Assembly: GCA_020692205.1 (NCBI GenBank)
Contig: JAIMKV010000003.1
Span: 34,942-98,941, forward strand
DNA from: Myxosarcina sp. GA_180221_E-2-1-MAG-40_15
GTDB taxonomy: Bacteria > Cyanobacteriota > Cyanobacteriia > Cyanobacteriales > Xenococcaceae
Direction of reading: 5' to 3'
Length of the DNA: 64,000 nucleotides
The position numbers and the translations under genes were made by a program. The notes under the pieces were generated by a model that searched no databases, was not told the DNA's origin, and was given only the letters and a program-made list of their open reading frames with translations. Positions 1 through 64,000 of the stretch are shown piece by piece (within the stretch, counting starts at the first letter, position 1; every line of letters starts with the position of its first letter).

Positions 1-17
1 CTACCAATAAAATTAAA

Positions 18-509
18 TTAGTAAGACGTTGAGTATTTGCTTGACTTCCTTCTTTGATTGTTAATTAATAGATAGACAAAATATGGCGCACCAATGGCTG
101 CGGTGATGATGCCACAGGGCAGTTTATTTGGCGCAAACAATACTCTGCCTAATAGATCGGCAACTACTACCAACATTCCTCCAAGCATTGCTGCTACTGG
201 CAACAGCCCTTCATGAGAAGCCCCGACTAACTTTCTTCCTAAGTGAGGCGACATTAAATCTACAAAACTTACTGCACCTGCTGTGGCTATCGAAGCTCCT
301 GCTAAAGCTACACTGGTTAACAGTAGTAAACCTCGCTGCCATTCAACTCGGCTACCCAAACCGCGAGCTACTTCGTCATAGCCGACGCTAATTATCATTG
401 CCACTAAAGTTATCAGGGTAAGGATGAGCAAAACACCAGGCACTCGGCGATTAAGATGAAACGAAATCGGCAATACTTTAGGACGGATAATTAGCCATTG
501 TTTGGTCAT
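18..509 (-). pseudogene. FecD-type iron-siderophore ABC permease, internally deleted
   Basis: The 163-residue frame joins two ends of a FecCD permease that is normally about 330-350 residues long. Residues 1-42 are the N-terminal arm and first membrane segment. From about residue 44 ([10 protein letters not shown]) the text aligns with the C-terminal third of the upstream paralogue (LGEDTARSLG), through the conserved [10 protein letters not shown] region to [10 protein letters not shown]. About 170 central residues are missing without loss of frame, so most membrane segments are gone and transport function is very unlikely. It lies 40 bases downstream of the second permease in the same orientation, as in fecCD operons. 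The window edge hides whatever followed it. Confidence 0.8.
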
Positions 510-549
510 TTTTAGTTAGTAGTTAGTGGTTAATGTGATTTGTTACCCT

Positions 550-1569
550 CTATTTCTTTAACCTCCATCTAATTAGATAGATAAACAAGGGTGCGCCAAT
601 TAAAGGCATTACCAAACCAACAGGTAACTCGCTGGGCTGAATTACTAATCGACCGCAAAGATCGGCAAATAACATGATGATTGCGCCCAAAATTGCTCAA
701 TAAGGCAAAATCCACCGATAATCAACCCCTACTATCAAGCGAACTATATGAGGAACAATCAAACCGACAAAGCCAATCGGTCCTGCGATCGCCACACTTG
801 CTCCAGCTAGTAAAATAATACTGATGGCAGCGAGTATTTTAATCAATCCTGTAGACTGTCCTAAACTTCTAGCAGTATCCTCTCCTAAACTGAGGATGGT
901 AATTTGTTTGCTAAGAGCGATCGCTAAGATCAAACCAACGCAGATATAAGGTAATACTTGCAGCAGTAAATTCATGTCTCTACCTGCTACCGAACCAGCT
1001 AGCCAAAACCTAATTTCTTCTAAAGTGCGCTGGCTGAGAATTAAAATCCCGCTAGTAATCGACGAAATAAATGCCGTTAGTGCTGCACCAGCTATAGTTA
1101 GGTTAAAAGGAGTTAGTCCCCCGCGACCGAGAGAACCCAGAAAGTATACGCCAACAGCACTGATAGCTGCTCCAGCAAAAGCATACCAAGCATAGATAGT
1201 TAAAGAACTACTACCAAAAATAAACGTCCCCGATACTACCGCCAAAGCTGCCCCCGCATTAACTCCTAAAATGTCAGGAGATGCCAGAGGATTCCGTGTT
1301 AGTCCCTGCATAATCGCTCCTGCTACAGCCAAGGCTGCTCCGACTAATATGGAAATTAGCGATCGCGGTAGACGTACTGTACGAATAATTAGCTGATTAG
1401 TAGAATTATCAAAGTCAATTAATGCTTGATAAATATCCTTAAAAGCAATATCGGCAGCACCCCAGCTAAGACTAGCGACGAAACTAAGCCAGAGAATCAA
1501 AATTCCTAATAGCAAACTTCCTAGGAGTAAATAATTTTTTCCTGAATAATATTTTTTAGCAATCGTCAT
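550..1569 (-). pseudogene. FecC-type iron-siderophore ABC permease with nonsense codon
   Basis: The first 290 residues are a normal FecCD permease: GAIMQGLTRNPLASPDILG near residue 90 and the coupling region GPIGFVGLIVPHIVRLIVG near the end. Frame is then interrupted by TGA at 699-697, after WILPY. The same frame continues for 48 more codons, beginning AILGAIIMLFADLCGR, to a TAG at 550. The total of about 339 codons is the normal family length. Homologues usually carry a small residue such as Ser or Ala here, so a TCA to TGA change is the simplest explanation. The truncated product lacks the last membrane segments. Together with the deleted FecD and broken ExbB neighbours this points to loss of the uptake system. 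Confidence 0.8.
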
Positions 1570-1642
1570 TTCAAATATAGAAGTAGAGAAAAATTACTGA
1601 AGACTGAAAAGTAATTAAGCAACCGATGACTTTAACTACTCT

Positions 1643-1928
1643 TCAAGTACCAAACTTGCGTAAAATTGTTATTTCTGCCTGAATAGCACTGTCTCAAGCC
1701 AAAAGAAACTCATCCGCAATAAGTTGTCCTAACTCTAATGTCTCCAGAAAAATTCGCGCGATCGCTACGATAAATAGATAAAATTTCTTTAACTATGCGC
1801 CGTTGTCTGCGCTTAATCCTCAACCAAAAAATAATTCTTTCCACAATCAATGCGACTGCAATCAACAAAAATGCGATCACTCGATAGCTTACTACCCCTC
1901 CCGTAGTTAAAATATTTTCAATTAGCAT
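1643..1928 (-). pseudogene. ExbB/TolQ/MotA-type proton channel remnant
   Basis: The frame starting at 1928 encodes about 50 residues typical of the N-terminus of an ExbB-like protein: a hydrophobic helix followed by VERIIFWLRIKRRQRR. It ends early at 1710. A neighbouring frame continues with family-like text (LETLELGQLIADEF, stop, DSAIQAEITILRKFGT, stop), so there is a frameshift near codon 58 and at least one nonsense codon. The membrane domain that forms the channel is absent. ExbB energises TonB-dependent uptake and fits beside the broken FecCD permeases. Confidence in decay is high; the exact family member is uncertain. Confidence 0.6.
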
Positions 1929-2085
1929 AAACCCTACTTTAATATAGCTAATTGCAAATTATTATCATCTTACTCAAAGAAAACTCTACCATAACTTAGT
2001 GATAATATAGTGCAACTCCTGGCAAAACTAATCAACTATATTTCAGTAGCTCATCGACGAGGTAGAAGCTTCTTCCTCTAATGCT

Positions 2086-2323
2086 TTACGAACGCTCTAA
2101 GAATTCACGAAAATAATCATCGGAGTTGAAAATCGATACAGCCAAGCTAAAATCCTGAATTATGAGGTGAATTTCTCGAATGCTGAAGTAAATTTTGTGC
2201 AGAATGTTCTCTAGCCATAACCACTTCCCAAACTTCCGACCAGCGTTCTTCAATCAGAGTTCTCATTTTTTCTGATTGCCATTGAGGGAGTTTATTTCGG
2301 TGATGCTTGTCAAGTTTATTCAT
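2086..2323 (-). pseudogene. Small hypothetical ORF, apparently frameshifted
   Basis: An ATG at 2323 opens 58 codons (MNKLDKHHRN..., rich in charged and Trp residues) ending at a TAG at 2147. An overlapping frame from about 2180 continues with IREIHLIIQDFSLAVSIF and DDYFREFLERS to a TAA at 2086. The combined text reads like one small helical protein of about 78 residues broken by a single frameshift. I do not recognise the family. It sits directly upstream of the decayed ExbB/FecCD genes and may be part of the same relic. The 200 bases on its downstream side hold nothing else I can support. Confidence 0.3.
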
Positions 2324-2355
2324 TATATATTTGAGTTAATTTCTTTTGAGTATTT

Positions 2356-3105
2356 CTAAGTATTAATTAACTCCAAGGAGACTTCGCTTGAGAGTTGTTC
2401 TACTCGATGCCAGAATTTAATTACCTGTCTTCCTGTTTGTTCGGGAAAAAAATAGTGAAAGAAATGATGTCCCAAAGGACTTGTCCATAGTACGTCATCA
2501 GGTTTTAAGTGATCCGACCATTTTTGCAAGGCAGGAGGATCAACAATGCCATCATTGGCGCTACCGCATACCATCATTGGCATTGATACCCCTCCAGAAT
2601 CGACCCGCTCTAGCCGATAAAGAGAGTGAGAAGTAGGTGCAGTAAACAAATCTTGTTTAAGGATTTTAACCAAATCTAGGGCATTGGTTCGGCTTTGATG
2701 ACCAAACATCATCTGTATAATACGTGCCAAAAGAATTTCTTGACTACACGGTAAGAGTTTTCTTAGCTGATAATAGTGCGTTTGCCAGTCGCTCGCGGGA
2801 CTGAAACCTACTCCTAATAAAGTCAAAGACTTGACGCGATGAGGATATTTACGAGCGTAAAGTAATCCTAATAACCCTCCTGTACCATGACCGATAAGAT
2901 CGACAGGCTGAGACTTAGATTTGAGATAGTCATGGAGCAATGTTAAAGCGATGTCCATTGAACTGGCTTCGTCTAGATTCTGGTAATATTTCCAATACGC
3001 TATGGGTATTTGCCGAGATAAATAGCGAACAATTCGACCATCAAAACATTTAAAGCTAGGATTAGCATTAATCCAAACTGGCGCGGTTGAAGGAGATATC
3101 TTCAT
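2356..3105 (-). CDS. Alpha/beta hydrolase-fold protein lacking the nucleophile Ser
   Basis: This 249-residue protein has the alpha/beta hydrolase layout. The nucleophile elbow is at residues 70-77 (LIGHGTGG), followed by helix and LLYARKYPHRVKSLTLLG. The acid is probably Asp189 (GSANDGIVDP) and the His is 213/214 (LGHHFFHYFF). In G-x-S-x-G the central residue should be Ser, but codon 74 is GGT (Gly), one base from AGT. Unless the start is wrong, which would not change this region, classical esterase chemistry is not possible. It may be a pseudo-enzyme or a newly inactivated gene. Its start overlaps the end of the CxxC membrane protein upstream by 38 bases, so the two are probably co-transcribed. 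Confidence 0.75.
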   Translation of the reverse strand: MKISPSTAPVWINANPSFKCFDGRIVRYLSRQIPIAYWKYYQNLDEASSMDIALTLLHDYLKSKSQPVDLIGHGTGGLLGLLYARKYPHRVKSLTLLGVGFSPASDWQTHYYQLRKLLPCSQEILLARIIQMMFGHQSRTNALDLVKILKQDLFTAPTSHSLYRLERVDSGGVSMPMMVCGSANDGIVDPPALQKWSDHLKPDDVLWTSPLGHHFFHYFFPEQTGRQVIKFWHRVEQLSSEVSLELINT

Positions 3106-3454
3106 CTGAGGTAAAGGATTTGGGTTTAGTTACTGGGTGTTTTAATTTTGTGGCGATATTGCTACACTTGTTGATGACAAGACAATCGCTACAGGAAATT
3201 TGGTGATTGTGATGCTTTTCATCTGTCTGTATCCTAAAATCTCGACAGCCAATTGCTGTTTCAGACATTGCAACCATCGGATTGACCGTACACTTAAGTC
3301 GATAGTCTCCTGTGAAGTAGACGCATTGAGAACAGGGTATTTGGTGTAGGCTCTTGAGATGGGCGATCGCCAAAAGCGCGATCGCCCTTAACCGCCAAAA
3401 TAAGCAGGCAGAAATTAAGCCCCAAACACTCAAACGTAAGACTAAATACATCAT
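3068..3454 (-). CDS. Conserved hypothetical membrane protein with Cys motifs
   Basis: The protein has one hydrophobic segment near its N-terminus (YLVLRLSVWGLISACLF), then a Cys-containing block reading IPCSQCVYFTG, KCTVNP and IGCRDFR, and a later SCSDCLVINKC. It resembles small cyanobacterial proteins of unknown function that share the CxxCxYFTG...KCxVNP pattern. The four early Cys could bind a metal, but that is inference. I start it at the ATG at 3454, where the hydrophobic segment begins; an in-frame ATG at 3520 would add 22 residues. No clear Shine-Dalgarno decides. It overlaps the following hydrolase gene by 38 bases. Confidence 0.6.
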   Translation of the reverse strand: MMYLVLRLSVWGLISACLFWRLRAIALLAIAHLKSLHQIPCSQCVYFTGDYRLKCTVNPMVAMSETAIGCRDFRIQTDEKHHNHQISCSDCLVINKCSNIATKLKHPVTKPKSFTSDEDISFNRASLD

Positions 3455-3602
3455 GAGTAGTTGATTCTGGTGATTGATAGGAAGAAGAAAAGGAAAAAAG
3501 CAAAATAAATGTTGGCTCATTATATTATTCAGAACTTTGTTAGAGATCTGACTGCTTTTTCCCTGTCATTGGAGAGGAGAAACTCCAAACTTTTATAACT
3601 GC

Positions 3603-3619
3603 GCCGTAGTAGCTACGGC
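3603..3619. repeat. 7-bp-stem hairpin
   Basis: GCCGTAG, loop TAG, CTACGGC: a perfect 7-bp stem in the spacer between the CxxC membrane protein and PBP2. No T-run follows on either strand, so it is not an obvious terminator. Confidence 0.6.
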
Positions 3620-3658
3620 CTCTCAGGTATAAATATCAATAGCTTCTAATTATATTGA

Positions 3659-3674
3659 ACCGTGTAAGGACGGT
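3659..3674. repeat. ACCG-type intergenic hairpin, copy 1
   Basis: ACCGT, loop GTAAGG, ACGGT, followed by GTACCTGCCAC. Shape, loop composition and right flank resemble the copy at 4031-4047 and the composite element at 7213-7270, which suggests a small dispersed repeat family. Confidence 0.45.
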
Positions 3675-4030
3675 GTACCTGCCACTTTTTGTATCTTGAA
3701 AGTTATTAACTTTAGCCTTCATAGTCATCAAGCACCTTGTTTATTTATTGAGATTTAAATTCAATAAGCTTCTAAATTAGCTTATAACAAAAACCCAGTT
3801 ATTGACAAGTATTTTCTTTTATATTGCAAAAAAATAAAATTTAATTGGGCATCAATTATTACCAAAAGCAATAACCAGAGCAATTTAAGCAAAATTAAAA
3901 CCGGTCACGTATTCAATCAATAATTTCATTATATTAAGTTTTGACAAGCAAAACTTTGCTAATTATTATCAATAATTTAGGATTAAAATCTTAGGTTAAT
4001 CGCGATCGCCAGCCCAAGGTAACAACCATT

Positions 4031-4047
4031 CACCGCGGAAGGCGGTG
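4031..4047. repeat. ACCG-type intergenic hairpin, copy 2
   Basis: CACCGC, loop GGAAG, GCGGTG, followed by CCTGCTGTCAC. It lies just past the 3' end of the PBP2 gene but has no T-run, so it is more like a dispersed repeat than a terminator. Confidence 0.5.
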
Positions 4048-4068
4048 CCTGCTGTCACTTAATTTTAG

Positions 4069-5850
4069 TCATTTGTCAGGTTTAAAATAGGCTTCCATAA
4101 TCTGCTTAACCAAAGGTGCAGCGACTGATCCACCTCCACCGCCAGAATGTTCGGCAAACGCCACCACGACTATTTCTGGCTTATCGAAGGGAGCATAAGC
4201 ACCAAACCAAGTATGAGATTCTCCTGGAGGAGCTTCTGCCGTACCACTTTTGCCTGCCCCTGGGGGAGCGTTGGGAGAATTTAGCGTGCTGCCTGTACCG
4301 CCATTGACTACTGCTCTCAATCCTTGCTGAAGTATAGATACTGTTGTGGGTTTGAGATTTAAACTAGTCTTAGTAAATTTTGACTCATTGTCTGTTTGTA
4401 GTAAATGGGGCTGTACTCGATAGCCATCATTAGCGATCGCACTAAACATGACCGCAATTTGTAAGGGCGTTGCGCTAGTGAATCCCTGACCAATAGACAT
4501 ATTGACCGTATCTCCTACTGTCCACCCCCAGTTTTCAAAGTTGAGCCGTTTCCAAGCATCATCGGCAATTAACCCCGCTGTTTCGTCTGCTAATTCAATT
4601 CCCGTCGGTTTACCAAAGCCATACAGTTTCGCCCATTTAATCAACTCTTCTCCACCGACTCCCTGACCAACTTGACCAAAAAAGGTATTACTACTCCAGG
4701 CCATGGCAGATACATAGCCCATAGGACCAAAACCGCTTTTATTCCATTCTCCAAATCTGGTGCCACCGACAGATAAATAAGGATACGTACCCAAAACTGT
4801 GCTAGGCGGATACTTGCCTGATTCTAATCCTGCTGTGGCGGTAACAATTTTAAAGGTAGAGGCAGGAGGAAAGGCTCGCAAAGCCATGTTTAAAAAAGGA
4901 TTTCCTTGAGACTGTAATTCTTGCCAAACTTGAGGAGTAATGTTACCCGAAAAAATATTGGGATCGAAACTAGGATAGCTAGCCATAGCTAACACTTCGC
5001 CATTGTGAGGATTTAAGGCGACAATTGCTCCTCTTTTTGTTCCTAATGCAGTTTCGGCAGCCCGTTGCAGATCTGCATCAATAGTTAAAGTCAAATTTTT
5101 GCCTGTTTTAGCGGGTTCTTCGCCTAAAAAGCTAACTATACGCCCAGAACCATCTACACCGAGCTTTAAGCCACCCCATTCTCCCCGTAGTTGCGTTTCA
5201 TAGGCAGACTCTATCCCCATTTTGCCCATGATATCTCCCAAGCGATAACCCTGGGGCTTTCTCTGTTCTAGTTCCTCTTGATTTAGTTCACCTGTGTAAC
5301 CTACAATATGGGCTGCTAATTTGCCTTGAGGATAATGTCGTACTTGACCAATATCTGTTTCGACCCATTTTAGCTGCGATTTATATTCTTCTAAAACCGT
5401 AATTTGTTCTGGGGTTAGGTTGCGAGCAATCGGAATTAAACTAGAATAGTTATATCCTGCTTCTTCCACCTTCTGTTGGAGATCTTTAGGCTTGATTTCC
5501 AGTATTTGGGCGATGCGATCGCGGTTGGTTGACCAATTTTGCTCTTTTTGTGCCTTTGGCCATAAATAAGCCGAATAAGACTGGCGATTAGTTGCCAGCA
5601 CTTTGCCGTTGCGGTCTAAGATGATACCTCTAACGGGTGGTTTAGGAACAATACGAATCCGATTGTCTTCAGCTTTTTGCTGATTAATTACTCCCTGTTG
5701 TAACTGTAAATAATTTAACCGCCAACCAATTGCCCCAAACAAAATCAGACTAATTACTGTGGCGATGGGAATTGCCTGGAATTGCTTGCCAACGGTGCGA
5801 GTAGTCAAATCTCGAGATTGATTTTTTAAGCTATAACTCATATAGGACAA
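4069..5850 (-). CDS. mrdA: Penicillin-binding protein 2 (peptidoglycan transpeptidase)
   Basis: This class B PBP (593 residues) cross-links peptidoglycan during cell elongation. One membrane helix (about residues 26-50) anchors it. The dimerisation domain follows, with RGIILDRNGKVLA near 74 and the GEWGG region near 223-227. The transpeptidase domain has its active-site triads in order: STFK at 331-334 (catalytic Ser331), SSN at 386-388 and KSGTAE at 534-539. KSG replaces the commoner KTG and should still be functional. Length is typical. It appears monocistronic, with about 170 bases separating it from corA. The FtsI alternative is less likely given the MrdA-like N-terminal region and the lack of division-cluster neighbours. 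Confidence 0.9.
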   Translation of the reverse strand: MSYMSYSLKNQSRDLTTRTVGKQFQAIPIATVISLILFGAIGWRLNYLQLQQGVINQQKAEDNRIRIVPKPPVRGIILDRNGKVLATNRQSYSAYLWPKAQKEQNWSTNRDRIAQILEIKPKDLQQKVEEAGYNYSSLIPIARNLTPEQITVLEEYKSQLKWVETDIGQVRHYPQGKLAAHIVGYTGELNQEELEQRKPQGYRLGDIMGKMGIESAYETQLRGEWGGLKLGVDGSGRIVSFLGEEPAKTGKNLTLTIDADLQRAAETALGTKRGAIVALNPHNGEVLAMASYPSFDPNIFSGNITPQVWQELQSQGNPFLNMALRAFPPASTFKIVTATAGLESGKYPPSTVLGTYPYLSVGGTRFGEWNKSGFGPMGYVSAMAWSSNTFFGQVGQGVGGEELIKWAKLYGFGKPTGIELADETAGLIADDAWKRLNFENWGWTVGDTVNMSIGQGFTSATPLQIAVMFSAIANDGYRVQPHLLQTDNESKFTKTSLNLKPTTVSILQQGLRAVVNGGTGSTLNSPNAPPGAGKSGTAEAPPGESHTWFGAYAPFDKPEIVVVAFAEHSGGGGGSVAAPLVKQIMEAYFKPDK

Positions 5851-6024
5851 TCAGTGAGTGGGGGACTGGGAAGCAAAAGCAGAAAAAGCCTGCCCATATT
5901 GTTCAGTATTCCCCATTACAACGAGAACTACATCACCATTGAAGCAGATTTGCCCAAATGCAGGTGTTGTTTTAATAACTAAATATACAAACTAAAGAAA
6001 CGACCAACGTTGCGATTGTCTGAT

Positions 6025-7176
6025 CTACTTAAGGGTGTTGGAGAAATTTTCAAACCAACCCCGTCGCCAAAAGAAATATACCAAGCCAGCAGCCGTGGTT
6101 AGCATTAATGCCCAACAGAAGATATAGCCCCAATACCAGTCTAACTCAGGCATATTCCAGGGAGAAATATTGGTATTAAAATTCATGCCATAAATGCCGG
6201 CAATAAAAGTTAGGGGAATAAAAATACTCGAAATTACCGTCAGCAGTTTCATTACTTCATTCATTTTGTTACTGATAGCAGAAAGATAGATATCAGTCAG
6301 ACTAGAGGCTAATTCACGATAGGTTTCAATAATGTCAATGATTTGCACTGTATGATCGTAACAATCTCTTAAAAAAACTAAAATCTCTGGATCGATTACG
6401 CTACTACCATCTCTGATCAAAGTATTAAGAGCGTTTCTTTGGGGCCAAATTGCCCGTCGTAAAGCCAGTAATTCTCTTTTGATTTGATATACATTAGCTA
6501 AACTCTGATTGCTAGGGTTAAAGATCACCTCGTCTTCTAGATCTTCAATTTTTTCGCCATAAATTTCTAGAACTGGAAAGAAGCCATCAATAATTGCGTC
6601 CCAAAGAGCATAAGCTAGATAATCGGCACCCATTTCTCTAATAGCTCCCTTGTTAAATTTGATCCGTCGGCGTACTGGTCGCAAACAATCTTTTTCGGGA
6701 TATTCTTGTACGGTTAGCACGTAGTTTTTGCCTACTATTAAACTTACCTGTTCTAGCCAAAAGCCTTCTCCTGATGGTTTAAGCACCACCATTTGAGTAA
6801 TAATTACTAACTGTTGGGGATAATCTTCTATTTTGGGTCTTTGGGGAACATTAACTATATCTTCTAATACCAAAGGGTGTAATCCGAATACCTTGCCTAG
6901 TCTCTGTAAAATATTTTCGCTACCCAACCCTTTAACATCAACCCAGGATACCGAATTGGTTTGCATGTATTCGGCGCAGGCTTCTGGAGTTAAATTACTA
7001 ACATGATTGGCGCGATCGCCGTTATAGTCAATGAGTACAATCTGAGGTAATTTGGCATCGTCTTCAATATTAAGTGTTCCAGGAATACTTCCTGGCTGTT
7101 CGTAAGAATAGTCAAATAGATCTTCTTCTGCGGTTGATCTTGTTTCATTAAAATCTAATTGCTGTTCATAACTCAT
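6025..7176 (-). CDS. corA: CorA-family magnesium/cobalt transporter
   Basis: CorA is a pentameric divalent-cation channel. Most of this 383-residue protein is the cytoplasmic funnel, with long helices rich in Glu and Asp between residues 200 and 310. The two C-terminal membrane helices flank the selectivity signature YGMNF (Gly330-Met331-Asn332). The loop after it (NISPWNMPELDW) is the short periplasmic loop, and the positively charged tail WRRGWF is typical. The N-terminus (about 45 residues) is acidic and variable. The spacer in front of the gene carries a large composite stem-loop at 7213-7270, close enough to lie in the mRNA leader. Confidence 0.9.
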   Translation of the reverse strand: MSYEQQLDFNETRSTAEEDLFDYSYEQPGSIPGTLNIEDDAKLPQIVLIDYNGDRANHVSNLTPEACAEYMQTNSVSWVDVKGLGSENILQRLGKVFGLHPLVLEDIVNVPQRPKIEDYPQQLVIITQMVVLKPSGEGFWLEQVSLIVGKNYVLTVQEYPEKDCLRPVRRRIKFNKGAIREMGADYLAYALWDAIIDGFFPVLEIYGEKIEDLEDEVIFNPSNQSLANVYQIKRELLALRRAIWPQRNALNTLIRDGSSVIDPEILVFLRDCYDHTVQIIDIIETYRELASSLTDIYLSAISNKMNEVMKLLTVISSIFIPLTFIAGIYGMNFNTNISPWNMPELDWYWGYIFCWALMLTTAAGLVYFFWRRGWFENFSNTLK

Positions 7177-7808
7177 GGGACAATGCCAGTTTTAAAGTAC
7201 TCAGTTAATTATGACCGCGGAATGCGGTCACAGGCAAGCACCGCCTTTTAAAGGCGGTGAACCTGTGACCCAAAAAAAATACCAGCGAGGCGATCGCTGG
7301 CTAAGTTAAATGTTGTTGTTTAAGTCTGGAAAAATCTTTGGTTGCGCGTTCCCTAATAAGACAACTCTAAATTCTCTGGACTCAATAAGAATTGTAACAG
7401 AAGATACGATAATTTTGTAAAAAAATAATAAATGTATCATCTATTACACCGATTCTACGCTAGAAAAGCGTAACTTCATGTGATCTAAGTCTCTAAAGTT
7501 GAGATTTTCACCCCAAGCTTAATGACGAAAATCTAATTTATAGCTTGCTTCAAGCTTTAAATCGACTTATTTAAAGATCTTAGAGTTAAGGTATCTGAAG
7601 TATTTAACATCGACTCTATTATACGTGCTGTATCGAATGTTCCATGAATGATCTTGACCGCAATTGAGCAGAATTATATTTAGTAGACTATTCAACCGAA
7701 CCTGACATAACAGGTAGTCAGACCGCCTATATACAGCGTCAATATATTAACCAACTCAGCAACAAAAAAACCTCGACTCTCGCCGAGGTTTTTTTGTTGC
7801 TGAGTTGG
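7177..7808. other. Gene-free spacer upstream of corA with stem-loops
   Basis: About 630 bases without a convincing ORF. From the left: the composite stem-loop 7213-7270; an A-run followed by a CCAGCG/CGCTGG hairpin near 7283-7300 that includes a HIP1 site; then AT-rich text with small hairpins (TACGCT/AGCGTA near 7455 and AGCTTG/CAAGCT near 7540). The large inverted repeat at 7747-7812 closes it. A plus-strand small RNA ending at that inverted repeat is possible, but I could not match one to 6S RNA or a Yfr family. Confidence 0.5.
7213..7270. repeat. Composite hairpin element in the corA leader region
   Basis: Three nested or abutting inverted repeats. GACCGC/GCGGTC at 7213-7229 forms a small hairpin. 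GGTCACAGG (7226-7234) pairs with CCTGTGACC (7262-7270) as an outer stem. Inside it, CACCGCCTTT (7239-7248) pairs perfectly with AAAGGCGGTG (7250-7259). The two outer alternatives share bases 7226-7229, so they exclude each other. Related hairpins occur at 3659 and 4031. It lies 37-94 bases before the corA start, so a role in the leader is possible but unproven. Confidence 0.6.
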
Positions 7809-7812
7809 TTAA
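7747..7812. terminator. Bidirectional intrinsic terminator, 29-bp perfect inverted repeat
   Basis: Left arm 7747-7775 and right arm 7784-7812 are perfect complements around the 8-base loop ACTCTCGC. The inner stem is CCTCG/CGAGG flanked by A7 on one side and T7 on the other, so it looks like an intrinsic terminator read from either strand. The stop codon (TAA at 7811-7809) of the minus-strand hypothetical gene lies inside the right arm. Nothing recognised ends here on the plus strand. Confidence 0.8.
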
Positions 7813-8237
7813 ATTCTCGTTAGAGTAGAGCGACAATTTTTGACGATGATTTGTTGTGCAAGTTCCTGAGAATATCTAACGGTATTATCTAGTATATTCT
7901 TTTTAGCTGTTGGGTATTTTTTGATGCTCTTTTCGATTACTTCTTGAAACATTTCCCAAATCTTAGGATGATATTTCAAGGTGCAATTATAGCTAGTTTT
8001 CATGATGTAATGATCTTCGATGACCAAGGAATAAGTTAATATTCGACTTTGATTTGCAAGCTGTTTAACTGCGGAGCATTGAATAAGCTCGTTATATTGA
8101 TCGACTAACTGATTATATTTTTGGCAATTTGAGCCGTCAGTATCTTGGGGATAATTTAGTAAATATGGGCGCGGTAAACTTTTGTAAGCAGTTTTGTAGT
8201 TTCTCTTCAGCATATCCCGTACTGATATAGTCCACAT
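7809..8237 (-). CDS. Hypothetical protein
   Basis: I do not recognise this protein. It is 142 residues, basic, with Cys spread along it (DGSNCQKYNQLV, LIQCSAV, YNCTLKYH, VKNCRST) and no membrane segment or signal peptide that I can see. I start at the ATG at 8237 because GAGG lies 9 bases upstream; an ATG at 8249 abuts the GAGG and is unlikely to be used. A second frame (8367 to 8137) overlaps the N-terminus and begins MCHEFVLIS. The true N-terminus could come from that frame if there is a frameshift. The gene ends inside the inverted repeat at 7747-7812. Confidence 0.45.
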   Translation of the reverse strand: MWTISVRDMLKRNYKTAYKSLPRPYLLNYPQDTDGSNCQKYNQLVDQYNELIQCSAVKQLANQSRILTYSLVIEDHYIMKTSYNCTLKYHPKIWEMFQEVIEKSIKKYPTAKKNILDNTVRYSQELAQQIIVKNCRSTLTRI

Positions 8238-8417
8238 TTTGATTTGCATCCTCTGGTATAAATATTTTCGGTTTTAGTGTAACTTTTGTTTTATATTTCT
8301 TGGTTGTTACACTGATGCAAGGCAAGTTTAAATATTGAGTTGAGATCAATACAAATTCATGGCACATAATACATTTACTGCGCTTTTAGGTTGAGTAGAA
8401 TACATGAGTTAAACTTT

Positions 8418-8454
8418 GAAAAAGGTAAAAGCTAAGAGCCAATAGCTCTTAGCT
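8418..8454 (-). terminator. Hairpin terminator after the 49-residue gene
   Basis: Read on the minus strand: AGCTAAGAGC, loop TATTG, GCTCTTAGCT, then TTTACCTTTTTC. A 10-bp stem followed by a T-rich run 16 bases after the stop of the small gene at 8470 fits an intrinsic terminator. Copies of the AGCTAAGAGCT text also occur near 37441, so it may derive from a repeated spacer sequence. Confidence 0.55.
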
Positions 8455-8469
8455 CTTAGCTAATATTAA

Positions 8470-8619
8470 TCAAGAATATTTTTTAGGATCGTCACAGGGA
8501 TCGCCTTTGTAAGGTTGGACTCCAGTTTTGGGATAATCATCATCAGTAGGCTTGAACAGTCTTGAGACTCCGTTCCAAATATATTGAACTGTATCTTGGA
8601 TCCAGGTAGAAATTTTCAT
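8470..8619 (-). CDS. Small conserved-looking protein, 49 residues
   Basis: A short gene with a good ribosome site (AAGAGG, 9 bases before the ATG at 8619). The product starts MKISTWIQDTVQYIWNGVSR, an amphipathic helix, followed by LFKPTDDDYPKTGVQPYKGD and an acidic, Pro-rich tail. Short cyanobacterial proteins with a similar WIQDT...YIWNGVSR and DDxYPxTGVQP pattern are familiar to me, but their function is unknown. A hairpin terminator follows. It lies 17 bases downstream of the GerMN gene stop and could be co-transcribed with it. Confidence 0.65.
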   Translation of the reverse strand: MKISTWIQDTVQYIWNGVSRLFKPTDDDYPKTGVQPYKGDPCDDPKKYS

Positions 8620-8636
8620 ATCTTTTACCTCTTAAA

Positions 8637-9236
8637 TTAATATTGCCAGCGAAAATCTTGGTTAAATTGTTGTCTTGTCAGAGGATATTCGAGAAGTAGT
8701 CCTTCACCGCCTAAAGGATAGTCTTCATTCAGAGGTTTCCCTTCAATCGACAAGAACACTGATGCTTGAGAATCGATACTGGTAGCAGTGTAAAGCACTT
8801 GAGCTACTCGATAAATCATTGAACTACTACCACCGCCTTGAGTAAACTCCTGAGATAAATCCACATATATGCCATTTTGGCTGGTGCGTAAATTAAGTAA
8901 CTTAGTTCCTCGGGGAATTGTAGTAGTTGGATCGAAGGCTAGAGATGGAGTAAATAGCTCGTCTAAAGCCTGTTTTAGTGCCAGTTGGGGAGAAGTAGCA
9001 GCAGTTTCAATGGTTTGGGGAATTAAGCGAATGCGACTATCGACTATTTCCAACCGATATAGCTGAGGACTAAACTTGGCTGGCTGTATTTGTACCAGAG
9101 AAGCTGATTCTGTAATCATCGGCAGTATTGCTCTGGTTAATGCTTGAAGAGCGGCAATTTGGGCTATTCCAATCAATAGCAGAGAAACACCAACTAGTAA
9201 AGATGTTGAGTTAGGTGATTTATTACGTACCTTCAT
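8637..9236 (-). CDS. GerMN-domain protein, membrane anchored
   Basis: The 199-residue protein begins with a short basic stretch and one hydrophobic segment (about residues 12-38), so it is probably anchored in the cytoplasmic or thylakoid membrane with the rest outside. A linker is followed by a GerMN-type domain (about 75-185): LALKQALDELF, IPRGTKLLNL, GIYVDLSQEF and IYRVAQVLYTAT are the usual blocks. GerMN domains occur in spore germination proteins but are widespread in cyanobacteria, where their role is not settled; cell-wall association is the usual guess. It lies between the small 49-residue gene and hsp20. Confidence 0.8.
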   Translation of the reverse strand: MKVRNKSPNSTSLLVGVSLLLIGIAQIAALQALTRAILPMITESASLVQIQPAKFSPQLYRLEIVDSRIRLIPQTIETAATSPQLALKQALDELFTPSLAFDPTTTIPRGTKLLNLRTSQNGIYVDLSQEFTQGGGSSSMIYRVAQVLYTATSIDSQASVFLSIEGKPLNEDYPLGGEGLLLEYPLTRQQFNQDFRWQY

Positions 9237-9295
9237 GCTTGTTTCTCCCCAATTTAGAGCTTAAAAATGCTGCCGTTATTGATTAAGCCGAATTG

Positions 9296-9625
9296 TCAAA
9301 GGTTAAGCGTAGTTGCTACATTAATTTTGGGCATAGTTATGGTTAACACTCCATCAATGAGTTCGGCTTCAATATGATTCACTTGAATTTCTACTGGTAG
9401 CGAAACATTACAGTCAAGCTGTCCATAGTGAAGCTGAGAAGGAATTAGTTCTTTTTCAGTTGATAACTTGTGGTGGTCATGAACTCCAGAAATTGAGATG
9501 GACATTGGTTCGGCACTAATGTTTAAATGTTTGATTTCAACTCCAGGAATTTCTGCCTTAAGAATTAAGTCCCCGTCGGTTTCATTAAATTCAATAGCTG
9601 GACACCAAGTTTTACCTTCTTCCAT
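9296..9625 (-). CDS. Hsp20/alpha-crystallin small heat-shock protein
   Basis: Small heat-shock proteins hold unfolded clients without ATP. This one has the alpha-crystallin domain signature: IEFNETDGDLILKAEIPGV near the start and IDGVLTITMPK near the end. It is short (109 residues) with almost no N-terminal arm and no clear C-terminal I-x-I, so its oligomer may be unusual. I start at the ATG at 9625 because AGGAG stands 8 bases upstream; the ATG at 9634 overlaps that AGGAG. The shared 18-bp element lies about 75 bases upstream, followed by a possible -10 (TAAAAT), suggesting its own promoter. Confidence 0.85.
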   Translation of the reverse strand: MEEGKTWCPAIEFNETDGDLILKAEIPGVEIKHLNISAEPMSISISGVHDHHKLSTEKELIPSQLHYGQLDCNVSLPVEIQVNHIEAELIDGVLTITMPKINVATTLNL

Positions 9626-9700
9626 GGCGATCATCTCCTGATATTTGAGTTCGTAATTTATGAAAACTATTTCTTGAATGATTTTAGAATAAAGCTAAAC

Positions 9701-9718
9701 TTTGAAGAATTTGTGAGG
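9701..9718 (-). promoter_or_regulatory. Shared direct-repeat element upstream of hsp20
   Basis: Plus-strand text matches TTTGARGAAYTTGTGAGG. Read with the gene it is CCTCACAA-att-CTTCAAA, two similar half-sites 11 bases apart. The same element precedes the DUF4278 gene and ppsA. Just beyond it lies TTAGCTTTATTCTAAAAT, a possible -10 region. Confidence 0.6.
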
Positions 9719-9746
9719 ATGATTAGATATTTATGCTCCTAGTTGC

Positions 9747-10223
9747 TTAATTACTACCAGATTTTTCTGGAGTATTGAGATTATCAGAGTTTCGAGGGTG
9801 TTCGAGACTATTTATTTTGCTTAAGCTGGGATCGATTTGAGCGTGATGAATATTCATACCTAAAATCTCCTGAGTATAATACGTAACGCCACGATATTTA
9901 AGCTTCATGCTAGGTTGAAAAATAAAAATCGTCTTTGGCTCTACCTGCCTCAAAGGAAAGCAACTAAAAGCAGATGTTTCGGTTAAGTTTTTGGTTTTTT
10001 CGGGAGCGAATAATTTTGCCCGTCGCCATTCTATCTGGTGACAGCGTTCTAAATATTCGACTGTATCTAATTCACAACATCTTTCTAAATGGTTAATTTT
10101 GTACCTATGCCAAAAACTAAAGGGATTAACTAGTCTGACGTAGGTATCAGTAGAAAATAGTTGTTGAAAATATAGACCAAAAGGAAAGCTGAGGTTTACT
10201 GGTCGTTTTTCTTTGATAGTCAT
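9747..10223 (-). CDS. DUF4278-domain protein
   Basis: The C-terminal part holds MKLKYRGVTYYTQE (about residue 105), the recognisable start of the DUF4278 family, which is common in cyanobacteria and has no known function. The preceding 100 residues are basic and rich in aromatic residues (FPFGLYFQQLF, FSFWHRYKINHLERCCELDTVEYLERC) and unknown to me. I choose the ATG at 10223: GGGAG stands 8 bases upstream, whereas the ATG at 10244 is not preceded by a site. The product is 158 residues. The shared 18-bp element is about 47 bases upstream, so the gene is probably co-regulated with hsp20 and ppsA. Confidence 0.65.
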   Translation of the reverse strand: MTIKEKRPVNLSFPFGLYFQQLFSTDTYVRLVNPFSFWHRYKINHLERCCELDTVEYLERCHQIEWRRAKLFAPEKTKNLTETSAFSCFPLRQVEPKTIFIFQPSMKLKYRGVTYYTQEILGMNIHHAQIDPSLSKINSLEHPRNSDNLNTPEKSGSN

Positions 10224-10269
10224 GTATATATCTCCCATACTCATCCGTATCTTGAGATTAAGCTAATAA

Positions 10270-10287
10270 CTTGAAGAAGTTGTGAAG
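10270..10287 (-). promoter_or_regulatory. Shared direct-repeat element upstream of DUF4278 gene
   Basis: Plus-strand CTTGAAGAAGTTGTGAAG; read with the gene it is CTTCACAA-ctt-CTTCAAG, again half-sites at 11-base spacing. It is followed by TTATTAGCTTAATCT, resembling the text after the hsp20 copy (TTAGCTTTATTCT). Confidence 0.55.
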
Positions 10288-10312
10288 CAGATTAGAAGAT
10301 AATCTATAACTA

Positions 10313-10675
10313 CTAACTACTTAACCAGTCTAAAGCTTTGTCTGTTTCCTCAAAGGTAAAGTGTTTTACTTCGATCCCTGAAAATAAGGTATTCCCAACT
10401 GCGGCTAAGCCAGCTAACCAGAAGCGATCGCTTACAATTGCTTCTTTATCAAAATCTTTGAAGTGTTGTAAACTGAATTTGAGGTCTTGAATCAAAGCTG
10501 TTAAAGACATTCCCGACCAGTTATGTACTTCAGCATAGATGCTCAGCTTTTCTCCCTGCTTGAGCTTTTGTTCAATCAATTTAGTGATGCGTTCAATATC
10601 TTCGCCGTCAATCCAGCCATCGATATTTAAGCCAATTATCTGATCTGGTTTATGAGGAATAAGTTGAACAGACAT
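10313..10675 (-). CDS. SpoIIAA-like (STAS-fold) protein
   Basis: The protein is 120 residues and matches the SpoIIAA-like family: an opening strand with DQIIGLNIDGWIDGEDIERI, a central LSIYAEVHNWSGMSLTALIQDLKF, then FDKEAIVSDRFWLAGLAAVG and a C-terminal helix KALDWLSS. These stand-alone STAS-fold proteins are thought to bind lipids or partner proteins, but the role is not established. It lies 40 bases downstream of the universal stress protein gene in the same orientation, suggesting a ppsA-usp-spoIIAA-like operon. Confidence 0.75.
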   Translation of the reverse strand: MSVQLIPHKPDQIIGLNIDGWIDGEDIERITKLIEQKLKQGEKLSIYAEVHNWSGMSLTALIQDLKFSLQHFKDFDKEAIVSDRFWLAGLAAVGNTLFSGIEVKHFTFEETDKALDWLSS

Positions 10676-10715
10676 GATTACCTCCTATTGTTTGCAGTAA
10701 GTTAGAAGTCAGAAG

Positions 10716-11240
10716 TTATTCGCTGGTGACATCTACTTTTGCTTGAGCAGATTCGGAATCAAAATTAGCTACAGAAGTACGAACGATTAAGACTGAACAG
10801 GGTGCATGATGGGTTACATAATTACTAACGCTACCTAAAAACATTTCCTTCAAACCTTTGAGTCCACGACTTCCGACGATGATTAGATCGGCTGACCAAT
10901 TGTTGGCAAGTTCGCAGATCATTCGTCCTGGGGTTCCAGTCAATTGAGTATATTCTGCGTCTACTCCTGCTATTGTGGCTTCCTGAGTGAGATTTTGGAG
11001 AAAATCTAGCCCCCACTGTTTATATTCGGCTAATTGTCTTTGATAGGCATCATATTCATGGTCGTCGACGATCGGATAATAAGTATATGTAGGTAATAAG
11101 GGGTAGCCCGCTTCATCGTGGGACATGATATGAAGCAGCATTAAGGTAGCCCCAGTAGCCTGGGCTAAAGATACTGCTGAATTAAAGACAGATTTACCAC
11201 TTTCCGAACGATCTACCGCTACTAAAATTTTGTTAATCAT
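10716..11240 (-). CDS. Universal stress protein, ATP-binding type
   Basis: This is a single UspA domain of 174 residues. It starts with the usual strand and Asp (KILVAVDRSESGKSVF) and ends with the ATP-binding pattern G-2x-G-9x-G-S (GSRGLKGLKEMFLGSVSNYV), followed by HHAPCSVLIVR. Proteins with this loop bind ATP; UspA proteins help cells survive stress or starvation. It lies 49 bases downstream of ppsA and upstream of the SpoIIAA-like gene, so all three probably share the promoter upstream of ppsA. Confidence 0.9.
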   Translation of the reverse strand: MINKILVAVDRSESGKSVFNSAVSLAQATGATLMLLHIMSHDEAGYPLLPTYTYYPIVDDHEYDAYQRQLAEYKQWGLDFLQNLTQEATIAGVDAEYTQLTGTPGRMICELANNWSADLIIVGSRGLKGLKEMFLGSVSNYVTHHAPCSVLIVRTSVANFDSESAQAKVDVTSE

Positions 11241-11289
11241 GAGAAATACCTCTCTTGAGGAATGAATGATGAAAGATGAGCAGGAATTG

Positions 11290-13800
11290 TTAATTGTTGG
11301 TCAATTGAGCTTCTACCTCAGCTATTTTTAGTCTGGTTTTCAAGGCTGAATCGGGATTAAGACTAATCGAATTTATGCCTTGTTGGACTAAAAATCGAGC
11401 AAATTCAGGATAATCGCTGGGGGCTTGACCACAAATACCAATTTTGCGCTGTTTGAGTTTGGCGATTGAGATTGCCATAGTCAGCATGGCTTCTACCGCC
11501 GGATTGCGTTCGTCAAACAGATGGGAAACTAAAGCAGAATCGCGATCGAGTCCCAAAGTAAGTTGAGTTAGATCGTTTGAACCGATGGAAAACCCATCAA
11601 ATACTTCGCTAAATTCAGCAGCTAGCAAGACGTTACTAGGCAGTTCGCACATAACGTATACTTGCAAACCGTTTTCGCCTTGAACTAATCCATGTTTAGC
11701 CATTTCTGCTAGCACTTTACGTCCTTCATCAGGGGTACGGCAAAAAGGAATCATCAAGATCACATTGGTTAAACCCATATCATCGCGGACACGTTTAAAT
11801 GCCTGACATTCTAAGGCAAAGGCTGGACGATAATTTGGATCGTAATAGCGACTTGCACCACGCCAACCTAACATCGGATTTTCTTCTTGTGGTTCAAACT
11901 GTTTACCGCCCAGCAGATTAGCGTACTCATTGCTTTTAAAGTCTGACATCCGCACGATCACAGGCTTGGGATAAAATGCTGCGGCGATGGTGGCAATACC
12001 CCGCGCTAATTTATCGACAAAGAAATCAGGTTTATGGGGATAATGAACCGTGAGACGAGCGATCGCCATTTTTTCGACATCATCTTTTAACTGATCAAAT
12101 TTTAGTAAAGCTAAAGGATGAACTTTGATCTGATTAGCGATGATAAATTCTAGTCTGGCTAAACCTACACCGTCGCAGGGTAAAGCTGATAAACCAAATG
12201 CTGATTCGGGATTACCTATGTTCAGTAGGATTTGCGTTTTGGTTTGGGGTAAATCATCTAGCTGGGTTGATTCTACAGTAAAGGGAATTGAACCAGCATA
12301 TACTTTACCTTGTTCGCCTTCTGCGCAAGATACGGTAATATTTTGTCCAGTGTGAATCTGATCAGTCGCATCGCCACAGCCAACAATTGCGGGAATACCC
12401 ATTTCACGAGCAATAATTGCTGCATGGCAGGTTCTACCACCTTGGTTAGTCACGATCGCACTGGCTTGTTTCATAATTGGTTCCCAATCAGGATCGGTTT
12501 TGTTCGTAACTAGAACCTCTCCCGATTGGAATTTGTCGATATCACTCACATCTAAAATTACTCGGGCAATACCCACACCAATTTTCTCGCCCACTGCTCT
12601 ACCTGTGGTTAAGATATCCCCCGTGGCACTTAATTTGTATGTCTGCAACACATTGTTGGTTTTCTGTGATTGAACGGTTTCGGGGCGGGCTTGAACGATA
12701 AATAATTCACCTGTCAGCCCGTCTTTTGCCCATTCGATATCCATCGGAGTATAAACACCACGAACTTTTGAATAATGATCTTCAATCTGACAAGCCCATT
12801 TAGCTAGCTGAAGAATTTCAGCGTCTTCAATTGCAAACTGACTTCTTTTTAAGTGTGATGTCGGCACATTTTTAGTTAATTTACTACCGCCTACGTCATA
12901 AATCATCTTGATTTCTTTGCTACCAAGACGTTTATCTAAAATAGGACGATAGCCTTGCTGGAGTGTAGGTTTAAACACAATGTATTCATCAGGATTAACC
13001 GCACCCTGAACTACGTTTTCGCCTAAACCATAGGCAGCAGTGATTAAAGCGGCATTTTTAAAACCTGTTTCGGTATCTATAGAAAACATTACCCCAGAAG
13101 TCGCCAAATCTGAGCGCACCATCTTCTGTACGCCTACAGAAAGAGCTACATCAAAATGATCGAAGTTTCTCAGCGTACGATAGGAAATAGCTCGATCGGT
13201 AAACAAGGAAGCAAAGCATTTGTGACAGGCTTCGAGAACACATTGAACGTCATGGACATTAAGATAGGTTTCCTGTTGTCCAGCAAAACTAGCGTCAGGC
13301 AAATCTTCGGCAGTAGCCGAAGAACGAACTGCTACGTCGACGTTGTAGGTATACTGTTTACAGACTTCTTTTTCTTCGCCTTCAAATTGGTCGCAGTAAG
13401 AAAAATCAATCCTATAGCGTTGACACAGCTGATGATATGCTTCGGTAATTGCCGTGGTCAATTCTTGAGGAAAAGGAGTATTGAGAATTAACGCTCTAGC
13501 TTGTTGTCCGCGCGATCGCAAATTGTTGAGATCTTCGACATCTAAATCGGCAAACATTTGGCGTAGCTTGGGTTCTATTTTTGCCTGTTGAATAAAATAA
13601 CGATAGGCATAGGCAGTAGTAGCAAAACCAGCTGGTACGTTAATTCCCTGAGGAGTGAGTTGCTGAATCATTTCTCCTAGTGAGGCATTTTTACCACCGA
13701 CAAGAGAAACGTCTGACATTCCCACATCTTCAAACCAGAGAACCAAAGCTGCCGCTTTATCTGGCAGAATTTCTCGGCGACTATCTGCTGTGATCACCAT
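11290..13800 (-). CDS. ppsA: Phosphoenolpyruvate synthase
   Basis: PEP synthase converts pyruvate, ATP and water to PEP, AMP and phosphate. The 836-residue protein shows the expected order: an ATP-grasp N-terminal domain (SLVGGKNASLGEM near 32, VAVRSSATAEDLPDASFAGQ near 156), the swivelling phosphohistidine domain with GGRTCHAAI at 454-462 (His459) and the PEP/pyruvate barrel at the C-terminus (CELPSNVLLAAEF and CGQAPSDYPEFA). Its position with usp, hsp20 and DUF4278 genes suggests a role in carbon flow under stress, dark or low-oxygen conditions. The shared 18-bp element lies about 91 bases upstream of the ATG. Confidence 0.93.
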   Translation of the reverse strand: MVITADSRREILPDKAAALVLWFEDVGMSDVSLVGGKNASLGEMIQQLTPQGINVPAGFATTAYAYRYFIQQAKIEPKLRQMFADLDVEDLNNLRSRGQQARALILNTPFPQELTTAITEAYHQLCQRYRIDFSYCDQFEGEEKEVCKQYTYNVDVAVRSSATAEDLPDASFAGQQETYLNVHDVQCVLEACHKCFASLFTDRAISYRTLRNFDHFDVALSVGVQKMVRSDLATSGVMFSIDTETGFKNAALITAAYGLGENVVQGAVNPDEYIVFKPTLQQGYRPILDKRLGSKEIKMIYDVGGSKLTKNVPTSHLKRSQFAIEDAEILQLAKWACQIEDHYSKVRGVYTPMDIEWAKDGLTGELFIVQARPETVQSQKTNNVLQTYKLSATGDILTTGRAVGEKIGVGIARVILDVSDIDKFQSGEVLVTNKTDPDWEPIMKQASAIVTNQGGRTCHAAIIAREMGIPAIVGCGDATDQIHTGQNITVSCAEGEQGKVYAGSIPFTVESTQLDDLPQTKTQILLNIGNPESAFGLSALPCDGVGLARLEFIIANQIKVHPLALLKFDQLKDDVEKMAIARLTVHYPHKPDFFVDKLARGIATIAAAFYPKPVIVRMSDFKSNEYANLLGGKQFEPQEENPMLGWRGASRYYDPNYRPAFALECQAFKRVRDDMGLTNVILMIPFCRTPDEGRKVLAEMAKHGLVQGENGLQVYVMCELPSNVLLAAEFSEVFDGFSIGSNDLTQLTLGLDRDSALVSHLFDERNPAVEAMLTMAISIAKLKQRKIGICGQAPSDYPEFARFLVQQGINSISLNPDSALKTRLKIAEVEAQLTNN

Positions 13801-13890
13801 AAATCTTAGTTCCTCATCTAACTTCTACCTCAACTGCATACATAGTGATAGTAATGCTTTAGAGGTGATAGTTCAGTTGTAAACAACTAA

Positions 13891-13908
13891 TTTGAGGAAC
13901 TTGTGAGG
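13891..13908 (-). promoter_or_regulatory. Shared direct-repeat element upstream of ppsA
   Basis: Plus-strand TTTGAGGAACTTGTGAGG; read with the gene it is CCTCACAA-gtt-CCTCAAA, the cleanest copy of the two half-sites at 11-base spacing. It sits in the 155-base spacer between ppsA and kdsB, both on the minus strand, so it can serve only ppsA. Confidence 0.6.
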
Positions 13909-13955
13909 ATATTAGTACTTTTCAATAACTGGCGACCAATGAGTAGAGGGTGATG

Positions 13956-14708
13956 CTATTTTGGAGACGAATCTATTGTTGTTGCAAATGATCGAGCTTT
14001 GTTTAGTTCATCAAAGGTATTTACTTCTAAGAGGGCTTGTTTAATCGGACAAACCTGAATGGCAAATCCATGTTCGATCGCTCGTAGTTGCTCTAACCCT
14101 TCGGCTAATTCGATTGGGGTTGGTTCTAAACTGGCATATACACTCAAAAAATCCTGGCGGAAAGCATAAAGTCCTAGATGATGGAAGACGGGAACGTAAG
14201 AGGCTATCCCCCGATTGCGAAAGTAAGGAATGGCAGCACGAGAAAAATAGATAGCGCGATTATGGCGATCGCATAATACTTTAACTGTATTGGGATCTTG
14301 ATAACCAGCATCCAGATTCAAAGGACAGGCAACAGTAGTCATCTCGGGAGATTCTCCTCTGAGATAGGGACTGATAAGCTGAGAAAGTATTTCTGGCGTA
14401 ACAAAGGGTTGATCTCCCTGAACGTTGGCAACTGCGGTCATTTCTGGATAGCGTTGGGCTACCTCGGCGACGCGATCTGTACCTGTAGTGTGGTTCGCTC
14501 TAGTCATTTCCACTTCTCCGCCGAATTGTCGCACACACTCAGCGACGATTTGATTGTCAGTTGCCACAACCACGTGAGCAAAATCCGCACAACTTTTGGC
14601 GGCTTCGTAAACCCACTGAATCATGGGGCGATCGCCAATTTGGGACATGACTTTGCCAGGCAGACGTTGTGAGCCATATCTGGCGGGAATAACAGCTAAG
14701 ATTTTCAT
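13956..14708 (-). CDS. kdsB: CMP-KDO synthetase (3-deoxy-manno-octulosonate cytidylyltransferase)
   Basis: KdsB activates KDO with CTP to CMP-KDO, the donor for KDO transferases. The 250-residue protein has the nucleotide-binding start PARYGSQRLPGKVM, the Mg-binding NVQGDQPFV, and downstream signatures RAAIPYFR and LGLYAFR. Length is typical. Its ATG overlaps the TGA of kdsD (bases 14705-14708), a tight translational coupling. The other two KDO genes, kdsA and kdsC, lie at 38.4-39.8 kb in an equally tight pair. KDO is generally reported missing from cyanobacterial LPS, so the product may feed the adjacent polysaccharide locus. Confidence 0.92.
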   Translation of the reverse strand: MKILAVIPARYGSQRLPGKVMSQIGDRPMIQWVYEAAKSCADFAHVVVATDNQIVAECVRQFGGEVEMTRANHTTGTDRVAEVAQRYPEMTAVANVQGDQPFVTPEILSQLISPYLRGESPEMTTVACPLNLDAGYQDPNTVKVLCDRHNRAIYFSRAAIPYFRNRGIASYVPVFHHLGLYAFRQDFLSVYASLEPTPIELAEGLEQLRAIEHGFAIQVCPIKQALLEVNTFDELNKARSFATTIDSSPK

Positions 14709-15712
14709 TGCAAACCACTCCCAACGATATCATGAAGTCGAATTAAGCCCAGGCAGCAACCCTCAGTATCCACCACGGGTAATACATCAATTTGAGAAGT
14801 TCGCTCTTCCATCAGCTTGAGGGCATCATAAGCTAAAACATCTGGAGTGACAACTACGGGAGTATAGGTCATGAGCTGTTTTGCTGCCATAGTTTCTAAC
14901 TCAGTTGGTTTAATTTTGCCAATCCAGCGGCGCAAATCGCCGTCGGTAATCAAGCCCAGGAGAGTTTTGGCTCGATCTATAATATTTACCGCTCCTAACC
15001 CACCAGAACTAATCGCACTTGCCACTTCAATCCAAGTAGCTTCGGCAAAGAGAGTCGGATTGCGATCGCCATAATGCATTAAATCTCCTACCTTAATAGT
15101 TAAACGTTTGCCGATGCGTCCTGCGGGATGGTTAATCGCAAAAGATTCTGCTGTAATACCGCGCATCTGCATTAGAGTCATGGCTAAAGCATCTCCAATG
15201 GCTAAAGCAACCGTAGTGCTGGTGGTAGGTGCTAGATTTAAAGGACAGGCTTCTCGGTCTACGGTTGCGTTGAGCAAAACGTCTGCTCTTTGGGCTAAAG
15301 TAGAATTCATATTACCCACAATGGCAATAATTGGTACGCGTCGATGTTTGAGGGCGGGAATCAAAGCAGCTAATTCTTCGGTTTCGCCACTATTGCTGAG
15401 AATTACTGCCACGTCATTACTAGTGACAATGCCGATATCTCCATGTAAAGCATCGCAAGGATGCAGAGAGACGGCTAAAGTACCAATACTGTTTAAGGTA
15501 GCAGCTATTTTCTGGGCAACAATTCCTGATTTACCAACCCCTGCCAAAATTACTTTGCCCTGACAATCTGACAGTAAAGTCAGTGCTTGTTCTACTCCAT
15601 CTAGCTCTATTTGTTGCGCTGCTCGGTCGATAGCGCGAGCTTCTAGTTTAAGGATACTGGCAAATTGGTTGACTCGAACAAAGCCTTTGGATAGATACAT
15701 CACACTCCTCAT
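14705..15712 (-). CDS. kdsD: Arabinose-5-phosphate isomerase (KpsF/GutQ family)
   Basis: This enzyme converts ribulose-5-phosphate to arabinose-5-phosphate, the sugar precursor of KDO. The N-terminal SIS domain (about residues 40-190) has GVGKSGIVAQKIAAT, SLHPCDALHGDIG, ILSNSGETEEL and SFAINHPAGRIGKRL. Two CBS domains follow (about 205-335). The length of 335 is typical. It overlaps kdsB by four bases. I start at the ATG at 15712; an ATG five codons in (MYLSKGF) cannot be excluded. Confidence 0.9.
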   Translation of the reverse strand: MRSVMYLSKGFVRVNQFASILKLEARAIDRAAQQIELDGVEQALTLLSDCQGKVILAGVGKSGIVAQKIAATLNSIGTLAVSLHPCDALHGDIGIVTSNDVAVILSNSGETEELAALIPALKHRRVPIIAIVGNMNSTLAQRADVLLNATVDREACPLNLAPTTSTTVALAIGDALAMTLMQMRGITAESFAINHPAGRIGKRLTIKVGDLMHYGDRNPTLFAEATWIEVASAISSGGLGAVNIIDRAKTLLGLITDGDLRRWIGKIKPTELETMAAKQLMTYTPVVVTPDVLAYDALKLMEERTSQIDVLPVVDTEGCCLGLIRLHDIVGSGLQ

Positions 15713-15792
15713 TAAATTATCTAAAAATTATCTGGACTACGCTTATATTTAGCCGAATTATCAGGTTTAATCTGGATGGTCTAGTTGAAGGA

Positions 15793-16647
15793 TCATGCTG
15801 GTTCTGGCTGGTAAAGTTTTCGCACTGATTTTTGGGCAATGCCAAGATACTTTTTGAGATAGTCCAGTCTCAATAGCGAAGGCGAGTTACCTTTCATGAT
15901 GTCCCGTCTGACGTAGGATCGAGCTAAACTTAAATCAATGTCTTGTTGGGTGACATAGCCTGCGGCGATCGCTTCATGAAAGTAGGTAAACCACAGTTTT
16001 CCATAGGGATGATTGGGATGCTTCCAAGGTTGAGTATGGAGGTTGGTATAGTGAATTAATTTAGTACTGCGATCGGCGTAATCTAAAACATTCCAGCGCG
16101 GATCGAGTTCCCTGATTTGGTAAGGATGATGAGTCAGAAATGTGGGACTCATACAGGCGAAGTCTTTCTGGCTATATAATCCTTGAGCAATTTCTTTATA
16201 GTAAGTTTCTAGTTTAAACTGACATTTTTCACAATCAATCAGCATGACACTCAAAGCCCAAAGTTCCTTACCCATGTGGCTATAGGCATCTTTTTTGGCT
16301 AGAAACTGGCAGCCTTTTAAAGGCGTATCAAATAGTTCGCCAATATCGGTTAGGCAGATGATATCAGAGTCGATATAAATTGCTTTGCCTTGATAATTAC
16401 ATATCTGAGGAATTAAATAACGATAGAGGCTAAATTCAGTGATATTTTGATACTTGAGCTTGAGAGACAAGGGAGCTGCAAAAGGTTCTCCATCGTTAAG
16501 TTCAATGGCATTGTGAGTACCATTGAAAACATAAATGTCTAAATCCCTTTTAGTATGCTTGCGCAGAGAGTAGATTGCTACTTTTCTCTCCAGAAGACTA
16601 GCTTCTCCCGAACCGATAAATACGCGCACGCGCTCTTGATTATTCAT
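15793..16647 (-). CDS. GT8-like glycosyltransferase
   Basis: The 284-residue protein has a GT-A fold signature: an N-terminal strand VRVFIGSGEA, the metal-binding DxD in GKAIYIDSDIICLTDIGEL, and the C-terminal RSTKLIHYTNLHTQPWKHP, which resembles the late His-containing motif of GT8 enzymes. It probably adds a sugar to the surface polysaccharide in the cytoplasm. The protein at 21116 shares both blocks (NYQGRAIVIDPDI and TKLLHNTRRETQPWK), so the two look like distant paralogues. It is the last gene of the minus-strand transferase run, 80 bases from kdsD. Acceptor and donor cannot be told from sequence. Confidence 0.75.
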   Translation of the reverse strand: MNNQERVRVFIGSGEASLLERKVAIYSLRKHTKRDLDIYVFNGTHNAIELNDGEPFAAPLSLKLKYQNITEFSLYRYLIPQICNYQGKAIYIDSDIICLTDIGELFDTPLKGCQFLAKKDAYSHMGKELWALSVMLIDCEKCQFKLETYYKEIAQGLYSQKDFACMSPTFLTHHPYQIRELDPRWNVLDYADRSTKLIHYTNLHTQPWKHPNHPYGKLWFTYFHEAIAAGYVTQQDIDLSLARSYVRRDIMKGNSPSLLRLDYLKKYLGIAQKSVRKLYQPEPA

Positions 16648-16728
16648 TTTTATTAATCCAGATTTTAACGCTGATAAATCAAATACTGTTTTTACACCGT
16701 TTTTATCCCCTAGCTTTAAGGGATTTTA

Positions 16729-17250
16729 CTAGACTGATGCTCTCTCCACTTTTCTAATAACGTGCTTGACAGTTTTCTTGACAGTTTCCTTGACAGTTTT
16801 CTTGACAGTTTCCTTGACAGTTTTTTTGAACTGACCAATAAAGAGCCTGATTACTTCTTGAGGTAGATACATATCTGAGATATAGATTACCCTTTCATTT
16901 TGCTGATGTAAGGCTTGAATTTTTCTTTGGGTTGCTGGTACAGGACGTAAACTAGATAGTTCTACTTCTATTTCTTGCTGTTTAGCTTTCTCGACATCAT
17001 CTAGTGACCAGTTTAAAGAAGGGGCAAGGCAATCGTATATTTGTTGTAAAGTTACTTCATCTGTAGCTGATGTTTGTCTCGCATTCTTTTCTGCCTCGAT
17101 TCTCAAGTTTCTCCAATCCTGAGCTGCAATTGAAATTAAATTTTCCTGTTGTAATTGATGACCTACTTTCCAGAATAGATCTTTTGGTTTAGCCCAGATC
17201 CGAGTCAGGACTGTATCGAATACATCGAATGAATAGATTTTATTGCTCAT
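16729..17250 (-). CDS. HAD-superfamily N-terminal domain, truncated, with repeat tail
   Basis: Residues 1-140 match the front of a HAD-like family seen in cyanobacterial polysaccharide loci: motif I SFDVFDTVLTR (Asp9) and motif II VIYISDMYLP. The parts carrying motifs III (Lys) and IV (acidic pair) are missing. Instead the frame runs into residues 142-162, five copies of a 4-residue unit (KTVK/ETVK), and stops after HVIRKVERASV. The protein is therefore probably not an active phosphatase. The tail resembles QFQKTVKERAKKL at the end of the DUF115-like protein three genes upstream, suggesting recombination between gene ends. The role is unknown. Confidence 0.6.
   Translation of the reverse strand: MSNKIYSFDVFDTVLTRIWAKPKDLFWKVGHQLQQENLISIAAQDWRNLRIEAEKNARQTSATDEVTLQQIYDCLAPSLNWSLDDVEKAKQQEIEVELSSLRPVPATQRKIQALHQQNERVIYISDMYLPQEVIRLFIGQFKKTVKETVKKTVKETVKKTVKHVIRKVERASV
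16765..16824 (-). repeat. Five-copy 12-bp tandem repeat inside a coding region
   Basis: The plus strand reads CTTGACAGTTTT and CTTGACAGTTTC alternately, five units in all, with no other variation. The unit is a whole number of codons, so copy-number change would keep frame and lengthen or shorten the basic tail by four residues per copy. Confidence 0.9.
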
Positions 17251-17340
17251 AAATTCCTAGGATCATTACTACAATAAATTGCTCGACTAGGTCATCAGTA
17301 AAGGTGCATAATTGTCGTTCTTTTAAATTTATTTTATATC

Positions 17341-18111
17341 TCAGACTTGATAAATTCGTTGTAGCAATTTTTTGGGCAAGGATAAAAAGTTACCCGTACG
17401 TGGAAACTCAAAAATAACGTTAAATAATCGGCGGTACTTGCCTTCAGGACAGTTTAAAGGTTTTACGCCGTGCCAAGCATTAGGAGTATTTTTAAACAAA
17501 AAGCTATGGTTATTAGTAAACTTAGTTGGTATCGCCGTAGTGAAATCATTAAAATCTGGATTCATGATATCTTTAAGCTTGTTTCCCAGCACCAACGTCG
17601 AACCGTCCCAGGATGTATCCCAGTCATCGCTAGTATTAAAATAAAAAATATGAGTGCCAGCTTTCTGTTCGGCATCTTTGTGCGGAGAAACTTCAGAATT
17701 AGTAACTCCCACGTGCCAAGCATAGCGAATTTGGAAATCTGCCACCTCAAACAGAGATTTAACAAAATTATGATAAATTTGACTGGTTTCTAATTCATGG
17801 ACAAACACTTGCCAGCTTGCAGGCAAGTCTTTCTTGTTGATAATGCCCCGATCTTGATGCTCTACTTGACGATAAACAGATGTCTGGTAAGCAAGATAAT
17901 AGCGATCGTGAGGTCTTTGACCATAAACTCTTTCTATCCCTTGGTGATTTTCAAATAGTTCTAATGAAGGAAAGTCTTTTAATAGCTGTTGAAAACCTTC
18001 TAATGTTAGCAAGTTATGGAAATTATACCAGGGAAAAGGCTGATTGTGAATAAAAGATTTTGCCTCAAAAGATTGTAATAATTCGTAATTAATAAAACTG
18101 TTATCGAGCAT
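17341..18111 (-). CDS. 2-oxoglutarate/Fe(II) oxygenase-like protein
   Basis: The 256-residue protein shows the metal triad of 2OG-Fe(II) dioxygenases: H-x-D in SEVSPHKDAEQKAGT, a distal His in TPNAWHGVKPL, and an Arg in GKYRRLFNVIFEF that should hold 2-oxoglutarate. The strand HIFYFNTSDDWD between them fits the jelly-roll. Such enzymes hydroxylate sugars, peptides or small metabolites; here a modification of a polysaccharide building block is the likeliest reading, but the substrate is unknown. It stands between the truncated HAD gene and the FkbM-type methyltransferase in the same orientation. Confidence 0.7.
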   Translation of the reverse strand: MLDNSFINYELLQSFEAKSFIHNQPFPWYNFHNLLTLEGFQQLLKDFPSLELFENHQGIERVYGQRPHDRYYLAYQTSVYRQVEHQDRGIINKKDLPASWQVFVHELETSQIYHNFVKSLFEVADFQIRYAWHVGVTNSEVSPHKDAEQKAGTHIFYFNTSDDWDTSWDGSTLVLGNKLKDIMNPDFNDFTTAIPTKFTNNHSFLFKNTPNAWHGVKPLNCPEGKYRRLFNVIFEFPRTGNFLSLPKKLLQRIYQV

Positions 18112-18187
18112 GATCTTGATCTCTCAAAAACTATTGATAATGTTTAATTATTTAATTTAGATCATTAACAATATAATATTAGTTAGC

Positions 18188-19069
18188 CTAGCTTGCAGGT
18201 TGGCGTTGAAAAATATAATTGAACAATCCAGGTGTTATGCGCGGATGCTTAGAGTGTAATTTAAAACCTTTATCTAATAAATAATTAGTGACTTCTTGTT
18301 CTCTTTCGCCCTCAGATAGCTCGACTATAATGCTGCGCACCAAGGGATTAGCTAAAGTTTGAGCTGCTCCTTTTAAAACTAAAAATTCAATTCCATCTAC
18401 ATCAATTTTAAGGTGATTGGGTACTAGTAGCCCAAAGTTTGCGATTAAGTCATCAATTTGATAACTTAAAATATATTGTTTCAAGACAGGCTTAAAAGTT
18501 TTGCCTTGTTCATCAATAGCCTCTCCTAAAGTATTTTGCGCTCTGCCCACAATAAGACTGCTGTAATTAAAGCTATCAAGAGTAGTTTTATCAGATAAAG
18601 CAATTTGTAAAGGAATTATATTATCTTGGCATTTATTCAGATGAATATTCTTACACAGTTGACTAAAGTTCATAAATGCTGGTTCAAACGCATATACCTG
18701 AACTTGATCCTTTAAAAATTTGGCAGCGACAAAAGAGTAAACGCCAACATTAGCACCTATGTCGTAAAAAACATCCCCAGGTTGTAAAAAGTTTTCAATC
18801 CACTGTACTGTATCAGGCTCTTTTTTACATGAATTAATTCTTACCTTATATTCGGTTTTTGAATCAATATTGAGCCAAATATCGCACCGCTCATAATCCA
18901 TTTTTTCAATGACATTCATTTCTGAATTTAAGTCTAATTTTAATGCGGGCGATAATATTTTAACTGGCGACAAAAGAAAACTTTTGGTTAACCTAAATCC
19001 CTCTTTTTTGCTCTGAGCCAAATCTTGGCATTGTTTTTTGGTAAGCATTTTACTTAGTAAATTTTTCAT
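18188..19069 (-). CDS. FkbM-family methyltransferase
   Basis: This is a class I SAM-dependent methyltransferase of 293 residues. The SAM-binding motif I is DVFYDIGANVGVYSF (residues 99-113), followed by VYAFEPAFMNFSQL, and the FkbM block LKIDVDGIEFLVLKGA near residue 220. FkbM enzymes commonly O-methylate sugars in polysaccharide and antibiotic pathways. It lies in the transferase run, 30 bases from the next gene upstream, consistent with co-transcription. The exact hydroxyl methylated is unknown. Confidence 0.85.
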   Translation of the reverse strand: MKNLLSKMLTKKQCQDLAQSKKEGFRLTKSFLLSPVKILSPALKLDLNSEMNVIEKMDYERCDIWLNIDSKTEYKVRINSCKKEPDTVQWIENFLQPGDVFYDIGANVGVYSFVAAKFLKDQVQVYAFEPAFMNFSQLCKNIHLNKCQDNIIPLQIALSDKTTLDSFNYSSLIVGRAQNTLGEAIDEQGKTFKPVLKQYILSYQIDDLIANFGLLVPNHLKIDVDGIEFLVLKGAAQTLANPLVRSIIVELSEGEREQEVTNYLLDKGFKLHSKHPRITPGLFNYIFQRQPAS

Positions 19070-19098
19070 TTTTTAATCTAGATTACTTATGTATTTAA

Positions 19099-20115
19099 TT
19101 AAGCAAGTAAGGTTTGAAATAAAGTAGACCATTGAGAAACAACTCTATTTTGATTGTATTTAGCTAAAATATATTTTTTGCCTTGCTCGATATGCTGCTG
19201 ACGCAGTTTTGAATTGAGTGCATATTGATATAGATTTGTTTCCCAATCAGAGAATAAAACAAATTTGCTAAACTCTTCGTAACTAGGAATTTGATCTGCT
19301 ACAACTGGAACACCTAGCAGCAGAGATAAAACTAAACGATTGTTAGTTTTACATCGGGTTAGATGATTTAGACTGACTGGGATAATACAGACATCGTTCT
19401 GGCTAAAGATATAAGGAAAAGTTGAGAGCTGCCAACGATAATATTTCACGGGAATTTTGGCAGCAGAAACATACTGTTTAAAACTATTTTTTGAATTACT
19501 AATTACTGTTAACTTGAGCGGTAGCTTTTGATGTATTTTTTCTAGAGCAGGTAGTACTTTGACCAAATCTATCATTCCATAGGGGGGGGTTGTGGTGCCA
19601 GCATTACCATACCAAACTATCTTAAAATAATTGTGTTTGATTTTGGCAAATTTATGCCTAAGTCTTAGATATTCTTGACCCAAAATGTTAATTTTTGGTG
19701 GTTCAAGTGCATCATCAATTACTACTGGTATCTTGTCAGTTTTTTCACTAATTAGTTTTTTTAATTCTGGTGTAGATACAGAAACTACATCGACAAGATT
19801 AAGCATTGTTTGTAATTTTGCTTGTCTTTCGGCAAGAGCTAATGGATCTTCAAGTCGATAATAAAAATGATTATCGCATAAATCAAAGATAGTTATTACA
19901 CCCTGGTTTTTAAGTGTTTTTACTAGTTCTAAACTTTCTTGATCGTATAGTTTTTGAAAAACTACTATTTGATACTTGTCTAAATTTTTACGGTTAAATA
20001 TCTCGCACGACCACCCTTTTTGTCTAAGATACTTGCAGGGTAAAAAAGCGCGATATCTAAAACTAGCTGACTTAATGTCTCCAGGTGATTTCCAGGCAAT
20101 CATGTACTTATTCAT
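19099..20115 (-). CDS. Glycosyltransferase, GT4-like
   Basis: The 338-residue protein has a GT-B look: an N-terminal half with SASFRYRAFLPCKYLR and VVFQKLYDQESLEL, a linker around residue 150, and a C-terminal nucleotide-sugar half with FKIVWYGNAGTTTPPYGM and CIIPVSLNHLTRCKTNNRL, then LSLLLGVPVVADQIPSY. The usual E-x7-E motif is modified, with Lys/Asn in place of the first Glu, which occurs in some relatives. It probably acts on a lipid-linked oligosaccharide at the inner membrane. Donor and acceptor are unknown. Confidence 0.65.
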   Translation of the reverse strand: MNKYMIAWKSPGDIKSASFRYRAFLPCKYLRQKGWSCEIFNRKNLDKYQIVVFQKLYDQESLELVKTLKNQGVITIFDLCDNHFYYRLEDPLALAERQAKLQTMLNLVDVVSVSTPELKKLISEKTDKIPVVIDDALEPPKINILGQEYLRLRHKFAKIKHNYFKIVWYGNAGTTTPPYGMIDLVKVLPALEKIHQKLPLKLTVISNSKNSFKQYVSAAKIPVKYYRWQLSTFPYIFSQNDVCIIPVSLNHLTRCKTNNRLVLSLLLGVPVVADQIPSYEEFSKFVLFSDWETNLYQYALNSKLRQQHIEQGKKYILAKYNQNRVVSQWSTLFQTLLA

Positions 20116-20208
20116 TAGCTAAATACTTTATTTGATCAAGACTCAGGTAACCTTTTCTCGCCGATCATTTGGACTCTTGCCCGTGGTGTAAAAAGAGCAA
20201 ATATTCAA

Positions 20209-21063
20209 CTAAAGACGAGTTAATTTTTTTGCCCGCTCCTTAACAGTTTTTTGAAACTGACTGAGATAATATTTAGAGTAACTTCGCCAACTTATCTTTT
20301 CAGAAAGATCAAGATTATTGTCAATCAGCTGAGGCTGATTAAGTTCTTGACACAGATATTTAAAGTCTTCTTCAGGATTAGACAGACCCATAAAAGGGGT
20401 TAGACTAATAAGATTAACGCCACGTTCTCTCAACGCAGTTCGTACTTCGGTTAAACCTTCGTAGTATTGTTTGTATCGCTGATTGGGGTCAACTCCTTTC
20501 CATCTAACGTGCTGATTGTGGGCATGATGATTGGCAAGTAACGAGCAGTTATCACAGCCGACTAAGATAATATTTTTAGCCCCCATATTTGCGGCTAAGC
20601 ATACTCCTGCATTAGATACAGAACCCCAGAAGTATAAATAATTTTCGGTGGGTTGCTTGAGCCAATCAATTACTCTACCGCGATCGCATGGTAAATTAGG
20701 AGGTTGAGTATTAAGACGACCAGGTTGATGATAATCAAAAAAGTAAAAGTTATTTTTAGCATACTCGATCAGTTCAGGAGATGTTACTCCTTTGAGCCTA
20801 ATTCCCGCTTCAGTTTTAAAATATCCTGAAATCCAGGTAATTTCTGGGTGTGCTTGCTCCTGCGGCATAAATTCAGGAATATTTAGGTCAGGATGAGTAG
20901 TAATACCATAATGTACGGGGACTACTTTCCATGCCATATTCAAGCCAATAACGATCTTTCCTGCCAGAAAAGATAAAGGAAAAACCCGTAAACTAGCTCC
21001 AGTGCCAACAATATAAATATCGCTACCTGGGTACTTGCCGTAAAGTTCAGAGACAAATTTCAT
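20209..21063 (-). CDS. DUF115/MptE-like protein
   Basis: The 284-residue protein has the N-terminal SDIYIVGTGASLRVFPLSFL and the central NAGVCLAANMGAKNIILVGCDNC, which resemble DUF115 proteins (6-hydroxymethylpterin pyrophosphokinase MptE-like fold, also found with flagellin and surface glycan genes). In surface-glycan loci this family is suspected to transfer acidic sugars, but that is not shown here. The basic C-terminus (QFQKTVKERAKKL) resembles the repeat tail of the truncated HAD protein. It lies in the minus-strand transferase run. Confidence 0.6.
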   Translation of the reverse strand: MKFVSELYGKYPGSDIYIVGTGASLRVFPLSFLAGKIVIGLNMAWKVVPVHYGITTHPDLNIPEFMPQEQAHPEITWISGYFKTEAGIRLKGVTSPELIEYAKNNFYFFDYHQPGRLNTQPPNLPCDRGRVIDWLKQPTENYLYFWGSVSNAGVCLAANMGAKNIILVGCDNCSLLANHHAHNQHVRWKGVDPNQRYKQYYEGLTEVRTALRERGVNLISLTPFMGLSNPEEDFKYLCQELNQPQLIDNNLDLSEKISWRSYSKYYLSQFQKTVKERAKKLTRL

Positions 21064-21115
21064 AATTCATCGTCAATTTAAAGTAAATATTAGTTAATTC
21101 ACGCCGTATCCTGTC

Positions 21116-22033
21116 TTATTCATAGGAGTATTGCAGCATTTGGAGAGTATCTTTACGTATATGGTTGTTTGCCATCTCTGAAACCAGTAACTCTTCGGTG
21201 AAAATGCCTTCGGCTAAACATTCTCGTAATAAGGAGAAAAAAAGCTTTTCTTGGTTGGAGTCTGGATGCTTATAGTATAGATGAGAAGGATAATATTTTT
21301 TACCCTGAACCCAAGCTTTCGTCCTTTTAATCCATGGTACTGGGATCAAGCCCCATTTTTTAGGAATGGTCGATTTTCGATTGGGGCGATTAAAGTCAAT
21401 TGGTAATCCAGTTTTCCAGGGCTGAGTCTCACGTCTTGTATTGTGTAGTAGTTTAGTTTGCTCATTGAGAGTGTCTAGGTGATTCCATTCTTCTTCTAAA
21501 AGCCCGATGCTATCTTCTGGTTCCATTAACAAACGTGTCCAAGGTTGATAGTCACGCTCGAAGTTAAACATTTCGGCAATGTGCTTTTCCCATTGCCAAT
21601 GAGTCAATTTACTACAGTCAAGCAACATTACGCTCGTGCCATAAAAGGGAGCTGTATTATTATCTTCTGGGCAAATTTTGCGACAAAAGATGGCTTTACC
21701 TTCCATATCGCGAGTCAACAACTCATAGACATCAGTCAAGGCAAAGATATCTGGATCAATCACAATTGCTCTTCCTTGATAATTCATTAGTTGAGGCGGC
21801 AGAAAGCGTAGAGGAGTGAAAGACTGAAGATCCCAGTTATGCCAAATGGGTTTTTTTCCACCGCGTAGGTGAGGTTGACCTTCGCGCTCGTACAGGCAAG
21901 GATAGTCTTCTAGGTGCAGGATTTTGACCTCGAATTTGTCGCGATTAGGCGACATCTTTTTGATGGCGTATTCGGCTACTTTAGCCCCTACATACTGTTG
22001 GGCATTGGTGTGAATAAAAACAGTTGGTTTCAT
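21116..22033 (-). CDS. GT8-like glycosyltransferase
   Basis: The 305-residue protein starts PTVFIHTNAQQYVGAKVAEYAIKK, typical of a GT-A donor-binding strand, and carries a DxD variant in GRAIVIDPDIFALTDVYEL. The segment TKLLHNTRRETQPWK matches the similar block in the protein at 15793. The C-terminus is basic and aromatic. It is likely a cytoplasmic transferase of the surface polysaccharide. It shares the run with the methyltransferase at 22069, 36 bases away. Confidence 0.7.
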   Translation of the reverse strand: MKPTVFIHTNAQQYVGAKVAEYAIKKMSPNRDKFEVKILHLEDYPCLYEREGQPHLRGGKKPIWHNWDLQSFTPLRFLPPQLMNYQGRAIVIDPDIFALTDVYELLTRDMEGKAIFCRKICPEDNNTAPFYGTSVMLLDCSKLTHWQWEKHIAEMFNFERDYQPWTRLLMEPEDSIGLLEEEWNHLDTLNEQTKLLHNTRRETQPWKTGLPIDFNRPNRKSTIPKKWGLIPVPWIKRTKAWVQGKKYYPSHLYYKHPDSNQEKLFFSLLRECLAEGIFTEELLVSEMANNHIRKDTLQMLQYSYE

Positions 22034-22068
22034 CGTTCAATACCTACTTAAATTTAAATAAATTGCAT

Positions 22069-22809
22069 TCAAATTTTGGGAATACCCACTAATATATAAA
22101 AATTGTCTTCGTGGACTTTGCCATCTTTTCTGGGTATGGGCAGTAATATTTCTTGTTGTACAGATAGATAAAATGAGACTAAATCTCGAATCTCCTCAAT
22201 AGTAAATTCCTTGACATGATATTTCGATACCAGTTCAGGACTAATAAATAAAGGAGTCCCCGTCAAAACTAAACCGTTAGGTTTGACTATATTTACCGCA
22301 GCTTGCAGTAATTCCTCTGGTTGCGGTAAATGTTCGATGACATCCATCGAGTAAACTAAATCGAATTTTTCGGTAACACCGAGGGTTTTGGCGTTTATTT
22401 TGCTAATGGGAGCTTGCATAAACTCGCAGTTTGTTGTTTTTGCTTGGGCGGCTTTTGATTTGGCTAAACGAATTGCCTCGTAGTCGGCATCTACCCCCAC
22501 AATATATCTGCATTTATCTGCTAAAAAAGCAGCGTATGCACCATCTCCACAGCCAATATCAAGACAATTATCTTCGCCTGATAAATATGAGCTAACTACT
22601 TCGACTTTGGATCGGTAATATTCATCGTTGGCTAACTCTTCCCAGTGATAAGCTCCCTTTTTGGCATATTTATCAAACCCAATAAAGTTTTGATCTTTGG
22701 TTTGCTTTAGTTTCCTGATTATTTTATTGATTTTTGGCTGAATTATATTAAGCATAGTCATCTTTTTGCTAACAGTACTAAATTGTTCTGATTCACCAAC
22801 AGTTACCAC
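22069..22809 (-). CDS. Class I SAM-dependent methyltransferase
   Basis: This is a Methyltransf_11/UbiG-like enzyme: motif I NCLDIGCGDGAYAAFLA (about residue 81), the acidic post-I GVDADYEAIRLAK, and motif II/III region FDLVYSMDVIEHLPQP. The product is 246 residues from the GTG at 22809; an in-frame ATG at 22761 would remove 16 and lacks a clear ribosome site, so the start is open. Within a polysaccharide locus a sugar methyltransferase is likely. Confidence 0.75.
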   Translation of the reverse strand: MVTVGESEQFSTVSKKMTMLNIIQPKINKIIRKLKQTKDQNFIGFDKYAKKGAYHWEELANDEYYRSKVEVVSSYLSGEDNCLDIGCGDGAYAAFLADKCRYIVGVDADYEAIRLAKSKAAQAKTTNCEFMQAPISKINAKTLGVTEKFDLVYSMDVIEHLPQPEELLQAAVNIVKPNGLVLTGTPLFISPELVSKYHVKEFTIEEIRDLVSFYLSVQQEILLPIPRKDGKVHEDNFYILVGIPKI

Positions 22810-22916
22810 AGACTCCGAATCTCATCATGAAGTTATTTTTGATTTAGAATATTGAATTCGGTCTGAAACACTAGAGTGCTGTCAAACAAGATCAAGACAA
22901 TCTATAGCTTCTAGCG

Positions 22917-24731
22917 TTAAACATTCATAGTTTCAACAACTACCTCTTGGTAACTACCCGACTTGGCTATACGACCTTGGTTTAACAGGTAAATGCGATC
23001 GCAATGTTCTACCGTAGAAAGACGATGAGCAATAATTATTAAAGTTTTGGTGCCAGCTAAAGATTTAATTGCCTCGCTAACTAAACGTTCTGTTTCATTG
23101 TCTAGGGCAGAAGTAGCTTCGTCGAGAACTAAAATTTCTCGTTCATGGTATAGCGCCCGGGCAATCCCAATACGTTGCCTTTGTCCGCCAGACAAACGGA
23201 TTCCTCTTTCTCCTACCTCCGTTTTAATGCCTTGGGGTAATTGAGTAATTAGTTCTTCAAGCTGTGCCGCTTTGAGGGCTTTGTTGATTCTTTGAGGATC
23301 AATTAAGCGATCAGGAACACCAAAAGCAATATTTCTCTCGACCGTTTCGTCAGTTAAAAAAATTGATTGAGGTATGTAGCCAATCATATTCTGCCAAGAG
23401 CGAAGATTATTGTATATGGATTTACCATCTACGAAAATATCCCCAGCTTTCGGCTCTAAAAGACCCAAAATGATATCTACTAGTGTTGTCTTACCAGATC
23501 CAGATTTACCAATAAAGGCGATCGATTGACCTTTTTTAATTCTTAAAGATACATCTTTAACTGCTAACTGAGAACTTTGATCATAACTATAGGTAATCTG
23601 CTCAAGATCGATATAATCGTTAAAAGTCATTGTACTAGCTGGATCTTTGGGCAAACTAACCAAACTACCTATATGAGAATTGGGTTTGAGTTGAGTCAGC
23701 TTGTTGACTCCTTGAGCATCTATCTCTTTAAGATCTAGATACAGCATATTCACAGCATAGTTAGAATTTCTTAATTGGTTGATCGAGCTAAATAGCTGAC
23801 TAGTTGCTGGAATCAAACGCATGGAAGCGATCGCAAAAACCCCCATAATCCCAGTTAGTTCCTGCATATTTTGCTCAAAGAAAACTAGAGACAAAGATAT
23901 AAACAGCATGACAAAGACAATCAAAGCTGTTTCAATCAAAATGCGAGGCAGCATCTGAGAGGTACTAAATAAACTATCTGCTCTGGCAAATTCTCGAGCT
24001 TCTCGAGCCATTTGTGTTTTAAAGTAGGATTCGCAGCCAATAACTCGTGTCTCTTTTAATCCTCCTAAACCATGATTGAGAATGCGAATCATCTCTTGTT
24101 TAGATTCAGATTTAATTTTACCCCATTGTTTAAACTTGTTTCCTAGTAGATTAAACAAAATAAATATTGGTAGTAAAATTGCCGCGATCATTGATAGGAG
24201 CAATAGATCGGTTTTGGCAAGTACTAACAACAAGAACAGCAAAATAATCAAATCAACAGTAGCCTTTAATAGCGGTAGGATACAGGCGCCGGTAAAAGTG
24301 CTGGTTTCAATCAGAATATTTTTAATTAAGGTAGCGGTATTTTTCTTTAAATGAAAAGTATATGGAACTGTTAAATAAGCATTTAATAATCTAGTAATTA
24401 ACAACTGATTTAGCTCGGCAGCATATTGATAGATACTGGCCCAGGACAAAAAATACAGCAAGGATTTAAGACAAAATATTGTCGCAATGCCTATACCTAA
24501 AACAGCAATTACTTGGTTACTATCCTCCAATTCCAGCGATCGATTAACCCAATCGAGCAGAGAAATTTTATGAATGAATTCTGGGTTAGAAGCTATGTTA
24601 AGGAAAGGTCCTATCAGTCCAATGCCTAAAGCCTCTAATACAGATGTTAAAGCGAATACAAACAAAAGTGATAACAGCCCTTTTCTCTTGCCTTCTAGGA
24701 CATACAATACTTTGGAGAAGTATGTAAGCAT
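22917..24731 (-). CDS. ABC exporter with fused membrane and ATPase domains
   Basis: The protein is 604 residues with an N-terminal six-helix membrane domain (about 1-340) and a C-terminal ATPase. The ATPase has Walker A GKSGSGKTTLVDI, Q-loop IPQSIFLTD, signature LSGGQRQRIGIARAL, Walker B EILVLDEATSALD and H-loop AHRLS. Half-transporters of this build include MsbA and the lipid-linked oligosaccharide flippase PglK. Because no Wzx is present in the window and the gene lies beside the chain-length kinase, a PglK-like role in flipping lipid-linked polysaccharide units is attractive, but lipid or peptide export cannot be excluded. Confidence 0.85.
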   Translation of the reverse strand: MLTYFSKVLYVLEGKRKGLLSLLFVFALTSVLEALGIGLIGPFLNIASNPEFIHKISLLDWVNRSLELEDSNQVIAVLGIGIATIFCLKSLLYFLSWASIYQYAAELNQLLITRLLNAYLTVPYTFHLKKNTATLIKNILIETSTFTGACILPLLKATVDLIILLFLLLVLAKTDLLLLSMIAAILLPIFILFNLLGNKFKQWGKIKSESKQEMIRILNHGLGGLKETRVIGCESYFKTQMAREAREFARADSLFSTSQMLPRILIETALIVFVMLFISLSLVFFEQNMQELTGIMGVFAIASMRLIPATSQLFSSINQLRNSNYAVNMLYLDLKEIDAQGVNKLTQLKPNSHIGSLVSLPKDPASTMTFNDYIDLEQITYSYDQSSQLAVKDVSLRIKKGQSIAFIGKSGSGKTTLVDIILGLLEPKAGDIFVDGKSIYNNLRSWQNMIGYIPQSIFLTDETVERNIAFGVPDRLIDPQRINKALKAAQLEELITQLPQGIKTEVGERGIRLSGGQRQRIGIARALYHEREILVLDEATSALDNETERLVSEAIKSLAGTKTLIIIAHRLSTVEHCDRIYLLNQGRIAKSGSYQEVVVETMNV

Positions 24732-24770
24732 ATTGCCGCAATTAATTTTAGTAAAGTTACTTGTTCCTAA

Positions 24771-26948
24771 TTAATGCTCTAGGTAGCATTTGGTGTAGGG
24801 TTCATTTTTCAGATTTACCCCGTTGGCGACGATGCCAAACACCCGCTGTTGTGTATTTAGCAATAGCTTTTTCGCAGCATTGGCGCTTTCGTAATCTACT
24901 ACTCCTGGGCGAACCACTAGTAAAAGTCCATCAACCATATTGCCAAGAATTACTGTATCTGCCATCCCAATCAAGGGGGGGGTATCCAAAATAATGCAAT
25001 CGTATCGATCCAAGAGGGTTTGAGTCAAAAATTTCATCCTTTGAGAGTTAAGTAATAATACTGGATTATCTGGTGTTAGTCCAGCAGTTAACACATCGAG
25101 ATTGGGTCTGATGTGCTGTAATGCATCGCTCCATTTTGTTTGATCAAGTAAAAGATTACTTAGACCAACTGAATTAGATAAATTGAAAATTTTGTGTTGA
25201 CTCGGCCTTCTCATGTCTGCATCAATTAACAACACTTTTTTTCCTAGCTGAGCCATAGATTGAGCAAAGTTGCTAGCTACTTGAGATTTACCTTCTTGAG
25301 GTACACAGCTAGTAATAGCGATCGCTTGCTTGTCCCAATCTGTGCTGAGAAATTTGAGATTAGCCTGTAGCATTTGATATGCTTCTCTGGTTCGCCCTGT
25401 AGCAAGCTGTGGTTCTTTTAGGGGAACTAAAGAATTATTGTTTGCTCCAGATATATTTAAGCCGTCATCGTTAGGTTCTCCTAGCTGATTTAGGTCAGGA
25501 ATTACTCCCTGCAGGGGATAGCCAAAGATTTCTTCTGCCTCTCGACTATTTTTGATCGAGCGGTCTTTATAATCTAATAAAAAGGCAAATGCGGCACCAA
25601 GTAATGCGCCCATCAAGCTACCAACAAAGACAACTAATCTTTTTTTGCTCGAACCAGTAGGCTGTTCTGGCGCAATAGCATTAGCAACGATCCGAACGTT
25701 GCCCACGTTTTGATTTTCAGCTACTTGAGTTTCTTGTAATTGGCTCAAAAGTGTCTCATAAGTTGATTGTGTTGCTTTTACCCGCCGCTCTAGTTCCCTC
25801 TGTTCTTCTTCCAATAAAGGCAAATTTTCTAAATTCTGTTGACGAACTTGTAAATTATTTTTAAGTCCTGCCAACTGTTTAACTAGCCCCGAACGTTCAA
25901 CTCCCATATTAGCCAATTCGCTAATCATAGTTTGGTCGGAATTATTCGCGCTGATGCTTAAAATTTTGTTGGTTAATAAAGCTGCCTGCTGATCGCCCTG
26001 AATTTGTCTGATTTGCTGGTCTAAGAGGGTTTTAAGTTCCAACTCTCGCTCTTTTAGGCTCGTAATTTGCGGTGCCTGTTCGGCAAAGCGATCGCGCTGA
26101 TTGACCAAATCTATGCTGATTTTTTGCAGTTCGGAAATTAACTCTGGCACAGCCGATTGACCCAAAGAGCTGATAGCGATGGCTTCCTGCCAATTAATAT
26201 TGAGTTGACCACGTAATTGTTCAAATCGACTATCAATACTCTCAAGGTTAGTTGTTACTGTCTCAATCTCCCGCTCTAAAGATTTAATTGTATCGATACT
26301 GCTGGTGGCTTCTTGTGATAGATTAGCAATCTTATTTTTTGTCTTGAATTGACGTAAATCTCTTTCGGCTTGGGCAACAGTTGATTCGACTTGGGGTAAT
26401 TGCGCTTTGATAAATTGTCGAGCTGAAGCAGCAGCAGAGCGGTTACTCAGAGTGTCTTCTTGTACATAGAGGTCAATTACTTGGTTAACTATTGATGCTG
26501 CTAATTCGGGATCGGAATCTTGGTAAATAACCTGCAAGACATCTGTGCCAACAATTGGCTTGACATCAAGATTGCTGGCTACTTCTCCGTAACTAAGAAA
26601 CTCGCCCTGGTCGTTGGTTAAATTAAGTTGTTGAATTGCTTTTTCAACAATCGGTCTTGACTGCAAAATTTCGGCTTCGGTTACGACTGGATTGCTATCT
26701 TTACCAAGAACCTCAACCTGTCCTCGTTCATCTTCTAATCCGACCAACCTAGAGGATTTATCTGTCCTAATTAAGAGTTGAGCTTCGGCTTTATAAGTAG
26801 GTTCTTTTGATAGTGCTAACAGCAAAAAAACGCTAGTTACACCAACAAAAATTGCCGTTGCTGGTAGCCAACGACGCTTTAAAACTAGCCAATATTTTTG
26901 GAAATCAATTTGTTCTTCATAGGTATTAGAAACTACTGTGGGAATCAT
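24771..26948 (-). CDS. Wzc-like polysaccharide co-polymerase/tyrosine kinase
   Basis: The 725-residue protein has a Wzz domain with its first membrane helix at about 28-46, a long periplasmic coiled coil (180-410), a second helix at about 437-459 and a cytoplasmic BY-kinase. The kinase has Walker A CVPQEGKSQ (Lys554), Walker A' VLLIDADMRRP (573-583) and Walker B CIILDTPP (651-658). It controls chain length and export in Wzy-dependent systems. The tail is only EPYTKCYLEH, two Tyr, whereas these kinases usually end in a cluster of several. It is 36 bases downstream of the initiating transferase, so one operon is likely. Confidence 0.88.
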   Translation of the reverse strand: MIPTVVSNTYEEQIDFQKYWLVLKRRWLPATAIFVGVTSVFLLLALSKEPTYKAEAQLLIRTDKSSRLVGLEDERGQVEVLGKDSNPVVTEAEILQSRPIVEKAIQQLNLTNDQGEFLSYGEVASNLDVKPIVGTDVLQVIYQDSDPELAASIVNQVIDLYVQEDTLSNRSAAASARQFIKAQLPQVESTVAQAERDLRQFKTKNKIANLSQEATSSIDTIKSLEREIETVTTNLESIDSRFEQLRGQLNINWQEAIAISSLGQSAVPELISELQKISIDLVNQRDRFAEQAPQITSLKERELELKTLLDQQIRQIQGDQQAALLTNKILSISANNSDQTMISELANMGVERSGLVKQLAGLKNNLQVRQQNLENLPLLEEEQRELERRVKATQSTYETLLSQLQETQVAENQNVGNVRIVANAIAPEQPTGSSKKRLVVFVGSLMGALLGAAFAFLLDYKDRSIKNSREAEEIFGYPLQGVIPDLNQLGEPNDDGLNISGANNNSLVPLKEPQLATGRTREAYQMLQANLKFLSTDWDKQAIAITSCVPQEGKSQVASNFAQSMAQLGKKVLLIDADMRRPSQHKIFNLSNSVGLSNLLLDQTKWSDALQHIRPNLDVLTAGLTPDNPVLLLNSQRMKFLTQTLLDRYDCIILDTPPLIGMADTVILGNMVDGLLLVVRPGVVDYESANAAKKLLLNTQQRVFGIVANGVNLKNEPYTKCYLEH

Positions 26949-26984
26949 ATTTTCACCTGGGTTTAATTTTCTTCAACAAATATT

Positions 26985-28604
26985 TCAGTATGCTCCTTTA
27001 CTGCTGGTCACCGCATGAATTGTCTTGAGCAGTATTTGCCAGTCTAAAATTAAAGACCAATTTTGGATGTAAACAAAGTCTAAGTTAAACATCTCTTCAG
27101 AATCAGTATTAGAACGACCGCTGACCTGCCACAAACCAGTAATTCCTGGTAAAACTTCATGGCGAAAGAGCTGGTAGGGAGATAATTTGGCGACATCACG
27201 AAGTGGCAAAGGGCGAGGACCAACCAAACTCATTTCTCCTCGCAAAACATTAATTAATTGTGGTAGTTCGTCTAAACTATAGCGACGAAGCAATCTGCCA
27301 ACTCTGGTAATGCGGGGATCTTCTTTGATTTTAAACAAAACCCCTCCTTGTACTTCGTTTTGGGCTTCTAACGCCGCTTGTAATTCATGGGCATTTGCTT
27401 TCATTGTGCGAAATTTCCACACTTTGAAATAGCGTCCTTTCAGACCGACACGATTTTGTTTGTAAATAATTGCTCCTGGAGAATCAAGCTTAACCATCGT
27501 GGCAATGACCGATAGTGGGAAAGCAAGTATAATTAATAACAAGGATGAAATTACCAGATCAAAAATACGTTTGCACCAAAAATCAACTCCGACAACAGCA
27601 GCAGAGCAAAACCGAATCGTAGGCATTCCGCCGAGCATTACCATCTCCGACCATTGTTCGGGCAACTTTAGGTCGACAGCTAAAATTCTCCAGTCAATCC
27701 CTGCTGTTTTTAACTCCCAGGATAATAAAATCGGATTTTCGACTTTCTCCCAAGAACAAAGGAAAATTTCATCAAATTTATAACTGCTAGATTGGTTCAA
27801 GATTTTTTTCCACTCTTGGCGATCGCGACAAATAGATAAATCGACAGTGCCTTGAATTTTAAATATTTTAGTGGAGTTAATTAGTTGTTTAACTTTGGTG
27901 GTGTCCTCAACAGTTCCTAAAAGCAAAACTTTATGTCTCAAACAAGCAAATTTGTTTTTAATACTCGCAATAGCTATCTTCAACAAGATTCTCTGGCTAC
28001 TAATCGTTATTAAAGTCAGTCCCCAAGCCCAGATAAAGACAGAACGAGATATCCATAATCCAGGCTGGAGTAAAAAGACAACCAACAAAACAGTAGCTTG
28101 AGCCAAACAAATAGCTTTGAACAGATTTAAATAGCTGCGATTCCTACGTTCGGTGCCATAAATTCCCGACGCGGTCATTATACATAAATTTATCGGAACA
28201 ATCAACCACAGAAACCCAAGCTCTTCTTGATTTGGCTGCCAAACAAAATAGCTATCAACGGGAGTACCAACTTTTTGAGCTACGATCCAGGCAAAAGCGA
28301 TCGCCATGCCATCAGACAAAGCGATCAAAATTATTTGCAGTAAAAATAAGGCTTTGTGGCCGCTAATCTTAACAACTGTTGGATTGCGAATATCCATGAA
28401 CATTTCTGAACCATTACCTAGCAAAGAACTAACAAATCGAGAGCTTTCTGCTTTGAGTATATTTATTTTACGCAGTACAGAAAGCGAGTAACCGTATAAT
28501 GCAGACATAGACAAATACTGCTTTAAACAGACGATCAACTTGTGCTGGTATAATGTTTGCCAAAACATTTTCTGTTTTTTCGGCTTCAAGCTGTTTGGTG
28601 GCAT
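26985..28604 (-). CDS. Undecaprenyl-phosphate sugar phosphotransferase (WbaP/WcaJ type)
   Basis: This enzyme starts polysaccharide units by moving a sugar-1-phosphate to undecaprenyl phosphate. The 539-residue protein has several N-terminal membrane helices (about 85-205), a Rossmann-like middle domain and the catalytic C-terminal domain. Catalytic blocks are DSPGAIIYKQNRVGLKGR, VWKFRTM, the RRYSLDELPQLINVLRGEM segment and MSLVGPRPL. It heads the minus-strand run, 36 bases before the Wzc-like gene. The start at 28604 is uncertain because the first 70 residues are poorly conserved. The donor sugar is not readable from sequence. Confidence 0.9.
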   Translation of the reverse strand: MPPNSLKPKKQKMFWQTLYQHKLIVCLKQYLSMSALYGYSLSVLRKINILKAESSRFVSSLLGNGSEMFMDIRNPTVVKISGHKALFLLQIILIALSDGMAIAFAWIVAQKVGTPVDSYFVWQPNQEELGFLWLIVPINLCIMTASGIYGTERRNRSYLNLFKAICLAQATVLLVVFLLQPGLWISRSVFIWAWGLTLITISSQRILLKIAIASIKNKFACLRHKVLLLGTVEDTTKVKQLINSTKIFKIQGTVDLSICRDRQEWKKILNQSSSYKFDEIFLCSWEKVENPILLSWELKTAGIDWRILAVDLKLPEQWSEMVMLGGMPTIRFCSAAVVGVDFWCKRIFDLVISSLLLIILAFPLSVIATMVKLDSPGAIIYKQNRVGLKGRYFKVWKFRTMKANAHELQAALEAQNEVQGGVLFKIKEDPRITRVGRLLRRYSLDELPQLINVLRGEMSLVGPRPLPLRDVAKLSPYQLFRHEVLPGITGLWQVSGRSNTDSEEMFNLDFVYIQNWSLILDWQILLKTIHAVTSSKGAY

Positions 28605-28921
28605 TGGCTACACCGTAGTTTAATTGATAGTAGGTTTTCAATTGAAGGTTCTTTGATCTTAGAGTCAACCCTTCCCTGCATTCCGCGATCATATATTTTT
28701 TTGCCTAAATTAATATTAATTATGTATAAACTTTAATTCATCATCCAAAAACCTGTAAGACAGAGTAAACTTACGATACTTGGCTAAATGGTAAAAAAAT
28801 AGATTGATATATTTAGTAGCAGATATTACTTTACCTATATTTAATGAGGTGAAAATAGAATAACGTTGGATTCAACTCAAACTATAGCACACCGTAATTA
28901 ATTAATTAATTGTCTTCAATT

Positions 28922-29674
28922 ATGCTAAATAAAATTCAATATAAATATCAGAAGCTAGTAGTTGCCAATTGTGTTGAAATCGAAATTGATCGCATTTTAA
29001 TTTTTGTCGAGACTATCTCTGAAGTCGAAGCTTTTCGAGAATTAAATTTTTACCATTTTGAATTTACCTACCGCAGTTTAGAACAGGGAACGATATCCAA
29101 CATCTTTTTTCTCGGGAATATGGCTCTAGAGCTAATCAGGATCGAGAATTTAGCTTTAGCTACTAAATATTCGACAAGAACCAATATGGATATTATCGCG
29201 CGTACTCGGTGGCGCAAAAATCAAGCTCTGCCGTTGGGACTAGTTCTACGTTATGTGGCTAGTCAGCAACCTAAATCGAGACGTCGCGATCGCAATACTG
29301 ATGGACAAAAAATCAATTGGGTTCAAGCAGACTCAGAAATTAATTTCTCTAGTGAAAATTTACAAGAATTAAACGAGCCAGCTTGCTATATTGTTTCCCC
29401 GTCACTTACCTGCGAACGGTTACTCGATAAGACATCGGCGCTCAAACAAAGATTGCTGGCTCATCAATCAAAAACTAGTAAGCTGACAAGTATCCAAATT
29501 ACGCTGAATACTTCTAAGCCCTTAACTAAAACTGCTGCTTTAATCTCTACTTTAAATTTGATCGAGATCAAGCAAGGAAATTATCCTAAACTAAAATTAG
29601 AGTTTGACCAAGGCTGTCAGCAGCAATTATTTTTAGCTACATCCTCAACTATACCAATGATTATCTCTTATTGA
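28922..29674 (+). CDS. VOC/glyoxalase-like-fold protein
   Basis: Its opening EIEIDRILIFVETISEVEAF and the following LEQGTISNIFFLGNMALELIRIEN resemble the first half of glyoxalase-like VOC proteins (DHxLIxVxD...GTxNxxFxxxNxYLEL). The usual metal His near the start is not obvious, so catalysis is doubtful. The second half (LRYVASQQPKSRR onward) is less familiar. I start at ATG 28922; a TTG at 28910 is also in frame. It is divergent from the initiating transferase with a 317-base AT-rich gap (28605-28921) that should contain promoters for both, though none is clear. Its link with the polysaccharide locus is unknown. Confidence 0.55.
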   Translation: MLNKIQYKYQKLVVANCVEIEIDRILIFVETISEVEAFRELNFYHFEFTYRSLEQGTISNIFFLGNMALELIRIENLALATKYSTRTNMDIIARTRWRKNQALPLGLVLRYVASQQPKSRRRDRNTDGQKINWVQADSEINFSSENLQELNEPACYIVSPSLTCERLLDKTSALKQRLLAHQSKTSKLTSIQITLNTSKPLTKTAALISTLNLIEIKQGNYPKLKLEFDQGCQQQLFLATSSTIPMIISY

Positions 29675-29849
29675 TGGTATTTACGAAAAATTATCATAAT
29701 TACCAATCAAGGCTAAAAGCTAAAAGCTCTTTGATAATATACTCCTCACGGTTAGGCATACAATCATTTGTTAAGCTGTATGGTTAAAAATATCAGTAAT
29801 AATACTGAGATACGCCACACTTTTAAACTAAAAAAACTACGATTTAAGC

Positions 29850-29883
29850 AATTTTGCTCTGGTTTTTGAGCTACAGCAAAATT
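29850..29883. repeat. Inverted repeat with 16-base loop
   Basis: AATTTTGCT (29850-29858) and AGCAAAATT (29875-29883) are perfect complements. Its right arm overlaps the left arm of the palindrome at 29880, so the two structures would compete in RNA or lie side by side as protein sites in DNA. Confidence 0.6.
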
Positions 29884-29904
29884 ACACTTAATTTAAGTGT
29901 AATT
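29880..29904. promoter_or_regulatory. 11-bp palindrome, candidate operator
   Basis: AATTACACTTA, centre ATT, TAAGTGTAATT: perfect 11-bp arms, 190 bases upstream of the DUF3102 gene. It could be an operator for a dimeric regulator or a weak terminator of the VOC-like gene upstream (GGTAATTTTTATT follows). The low GC content argues for an operator. Confidence 0.45.
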
Positions 29905-30093
29905 GGTAATTTTTATTGATCTTTATTGGACAAAAGGCGCTTGGAATTTTGGCGACAAACTAATTTTTGCTTGAAGCCCAAAATATTCCTCCCCCTAGTG
30001 TAAACTAGATTACAAATATTCAATAGGTTGAATAGATCTTTAAAAGTTATATCAATTATTTCATATAGCTATAAGTAACATCATTAAAAAAAT

Positions 30094-31083
30094 ATGAAAG
30101 ATCAGTTAGAAAATCATCAAATTGCCAACAGCTTTGATTACAATGCTTTAGAATCGGAGCAACGTTCGATTCTCAAACAACGAACCGAAGAAATTAAAGA
30201 GCGTTTAAAACGCTCGGCTCAAGACATTTGGGAAATAGGTCAAAAACTTTTTGAAGTGCGTTCTGAGATTGCCTATGGTCAGTTCGACAGTTGGTTAAAA
30301 GCCGAATTTGGCTGGAGTCGACGTACAGCGTATAATTTTGTTAAGGTTTATGAAGCTTTTCCTGAACGTGCAACTGTTGCACAAGTCAGTATAGCCGCAT
30401 CGGCTCTTTATCAATTATCTTCACCATCTACTCCTAAAAAAGTGCGCGAGGAATTTATCCAAAGAGCCAAAGATGGAGAAAAGATCACTCGCCAGGAGAT
30501 TCGTTTAGCTGTCCAGCAAGAAAAACCGTCTCTTGCCTTAAATGCTATTGCTACTAAGCCAGAAAAAGCTATTGCTCAACAGCAAATTATTTCGATTATC
30601 CCTCAAACTACTAATGCCATTAACGCCTTAGCCAAAAAAACTCAACAGTCAGACGATTTGAGCGACTCGGTTGAACCTGAACTACCTTCAAAAGGATGGT
30701 ATAGTTTAGGCGAACAGCACTTTCTCTTTTACGGTGACACTGCATCGCCTCAATTCCACCAAAATATACCAGAAGCCGATCTGGCTATAGCAATCACCTC
30801 TAGTGATTGGGATCATGATTGGTTAGTTGACAAGGTAGAAAATTTGCTGGTGCTAAAAGAGTCTTATTTGCCCAAAGAAGCTCTTGACACATTAATTACA
30901 CTGCTCTGCAAACCAGGAGACACGGTACTTTTTCCCTGGCTACCAGATGAGAACATAATTGATTTAGCTCATCAGCTAGGCAGAATTGTGGTAGCAGGAG
31001 ATCCTATTTTAGAACGCTGTCAAAAGGCGATCGCCAAATCCAAGTTAACCTTAAAGCTAATTTCACCCCTGGAAAAACGGTGA
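30094..31083 (+). CDS. DUF3102 protein fused to a degenerate DNA methyltransferase domain
   Basis: Residues about 20-140 match DUF3102: ILKQRTEEIKERLKRSAQDI, FDSWLKAEFGWSRRTAYNFV and a C-terminal helix EKITRQEIRLAV; the middle looks like a DNA-binding helix-turn-helix. A linker leads to residues 200-313, which follow the order of a beta-class N4/N6 DNA methyltransferase: LGEQHFLFYGDT (usually LGxHxLLCGD), DLAIAITSSDW where DPPY should be, then GDTVLFPWLPDENIIDLAHQLGR in place of VLDPFxGxGTT. Neither the DPPY catalytic motif nor the SAM-binding loop is intact, so it is probably a DNA-binding regulator. It lies between the two arms of the polysaccharide locus. Confidence 0.65.
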   Translation: MKDQLENHQIANSFDYNALESEQRSILKQRTEEIKERLKRSAQDIWEIGQKLFEVRSEIAYGQFDSWLKAEFGWSRRTAYNFVKVYEAFPERATVAQVSIAASALYQLSSPSTPKKVREEFIQRAKDGEKITRQEIRLAVQQEKPSLALNAIATKPEKAIAQQQIISIIPQTTNAINALAKKTQQSDDLSDSVEPELPSKGWYSLGEQHFLFYGDTASPQFHQNIPEADLAIAITSSDWDHDWLVDKVENLLVLKESYLPKEALDTLITLLCKPGDTVLFPWLPDENIIDLAHQLGRIVVAGDPILERCQKAIAKSKLTLKLISPLEKR

Positions 31084-31134
31084 AGTAGTCTACCGCGCTA
31101 GTAACGCTTGAAAATCAGTTAAGCAGAGTAAATC

Positions 31135-32415
31135 TTAGGGATTGTCCAAAATACTGCTACTGGAAATCAGCAATTGAGCAGGAGCAGGTGGATAACTAAG
31201 TTCTCTGGTTTCAGCTAGTATTTCCTGATAAAAGCCAAAAGCTTTTTGAGCCGAGATTCGCCAATCAAATTTAGTTTTGACAGTTTGATAAGCAATATGA
31301 CCCATTTGCGCCAGTCGTTGCTTATTCTCAGTTAGCTGCTCGAATGCCTCTTTGATCGCTTGAGGATTTCCTGGATCAACCAAAATGCCACAGTTTTTGT
31401 TGATTTGATAGGGAATTCCGCCTACTTTGGTTGAAATGACTGGCAGACCAGATGCCATTGCTTCTAGAATCACCAGGGGCAAGGTATCTGATAATGTGGG
31501 GTACACAAACAGATCGGCATACTGAAATAGAGCAACAATATCTTGAGCTGGGATCCAGTCAGTAAAGATAATTTTTTGGCGATCGCTCAATTTTTGAGCA
31601 AAGGCATCATAGTCAATACCAGCTCTTTTTTGTCCGCAGACAATAAGCATAAAGGGTTTTTTAACTTGACTGAATGCCTCTAAAAGAACATCAACACCTT
31701 TGTTTTTAGTGTGATTTCCCAAAAAGATCCCCACTGGCACATCTTTTTCGGCTAACTTCGGTAAGTTTAATTTATGGGCAATTGACTGGACTTGTTGGGG
31801 GGAACTTTTAGTGTAAAATGCTTCATCTACACCATTAGTGACAATTCGTATTTTTTCCTTCTCGATTCCCAGAGATTGCAGCATGGGATATTCCAAAGGA
31901 GAAAGGGCAAATATCCTTTGTGCATGCTGAACGATATAATCTAGAGGCTTTTCAATACAGAATTTCCAAGCCAATTTCTCATGTAAATGTTTTAGTGCAT
32001 AAGCTTTTCCGCCAGAAGTTATTTCACAAAAACCATGAGTTGAAATAACGTAAGGAATTTTTTGCTTGACGCAAGCTTGAGCTACGCGTTTAGTTTCCAA
32101 AGCTGGAATTACATTATGCAAATGAACCAGATCGTACTCTCCCTGTTGGATTAGAGCGGGAATATCGGCTCGATAAAACAAAGTGCGAAACTTATTGGGT
32201 AATAATCCTTTGGTAAAAGACAAAATATTAGACGATTTTCGCGCTAATAACTTTGCTTTGCCAAAACTGCTATTTATTTCCTCAAATGCAAGGATGGCAA
32301 TATCTATTTCTAGATCGCAATGGTTAGCTAATGAAGCACTCAAATGCTTGGCTGCATTAGCAGCACCACTGGCACTTAAATGGGGCGGAATAATAACCGC
32401 AGCTAGAATTTTCAT
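31135..32415 (-). CDS. GT4 glycosyltransferase
   Basis: The 426-residue GT-B enzyme has an acceptor half with HLSASGAANAAKHLSASLA and LVHLHNVIP, and a donor half with VGIFLGNHTKNKGVDVLLEAF and the E-x7-E-containing block YPTLSDTLPLVILEAMASG. It probably adds one sugar of the repeat unit. The gene converges on the DUF3102 gene with a 50-base gap. It forms a second minus-strand unit with the epimerase and GT2 genes upstream. Confidence 0.88.
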   Translation of the reverse strand: MKILAAVIIPPHLSASGAANAAKHLSASLANHCDLEIDIAILAFEEINSSFGKAKLLARKSSNILSFTKGLLPNKFRTLFYRADIPALIQQGEYDLVHLHNVIPALETKRVAQACVKQKIPYVISTHGFCEITSGGKAYALKHLHEKLAWKFCIEKPLDYIVQHAQRIFALSPLEYPMLQSLGIEKEKIRIVTNGVDEAFYTKSSPQQVQSIAHKLNLPKLAEKDVPVGIFLGNHTKNKGVDVLLEAFSQVKKPFMLIVCGQKRAGIDYDAFAQKLSDRQKIIFTDWIPAQDIVALFQYADLFVYPTLSDTLPLVILEAMASGLPVISTKVGGIPYQINKNCGILVDPGNPQAIKEAFEQLTENKQRLAQMGHIAYQTVKTKFDWRISAQKAFGFYQEILAETRELSYPPAPAQLLISSSSILDNP

Positions 32416-32515
32416 CGGGTTTAATAGGAGGCTAAGATTTGTGAGTATTTTTGACTAGAGCTGATACCAGACAGTAAGTAAAACTTGATAGTCGTCAATT
32501 GGCAGATAACTCAGG

Positions 32516-33490
32516 CTAGGAATATGTAGCAGTCGATAAAGAATATTTCTTAACCAGATGAGCTGGAAGATCTGGCTCATGAATCATTTCTAGAATGGTA
32601 TCGTTAATCGTAAATTTTGGTTTCCAGCGAAATAAAGCTTCAATTTGGGAAGTATCAGCAACAAGATAAGGTCGGTCTACTTTACGCAGGCGTTTAGCAT
32701 CTTGTTCAATCTCAAATTCCATGCCGCCAATAGCCCTGATCTTATCAAGTAATTCCACGACCGAATATTGTTTCATCGTTCCCAAATTAACCGTAACAAT
32801 CGAGCTATTTGGCACTTCTCCACGAGAGGCAACAGCCCAAAAACCTCTGGCAGCATCGCGAACATCAATATAATCGCGTTTAGGAGACAAATTACCTAAT
32901 TTAATGGTGCGTTGCGCTGATTTTAGTTGAGCAAAAATTTCTGGCAATAGATGGGGGTTAGTTTCACCTGAACCAACTACATTAAATAAACGAACAATGA
33001 TGGCAGCAAAGCCTCTCCTTTTGGCAAAATATTTAACATAATGTTCACCCTGAAGTTTAGTAAACCCATAAATATCCATTGGTTCGGTGGGAGAGTGGGC
33101 TTCCCTGTGTGGTGTATCTTGAGGACTGTAGATTGCCCCACTACTGGCAAAGACAAAGCGGCAATTTGATGGACATAAAGATAATAAATTGACTGTTCCC
33201 TCAATGTTGGTCGATATCGTCAAACCAGGCTGCCTCTCACATTCTGGGATATAGTGAATTGCCGCTAGATGAATAATGACTTCTGGTTGAAAATCGTTGA
33301 CAACTTGAGCCAGTTTTTCTAGATCGCGAATGTCGATATTTTCTAGCTGAAAATATGGCAACTCTTCTGCCTTAAACCGAGATAATCCATATCGATGATT
33401 ATCAACTACACAGATTGAATGCTCTTTCATCAGAAGCCGAGTTAAAGCACGTCCTACGTACCCTCTGCCTCCTGTAATTAAAATCTTCAT
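32516..33490 (-). CDS. NAD-dependent sugar epimerase/dehydratase
   Basis: This extended short-chain dehydrogenase has the NAD motif TGGRGYVGRAL (GxxGxxG) at residues 6-16 and the active-site pair Tyr-x3-Lys in MDIYGFTKLQGE, with FASSGAIY supplying the Ser. The substrate is likely a nucleotide sugar used by neighbouring transferases. UDP-glucose 4-epimerase or a GDP-sugar epimerase are both possible. Length 324 is typical. It is 100 bases upstream of the GT4 gene. Confidence 0.88.
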   Translation of the reverse strand: MKILITGGRGYVGRALTRLLMKEHSICVVDNHRYGLSRFKAEELPYFQLENIDIRDLEKLAQVVNDFQPEVIIHLAAIHYIPECERQPGLTISTNIEGTVNLLSLCPSNCRFVFASSGAIYSPQDTPHREAHSPTEPMDIYGFTKLQGEHYVKYFAKRRGFAAIIVRLFNVVGSGETNPHLLPEIFAQLKSAQRTIKLGNLSPKRDYIDVRDAARGFWAVASRGEVPNSSIVTVNLGTMKQYSVVELLDKIRAIGGMEFEIEQDAKRLRKVDRPYLVADTSQIEALFRWKPKFTINDTILEMIHEPDLPAHLVKKYSLSTATYS

Positions 33491-33553
33491 TATACTTACT
33501 GGTTTACAACGTAAATTTTCATCACCATGATTGAAACGGCGAGCGCTTGTGGT

Positions 33554-34378
33554 TTAACTAGATTTCTTCTGCCATTGCTCAAAATAATAGCCTTTAGAAC
33601 CCTTGATCAAATAGCGTTTTCCCCGCGCCAATAATTCGAGTAACTTTCTTACAGCTGATTGAATATGTCGGGGCGTTTTTTGTAAAAGGCGATCGTGGCG
33701 TAATAAAGCCCGTTGTTTTTCTTCATTCTGTTCATGATAAGCAATGATCGATTTATTTTCCTCATGCCATCTAAAGTCCGCCAAATAAGCGTTAAGATGA
33801 ATGAATCGATATTTTTTGCGAGCCAGACGTAAAAAGAATTCATAATCCATTGAATACTTGAGTGAATGATCCAAAAAATTTTCCTCTTCAAATATCCTGC
33901 GATTAAAAAATGTGGATGTACTGGGTATGTACAAAACATGAAGATATTTAAGGATAAAAAAATCAAAGTCGAGTTCTTTTCTCAGTTGAATAATCTTCCC
34001 GTGTTCATCGATCCAGCGATAGTCTCCATAAACAATATCGCTTTGAGGACTAGCGAAAGATACTGCAATCCGCTCAAAGCATTCAGGCAAATATAAATCG
34101 TCGGCATTAAGCCAACCGATTATGTCACCTGTCGCCAGGCGAAATCCTTGATTAAGCGCATCACTTTGACCTCGATCTGGTTTGGACTTCCAAATTAAAT
34201 GAGGATATCGTTGCAGAATTTCAACTGTTTGATCTGTGGAACAATTGTCCAAAATGATATGCTCAAAGTTAGAATAATTTTGCTGGAGTACGCTTTGAAT
34301 AGCTGACTCGATAAATTTACCCTGATTAAAAGAGGGCGTAACAATCGAAATCTTTGGGTACGTTCGATCCATCGTCAT
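33554..34378 (-). CDS. GT2 glycosyltransferase
   Basis: The 274-residue GT-A enzyme starts PKISIVTPSFNQGKFIESAI, has ILDNCSTDQTVEIL and the metal site GDIIGWLNADDLYLP. The later SMDYEFFLRLA fits the usual catalytic acid region. It is the first gene of the minus-strand unit 34378-31135. The acceptor is unknown. Confidence 0.9.
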   Translation of the reverse strand: MTMDRTYPKISIVTPSFNQGKFIESAIQSVLQQNYSNFEHIILDNCSTDQTVEILQRYPHLIWKSKPDRGQSDALNQGFRLATGDIIGWLNADDLYLPECFERIAVSFASPQSDIVYGDYRWIDEHGKIIQLRKELDFDFFILKYLHVLYIPSTSTFFNRRIFEEENFLDHSLKYSMDYEFFLRLARKKYRFIHLNAYLADFRWHEENKSIIAYHEQNEEKQRALLRHDRLLQKTPRHIQSAVRKLLELLARGKRYLIKGSKGYYFEQWQKKSS

Positions 34379-35221
34379 TTAATTTACAGGTGTTGATAAG
34401 TCTTGACTAAAATTTGCGGTGGCTATAGCAATTTTGGTTCTTAAAGCAAGAACTAAAACCTTAAGAAAACTAATAACTAAAGAACTGTGTCTTAAGAAAA
34501 TGCTAACCAGTATTTTCTTTTAATCTTTAATTCATAAATAAATTGAGCAACTAAATTCTGATTCTGTAACTAGATAATCTAAGATTTTGTCAGTTGCGTC
34601 TCTAATTAATTATTAATGCCGCTATATATCCTTTGCCAATCAAGCTTATAGAGATAATAGAGATAACCTTCCCATAAAATTTGATTGCTATGAGCAAGTC
34701 ACATGTATTCAAATTCAATGGTATACTCAAATTCAATATTTTTGCAACATCATGTACAAATATCTACAAACATGAAAATTATTGCTTCAAGTATCAGGCA
34801 ATCGATAACCAGCCGACTCAAGTAATTAAGCTGGCGTTGTTGAATTGAAACATGAAGTATAAAATTTCTCATCAATAATGTATACCATGAATCATTCAGT
34901 CAATTGACAATTAATAGCTAAATATGCTTGTATAGATGAATTACGTCATGAGGATGTCTCATCAAGTCGCTAACTGACATTATTCTCGTTAATTATTTGC
35001 TCGGCACTCAGGTTTTCTCTAATTAGAACTTTATCTACTCTGTCGAGGTTTTCTATTTGGATTGATCTTAAATATCTCAAAACTGTTATGGAGTCTTAAG
35101 TATTTAAAGACTATGCCTAAAATTTTAATTATTATGTAATGAACGCAACTTCAGTATTAATTAACCTGGCTATTTACAGTGCATCATCATAACGCCTATT
35201 TTTGAATAGATAACTGGAATT
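34379..35221. other. 843-base AT-rich gap between divergent operons
   Basis: I see no ORF longer than about 40 codons with a ribosome site. It lies between the divergent GT2 and first sulfotransferase genes, so it must hold promoters for both, but no clear -35/-10 pair can be singled out. At 34725-34738 a short direct repeat (CTCAAATTCAAT, with related ATTCAAATTCAAT 13 bases before) is present. One end of the GGCGTTGCTGA element family lies at 34833-34860, evidence of past insertion. Confidence 0.55.
34833..34860 (+). repeat. Solo end of the GGCGTTGCTGA element family
   Basis: GGCGTTGTTGAATTG followed by AAACATGAAGTAT resembles the left end of the element at 37372. No second end is visible within 300 bases, so it is probably a fragment. 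Confidence 0.45.
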
Positions 35222-36130
35222 ATGCTCAAAAAATTCTTATCCAATAATCATAACCAATCCCCGATATTTGTATTGGGGACAGGCAGAAGTGGTACGACTC
35301 TTTTGCAGAGAATTATTAATAGTGCTGAAAATGTAGTAATTTGGGGTGAACATGGAGGTTTTTTAAGCCCAGTTGCCGAGGCTTACTTTTTAAATTTAGA
35401 AGATAAAACCATACTGCATAATATTCCCAAGCGAAATAGTCCTTTTGATACTCCTCAAGCCAAAGTTCAAAAGCTAAAGAACTCAAAACTATGGCCAGCA
35501 TGGTGCAATTGGTATAGTCAGAAAGAAGCCCGAGATATTTTTCGTTCTTTGATCGAAAACTTCTTCAATCCCCCCAATCTTGACCAAAACCTATCCTGGG
35601 GATTTAAAGAAATCAAATATGGTCGAGGTTGTCGAACTTTGGAAATGCTCGCAGATTTATATACTGATGCCAAGTTTGTTTTGATAATTCGTGACCCAGT
35701 AGATGTAATTGCCGCATATTTTTTCAAATACCTTAAACAAAAATCAGGCTTAGGCGATCGCTTAACAATTTCCCAGGCAAAAGAACTTAAAGCAAACTGC
35801 GAATTTTCAATTATCAAAGAAGCAGAAGCATGGAGAAAACAAAATGCTTATTTTATGGACTTCAAAGCCAAAAAAAGTCACCAAAGCTGGCTGGTTATTT
35901 ACGAAGATTTAATTGCCACTCCAAGTATTGCCGAGTCAACCTTAGAATGGCTGGGCGTTTCCTACTCAAATAAAAAAATCCAGTCAATTTTAGAAATGAA
36001 AGAAGGCAGAGGTGAATCGCTCAAGGTAGGAGAAGGTAAAGCTCGTTCAATTTTAACTAACGCCGAAATTGAGCAAATCAGAGAAATTACACAAGAAGTC
36101 ACCAAAGAGTTTAAACTCGTAACTAAATAA
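35222..36130 (+). CDS. Sulfotransferase family protein 1
   Basis: The protein (302 residues) has the PAPS 5'-phosphosulfate loop FVLGTGRSGTTLLQRI (residues 16-31) and the 3'-phosphate site KFVLIIRDPVDVIAAYF. The catalytic base is not obvious. It would transfer sulfate from PAPS to a hydroxyl or amino group, here probably a sugar of the surface polysaccharide. It leads the plus-strand arm; the GH10-like gene follows after 22 bases. Confidence 0.85.
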   Translation: MLKKFLSNNHNQSPIFVLGTGRSGTTLLQRIINSAENVVIWGEHGGFLSPVAEAYFLNLEDKTILHNIPKRNSPFDTPQAKVQKLKNSKLWPAWCNWYSQKEARDIFRSLIENFFNPPNLDQNLSWGFKEIKYGRGCRTLEMLADLYTDAKFVLIIRDPVDVIAAYFFKYLKQKSGLGDRLTISQAKELKANCEFSIIKEAEAWRKQNAYFMDFKAKKSHQSWLVIYEDLIATPSIAESTLEWLGVSYSNKKIQSILEMKEGRGESLKVGEGKARSILTNAEIEQIREITQEVTKEFKLVTK

Positions 36131-36152
36131 TTTTTATTGACGCAATCAACCA

Positions 36153-37280
36153 GTGAAATACAGATATTTCCGAAAATACAAGCAGACATTAATCAGTATT
36201 TTCATCATCATTGGGGTACTAATTTTCTTGGTGATCCAATCATCAGCCCAAGTATTACCAAGCGGTAGCAGATTGAAAGATTTGGCAACATCTAATACCA
36301 AAATTGGCAGTGTGGGGACATATAATACTTTTTTCCCTGAAGACGGTAAAAGTCAGCAAAAGTATCGAACCTTGTTTCAGCGAGAGATGAGTGCGGGAAC
36401 AGTCTTATGTTATCCCATAAGCCTTTGGACGGGTTTTAAACAGTACTCTTTTTCCGAGTTTAATCGTACAGTTAACTGGTTTGAGAATAACGGACTCGCG
36501 CAAATGGCTCATTTACTAGTTGGTCCTAGTCAATATTATCCTCAATGGTTTCTTGATAACTCTTACACGAACGAGCAATTAGAAGACATTATGGAAGACT
36601 TTATTCGCGAGGTGATGCACAGTAATAATAATGGCAGCAAAATTGATGTCTGGAATGTAGTGAATGAAGCACTTTGGCTGGAAGGTGGCGCTCCTTATAC
36701 AGGAACGATCTGGAATCAGTTAGGAAGGGAAGAGGATCAATCAGGTTTGACAGGAGCGGATAAAATACTTAATCAGCATCCAGTCTATATTCGTAGAGCT
36801 TTCGAGATTGCCCGAAAATATACCAGCAACAAGTTAGAGTTACGAGATAACGGGATCGAATTTCCTGATGATGACGAATATCAAATGTTTTATCAGTTGG
36901 TCAAGCATCTACTAAATCAAGGAGTACCATTGGATGCCGTCGGTTTTCAAACACATTTAAATACAAATGACACTTATGATTGGGAGGGGTTGAAAAACAA
37001 TATTAGAAGATATAAAGATTTAGGCTTAGAGGTCTACATTACCGAATTAGATGTTGGCAATGATGGTAGCGAACAGGGAAGAGAAAAACAGAAACAATAT
37101 TATTATAACGTAGTCAAAGCAGCTAGAGAAGGAGGTGCCGATCAGATTCACCTGTGGGGATTAAATGACGGACAAATGGGTGATTATCGCGAAGATGAAT
37201 TTGCGCTCTTATTTGAGGGCTATATGGAGCCAAAGCCAGCCTACTATGGTTTCCAACAGGCCTTAACTAACTATCAATAA
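36153..37280 (+). CDS. GH10-family glycosidase-like protein, membrane anchored
   Basis: The protein (375 residues, GTG start 22 bases after the sulfotransferase stop) has a basic N-terminus and hydrophobic segment (about 12-30), so the catalytic domain is probably outside the membrane. The acid/base Glu172 sits in DVWNVVNEALW and the nucleophile Glu298 in VYITELDV, both standard for GH10. The block HLLVGPSQYYPQWF (His120) replaces the canonical HTLVWHSQxPxWF, losing the Trp-His pair that lines the -1 subsite. A xylanase role is therefore uncertain; processing or editing of the local polysaccharide is a reasonable inference. Confidence 0.8.
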   Translation: MKYRYFRKYKQTLISIFIIIGVLIFLVIQSSAQVLPSGSRLKDLATSNTKIGSVGTYNTFFPEDGKSQQKYRTLFQREMSAGTVLCYPISLWTGFKQYSFSEFNRTVNWFENNGLAQMAHLLVGPSQYYPQWFLDNSYTNEQLEDIMEDFIREVMHSNNNGSKIDVWNVVNEALWLEGGAPYTGTIWNQLGREEDQSGLTGADKILNQHPVYIRRAFEIARKYTSNKLELRDNGIEFPDDDEYQMFYQLVKHLLNQGVPLDAVGFQTHLNTNDTYDWEGLKNNIRRYKDLGLEVYITELDVGNDGSEQGREKQKQYYYNVVKAAREGGADQIHLWGLNDGQMGDYREDEFALLFEGYMEPKPAYYGFQQALTNYQ

Positions 37281-37371
37281 AACAGCGTTGGTGAATTAGA
37301 GGATGATTTTTACGATGGTGAGACGATGGTTATTTGTATTTAAAGGCTAATGACTGCCGACAGTCATACTA

Positions 37372-37504
37372 GGCGTTGCTGAATCGGGGAATGACAGTAA
37401 AATGATTACTTTTATAATCTAGGTAATAAGAGTCAATTAAAAGCTAAGAGCTAAGAGCTACGAACCGTATTACTTTCGGTTTCATACTTTAAATCAGCAA
37501 CGCC
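37372..37504. mobile_element. MITE-like element, 133 bp, GGCGTTGCTGA ends
   Basis: The left end reads GGCGTTGCTGAATCGGGG; the right end, read inward, GGCGTTGCTGATTTAAAG then TATGAAACC. The 11 terminal bases are a perfect inverted repeat. The inside has AGCTAAGAGCTAAGAGCT text and no ORF. Related ends occur at 34833, 41715 and 52986. A target-site duplication is not obvious. It occupies most of the gap between the GH10 and second sulfotransferase genes. Confidence 0.65.
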
Positions 37505-37548
37505 TTATCGGGCATTTCTTTAGATCTTTCATTATTAAGTTTATTGAT

Positions 37549-39828
<2,280 letters not shown>

Positions 39829-39859
39829 CTATCAAAGCAAAATTCTTTTTGATTCAAAA

Positions 39860-41050
39860 ATGAGTAGCAAGCTGATTAAAAGGATCGTCACTTGTCAAGG
39901 TAGCATTCAGCTAGTTACTGCTTTATCAGTTATCGACTATCGAGAGCAAGAGCAAAAACTAGATTGCCAATTAGACTATCAATATGAAAATTACCTGGTT
40001 ATCTACGATCTTAATTCTCCTCCAGGACAAATCGATGCCTTTGCTGGCTTGATTAAAAAAATGGCAGAACTAATTTGTGACTGGAAAAAAATAGTTTATG
40101 TTGCTCCCGAACAGATACAGGCGATCGCTCATCAAAGTAGCTTAACTAACTCGTCAACCTATTTTCAGCGAGTACATGAGCTAGTGGGAACTAATTCTGC
40201 TGATGAAATATACTTATCCCGAAACTGGCAATTGGGTAATCAGCTTTTTACTAATGCTTATGAGGCAGCCGAAAAAATTTGCTATGGCGATAGTATCGGC
40301 ATCTACTTTGCGCCAGACTCTAAAGCATTTTTCTTACCTCAAAGTTTACCCAAACAACTATTAAGCAAGCTGCTCGCTCGCGCTAAATTAATTTTGGGTT
40401 ATCCAGTTTTGCGAGCGATCGACTTTGACCGAGGCTATTTCTGTCTTCCAAACATTTTAGGCGAAAAACCGCCGATGCCAGTGACTATACCTGACAAGAC
40501 AAGTCTACTCAAAATATTTCAACAATTGAGATGTCTATTAGATCCAGATTACATCAACCAACTAAAGCAGCAGATCCAGGATGCGCCAGTATCAATTCTT
40601 TTGACCTCAAATTTTTCCGAGGCGGGAAGAATGACATTACCACAAGAAATAGAGGCTTATCGAGAGTTTTTTGTTAGTACTGATGTTTCTCAAGGCTCAG
40701 TTTTAATTATTAAACCACATCCAAGAGATAGCAGGAAAAAAATGCTAGCACTGAGTAATACTTTTGCAGCATATTTTGAACATGTTATTATTCTTTCAGA
40801 AACGAGCTTATTTTTTCTGCCTTTTGAAGTTTTTTTTACCGCAGTTTTTCTCGATGAAAATTTGAAGTTAACTAATCAGGTTAAAGTATTTGCCTTTAGC
40901 TCTGCTTGTTTATCATTAAAACTATTGTTTAATGTTGCTTCTTTTATTGGTTTTGGCCATGAGATTACCAGGAAATTTTTTGCTCAAGATTATGCCCCTG
41001 GTAGAATTAAACACGAACAGGACTTAACCGAGGCACTAACAAAAATCTAA
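39860..41050 (+). CDS. Polysialyltransferase-like glycosyltransferase
   Basis: This 396-residue protein shows the motif order of bacterial sialyl- and polysialyltransferases (GT-B): YGDSIGIYF at 142-150 (family D/E-D/E-G region), LLTSNFSEAG at 247-256, the HP motif IIKPHPRD at 283-290, and AFSSAC at 345-350 (SS motif). These enzymes use CMP-activated nonulosonic acids; KDO is also CMP-activated, and this gene lies directly behind kdsA-kdsC. A CMP-KDO-using transferase is therefore a good guess. Identity cannot be proved from sequence alone. Confidence 0.65.
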   Translation: MSSKLIKRIVTCQGSIQLVTALSVIDYREQEQKLDCQLDYQYENYLVIYDLNSPPGQIDAFAGLIKKMAELICDWKKIVYVAPEQIQAIAHQSSLTNSSTYFQRVHELVGTNSADEIYLSRNWQLGNQLFTNAYEAAEKICYGDSIGIYFAPDSKAFFLPQSLPKQLLSKLLARAKLILGYPVLRAIDFDRGYFCLPNILGEKPPMPVTIPDKTSLLKIFQQLRCLLDPDYINQLKQQIQDAPVSILLTSNFSEAGRMTLPQEIEAYREFFVSTDVSQGSVLIIKPHPRDSRKKMLALSNTFAAYFEHVIILSETSLFFLPFEVFFTAVFLDENLKLTNQVKVFAFSSACLSLKLLFNVASFIGFGHEITRKFFAQDYAPGRIKHEQDLTEALTKI

Positions 41051-41086
41051 ATTGAGTTTTTCCTGAAAAAGTTATCTGAATGTCCT

Positions 41087-41698
41087 ATGACCATAAAACG
41101 TTGGCAAAAACTATTTTGGATCATTAGAAAACCAGTAGTTCACTCGTTGAAAAATCTTTATGTTCAATACAAAAATCCTAATGCTGATATATCTGCGCCG
41201 ATAGTCTGGAAATATGACGATATAGAAGCGATTAGCATCGGTAGCCAGACGCTGATCGAACCATTTTCCCAAATCGTGGTCGAAGTTAGCTCGCCATTAA
41301 GTACCATTCCAGGTCGTCTTAGGATCGCCGAAAGAGTGATCATTGGCTCAGGAGCCAATATTCGTGCTGCGGGAGGAGAAATATCGATCGCTCGCAACTC
41401 CATGCTCGGTCAACAAGTATCTTTAATTGCATCTAATCATCTCATTTCTAGTGAAAAGCCCTATAGAGATTTACCTTGGGATGAAACCAAAGTGGGCATT
41501 TCCATTGAGGAAAACGTTTGGATCGGTGCTGGGGTAACTGTTCTTCCTGGCTGTGCGATCGGTAAAAATTCGGTGGTTGGAGCAGGTAGCGTGGTCACCA
41601 AAAGCATTCCCGCTAATGAGGTCTGGGCAGGAATACCAGCTAAAAAGATCAGAGATATTATTCAGTCTAAATTTTTAGTAAATCTCAGTACCAAGTAG
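41087..41698 (+). CDS. Left-handed beta-helix acyltransferase
   Basis: The protein (203 residues) has hexapeptide repeats ending with GVTVLPGCAIGKNSVVGAGS and VVTKSIPANEVWAGIPAKKI, typical of O-acetyltransferases (LpxA/Vat/NodL-like fold). A catalytic His is plausible in LIASNHLIS. It would put acetyl groups on a sugar of the polysaccharide. It is 36 bases after the polysialyltransferase-like gene. Confidence 0.85.
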   Translation: MTIKRWQKLFWIIRKPVVHSLKNLYVQYKNPNADISAPIVWKYDDIEAISIGSQTLIEPFSQIVVEVSSPLSTIPGRLRIAERVIIGSGANIRAAGGEISIARNSMLGQQVSLIASNHLISSEKPYRDLPWDETKVGISIEENVWIGAGVTVLPGCAIGKNSVVGAGSVVTKSIPANEVWAGIPAKKIRDIIQSKFLVNLSTK

Positions 41699-41714
41699 CA
41701 ATTAAAATTGGTTC

Positions 41715-41741
41715 GGTTTCATACTTTCAATCAGCAATGCC
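41715..41741 (-). repeat. Solo end of the GGCGTTGCTGA element family
   Basis: GGTTTCATACTTTCAATCAG then CAATGCC: the reverse complement begins GGCATTGCTGATTGAAAG and resembles the right end of the element at 37372. There is no partner end nearby. It lies between the acyltransferase and PhyH genes, just 25 bases before the PhyH start. Confidence 0.5.
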
Positions 41742-41765
41742 CCAAAAATTATTGAGGACAATTAA

Positions 41766-42722
41766 ATGACTGCATCAATAACAAAATTTGCCATGAACGA
41801 TGTAACGGGGATTAAAGACTATTATGAATCTTATGGATATGTGGTGCTTCAAACCTTGTTAGATCGTGCCAAAATAGACTATTTCATCAAACAATATGAA
41901 AAAATCAAGCGCAATAAGTTTTTTATTTATTACAGTCAAAGTTTACACGCGCCTTTACGACCTAAAATTACCCCTGAAGGTTTTATTGAAGAATCGATGG
42001 AAAGAGTTCAGGATTTAAAATTTTCCCCTGGTTTTTCTCAAGCTGCCTTAAAGTGCTTAATCGATCGCCAAATTTCTGACGTACTGGGCATCTTATCTGG
42101 CTCATCTAGTCATACACTGTGGCAAAATATGTTTTTTGATAAGTCAACAGGAACCGTGGAGCATCAAGACCACTATTATTTAGATACTGATCCTCCAGGA
42201 AACCTAATTGGTGTCTGGTATGCCCTAGAAAATATTCATCCAGATTCTGGTTGCTTTTTCGTCATTCCTAGTAGCCATAAAGCACAGGTCATAAGTCGCG
42301 AAAATACATCATTAAAAAAGGGAGGTCTAAAAGCTCTCGTTCCCGATCATGACGAGATGAGAAAAAAAATAATTAACCTAATTCGAGAAAAGAACTGTGA
42401 ATACAAAACATTTCCTTTAGATAAAGGAGATGTTTTATTTTGGCATCCTTATACTATTCATGGTGCTTATCAAAATAAAAATCCTCAATTCAGCCGTAAA
42501 TCTTTTACAGCTCACTTTTATCCCTCACATTTGCCAAGGCTATTTGCCAAGACTCCTTTATTAAAACCTTCGGCTAATCCCAAGATTTTGATCAGAAGCA
42601 ACGATTTGAGAGTATATGGATGGAATGCTAAACAATATGCAATTTATTTATTTAATAAATTAAGAGGTCAAGAAATTACTATGGATATGCGTCGAAAAAG
42701 CTATGAAGATTATGCTGAATAA
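41766..42722 (+). CDS. Phytanoyl-CoA dioxygenase (PhyH)-family protein
   Basis: This 2OG-Fe(II) oxygenase of 318 residues has the H-x-D in GTVEHQDHYYLDT, the block IGVWYALENIHPDSGCFFVIP, the distal His in WHPYTIHGAYQNK and an Arg in FSRKSFTAHFYP. PhyH proteins in glycan and natural-product loci hydroxylate diverse substrates. Here a sugar hydroxylation is a guess. It is the second 2OG oxygenase of the locus, and not close in sequence to the one at 17341. Confidence 0.85.
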   Translation: MTASITKFAMNDVTGIKDYYESYGYVVLQTLLDRAKIDYFIKQYEKIKRNKFFIYYSQSLHAPLRPKITPEGFIEESMERVQDLKFSPGFSQAALKCLIDRQISDVLGILSGSSSHTLWQNMFFDKSTGTVEHQDHYYLDTDPPGNLIGVWYALENIHPDSGCFFVIPSSHKAQVISRENTSLKKGGLKALVPDHDEMRKKIINLIREKNCEYKTFPLDKGDVLFWHPYTIHGAYQNKNPQFSRKSFTAHFYPSHLPRLFAKTPLLKPSANPKILIRSNDLRVYGWNAKQYAIYLFNKLRGQEITMDMRRKSYEDYAE

Positions 42723-42753
42723 ACTTTCAACATTAATTATCATTAGCTTATAA

Positions 42754-44052
42754 ATGCAAGAGAGAAAAACCTTGAACCAGGATTTATCGAGAAGAATAGA
42801 ATTAGGAATTACCTTCGGCTTATCTGCATTTTATCTAGGAATTAGCCTTCCTAACCCAATTCCTAGTGCTTTAGCTCTACTAAGCTTTTTAATCATTCCT
42901 CTTTTAATTATTAGGCAATGGAGACAATTCATTTATGTTGCAACTAGAGATATACCGCTGATCCTCGCAGTAGGAGTTGCTGTTATCTCGGTGCTATGGT
43001 CTACTAACCCAGAGGCAACCTTGGCTCACAGTAGAGCCTTGTCATTTTCGACTGCGTTTGGTATCTATTTGGCAACGCGCTACACACCAAAAGAGCTGAT
43101 GCGGCTGATGGTTTGGCTGTTCGGCATCTATATGTTGCTTAGTTTAATCGTCTCGTTAATCTTGCCATCTTACGGGACGGATATTAATACTCAGGGATTA
43201 TCGTGGCAAGGAATCGCTGGACATAAAAATGCCTTGTCAGCTGCCATGGGTCTGGCTGCGATGCTTTTTTTGGATCTGGCTCTTTATGGGTATAAATATC
43301 GACGGATTTTGTCTTTGGGAGCAGGAATTTCCTTTATGCTCATGGTGCTTTCTAAAGGAAAAGGTGGACTGGCAGTATTTATTGCCTTGCTTCCCCTATT
43401 GCCACTTTACAAGCTTGCCAAACAAGAATATCGGTTGAGAACTTTTTTTAGTGTCTTTGCTTTCGCGATCGCTCTAGTTATGATTGTAGCTACTTTAATT
43501 AATCTAGAGTTTATTACGGTCGAACTTCTCGGAAAAGATATGGAGTTAACTGGAAGAATACCTTTATGGAATTATTTAATCCAAAGAGGAATAGAGAAAT
43601 CTTGGCTCGGTTATGGATATGGTGCATTTTGGACTAATCCTCAAGAAACTTTGCTGGTGGCTCTCAATGTACCGTGGATGTCAGCTATAGCAGATGGTAC
43701 TACCAAAGCTCATGCTCATAGCGCCTATATTGATTTATTTCTGCAATTAGGTTGGTTAGGTGTGTCTCTGGTGACACTTAGTTTCGTGACTATGCTGTTT
43801 AGAGTGGTTTTACTGCTAGGGCTAACCAGACAAATAGAATATTTTTGGATGCTTCAGCTATTACTTTTTATGGCCCTGGGAAATATTGCCAATAATGCAG
43901 GGGAATTTCTCGCTTATCGCTCTTTGTATTGGGTTTTGTATGTATCAACTGCCTGTTCAACTGCGATTCACTTGAAGAGAATTTTGAAGTCTGGTAACAA
44001 ATTAGAGAATCTTCAATATGAAAGTATTACATATCAGCACCAAGGATCTTGA
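42754..44052 (+). CDS. O-antigen ligase/Wzy-like polymerase
   Basis: The 432-residue protein has about ten membrane helices and the conserved block of Wzy_C (O-antigen ligase) proteins: KAHAHSAYIDLFLQLGWLG (about residue 326), with WQGIAGHKNALSAAMGLA upstream. It probably polymerises repeat units in the periplasm. The following GT4 gene starts 35 bases inside its 3' end. Ligase and polymerase cannot be separated from sequence; the capsule context favours polymerase. Confidence 0.85.
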   Translation: MQERKTLNQDLSRRIELGITFGLSAFYLGISLPNPIPSALALLSFLIIPLLIIRQWRQFIYVATRDIPLILAVGVAVISVLWSTNPEATLAHSRALSFSTAFGIYLATRYTPKELMRLMVWLFGIYMLLSLIVSLILPSYGTDINTQGLSWQGIAGHKNALSAAMGLAAMLFLDLALYGYKYRRILSLGAGISFMLMVLSKGKGGLAVFIALLPLLPLYKLAKQEYRLRTFFSVFAFAIALVMIVATLINLEFITVELLGKDMELTGRIPLWNYLIQRGIEKSWLGYGYGAFWTNPQETLLVALNVPWMSAIADGTTKAHAHSAYIDLFLQLGWLGVSLVTLSFVTMLFRVVLLLGLTRQIEYFWMLQLLLFMALGNIANNAGEFLAYRSLYWVLYVSTACSTAIHLKRILKSGNKLENLQYESITYQHQGS

Positions 44053-45289
44053 GGGAGGAGCTGCCCGGGCTGCCTATCGATTACATCAAGGGCTTGAGAG
44101 TATCAAAGTTAACTCTCAAATGCTAGTACAAATTAAAGTCAGCGACGATCCAACGGTAATTGCGCCTCAAACTATTATCGAGAAAAGCATTGCCATGTTA
44201 GGCGGAATTTTAGATACAATCCCGCCACGGTTTTATCTGCGACATACGCAAATTTCATTCTCTACTCAGTGGTTACCTGATGTAATCTATTCTCAGATGA
44301 CTCGGCTCGCTCCAGATTTGATTAATCTGCATTGGATTAAAAATAGCCATCTGCGGATTGAAACAATTGCTAAGTTAGGGCGACCGATTGTTTGGACTCT
44401 TCACGATATGTGGGCTTTTACGGGAGGATGCCATTACGATGGAGAGTGCGGTCGATACGTTGAGTCCTGTGGCGCTTGCCCTCAACTTAAAAGTGACAAT
44501 AACTGCGATTTATCCCGTTGGATTTGGCAGCGAAAATCTCAAGCCTGGAAAAATATTCCCATGACTATTGTTACCCCTAGTCAGTGGTTAGCTCAATGCG
44601 CTCGTTCTAGTTCTCTATTTAGAAATTTACCAATTGAGGTGATTCCCAACGGTGTCCATTTACAGAGATTTAAACCTGTTGACCGTCAACTAGTGCGATC
44701 GCTACTCAATCTGCCTCAAAATAAACAACTGATACTATTTGGAGCAGTTAACGCCACTAGCGATCGCCGTAAGGGATTTCATCTGCTCAAGATGGCTTTG
44801 CAAAATCTTTGTCAGTTAGGATGGCAAGACAAAATCGAGTTAGTTGTAGTCGGTGCATCACAACCAGATAATCAGACCGATTTAGGCTTCAAAACCCACT
44901 ATTTAGGAAAATTGAGCGATGATATCTCTTTGGCACAAGTTTATGCTGCCGCCGATATTTTTGTCGCCCCTTCGCTTCAAGATAACCTTCCCAACACAGT
45001 AGTAGAAGCGATCGCTTGTGGAACTCCCTGTGCTGCTTTTAAGATTGGCGGAATGCCAGAGATCATCGAGCATCAGCAAAATGGTTATTTGGCTCAACCC
45101 TTCGAGATAGAAGATTTGGCTAGAGGAATTGTCTGGATCTTGGAAGACCAAGAGCGACATCGCCAGCTTAGCGATCGCGCTCGTGAAAAAGCTGAACAAG
45201 AATTTACTCAGGAATTACAAGCACACCGCTATGCTTCTGTCTATGCTGAACTTTGGTCGAAAACCAAAGTTTTTAATTGCTCACATTAA
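44018..45289 (+). CDS. GT4 glycosyltransferase
   Basis: The 423-residue GT-B enzyme begins MKVLHISTKDLEGGAARAAY and contains IVWTLHDMWAFTGGCHYDGECGRY, a block common in colanic acid/WcaL-like transferases with several Cys. The donor half has FGAVNATSDRRKGFHLL and APSLQDNLPNTVVEAIACG (E-x7-E region). Its start overlaps the Wzy-like gene by 35 bases, so the pair is coupled. It probably adds a sugar to the lipid-linked repeat unit. Confidence 0.9.
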   Translation: MKVLHISTKDLEGGAARAAYRLHQGLESIKVNSQMLVQIKVSDDPTVIAPQTIIEKSIAMLGGILDTIPPRFYLRHTQISFSTQWLPDVIYSQMTRLAPDLINLHWIKNSHLRIETIAKLGRPIVWTLHDMWAFTGGCHYDGECGRYVESCGACPQLKSDNNCDLSRWIWQRKSQAWKNIPMTIVTPSQWLAQCARSSSLFRNLPIEVIPNGVHLQRFKPVDRQLVRSLLNLPQNKQLILFGAVNATSDRRKGFHLLKMALQNLCQLGWQDKIELVVVGASQPDNQTDLGFKTHYLGKLSDDISLAQVYAAADIFVAPSLQDNLPNTVVEAIACGTPCAAFKIGGMPEIIEHQQNGYLAQPFEIEDLARGIVWILEDQERHRQLSDRAREKAEQEFTQELQAHRYASVYAELWSKTKVFNCSH

Positions 45290-45408
45290 CTTAGAAGTAT
45301 ATCTAATCCATCGTTAATCAAAAAAGTAGTGATGTGTGTAACAACAATTCGCTTTAGCAACAAATAATTATATTTTTGACCAAATTTATCAAGTAAACCC
45401 CCAGTACT

Positions 45409-46182
45409 ATGAATAAAGATTTTTGCTTTTGTACGCTAGCAATTAGCCAAAGATACTGTCTTTTAGCCAGAGAATTGGCGGTAAGTTTGGAACAATATGC
45501 TCCTAGAAAAATGTTGATAGTATCTACAGACCTACCAAATAAATTTGAAAACTGTAGCAATGTTTTAGCTTTTAAACATTATCAGCAAGGTATACATAGC
45601 TGTATAAATGACAAAAGATTTGTCATAGAAAAGGCTTTGTCAATGTTTGATGCTGCTATATTTCTTGATGCCGACAGCAAAATCGTAGCTCCTATAGATC
45701 ATAATATGATTATTCAACCAGGAATTACAATACATAGAATTAATAATATTCTTGAATGTAAAGTCAACCAAAGAAACAAATATAGAGCAGAGGTAACGCG
45801 AGAAATAGCAGATAAGCTGGATATTAATTTAAAAGTCACTAACTTGATTCCAGGAAATATATTTGCTATATCAAAAGAAACAGGAAAAGAAATTGAGTTT
45901 ATTAAGATTTGGGACAAAATTGGAAGATACTTTGAATTTAAGAATCTCCATTATGCTGAGGAAAATGCAATGGGATTGGCTGCTGCTAAGGTAGGATTAA
46001 CAGTTAGAAATAGTAAAAATTTGGAAGAATTAAAAAAAAATTGTCAGCATTTGTATGTCACAAGCCATAGCATAGAATCTAAAACCATCTTCGAGCGAAT
46101 AAAACGATGGAGTGGTATTCCCTCTCGTCTGAGTCGGTCACTAATAATTAGCTTGAGAGACTTTGGATTTTACTTTCGCTAA
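45409..46182 (+). CDS. GT-A-like nucleotide-sugar transferase
   Basis: The 257-residue protein starts with KDFCFCTLAISQRYCLLARE and has the metal-binding block SMFDAAIFLDADSKIVAPID (DxD), with a C-terminal HYAEENAMGLAAAKVG. It resembles GT-A transferases of the GT8/putative nucleotide-diphospho-sugar group but is distant from the two GT8-like proteins at 15793 and 21116. Base composition is more AT-rich than its neighbours, a feature shared with the next two genes, which may mark a recent addition. Confidence 0.65.
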   Translation: MNKDFCFCTLAISQRYCLLARELAVSLEQYAPRKMLIVSTDLPNKFENCSNVLAFKHYQQGIHSCINDKRFVIEKALSMFDAAIFLDADSKIVAPIDHNMIIQPGITIHRINNILECKVNQRNKYRAEVTREIADKLDINLKVTNLIPGNIFAISKETGKEIEFIKIWDKIGRYFEFKNLHYAEENAMGLAAAKVGLTVRNSKNLEELKKNCQHLYVTSHSIESKTIFERIKRWSGIPSRLSRSLIISLRDFGFYFR

Positions 46183-46456
46183 AATTTTTTGCTGGATATC
46201 AACATATAAATCTAAACTTTGATCAAGATAAAATAATAAATTAACTGTCATTAAATAATCGTCTCTGACACTTTAAAAGCTGCTTTAATTATATGCTCTC
46301 ATGCTAAATAAAAGTTGTAAATACGTTTTTATGAGTGACTTTATACCGATACTTTGACTCGATATGAGTACCAAGATATTTTTGCCAACATAGTCAATGA
46401 GTAAACCAAAAATATCTAACAACTTAATAACATCAGCAAATTTGTGAGTAATAATA

Positions 46457-47410
46457 ATGAGAAATAGCAAACCAATACTTGTGACAGGTTCACATCGTTC
46501 TGGTTCAACTTGGGTAGGTAAGATGATTGCTCTATCTCCTGCGGTAGGATATATTAAAGAGCCATTCAATTTAGAGCATCGTCCTGGTATATGTAGTGCT
46601 AAATTTGACTATTGGTTTACATATATTACCCAGGAAAATGAGTCTGATTTCTACAAAAATATTGATAAAACACTTAATTTTTCATATAATTTCCCAGAGG
46701 AGATAAAAGCAGTAAATTCTTTGAAAGATACATTACGGCTTATAAGAGATTATAGTAATTTTTATAAATACCGTATTTCCCATGCTCGACCTCTGCTCAA
46801 AGATCCCATAGCAGTATTTTCCGCCGAATGGCTAGCAGAAAAATTTGATATAGATGTGGTGGTATTAATTAGACATCCTGCTGCTTTTGTTAGTAGTTTC
46901 AAGAAAAAAAACTGGTCTTTTGACTTTTCTCATCTGTTGAAACAACCTTTACTTATGGAAAAGCATTTATATTCTTTTGAAACGGAAATCAAAGAATCTA
47001 TCACCAAAAAATATGATGCTATAGATCAGGCATCTTTGTTATGGAAGTTAATTTATCATGTTGTAGCTAAATATCGCGATCGTCATAAAGATTGGATATT
47101 TAGCAAGCATGAAGATATTTCCTTGAATCCTCTAGCTGGATTTCAAATGATTTTTAACCACTTAAACTTGAATTTATCAAATAAAATCAAAAAAGCAATT
47201 GAAGAATATAGTAGTTCTCAAAATCCTAGCGAAATAATGAAAAACGAAAGTACATTTTGGCTGCTCTCGAATCGTGATTTAAAATGCGATAGCAAAGCCA
47301 ACATTTTGAATTGGCACAACAGGTTGACTCAAGAAGAAATATGTAGAATTAGGATGAAAACAGAAGAAGTTGCTGACAAATTTTATCTAGATCGAGATTG
47401 GAATATATAG
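46457..47410 (+). CDS. Sulfotransferase family protein 3
   Basis: The 317-residue protein has the 5'-phosphosulfate loop ILVTGSHRSGSTWVGKMI near the start and the 3'-phosphate site VVVLIRHPAAFVSSFKKKN near residue 136. It is the third PAPS-dependent sulfotransferase of the plus-strand arm and is different in sequence from the other two. The target is likely a sugar of the polymer. The 274-base spacer before it holds nothing I can identify. Confidence 0.82.
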   Translation: MRNSKPILVTGSHRSGSTWVGKMIALSPAVGYIKEPFNLEHRPGICSAKFDYWFTYITQENESDFYKNIDKTLNFSYNFPEEIKAVNSLKDTLRLIRDYSNFYKYRISHARPLLKDPIAVFSAEWLAEKFDIDVVVLIRHPAAFVSSFKKKNWSFDFSHLLKQPLLMEKHLYSFETEIKESITKKYDAIDQASLLWKLIYHVVAKYRDRHKDWIFSKHEDISLNPLAGFQMIFNHLNLNLSNKIKKAIEEYSSSQNPSEIMKNESTFWLLSNRDLKCDSKANILNWHNRLTQEEICRIRMKTEEVADKFYLDRDWNI

Positions 47411-47538
47411 TAGCTGGTTGACCGAAAAACTTACGTCGGCGGTTTATTCTTATGCCGCTCAACTTACTCAGGTATTACCAAAAATCCATTGTGCCTTTCT
47501 TTACACCGATATTTAGTCTCGATCGGGGCAAAAAAATT

Positions 47539-48291
47539 ATGAATATTCCCCAAAAAATTCACTATATATGGCTTGGCAAAGGACAGAAGACACCCCTAAT
47601 CACAAAATGTATTGATAGCTGGAAGCGATACTTGCCTAACTATGAAATTAAAGAATGGAATGAAAATAACTTCGATTTAAATATTCATCCTTGGATTGTC
47701 AAAATGTATACTCGAAAAAAGTATGCTTTTGCCAGTGATTTAGTGCGTTTATATGTCTTAAAAAATGAGGGAGGAATTTATTTAGATACAGATATCGAAA
47801 TCAATAAGAATTTAGATAGCTTTCTTGATAGTAAAATGTTGATGGGCTTTATGTATGATTGTGCTTTAGGCACATCAATTTTAGGAGCTGTTGCTAACTA
47901 TTATGTCCTTGATGATTTGATCGATATTTATTATGGTCTGCTTGATAAAAATCCGTTAGTAAATAATACTATATTTACCAAATATTTTATTAGTGCTTTT
48001 CCTGAATTTAAATTAGGTAATAAAAAGCAAATAATTGGCGACAGTATTCATATATTACCCAAAGAATATTTTGAAGTTCCAACCTTTAGCAATAAAATGG
48101 GGTACGCTCGTCATCATGCAACGCGCCTTTGGGATGGTGGAAATGCACGGCGTTCTCCAATTAAAAGAATTTTCAACGCTGTAATTGGTGATGTACTGTA
48201 TTACAAATTAGTTCACTACAAATGTCTAAAAAATAACGAGTTTTATGCTTTATATAAGCAACACACGATCGCAGACAGAATCAAACAATGA
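47539..48291 (+). CDS. GT32-like capsular polysaccharide glycosyltransferase
   Basis: It starts MNIPQKIHYIWLG, the usual opening of GT32/Gly_transf_sug proteins, and has ASDLVRLYVLKNEGGIYLDTDIE in two adjoining blocks (DxD: LDTD). I use the ATG at 47539 because it opens the conserved domain; an in-frame ATG at 47452 would add 29 residues, with no good ribosome site for either. The product is 250 residues. It is probably a mannosyl-, galactosyl- or aminosugar transferase in the cytoplasm, but the donor is unknown. Confidence 0.82.
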   Translation: MNIPQKIHYIWLGKGQKTPLITKCIDSWKRYLPNYEIKEWNENNFDLNIHPWIVKMYTRKKYAFASDLVRLYVLKNEGGIYLDTDIEINKNLDSFLDSKMLMGFMYDCALGTSILGAVANYYVLDDLIDIYYGLLDKNPLVNNTIFTKYFISAFPEFKLGNKKQIIGDSIHILPKEYFEVPTFSNKMGYARHHATRLWDGGNARRSPIKRIFNAVIGDVLYYKLVHYKCLKNNEFYALYKQHTIADRIKQ

Positions 48292-48468
48292 TATTATATG
48301 ATCTAATTTAGCAACGTCAATAGTTGTATAAGAAGGGATCTTGGAGCGATCGCGATTCATCACCTGATCATGAGCATAAAAACTTATTAATAAAACAATA
48401 AAAGTCATTTTGTAGTCACTTTGGCGGTTTGGTTTGTAGAATTGAATTTATGTTGCTAAAGTAAACCA

Positions 48469-49143
48469 ATGGAATCAATACTAGCTGAAGCTTTTAGCTC
48501 TTTTAACAAATATAGCGGTTGGATCGTCTGGAACTTATTCTTGGCCTTTATTCCTTTAATTCTCAGCTTTTGGTTATTTACCAGACATCCTAAAAAGCGA
48601 TATCAGCCGCTAGACAAGTCAGCAAAAGTTGTGGCAAAATCGCGATCGCCACTTTGGTGGCTTGGTTGGCTCGTTTTTATCGCCTTTTTACCCAATGCCC
48701 CTTATTTATTAACCGACATCATACATTTAATTGGGGCAATACGGGCAGGTTACTCAATTTGGATTACTACTTTAATTTTTATTCCGCTACATCTGTTTGC
48801 GATTTTAGTGGGTTGGGAAGCTTATGTAATTTCTCTGATCAATCAAAGTCGTTATCTGAAGCAACAAGGGGCTAAAAAATTCATTTTACCTAGCGAACTG
48901 ATGACTCATGCCCTATCTGCGATCGGGATTTATCTAGGCAGATTTCGCCGCTTTAATAGTTGGGATTTAGTTACTCAACCTAATATTGTATTTACCTCAA
49001 CCATAGATGATTTGACTACTCAAAAACCCTTTTTAGTAATAGTTATTACTTTTATTGTTCTAACCATATTTTATTGGGTGATGAAACAAATTACCTTGGG
49101 CATTTTACTCCGAGTACGTTATTTTCTTGCCAATTACAACTAA
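48469..49143 (+). CDS. DUF1361 membrane protein
   Basis: The 224-residue protein has about five or six membrane helices and the DUF1361 signature WWLGWLVFIAFLPNAPYLLTD near residue 62, with IGIYLGRFRRFNSWDL near 163. The family is widespread in cyanobacteria and Firmicutes, without known function. It closes the plus-strand arm, 177 bases after the GT32-like gene, and may not belong to the same operon. It converges with the DUF3616 gene. Confidence 0.85.
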   Translation: MESILAEAFSSFNKYSGWIVWNLFLAFIPLILSFWLFTRHPKKRYQPLDKSAKVVAKSRSPLWWLGWLVFIAFLPNAPYLLTDIIHLIGAIRAGYSIWITTLIFIPLHLFAILVGWEAYVISLINQSRYLKQQGAKKFILPSELMTHALSAIGIYLGRFRRFNSWDLVTQPNIVFTSTIDDLTTQKPFLVIVITFIVLTIFYWVMKQITLGILLRVRYFLANYN

Positions 49144-49331
49144 TTAAAATTTTCCAAGTAAGTAAGAGAGTGTAATTAAATATAAAATGGCTGTCGTGAG
49201 GAAACAGGGAATTGGGAATAAGGAATAGAAAAACAGCCTAACAGTCTGGTTTGATCAATTATTATTCCTACTTACTTATCAATTAGTTCATTTGGCAATT
49301 AAATTTTCATTTAACTTAAATTAAATGAGAT

Positions 49332-50411
49332 TTAAATCCGAAAGACATCAACCAATATTTGCTTATTGTTTTTAATTCGATTCTGATTGGGAGAATCATA
49401 AAGAACCATCAATCCATCTCCTGGTTCCCAACAAGAATATAAAGCTAAACCTTCAGCATGATCGCTGCCGATAGTAAGGGGTAAATCGAATAAAGGAAAT
49501 AGTTCATCCTTATCTTGTTCTTGAATCATATTCCCTTTACTCGAAGCTGCATCACACCACCGAAAAATCTGCATTTCCCCTTCAACAGTCATGGTTGGAC
49601 CAGCTAGAATCAGCAGATCGTCACCTTGCCAACATAGCTCACGCACTCCCAAACCATTTAAATTCAGAAAATACTTTTTATATTTTGCTCCACCATCACC
49701 AATCTCTTTTAGGTCTAATATTCCCGCTTCCTTCTCTATTAGTTCTAGTTCTAAGATAATTGCCCAACCGCGCAATACAGGCCCTCGTAAACCGAGAAGT
49801 AAACGTCCATCTTTAACCGCCAATCCTTCAATATCTAAACCATTATCTTTAGAGGGAATAGCCGCTGCAATAAATGGTTTAAGATGAGGATCTTCAGCTA
49901 GAGCCTCAAACAAAATATTTCGTTCGGCTGTAGTTTGCAAACAGGCTGCGCTTAGGGCATTACCCTCTTCGGGAACAAAAGACTTAATTAACTTACCGTT
50001 AATCACGGGAATTCTCGCTAGAATAAAGCGATTAAGATCCGTTGTAATCGTTGCCAACCGCTCTAGGTTCTTTGTCAAATCATCTTTTTTGGGCTTTTTA
50101 CGTTTAGTACTGTGTGAACCTGTCAGCCAAAGATAGCCATCAGCAAAATCCATGCCCTCAATGTCCATTTCGTCATCAGTATTAAACAAATTGATGTAAT
50201 CTTGTAATAAAAAACGCTGATGTTCACCATAGCTATGACGGCCAAGAGGGGAAAGCCTTTCAACACCAATCATTTCATCTGAACCGACCCACAAACTACC
50301 ATCAGGACTAAAAGCTGCGGCGGAAATATCGCTAATGATCGCTTCTGTTTCGTCCTCAAAATCGAGTAAGACGCGGGTAAGTAAAAAACATGGGGATTGA
50401 GATAAAAGCAT
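49332..50411 (-). CDS. DUF3616 protein
   Basis: The 359-residue protein has the typical order of DUF3616: DISAAAFSPDGSLWVGSDE, MDIEGMDFADGYLWLTGSHS, DIEGLAVKDGRLLLGLRGPVLRG and a C-terminal DHAEGLALY. The repeats suggest a beta-propeller. I see no signal peptide. The function is unknown. It lies between the convergent DUF1361 and divergent ChaC-like genes. Confidence 0.8.
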   Translation of the reverse strand: MLLSQSPCFLLTRVLLDFEDETEAIISDISAAAFSPDGSLWVGSDEMIGVERLSPLGRHSYGEHQRFLLQDYINLFNTDDEMDIEGMDFADGYLWLTGSHSTKRKKPKKDDLTKNLERLATITTDLNRFILARIPVINGKLIKSFVPEEGNALSAACLQTTAERNILFEALAEDPHLKPFIAAAIPSKDNGLDIEGLAVKDGRLLLGLRGPVLRGWAIILELELIEKEAGILDLKEIGDGGAKYKKYFLNLNGLGVRELCWQGDDLLILAGPTMTVEGEMQIFRWCDAASSKGNMIQEQDKDELFPLFDLPLTIGSDHAEGLALYSCWEPGDGLMVLYDSPNQNRIKNNKQILVDVFRI

Positions 50412-50557
50412 AAAAATCTATGGTGTAGCTAATTTTACTGCGATTATGCTATGCATATCTTTAAGATTGTAGTTAAAAATTGCTCAAGATTAATCTATCT
50501 AGAAAGGTATTGTTAAACTGGTGATCATCTAAACCCTACTTCCCAATTTTCAATAAA

Positions 50558-51238
50558 ATGGTCTTAAATCGTCAAGCTCTAAAATCGAAACTCCTGCAAC
50601 AGTTATTAGCTCATCCCGAATTAGGTTTTAAAATCTGGAGCGACGAAGAACTACTACAATCTATTCATCAGACTTTACAGCAAAGACCTACAGAAGAACT
50701 ATGGATTTTTGCCTATGGGTCACTAGTTTGGAATCCACTGTTTGATTATATAGATCGCTGTTCGGTTGTAGTTGAAGGCTGGCAAAGACAATTTTGTCTC
50801 TCAGCACCTGTTGGGAGAGGTACAATTGATAACCCAGGTTTGGTTTTGGGTTTGGAACCAGGCGATTGTTGTCAGGGAATTGCCTATCGTTTACCAATAG
50901 ATAAGAATTTGGAGTCCGAATTATTACTACTGTGGCGACGAGAAATGGTGGTTGGCTCTTATTTTCCCACCTGGATTACTGGGCAAAATAGTAGTTGCGA
51001 CATCGAGGTTTTGGCGTTTACAGTTAATCGTCAACATCCCGTATACGTTAATAATTTATCGCCTGAAAAGATGATTGAATCCTTGGCTACGGCTAAAGGC
51101 AGTTTAGGTTCATCTGCCGAATATTTGAGCCATACTGTGCAGGGTTTGCTAGCAGCAGGAATTGAAGATCAAATATTAATTGAACTAGACCGCTTGGTAA
51201 AAAAAAGACAGCAAGAACTTATTTTGTCTGTTAAATAA
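50558..51238 (+). CDS. ChaC-type gamma-glutamylcyclotransferase
   Basis: ChaC enzymes cleave glutathione to 5-oxoproline and Cys-Gly. The signature LWIFAYGSLVWNP is at about residues 46-58, and the catalytic Glu is in LLLWRREMVVGSYFPTW. Length 226 is normal. It converges with the Fpg/Nei gene with only two bases between the stops. Substrate specificity for glutathione is inferred from the family. Confidence 0.88.
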   Translation: MVLNRQALKSKLLQQLLAHPELGFKIWSDEELLQSIHQTLQQRPTEELWIFAYGSLVWNPLFDYIDRCSVVVEGWQRQFCLSAPVGRGTIDNPGLVLGLEPGDCCQGIAYRLPIDKNLESELLLLWRREMVVGSYFPTWITGQNSSCDIEVLAFTVNRQHPVYVNNLSPEKMIESLATAKGSLGSSAEYLSHTVQGLLAAGIEDQILIELDRLVKKRQQELILSVK

Positions 51239-51240
51239 GA

Positions 51241-52065
51241 TTACTTACGATTTTGGCAATTAGGACAAAAGTAATATCTACGGCCTCCCAAAATCTCTTT
51301 GATGATAGAAGCATCACAGATATAACAAGGTCGTTCTGCTCGATTAAACACCCAATGACGATAATCTTTGCGTCTGTATCCCTGTTGCTTGAGTCGTTGG
51401 ACTAAATTTAGATCATTAGTAATTCCGTTGGTTTCATAAGACTGCTGGGGAACTTTAATCGCAGCTTTCGCCAACGCAGATATCTGTTCCTGGCTACAGT
51501 CAATCGGTCGTAGTGTGGGATGTACCCGCGCTACAAACAATATTTCGCTCCGCAGATAGTTGCCTAACCCCGCTAAAAAACGTTGATCGAGGAATAAACT
51601 GGTAAAGCGTCGGCGAGCAAAAGATTTATTTTGTAACCTGGCTGTAATTTTCCTAACGGTAGTTTGCCGATCTAAAACATCCAAACCGAGACGACTCAAA
51701 AAAGGATGAATGGCGATCGCATTTTCGTCCAACACCTCTATATCCGAAGCACTGTAGAGTAACGCTGAATGTTTCTCATTATGAATCGCTAATCTCAACT
51801 GGCGTTTAGTTTCAGGAAAATTATCCGCCTGCCTAATCATCCACTTGCCGTAAAGCTGATTATGGCTATAAATGCTCAAGCCGTTATCAAAACGAATCAA
51901 CATCCCTTTCCCTTTAGTATCCACCGCCGTAACTAGCTGCTGTGCTAATAGCTCCTCGTATAGTTTAAGATGCTCAAAAGCAAAGAAAATTTGTTTAATT
52001 GGTTTAAAAGCGATCGCTTTGGCTATTTGATCAGCAGCAATTCTGATTTCAGGACCTTCGGGCAT
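51241..52065 (-). CDS. Fpg/Nei-family DNA glycosylase
   Basis: This base-excision repair glycosylase/AP lyase starts MPEGPEIRIAADQI, with catalytic Pro2 and Glu3 in MPEGPE. The helix-two-turn-helix has GNYLRSEILF, and the C-terminal zinc finger is CYICDAS...YYFCPNC. Residue pattern in the start (EGPEIR) is closer to endonuclease VIII (Nei) than to MutM. Length 274 is typical. Confidence 0.9.
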   Translation of the reverse strand: MPEGPEIRIAADQIAKAIAFKPIKQIFFAFEHLKLYEELLAQQLVTAVDTKGKGMLIRFDNGLSIYSHNQLYGKWMIRQADNFPETKRQLRLAIHNEKHSALLYSASDIEVLDENAIAIHPFLSRLGLDVLDRQTTVRKITARLQNKSFARRRFTSLFLDQRFLAGLGNYLRSEILFVARVHPTLRPIDCSQEQISALAKAAIKVPQQSYETNGITNDLNLVQRLKQQGYRRKDYRHWVFNRAERPCYICDASIIKEILGGRRYYFCPNCQNRK

Positions 52066-52095
52066 GGTGTTTTAATTGACCGTGAGCAGTTTAAA

Positions 52096-52929
52096 TTATC
52101 TCATTGCTAGAGACATCTTACGACTTGGTGGTTTAAAGGCACGATCTAATTCTTGTAAGTCTTCTCTTGTTAGTTTAATCTCCAAAGCAGCGCGGTTTTC
52201 CTGAACATGATCGCGATTAGTAGCTTTAGGAATAGAAATAATCCCCTGTTGATGCAATAGCCAACTCAGGGCAATTTGGGTTGATGTTGCCTTATGTTTA
52301 GCGGCAAGATCTCCCAACTGAGGATTATTCACAAAAGCCCGTTGTTCTATGGGTGAATAAGCCATAATCGGGATCTGACGCTGTCTGCACCAGGGCAATA
52401 AATCCCATTCAATACCGCGTCGCAACAAATTATACAGCACTTGATTGGTAACTATTTCCTGCCCTCCAGACAACGACTCCGCTTCTTCCATGTCCTCTGT
52501 GTCGAAGTTACTCACACCGTAATCTAAGATCTTTCCCGCCTGTTTGAGCTGCTGCAATCCTGCTAAAGTCTCTGATAATGGAACCGAACCGCGCCAGTGA
52601 AGTAAATATAAATCGAGATAATCTGTTTTCAGTCTGGACAAAGAGCGATCGCCAGCCTGAATTACTCCCTGATAACTCGCATTGTCGGGATAAAACTTAC
52701 TGACCAAATATACTTCTTCCCGACGACCAGAAATAGCCTCGGCAACTATCTTTTCTGCACCACCTTCGCCATACATCTCGGCAGTATCAATCAAACTCAT
52801 CCCCAAATCTAATCCTAGCTGTAGCGCATCTATCTCCGCCTGTTTCTGGCTGGCTTTTTCCCCCATGCGCCACGTTCCCTGTCCGAGTATCGGAATGTTT
52901 CTGCCTGATGGTAACTGTAGTGTCTTCAT
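52096..52929 (-). CDS. Aldo/keto reductase
   Basis: The NADPH-dependent oxidoreductase (277 residues) keeps the tetrad: Asp in LIDTAEMYGEGGAE, Tyr in the same block, Lys in VYLVSKFYP and His in LYLLHWRG. The cofactor-binding C-terminus has SIPKATNRDHVQENRAAL. Substrate is unknown. It is 30 bases upstream of the Fpg/Nei gene on the same strand and may share its transcript. Confidence 0.9.
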   Translation of the reverse strand: MKTLQLPSGRNIPILGQGTWRMGEKASQKQAEIDALQLGLDLGMSLIDTAEMYGEGGAEKIVAEAISGRREEVYLVSKFYPDNASYQGVIQAGDRSLSRLKTDYLDLYLLHWRGSVPLSETLAGLQQLKQAGKILDYGVSNFDTEDMEEAESLSGGQEIVTNQVLYNLLRRGIEWDLLPWCRQRQIPIMAYSPIEQRAFVNNPQLGDLAAKHKATSTQIALSWLLHQQGIISIPKATNRDHVQENRAALEIKLTREDLQELDRAFKPPSRKMSLAMR

Positions 52930-52985
52930 TTTGTAGTTGAGAAAGTCATCATATTGATCATTATGACGGGATTTTTGCCGAGAAG

Positions 52986-53050
52986 GGCGTTGCTGAATCG
53001 AGGTATACCACCAGTATTATTTTGTAGTCATACTTTCAATCCTCTACGCC
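52986..53050. mobile_element. Short element of the GGCGTTGCTGA family, 65 bp
   Basis: The left end reads GGCGTTGCTGAATCGAGG; the right end, read inward, GGCGTAGAGGATTGAAAG then TATG. It has both ends like the element at 37372 but is half the size with a weaker inverted repeat. It lies between divergent aldo/keto reductase and rsmE genes. Confidence 0.5.
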
Positions 53051-53117
53051 AATGCTGCAATAGCTTGCGATAAGATTAAAACGCATACCGCACTCAGCAA
53101 TTAATCAGCAAAGCTAA

Positions 53118-53822
53118 TTGGTTTATCGTTTAGTAGTTAGATTAGAACAAATACAACAGCAGCAAATTAATTTGAATGCTCAACAACAGCATTATTTATT
53201 ACGGGTATTGCGGTTAGGAAATGGCGATCGCTTTATTGCCCTTAATGGTATTGGTGATGCTTGGTTGGCAGAAATTAACGAGCAATCTGCCCAAATTATT
53301 GAAACAATAGATCTTAAAACGGAATTATCTGTATCTCTGACTTTAATTACCGCTTTACCCAAAGGAAGTGGTTATGAACAGATAATCCGCTGCTGCACCG
53401 AATTAGGAGTCAGTAATTTCCTGCCTGTAATTAGCGATCGCACTATCCTTAAACCGAGTCAAAATAAAGTTCAACGCTGGCGCAAAATTGCTACCGAAGC
53501 AGCCGAACAGTCCGAAAGACAAGTTGTACCCACGATTTTGGAACCAGTCAAGTTTAGTCTGGCGCTTAATCAGATCAAATCTAACCCAGATAAATACATT
53601 TGCGTAGCGCGCAGGAATATCCCAACTCTCTGGAATTCATTGCCAAATCGAACTCAGCCAGAAATAGTCATTGCCACAGGTTGTGAGGGAGGCTGGACAG
53701 AAGCAGAAGTAGAACAAGCGATCGCTCTGGGTTTTCAACCAGTTTCTTTAGGAAATCGAATTCTCCGCGCCATCACTGCCCCCATTGTTGTCAGCTCATT
53801 AGTTATGGCAATCGGGGAATAA
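53118..53822 (+). CDS. rsmE: 16S rRNA m3U1498 methyltransferase
   Basis: RsmE methylates U1498 of 16S rRNA. The 234-residue SPOUT protein has the PUA-like start INLNAQQQHYLLRVLRLGNGDRFIALNG, then ALPKGSGYEQIIRCCTELGV, the SAM knot VIATGCEGGWTEAE and LGNRILRAITAPIVV. The only start that fits is TTG at 53118, since TAA precedes it directly in frame and no ATG follows until deep in the domain. There is no good ribosome site, so expression may be low. Confidence 0.9.
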   Translation: MVYRLVVRLEQIQQQQINLNAQQQHYLLRVLRLGNGDRFIALNGIGDAWLAEINEQSAQIIETIDLKTELSVSLTLITALPKGSGYEQIIRCCTELGVSNFLPVISDRTILKPSQNKVQRWRKIATEAAEQSERQVVPTILEPVKFSLALNQIKSNPDKYICVARRNIPTLWNSLPNRTQPEIVIATGCEGGWTEAEVEQAIALGFQPVSLGNRILRAITAPIVVSSLVMAIGE

Positions 53823-53946
53823 ATCAAGGAACATTTGTGCTTAATCTTCAGTCCCTTTCACAGCAAGAATCATCCAATCCTCAAACTTAAGGAAATTTAA
53901 CAATTTTTTAATTAATTACCTCTAATTTCCACTTAAGAAGGACGAA

Positions 53947-54009
53947 ATGACAAATTTGAGCTTTAATCATATCGATACAGCACACAAGAGATACTATGAA
54001 ATTATCTAA
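53947..54009 (+). CDS. Short ORF (20 codons) overlapping the SLH gene start
   Basis: AAGGA stands 4 bases before the ATG at 53947. The ORF ends at a TAA 11 bases inside the SLH gene, in a different frame. The SLH gene has only a weak AAGAGA site. Translation of the short ORF could therefore deliver ribosomes to the SLH start, or block it. No conservation can be seen from one genome. Confidence 0.4.
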   Translation: MTNLSFNHIDTAHKRYYEII

Positions 54010-55210
54010 AAAGTTGAAGTTAGCAGCAATTTTTACTGGTGCGATCGCTTTGACAACATTTTCGTTGTTTCCTGCTTTAGCTCAGTATACTGAAGAACCC
54101 GTTCCTGAAGAACAGGTAATTGCCGTAGCTATCCCCGCGGGAAGACTTTATAATTTGACGGTAATCGAACAAATTCCAGGTAAACAGCAGTGTTGGAGTA
54201 CAACTGGTTCTGAGCCTACTGTTGTCGAGCCTCTGTGGACGACCTTCGATTTTACAGGTAGCTGTCGCCGTTCTACTGATAGCAATGGTTATTCTGTGCG
54301 TCTTGATGGACAAGATACTAGCCAAAATTACCGACTTGATGTTGTTCCTCAAGGAGATCAACTTCAGCTAGTTGCCAGAGATTACCAAAATGGTCCTGAC
54401 CTCGTTGTCGGTCAAACTAACGGAACCGCAGCAAATGGGCAATATCTCAAAATTAATCTCAATCCAGGTTGGGAATTTAGCAAAAGAGTTTATCAAGGTA
54501 AGGTGCTAGGTCACTACTTCTTTAGCGGCGACTCAACCGCGATCGCTGCTGCAGGAGATGCTCCCGTGCCTGATGCTTCTACTGCCAGCTCAAATTCTAA
54601 CTTTACTGACATCTCTAGAGGTATTTATCAACAAGAGATCGAACAGGCTGTAGCACTTGGTTTTATTGCCGGCTTTAAAGACCAAACTTTTCGCCCCACC
54701 GAATCATTGACCAGAGAACAGTTAGTCTCAATGGTTTATGGTGCTTTAGAAACTATTGACAGCCTAAATTTAGAACCTGCTACTTCAGTGCCAACTCAAC
54801 CCTATCCCGATGTAACCTCCTCTCGTTGGAGTGCTTCTAAGATTCAGTGGGCAAAAGAAAACGAAATTGTCAAAGGCTATCCCGATGGTTCGTTTCAACC
54901 CGATACTCCTGTTACTAGAGCCGAGTTAGTTGCTATACTACAAAATGCTGCTAAATTTTCCCAGATGAAACAGGGTAAATCAGCTCAACTAGTAACCAAC
55001 CAACAACCTACCAACTTTTCTGATATCTCTAATCATTGGGGTGCTGAGACTATTCAAGCTATGTCCGCATACTGTGGTGTAGCGTCACCTAATCAAGAAG
55101 TAGGCGATGCTTTTAACCCTGATACTCCTGCCCAAAGAGACTATGCCGCTGCAGCAACTCTGAGAATGCATAATTGTCTTACAGAAGACAGCAAACAAGT
55201 TGATGAATAG
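53996..55210 (+). CDS. Secreted DUF3747 and SLH-domain protein
   Basis: The 404-residue protein has a signal peptide (residues 1-29, ending ALA then QYTEE). DUF3747 follows (about 38-180: VAIPAGRLYNLTVIEQIPGKQQCW). Three SLH repeats (about 199-395: FTDISRGIYQQEIEQAVALG, YPDVTSSRWSASKIQWAKEN, FSDISNHWGAETIQAM) bind cell-wall polymer. It probably resides at the cell wall or outer membrane. It may bind the polysaccharide produced by the neighbouring locus, which is inference. A clear terminator follows. Confidence 0.85.
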   Translation: MKLSKKLKLAAIFTGAIALTTFSLFPALAQYTEEPVPEEQVIAVAIPAGRLYNLTVIEQIPGKQQCWSTTGSEPTVVEPLWTTFDFTGSCRRSTDSNGYSVRLDGQDTSQNYRLDVVPQGDQLQLVARDYQNGPDLVVGQTNGTAANGQYLKINLNPGWEFSKRVYQGKVLGHYFFSGDSTAIAAAGDAPVPDASTASSNSNFTDISRGIYQQEIEQAVALGFIAGFKDQTFRPTESLTREQLVSMVYGALETIDSLNLEPATSVPTQPYPDVTSSRWSASKIQWAKENEIVKGYPDGSFQPDTPVTRAELVAILQNAAKFSQMKQGKSAQLVTNQQPTNFSDISNHWGAETIQAMSAYCGVASPNQEVGDAFNPDTPAQRDYAAAATLRMHNCLTEDSKQVDE

Positions 55211-55256
55211 AATAATTTAGCTATTAGCTTACTGTTAATGGCTAGCTAACAAAAGA

Positions 55257-55290
55257 AGAGGGGTATTTCACCCCTCTGTTTATTTTATGG
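55257..55290 (+). terminator. Intrinsic terminator after the SLH gene
   Basis: AGAGGGGT (55257-55264), loop ATTTC, ACCCCTCT (55270-55277), then GTTTATTTTATGG. A strong 8-bp GC-rich stem with T-rich text 47 bases past the stop. Confidence 0.8.
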
Positions 55291-55316
55291 CTAAATTTCA
55301 AGCTGCCTTAAGCTTT

Positions 55317-55919
55317 TCAAGTAACAGAGGAAAAGTAAACTTTAGATTTAACTGGATCTGGATTCATAGTTCGATCTCCCTCTTGCCATCCCGCAGGACA
55401 AACTTCGTCAGGATTAGCCTGTACGTGCTGGATTGCCTTAAGAGTACGCAAAGTTTCATCTACACTGCGACCAAACGAAAGATTATTGATCGTTGCGTGT
55501 TGAATTACCCCTTCTCGATCAATAATAAATAAGCCTCGTAAAGCCACTCCTGCTTCAGGATCGAGAACATTGTAGGCGTTGCTAATTTCTTTTTTAATAT
55601 CAGAAATCAACGGATAAGCAATATCACCAATACCACCTTGTTGACGCTCAGTTTGCATCCAGGCTAGGTGAGAAAATTCACTGTCTACTGATACGCCTAA
55701 AATTTCGGTGTTGAGAGACTTAAAATCTCCGTAGCGATCGCTAAAGGCAATAATTTCAGTGGGACAAACAAAAGTAAAGTCCAAAGGGTAGAAAAATAAG
55801 ACAACATATTGACCACGATAGTCAGATAACTTAACCGTTTTAAATTCTTGGTCAAAAACAGCAGTAGCCGTAAATTCGGGGGCTTCTTGCCCCACTCTCA
55901 AACATCCTTCTGTAATCAT
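55317..55919 (-). CDS. 2-Cys peroxiredoxin
   Basis: This thiol peroxidase reduces H2O2 and organic peroxides. The peroxidatic Cys is in [10 protein letters not shown] (about residue 53) and the resolving Cys in [11 protein letters not shown] near residue 175. The [13 protein letters not shown] block is standard for the typical 2-Cys (AhpC/Prx1) class. I start at the ATG at 55919 ([16 protein letters not shown]), preceded by AAAGAG. A longer frame reaches 56003, but its extra 28 residues do not look like the family. Length is then 200. Confidence 0.92.
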
Positions 55920-56090
55920 AATTTTTATCTCTTTAATTACCAAACAACTTCGGTTTACAAAGTGAACGCCAGCCAGATTGTCTTCGGGCAGGGTACTGTT
56001 CACAATTTTATATAGATTTTACGAATCTTAATCAATATATCATGGTCATAACGAGAACGAGTTATTAGTCAACGGTTTGCTACTTGCTAT

Positions 56091-56684
56091 TTAATCCAAC
56101 TCCCTTCTACCTTCTAAAGCTCTGGCAAGAGTTACTTCATCAGCGTATTCTAAATCACCTCCCATTGGTAAACCAAAGGCGATCCTGGTTACTTTGGTAA
56201 AAGGTTTAAGTAGTCCGTTAATATACAGAGTAGTCGTTTCTCCTTCAACGCTGGGACTAATCGCCAAAATAATTTCTTTAATTTGCTCTTTGGTGACACG
56301 GCGAACTAAAGCTTCAATATTTAGTTGTTCAGGGCCAATGCCGTCCATCGGAGAAATAACTCCACCCAGCACATGATATAAACCGCGATATTCTCTGGTT
56401 TTTTCTAAAGCAATTGTGTCGCGGGAGTCGGCTACCACACAAACAGTAGCGCGATCGCGATTTTGATTACTACAAATAGAACAGACAGGTTCGGCAGAAA
56501 GATGAAAACAGATTTTACACAGACCAACCTGCTGTTTTGCGGTCACTAAAGCTCGGGCTAATGCCTGAACTTCTTGCTCTGGGCGTTTGATCAGGTGCAG
56601 GGCTAATCTCTGGGCAGTTTTAGGACCTACTCCTGGTAAAAGCTGTAACTGCTCGATTAAACGAGCTAAAGGAGGCGTATAAAT
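56091..56684 (-). CDS. recR: Recombination mediator RecR, apparent ATT start
   Basis: RecR loads RecA with RecO. It has the helix-hairpin-helix [18 protein letters not shown], the zinc finger Cys-x2-Cys, Cys-x2-Cys ([16 protein letters not shown]), and a Toprim domain. An ATG-initiated frame would start only at 56546, cutting the first 46 residues and the helix-hairpin-helix. Reading back in frame, the sequence begins [13 protein letters not shown] as in other RecR proteins, and the codon in the Met position is ATT (56684-56682). A TGA lies five codons earlier. GAGAG stands 9 bases upstream. Full length of 197 is typical, so a non-standard ATT start is likely. Confidence 0.75.
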
Positions 56685-56898
56685 GGCTTGTTTCTCTCAA
56701 CTTGGGTTTGGAAAAGGTAATTATATCAAATCTTTCCTAAATTCAAGAACAGACAATAGCGAAGATCGTATTTCTTAATCACTTCTTAGCGAGTAATTAT
56801 TACCATAGTTAGATGAGAAAGTAAGATCAATACAATGTAAGATCCTCAAAATAATCATCAAATCGGCAACCATACCCCCTAAGCAACTGAGCAATGCA

Positions 56899-59058
56899 AT
56901 GACTAGCACCAAATCTATTGATAGTAAAATCGATCTCAATGATCCAGAATATTATTTTAATCGAGAACTAAGCTGGCTGGAGTTTAATCGACGAGTGTTG
57001 GCAGAAGCACTAGATAAAAGAACACCACTGCTAGAGCGCCTCAAGTTTATGGCGATTTTTAGTTCTAATCTAGACGAATTTTTTATGGTTAGGGTCGCAG
57101 CATTAAAAAAGCAGGTTGCAGCAGAGGTTAGCAATCGTTCGGCAGATGGACGCACGCCGAATGAACAGCTAGAAGCGATCGCCGAAGTTTTGACACCGAT
57201 GATTAAAGAACAACATCAACATTTTGAGAAGGTGCTGACCAAAGAGTTAACTAAATCAGGCATTCATTTGCTCAATTATGTAGATCTCAACCAAGAACAA
57301 ACAAGCTACATCAATAATTATTTCGAGGATTATATTTTTCCAGTTCTAACTCCTTTGGCGGTAGATCCTTCTCATCCTTTTCCCTATATTTCTAATCTCA
57401 GCCTGAATTTGGCTGTGGTGTTAAAAGACCCCGCTATTGATAATGAATTATTTGCTCGGGTCAAGATTCCTAACGTATTACCCCGCTTTATTGCCTTACC
57501 AGAACAATTAAGACAAAAACAGCGAGGTAAATCTGGGGTGTGGACTGGCGTGCCGATGGAACAAATTGTTACCCATAATTTAGAGTATTTGTTTCCTGGG
57601 ATGACGATTTTAGAGTCCTATGCTTTTCGGGTAACCCGCAATGCCGATTTGTCGGTGGAAGAAGATGAAGCGGACGATTTGTTATTAGCGATCGAAAAAG
57701 AGCTACAAAAACGACGCATTGGCGGCTCTTCGGTAAGACTCGAAGTTGAAGCTTCCATTCCCCCAGAACTTCGTTCGATCATTATTGGCGAACTAGCTTT
57801 GGAAGAAAGTGACGTTTATGATATTGATGGCTTGGTAGGTTTAGGCGATCTGATGTCTTTTTTGTCCTTACCCCTCCCCGAACTTAAGGATAAGCCCTGG
57901 AATGCGGTCTTACCTCCCCGCCTTAGCTGGCTACAGGAACAAGAAAGCAATGGCAGCAGCGAAGGAGAAAACTTTTTTAACGTAATTCGTCATGGAGATA
58001 TTTTAGTTCATCATCCCTATCATTCTTTTAGCAGCACAGTTTTACGCTTCATCACTGAAGCAGCTCACGATCCTGATGTCCTAGCGATTAAAATGACTTT
58101 GTATCGCACCTCTGGAGACTCGCCGATTATTAAAGCTCTAATTGCCGCGGCAGAAAATGATAAACAAGTAGTAGCCTTAGTCGAACTTAAAGCTCGTTTT
58201 GATGAAGAGAACAATATTATTTGGGCAAGAAAGCTAGAGCAATCTGGGGTTCATGTTGTTTATGGTGTTACAGGTCTCAAAACCCACACCAAAATTACTT
58301 TGGTTGTACGTCAAGAAAAAGAAAAAATCCGTCGTTATGTTCATATCGGGACAGGTAACTATAATCCGAAGACAGCCAAAATATATACGGATTTAGGTTT
58401 ACTAAGCTGTCGAGAAGAGTTGGGGGCAGATTTGACCGATTTGTTTAATTTTTTGACTGGTTATTCTCGACAAAAGTCATATCGCAAATTACTAGTTGCT
58501 CCCGTTAGCTTACGCGATCGCATGGTCGAGATGATTAAACGTGAGGCGGAAAATTGCCGTAAAGGAAAAACGGGGCGCATTGTGGCAAAAATGAACTCTT
58601 TGGTCGACCAGCAAGTGATTCAGCATCTTTATGAGGCTTCTCAAGCAGGAGTTGAAATAGACTTAATTATTAGAGGAATTTGCTGCCTTAGACCAGGATT
58701 GGCTGGAATTAGCGAGAAAATTCGCGTAATTAGTATTATTGGACGCTTTTTAGAACATTCTCGTATTTTCTACTTCAATAATGACGGGCAGGAAGAAATG
58801 TATATCGGTAGTGCTGACTGGATGACTCGTAATTTGAGCCGAAGAGTCGAAGCAGTTACGCCGATTGAGTCTCGCGAAATCTTTAGCGATCTACAGGAAA
58901 TTTTGGGGGTCATGTTAGCCGATAACCGTAAAGCCTGGGAATTGCAGTCTGACGGGACATTTGTGCAAAGAAAACCCAAACAAGACGAAGAAGCCAACAG
59001 CACCCACGATATCTTTATGGAGATGGCTCTACAATCTACAGGATTCACATCAAATTAA
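56899..59058 (+). CDS. ppk: Polyphosphate kinase 1
   Basis: PPK1 makes polyphosphate from ATP, reversibly. The 719-residue protein has the N-terminal YYFNRELSWLEFNRRVL and SNLDEFFMVRV blocks, the head domain, and two phospholipase-D-like halves. The autophosphorylation His lies in RYVHIGTGNYNPKTA and the second in LEHSRIFYFNN. RTSGDSPI and MYIGSADWM are also standard. It is 8 bases ahead of the lactate dehydrogenase gene, suggesting co-transcription. Confidence 0.95.
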   Translation: MTSTKSIDSKIDLNDPEYYFNRELSWLEFNRRVLAEALDKRTPLLERLKFMAIFSSNLDEFFMVRVAALKKQVAAEVSNRSADGRTPNEQLEAIAEVLTPMIKEQHQHFEKVLTKELTKSGIHLLNYVDLNQEQTSYINNYFEDYIFPVLTPLAVDPSHPFPYISNLSLNLAVVLKDPAIDNELFARVKIPNVLPRFIALPEQLRQKQRGKSGVWTGVPMEQIVTHNLEYLFPGMTILESYAFRVTRNADLSVEEDEADDLLLAIEKELQKRRIGGSSVRLEVEASIPPELRSIIIGELALEESDVYDIDGLVGLGDLMSFLSLPLPELKDKPWNAVLPPRLSWLQEQESNGSSEGENFFNVIRHGDILVHHPYHSFSSTVLRFITEAAHDPDVLAIKMTLYRTSGDSPIIKALIAAAENDKQVVALVELKARFDEENNIIWARKLEQSGVHVVYGVTGLKTHTKITLVVRQEKEKIRRYVHIGTGNYNPKTAKIYTDLGLLSCREELGADLTDLFNFLTGYSRQKSYRKLLVAPVSLRDRMVEMIKREAENCRKGKTGRIVAKMNSLVDQQVIQHLYEASQAGVEIDLIIRGICCLRPGLAGISEKIRVISIIGRFLEHSRIFYFNNDGQEEMYIGSADWMTRNLSRRVEAVTPIESREIFSDLQEILGVMLADNRKAWELQSDGTFVQRKPKQDEEANSTHDIFMEMALQSTGFTSN

Positions 59059-59066
59059 GCTAATTT

Positions 59067-60065
59067 ATGAAAGTTGCAGTATTTAGTACCAAGCCTTATG
59101 ATCGGCAATTTCTAACTCAAGCTAATCAACAACATAATCACGAATTAAAGTTTTTGAGTCCTAGTTTAGACGTGCAGACTGTAACCCTGGCAACTGGCTT
59201 TGAAGCAGTCTGTGTCTTTGTTAACGATCGCCTTGACCGTAAGATCATGGAAACTTTAAGTCAACAGGGAATTGAGCTAATTGCCCTACGTTGTGCAGGA
59301 TACAACAAAGTTGATCTAAATGCTGCTCAAGAGTTGGGAATTAAAGTAGTTAGAGTTCCAGCTTATTCTCCCTATGCCGTAGCCGAACACGCGATCGCTC
59401 TGATTCTGACTCTCAATCGTAAGATTCATCGGGCATACTATCGTGTCCGTGAAGGAAACTTTGCTTTAAACGGATTGCTAGGTTTCGATCTTCATGGTCG
59501 TACCGTAGGCATCATCGGTACAGGTAAAATTGGTCAGATTACGGGTCAAATACTTCATGGTTTTGGCTGTAAAATACTGGCGTATGATTTAAATCCCAAC
59601 CAAGAGTTTGCAGCACAATATGGCGAGTACGTAGCGTTGCCAGAGCTGTTGGCACAATCTGATATTATTAGCCTGCATTGTCCTTTAACTAAAGATACTC
59701 ATTACTTAATTAACGACGAGACAGTTAAGTTAATGAAACCTGGGGTAATGCTGGTTAATACTAGCCGTGGTGGTTTGATCGATACCAAAGCAGTAATCAA
59801 AGGCTTGAAATCTGAGCAAATTGGCTATTTAGCTTTAGATGTCTACGAACGAGAAAGCAAAATGTTTTTTGAAGATTTATCTGGTGAAATAATCCAAGAT
59901 GATCTTTTTGAAAGATTACTTACCTTCCCTAACGTAATTATTACAGGACATCAAGCTTTCTTTACCGTTGATGCTCTCAACAACATTGCCGAAACTACTC
60001 TAGCTAATATTACCGCGATCGCACTTAATCAACCTTGTCCCAACCAACTAAGTCATGATGATTAA
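59067..60065 (+). CDS. D-lactate dehydrogenase (2-hydroxyacid dehydrogenase family)
   Basis: The NAD-dependent enzyme (332 residues) has [17 protein letters not shown] (NAD site), the catalytic Arg in [12 protein letters not shown], a Glu in [11 protein letters not shown] and the acid/base His in [33 protein letters not shown] matches the LdhA type. It probably interconverts pyruvate and D-lactate in fermentation. The start is at ATG 59067, only 8 bases after ppk. Confidence 0.88.
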
Positions 60066-60150
60066 CCAAACAACTCTTTGTTCCTCAGGTAGTAGTCTGA
60101 CAATTTTGAATTGAGAAGTTGAGATTAGGTAGTAGGTTAAAACTTTTAAC

Positions 60151-60178
60151 TTCTGACTTCTGACTTCTGACTTCTGCC
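60151..60178. repeat. Short tandem repeat (TTCTGAC heptamer)
   Basis: Three exact copies of TTCTGAC followed by TTCTGCC. Heptameric short tandem repeats of this kind are well known in cyanobacterial spacers. It lies between the convergent D-lactate dehydrogenase and small membrane protein genes. Confidence 0.85.
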
Positions 60179-60206
60179 TTTTGTACTCTATCCCTCACCG
60201 TTGAAG

Positions 60207-60392
60207 CTAATTAGAGCGATCGCTTTTTGGTTCAGATTCGCCAAAAATTAATACTCTTAATATTGAGCTAAAAAACCAACCTACTCCAGCAATTAAAACA
60301 ACCAATAGCAGCGGTGCAAATCCGGCAAAGGGAGCTAAAATCAACATTAATAATAAACCAAAAAGTATTGTTTTATACCAAATATTATTCAC
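60207..60392 (-). CDS. Small membrane protein (61 residues)
   Basis: The short protein has two probable membrane segments (TILFGLLLMLILAPFAGF and LLLVVLIAGVGWFFSSIL) and a charged C-terminus FGESEPKSDRSN. It is well supported by composition but not recognised. It lies between the heptamer repeat and a 220-base spacer with no other feature. Confidence 0.55.
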   Translation of the reverse strand: MNNIWYKTILFGLLLMLILAPFAGFAPLLLVVLIAGVGWFFSSILRVLIFGESEPKSDRSN

Positions 60393-60612
60393 TTGAACCT
60401 CGACGATTTTTAGTTAAACTAACCATGATCGAGATTAAAATCACCTATCTTTAGTTATAGATCTTAATCAAAAAGTGAAAAACCTGCGTCTTCTTCTAGC
60501 TAAATGAAGCTTTTGTGTGCCAATTTAGTACCTGTAATAATACGAAAATAAATATTACTAACTTGTCTCACTATAAAGGTATATCCATGGTGTTTAAGGA
60601 GTAGATTAAATT

Positions 60613-60747
60613 GTGACTAGTGATTTGCTGACGCTGATTAATCGTTTATTTACCGCTGTCTTATTAGTGGTGCTATTGTTTGCCTGTCAAAGAATGCCAG
60701 AAAGCAAAAGTTTGAAGGAGATCCAATATGAGTATCAAGCCAATTGA
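60613..60747 (+). CDS. Possible small membrane protein (44 residues, GTG start)
   Basis: A GTG start, with AAGGAG 11 bases upstream, opens 44 codons with a hydrophobic segment (FTAVLLVVLLFAC) and a charged tail (KSLKEIQYEY). It could also be read as a short lipoprotein-like signal. Reality is uncertain: only the ribosome site and composition support it. Confidence 0.35.
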   Translation: MTSDLLTLINRLFTAVLLVVLLFACQRMPESKSLKEIQYEYQAN

Positions 60748-60890
60748 TCTAAACTAGTTTTAACCCAAAGTTGCTTGGCTATTCCCCTCTAACAGTTAAT
60801 GTCCTAATTTGTATTTGGCTTACTATAAATTAAGATGTTTTCAACAGGATTCGTTTCACGTTAGAGTAATGGGGATGAAGGTTTAAGAAG

Positions 60891-62852
60891 ATGAAAGCAA
60901 CAAGAGATATTCTCATTATTGGCGGTGGCGTTGTTGGGTTAGCGATCGCAATTGAATTAAAACGTCAGGGAGCAACAGTAACCGTAGTTAGTAAAGACTT
61001 TTCCCAGGCAGCATCCCACGCCGCAGCAGGAATGTTAGCACCAATGGCAGAAAAGCTTACCTCTCCAACTATGCTGGATCTATGCCTGAGATCCCGTTGG
61101 CTATATCCTGAATGGACGCGAAAACTAGAAGAATTAACCGGCATAGAAACTGGCTATTTGCCCTGTGGTATTCTTGCCCCAGTCTATGACCAGCCTGAAT
61201 CGATCACTGATGATCAGACTAACAGTGTGTGGTTAGATCGACAGGCAATTCAAATGTATCAGCCAGGATTGAGCGATCGCGTAGTTGGTGGCTGGTGGTA
61301 TCCTGAAGATGGACAGGTAGATAATCGCTGTTTAATGCGATCGCTGCTGCAAGCTGCCCAAACTCTAGGTATTGAGATCCAGGAAGGAGTCAGCGTCAGG
61401 GCAATTCAACAAAAGCAAGGCAGAATAGACGCAGTTTTAACCGATATTGGACAGCTAGATGCCGAGCAATATGTTTTGGCGGCTGGTTCATGGTCGAGTC
61501 AACTTTTTCCTTTACCTGTGCGCCCTGTAAAAGGACAAATGCTCTCGCTGAGGATGCCACCAAAGCTACATCAACCTTTTCCTCTACAGCGCATTCTATA
61601 CGGCGATGGTGTTTATCTCGTTCCCCGACAAGATGGCAGACTAGTCATTGGGGCAACTGTCGAAGAAGTTGACTGGACTCCTTTTAATACCCCCAAAGGT
61701 ATTCAACGCTTGTTAGCTAAAACCAGCGAACTCTATCCCGCAGCAGCAGATTGGCAAATTGAAGAGTTTTGGTGGGGGTTTCGTCCAGGTACGCCTGATC
61801 AGCTACCGATTTTAGGTCGCAGTTCCTGTGATAATCTGTTTTTAGCTACAGGACATTATCGCAATGGAATTCTGCTGGCACCGATCACTGCATCTTTGAT
61901 CGCCGACTTAGTTCTAAATCAAAAGTCTGACCCTCTATTGGCTAAATTAAGCTACCAACGTTTTAATCGACCAGCAAATATGTCTCTAAGCAACTCTCAC
62001 TTGCCACTGCAAATAGAATCAAATCCCCAGCCTCCTTTACCGCCTTCCACTACTTCTTTACCAGACGACCAGTTAACTATCGCTGGACGTACCTTTAATT
62101 CCCGTTTAATGACTGGTACAGGTAAATATCCTAGTATGCAGGCAATGCAGCAAAGTGTAGCAGCTAGTGGTTGCGAAATCATTACGGTGGCCGTCAGAAG
62201 GGTACAAACCAAAGCCCCAGGACACGAAGGATTAGCCGAGGCGATCGACTGGAGTAAAATTTGGATGTTACCTAATACCGCAGGGTGTAAAACTGCTGAA
62301 GAAGCGGTTCGGGTTGCTCGTTTAGGCAGAGAAATGGCTAAGCTTTTAGGTCAGGAAGACAACAACTTTATTAAACTAGAGGTTATTCCCGATGCTAAAT
62401 ATCTTTTGCCCGATCCCATCGGTACGCTACAGGCAGCCGAACAGTTAGTCAAAGAAGGTTTTGCGGTTTTACCTTATATCAATGCCGATCCTATTTTGGC
62501 TAAACGTCTCGAAGAAGTAGGCTGTTCTACAGTAATGCCTTTGGGTTCACCCATTGGTTCGGGACAAGGAATTAATAATGCAGCGAACATCGCGATTATC
62601 ATCGAAGAGGCGAATGTACCTGTAGTTGTGGATGCGGGTATTGGTACGCCTAGCGAAGCCGCTTTAGCAATGGAAATGGGTGCTGATGCGTTGCTGGTTA
62701 ATAGTGCGATCGCGTTGGCAAAAAATCCTGTAGCAATGGGACGAGCTATGGGTTTGGCAGCCGAAGCGGGAAGGCTGGCTTATATATCGGGCAGAATTCC
62801 TGTTAAACACTATGCTACTGCTAGTTCGCCTCTCACTGGCACAATTAGCTAA
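60891..62852 (+). CDS. thiO/thiG: Bifunctional glycine oxidase/thiazole synthase
   Basis: The protein makes the thiazole part of thiamine. Residues 1-365 are glycine oxidase: FAD site [30 protein letters not shown], and [14 protein letters not shown] Pro/Ser-rich linker (about 366-393) leads to thiazole synthase (394-653): [10 protein letters not shown], the Schiff-base Lys in FIKLEVI, and [20 protein letters not shown]. ThiO-ThiG fusions are known in cyanobacteria. I see no TPP riboswitch upstream. Confidence 0.95.
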
Positions 62853-62932
62853 TCATCTGGCGAAATTTAATTTGAGCCAACTCTTTAATAAAAGGTATTG
62901 ATACTAGGAATTTGTCAGCTCTATAATTCATT

Positions 62933-64000
62933 GTGGAACAGCTCAGCTTTAAATTTATCGATCTATTTGCAGGAATTGGTGGTTTTCATCTAGCAATGCA
63001 CGCTTTGGGGGGAGAATGTGTTTTCGCGTCAGAGATCGATCAATATGCTAGACAAACCTATATTCAAAATTTTCAAAGCATTTCGCCTCAATTATTTCAA
63101 GCAGGCTTGTTTAATAGTGATATTAGACAAATTGTTCCCGATGAAATTCCTGACTTCGATGTCTTATGTGCGGGCTTTCCTTGCCAACCTTTTAGTCAAG
63201 CTGGTTATAAAAGAGGATTTCATGATTCACATAATTCTGAACGAGGCAATTTATTTTTTAATATTGCCGATATATTAGAAGTTAAACGACCAAAAGCCTA
63301 TTTTTTAGAAAATGTTCAGGGCTTAGTTAATCACGATCAGGGAAAAACTTTTAAGCTAATTCGTCAAGTTTTAGAAGTAGATTTGGGTTATTCATTCTAT
63401 TATCAAATAGTCAAAGCATCAGACTATGGTTTACCTCAACTTAGACCAAGAACTTTTATAGTTGGTTTTCGTGATGAAGGTTTTTTTAAGGGATTTAATT
63501 TTCCTGAAAAACTACCCTTAAAATTTAACATGAGTGATGTCTGGGGAGGAGTTTGCAGCCGAGAAATAGGATTTACTTTAAGAGTTGGTGGTCGCGGTTC
63601 AAATATTAGCGATCGCCGTAATTGGGATTCATATTTAGTTGATGGCACAGTTAGACAACTAACTTATATTGAAGCCAAAAAAATGCAGGGCTTTCCTGAT
63701 AACTTTGAATTTCCTGTTAGCTCTACTCAAGCTATTAAACAGTTAGGTAATAGTGTAGCGGTCAACGCAGTTAGAGTCGTTGGTAACAATATTATTACCT
63801 ATATGAATAGTTTAAAAAGTAAGCAAACAGAAATGAAGAAAACGAAAAATAAAGGTGAGTGGTCAGAATTATTAACTTTTATCAGGATTTTATTAGAACA
63901 GCGTATTATTCTCTCTGATGAAAACTTAAATCCAACTGGTAGTTATTTTAAGGTAACAAAAGTTACTGGTAAAAATATTAATTTAGAGTTTTTACTAATT
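62933..64000 (+). CDS. C5 cytosine methyltransferase, reading into an HpaII-like endonuclease segment (partial)
   Basis: The reading frame from GTG 62933 stays open to the window edge, 356 codons. Residues 1-290 hold the C5 motifs in order: I FIDLFAGIGGFHLA (8-21), IV AGFPCQPFSQ (Cys84), VI ENVQGL (126-131), VIII QLRPRTFIVGF (169-179), IX IEAKKMQGFPDNF (246-258) and X KQLGNSVAVNAV (269-280). The target domain between VIII and IX is short (RVGGRGSNISDRRNWDSYLV). After residue 301 a Met begins MKKTKNKGEWSELLTFIRIL and LSDENLNPTGSYFKV, resembling the N-terminus of HpaII-type restriction enzymes. No stop separates them, so this may be a fused restriction-modification gene. Recognition sequence is not readable. 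Confidence 0.7.
   Translation, partial: MEQLSFKFIDLFAGIGGFHLAMHALGGECVFASEIDQYARQTYIQNFQSISPQLFQAGLFNSDIRQIVPDEIPDFDVLCAGFPCQPFSQAGYKRGFHDSHNSERGNLFFNIADILEVKRPKAYFLENVQGLVNHDQGKTFKLIRQVLEVDLGYSFYYQIVKASDYGLPQLRPRTFIVGFRDEGFFKGFNFPEKLPLKFNMSDVWGGVCSREIGFTLRVGGRGSNISDRRNWDSYLVDGTVRQLTYIEAKKMQGFPDNFEFPVSSTQAIKQLGNSVAVNAVRVVGNNIITYMNSLKSKQTEMKKTKNKGEWSELLTFIRILLEQRIILSDENLNPTGSYFKVTKVTGKNINLEFLLI

Follow-up and report, generated by a model that had tools for sequence, protein, structure and literature searches.

The gene at 30094–31083 on the forward strand of the window, by which we mean the whole 64,000-nucleotide stretch of DNA that was analysed, raises the question of what a protein might do when it joins a putative DNA-binding domain to a DNA methyltransferase-like domain from which the catalytic motifs have gone. 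The reading frame opens with ATG, encodes 329 amino acids and is flanked on both sides by polysaccharide genes. The original prediction, made from the sequence alone, was of a regulator that reads rather than modifies DNA and that may control phase or capsule expression. Our literature search found no functional description of DUF3102, the N-terminal domain, or of the present gene.

Residues 43–142 (30220–30519, +) match DUF3102 (Pfam PF11300) with an E-value of 2.8e-11 and 44.2 bits, well above the curated cut-off of 24.4. In the AlphaFold model (mean pLDDT 76) this domain contains a helix-turn-helix-like pair of helices, residues 63–71 and 76–88 (30280–30357, +), so that the Pfam match and the predicted helices bear out the prediction of a DUF3102 domain of helix-turn-helix-like character at the N-terminus. 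No solved structure resembling DUF3102 by sequence was found, the similarity of DUF3102 to the helix-turn-helix of ParB relatives is not significant by itself, and Pfam detected no ParB_N domain (PF02195) in the window protein. Nonetheless, because of these helices and of the plasmid, phage and ParB-like company that the domain keeps, it is reasonable to suppose that DUF3102 binds DNA. About residues 143–196 (30520–30681, +) form a disordered linker, with pLDDT below 50 at residues 145–192, while the blocks of the C-terminal domain mostly reach 74–95.

The C-terminal domain, residues 200–317 (30691–31044, +), is less easily recognized. As a single sequence, neither the window protein nor its C-terminal part gives a Pfam match to N6_N4_Mtase (PF01555). 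We therefore turn to the family: homologues were collected from 38 database loci, and 33 full-length sequences, the window's included, were aligned. Two are 63–64% identical to the window protein, one is 30% identical and the rest fall at 44–49%. Searched against the PDB, the 33-sequence profile has a sole match, MboIIA (1g60), at motifs X-I-II with an E-value of 0.029. An HMM made from only the C-terminal columns matches 16 active-type cyanobacterial beta-class methyltransferase reading frames, drawn from a PF01555 search, with E-values of 5e-3 to 4e-5, and all 16 matches fall on the same segment as the MboIIA match. Aligned by hhalign against ten active methylases, the C-terminal part scores 94.5% (P 7.6e-8). 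The top Foldseek matches of the AlphaFold model are the beta-class methylases M1.HpyAVI, TTHA0409, M.BceJIV, MboIIA and RsrI, with probabilities of 0.99–1.00 and modest E-values of 1e-2 to 1e-1, the latter because half of the catalytic domain is missing, the target-recognition region included. The individual E-values are thus modest and the methods concordant, confirming that the domain has a Rossmann-like methylase fold with the beta-class order of motifs. That order had been read by eye in residues 200–313, and both checks proposed for it came out in its favor: the profile-profile alignment to active beta-class methylases is significant, and structure prediction ranked such enzymes first and turned up no unrelated fold.

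The catalytic positions tell a consistent story across the family. In the window protein the catalytic DPPY of motif IV has given way to TSSDW (residues 235–239; 30796–30810, +), and the SAM-binding DPFxGxG of motif I to FPWLPDE (residues 280–286; 30931–30951, +), which aligns on motif I of 1g60. The motif II remnant A-G-D (residues 301–303; 30994–31002, +) keeps its acidic residue; the GD at 302–303 and the preceding R297 are both retained. Neither [DNS]PP[YFW] nor FxGxG occurs in any of the 33 aligned sequences, which instead conserve TS(D/S)DW and FPWLP along with an arginine and two GD pairs, one ahead of motif IV and the other in motif II. The substitutions of SSDW for DPPY and of PWLPDE for the FxGxG loop, first noticed in one protein, therefore hold in the alignment. 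In nine close pairs, dN/dS is 0.06–0.26 for the methylase-type domain, 0.02–0.17 for DUF3102, the best-conserved part of the protein, and 0.3–1.1 for the linker. By these values the dead domain is under purifying selection, and so it is selected for something besides the methylation known for its class.

An intermediate stage in this decay survives in a family of cyanobacterial ParB_N proteins of about 450 amino acids (L084–L092), apparently found in many of the sampled Nostocaceae, whose C-terminal domain is the same by hhalign (99.4%, P 5e-22). These proteins have ParB_N where the present protein has DUF3102, and their two methylase halves are separated by about 48 additional residues; they retain half of motif I as APFMGxGE, and DPPY is absent from those that were read. 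For some of them a weak PF01555 match persists (E 8e-5 for L086), and L085 is picked up by a PADLOC type II methylase model at 7.6e-21. Against active methylases, their hhalign score (73.7%, P 2.9e-5, from nine rows only) is weaker than that of the present family. The sequences make up a stepwise evolutionary series leading from an active beta-class methylase through the dead ParB-fused form to the further shrunken DUF3102-fused form, and so from a DNA-modifying enzyme to a non-enzymatic domain. A phage origin for the C-terminal domain was considered and set aside, the only viral matches being weak ones to Methanoculleus viruses (E 0.8); what viral relatives have in common with the present protein is the DUF3102 part alone. 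A role in defence was likewise discarded, with a single weak PADLOC match (E 0.003).

DUF3102 has also been joined to a methylase of another kind. Two proteins carry it together with a phage-type Dam domain (PF05869) with an intact NPPC or NPPF motif (L039, 1254–2669, +; L077, 109–2019, –), so DUF3102 is fused to two kinds of methylase, one of them apparently active; the survey of active and inactive fusions proposed with the original prediction thus turned up both. Elsewhere the domain occurs in plasmid- and phage-type proteins. A methylase-less DUF3102 protein directly adjoins a large polyketide-synthase-like gene in another genome (G380, L103, 9235–10221), and papers on tolyporphin clusters place a DUF3102 gene at the edge of the cluster (PMC8401325). 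In Nostoc sp. PA-18-2419 (L009) the full-length gene of the present type is tandemly duplicated, at 5980–6960 and 7525–8511.

The window's own genome encodes a paralogue (G000, contig C29, locus L002, 1468–2961, –) in which a receiver-like N-terminus precedes DUF3102 and the dead methylase domain, and which adjoins a gene for a histidine-kinase-type HATPase protein (L002, 37–1113, +). The receiver-like region was recognized by eye and has no Pfam match; its phmmer matches in the PDB, all to repeat proteins over a short stretch, were disregarded. A protein similar to the paralogue, annotated as a diguanylate cyclase, is encoded on plasmid2 of Chondrocystis NIES-4102. A receiver-like part and an HATPase neighbour are what one would expect of a regulator, and so the paralogue supports a regulatory role.

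The most constant companion of the gene is a conserved neighbour encoding a protein of 254 amino acids, which lies upstream in the window (28910–29674, +). The window's partner protein has no Pfam match by itself, and its family has no sequence relative in the PDB, but a relative in L012 matches Glyoxalase_3 (E 1.4e-6), and Foldseek assigns the partner a VOC (glyoxalase-like) fold, with 3p8a at E 6.9e-7 and many VOC enzymes besides. Besides the window, 23 of the 38 database loci have the partner next to the gene, several of the loci without it ending at contig edges. In a sample of 386 genomes, eight have a full-length protein of this clade; the close partner family is present in seven of the eight, adjacent every time, and in the eighth the gene stands without a partner on a contig that stops 337 bp upstream. 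One further genome has the partner (E 3e-56) and lacks the gene. The association across the 386 genomes is highly significant (Fisher P 2.7e-13). Close members of the partner family hardly ever occur in these genomes without the DUF3102 gene. The two genes are divergent in most loci, and in tandem in the window and its two Pleurocapsales relatives.

To see where the pair resides, we considered the 11–20 kb around the gene in seven independent genomes. In all seven it lies among genes of NRPS/PKS type or genes for thioesterases, exporters, Suc_Fer-like proteins, iron permeases (OFeT), fatty acid hydroxylases, isochorismate synthases or P450s, and these biosynthetic neighbourhoods represent at least three cluster types. 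PP-binding domains are encoded within 35 kb in six of the seven genomes. Five of the seven have a TonB receptor gene no more than 20 kb away, although only 1–6% of each genome is that near to one (P 8.9e-7, a figure that leaves any common descent of the loci out of account). Fur-type 7-1-7 sites (TGATAATNATTATCA, with up to two mismatches) occur in five of 30 upstream regions, against a mean of 0.2 and a maximum of 1 in shuffled sequences, and Fur-box-like sites are thus enriched between the two divergent genes, the Fur consensus having been tested after an enriched k-mer had pointed to it. With the FurA consensus of PMC4005646 and up to five mismatches the enrichment is moderate, at 12 of 30 regions against about five expected and a maximum of nine. 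Given the NRPS/PKS genes, the TonB receptors and the Fur-type sites, we take these clusters to be, most likely, siderophore clusters. No TonB receptor is encoded in the genome to which the window belongs, and a siderophore role should therefore not be assumed there. An experimentally proven siderophore cluster, that of cyanochelin B, which is carried on a plasmid, does not contain the gene.

The polysaccharide neighbours seen in the window are common only to it and the two Pleurocapsales relatives (L004 and L005). Within the larger family these three group together as a clade supported at 100/100, the branch that joins them to the rest not being firmly placed. We read the polysaccharide setting as lineage-specific, the gene having moved to this locus in the Pleurocapsales. 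Adjoining the polysaccharide genes in the window are genes for a sulfotransferase (35222–36130) and a GH10 glycosidase (36153–37280), which suggests that the polysaccharide is sulfated. Between the partner gene and the DUF3102 gene lies a near-perfect 25-bp palindrome, AATTACACTTAATTTAAGTGTAATT (29880–29904), which had been put forward for gel shifts. The palindrome is real, but it occurs once in the genome and is absent from relatives; it is a poor operator candidate and is rejected as an operator for the family. Searches for k-mers and dyads in 29 upstream regions found no family-wide operator, and GCAATATTGC, present in five of 31 upstream regions from about three lineages, was chosen after the fact and serves as a hint only.

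On balance we lean towards the view that the gene product is a cluster-situated DNA-binding regulator that works with its VOC-fold partner, mostly in NRPS/PKS clusters with siderophore features and, in the Pleurocapsales, in a polysaccharide locus. The gene does recur inside biosynthetic clusters, as a cluster-situated regulator should; we infer DNA binding, regulation, a ligand and Fur control of the module. DUF3102 would contact the DNA, and the C-terminal domain, a descendant of a beta-class DNA methyltransferase stripped of motif IV, motif I and the target-recognition region, would now probably serve in dimerisation, in small-molecule sensing, or in both. The protein would act jointly with its VOC-fold neighbour. 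In most cyanobacteria the two genes would constitute a divergent module, probably under Fur control, that governs the NRPS/PKS cluster in which it sits, and in the Pleurocapsales the module may govern the sulfated-polysaccharide locus. A more specific version, which we regard as speculative and rather doubtful, is that a VOC-fold sensor and a DUF3102 DNA-binding protein make up an undescribed siderophore-cluster switch, in which the former SAM pocket senses the product or another metabolite, and that this switch has been re-used for the polysaccharide locus of the Pleurocapsales.

Regulation is not the only role that such a pair could play. The VOC protein might instead modify or bind a metabolite, with the dead domain binding that metabolite or a carrier protein and any DNA binding by DUF3102 incidental or merely autoregulatory. 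The VOC fold is common among enzymes and drug-binding proteins, strict pairing would suit a two-subunit enzyme, and the pair does travel with thioesterases, oxygenases and exporters. Yet the best-conserved part of the protein (dN/dS 0.02–0.17) is a domain otherwise seen in plasmid- and phage-type proteins, and the same pair is also found in a polysaccharide locus, which has no chemistry in common with the NRPS clusters, so we judge this accessory role unlikely. Still less probable, in our view, is a domesticated ParB-like partition or mobile-element protein with a vestigial methylase, active in DNA segregation or nucleoid organisation, whose genomic location would be no more than a sign of mobile or transferred clusters. 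It would fit with the ParB_N fusions being the closest relatives of the methylase domain, with the frequency of DUF3102 on plasmids, and with the distant copies of the DUF3102-dead-methylase gene that have primase- or topoisomerase-like genes close by (L036, L101 and L102), but the fixed partner and recurrent biosynthetic neighbours of the full-length clade and the absence of ParB_N all speak against it. We give least credence to a regulator specific to capsule, polysaccharide or phase variation. Control of the capsule had been predicted from the position of the gene, and the link to the locus stands insofar as the same polysaccharide genes flank the pair in all three members of the 100/100 clade; about 30 other full-length homologues, however, are found in other settings, and control of phase finds no backing, as nothing resembling a phase switch was seen at the locus. 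A cluster-situated regulator thus remains our preferred reading. It makes the gene a candidate regulator for siderophore-type NRPS/PKS clusters in cyanobacteria as diverse as Nostoc, Lyngbya, Crocosphaera and Leptolyngbya, and the gene with its VOC partner could serve to flag such clusters in genome mining.

Compared with known systems, the C-terminal domain has the same fold and the same motif order, IV-X-I-II, as the beta-class N6-adenine/N4-cytosine methyltransferases (PF01555; MboIIA 1g60, M1.HpyAVI, TTHA0409). It is, however, reduced to about 118 residues where theirs has 200 or more, motifs V–VIII and the target-recognition region are deleted, and DPPY and FxGxG are missing from every member of the family. 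Most of the other proteins encountered here from the DUF3102 family (PF11300, which goes with UPF0137-like proteins) have no methylase domain. As for the setting, the available portions of the reports on the FurA-regulated siderophore clusters all2641–2649 of Anabaena PCC 7120 (PMC4005646) and cyanochelin B (PMC12628792) make no mention of such a regulator; these clusters likewise combine NRPS/PKS genes, a TonB receptor and an exporter with Fur-type sites.
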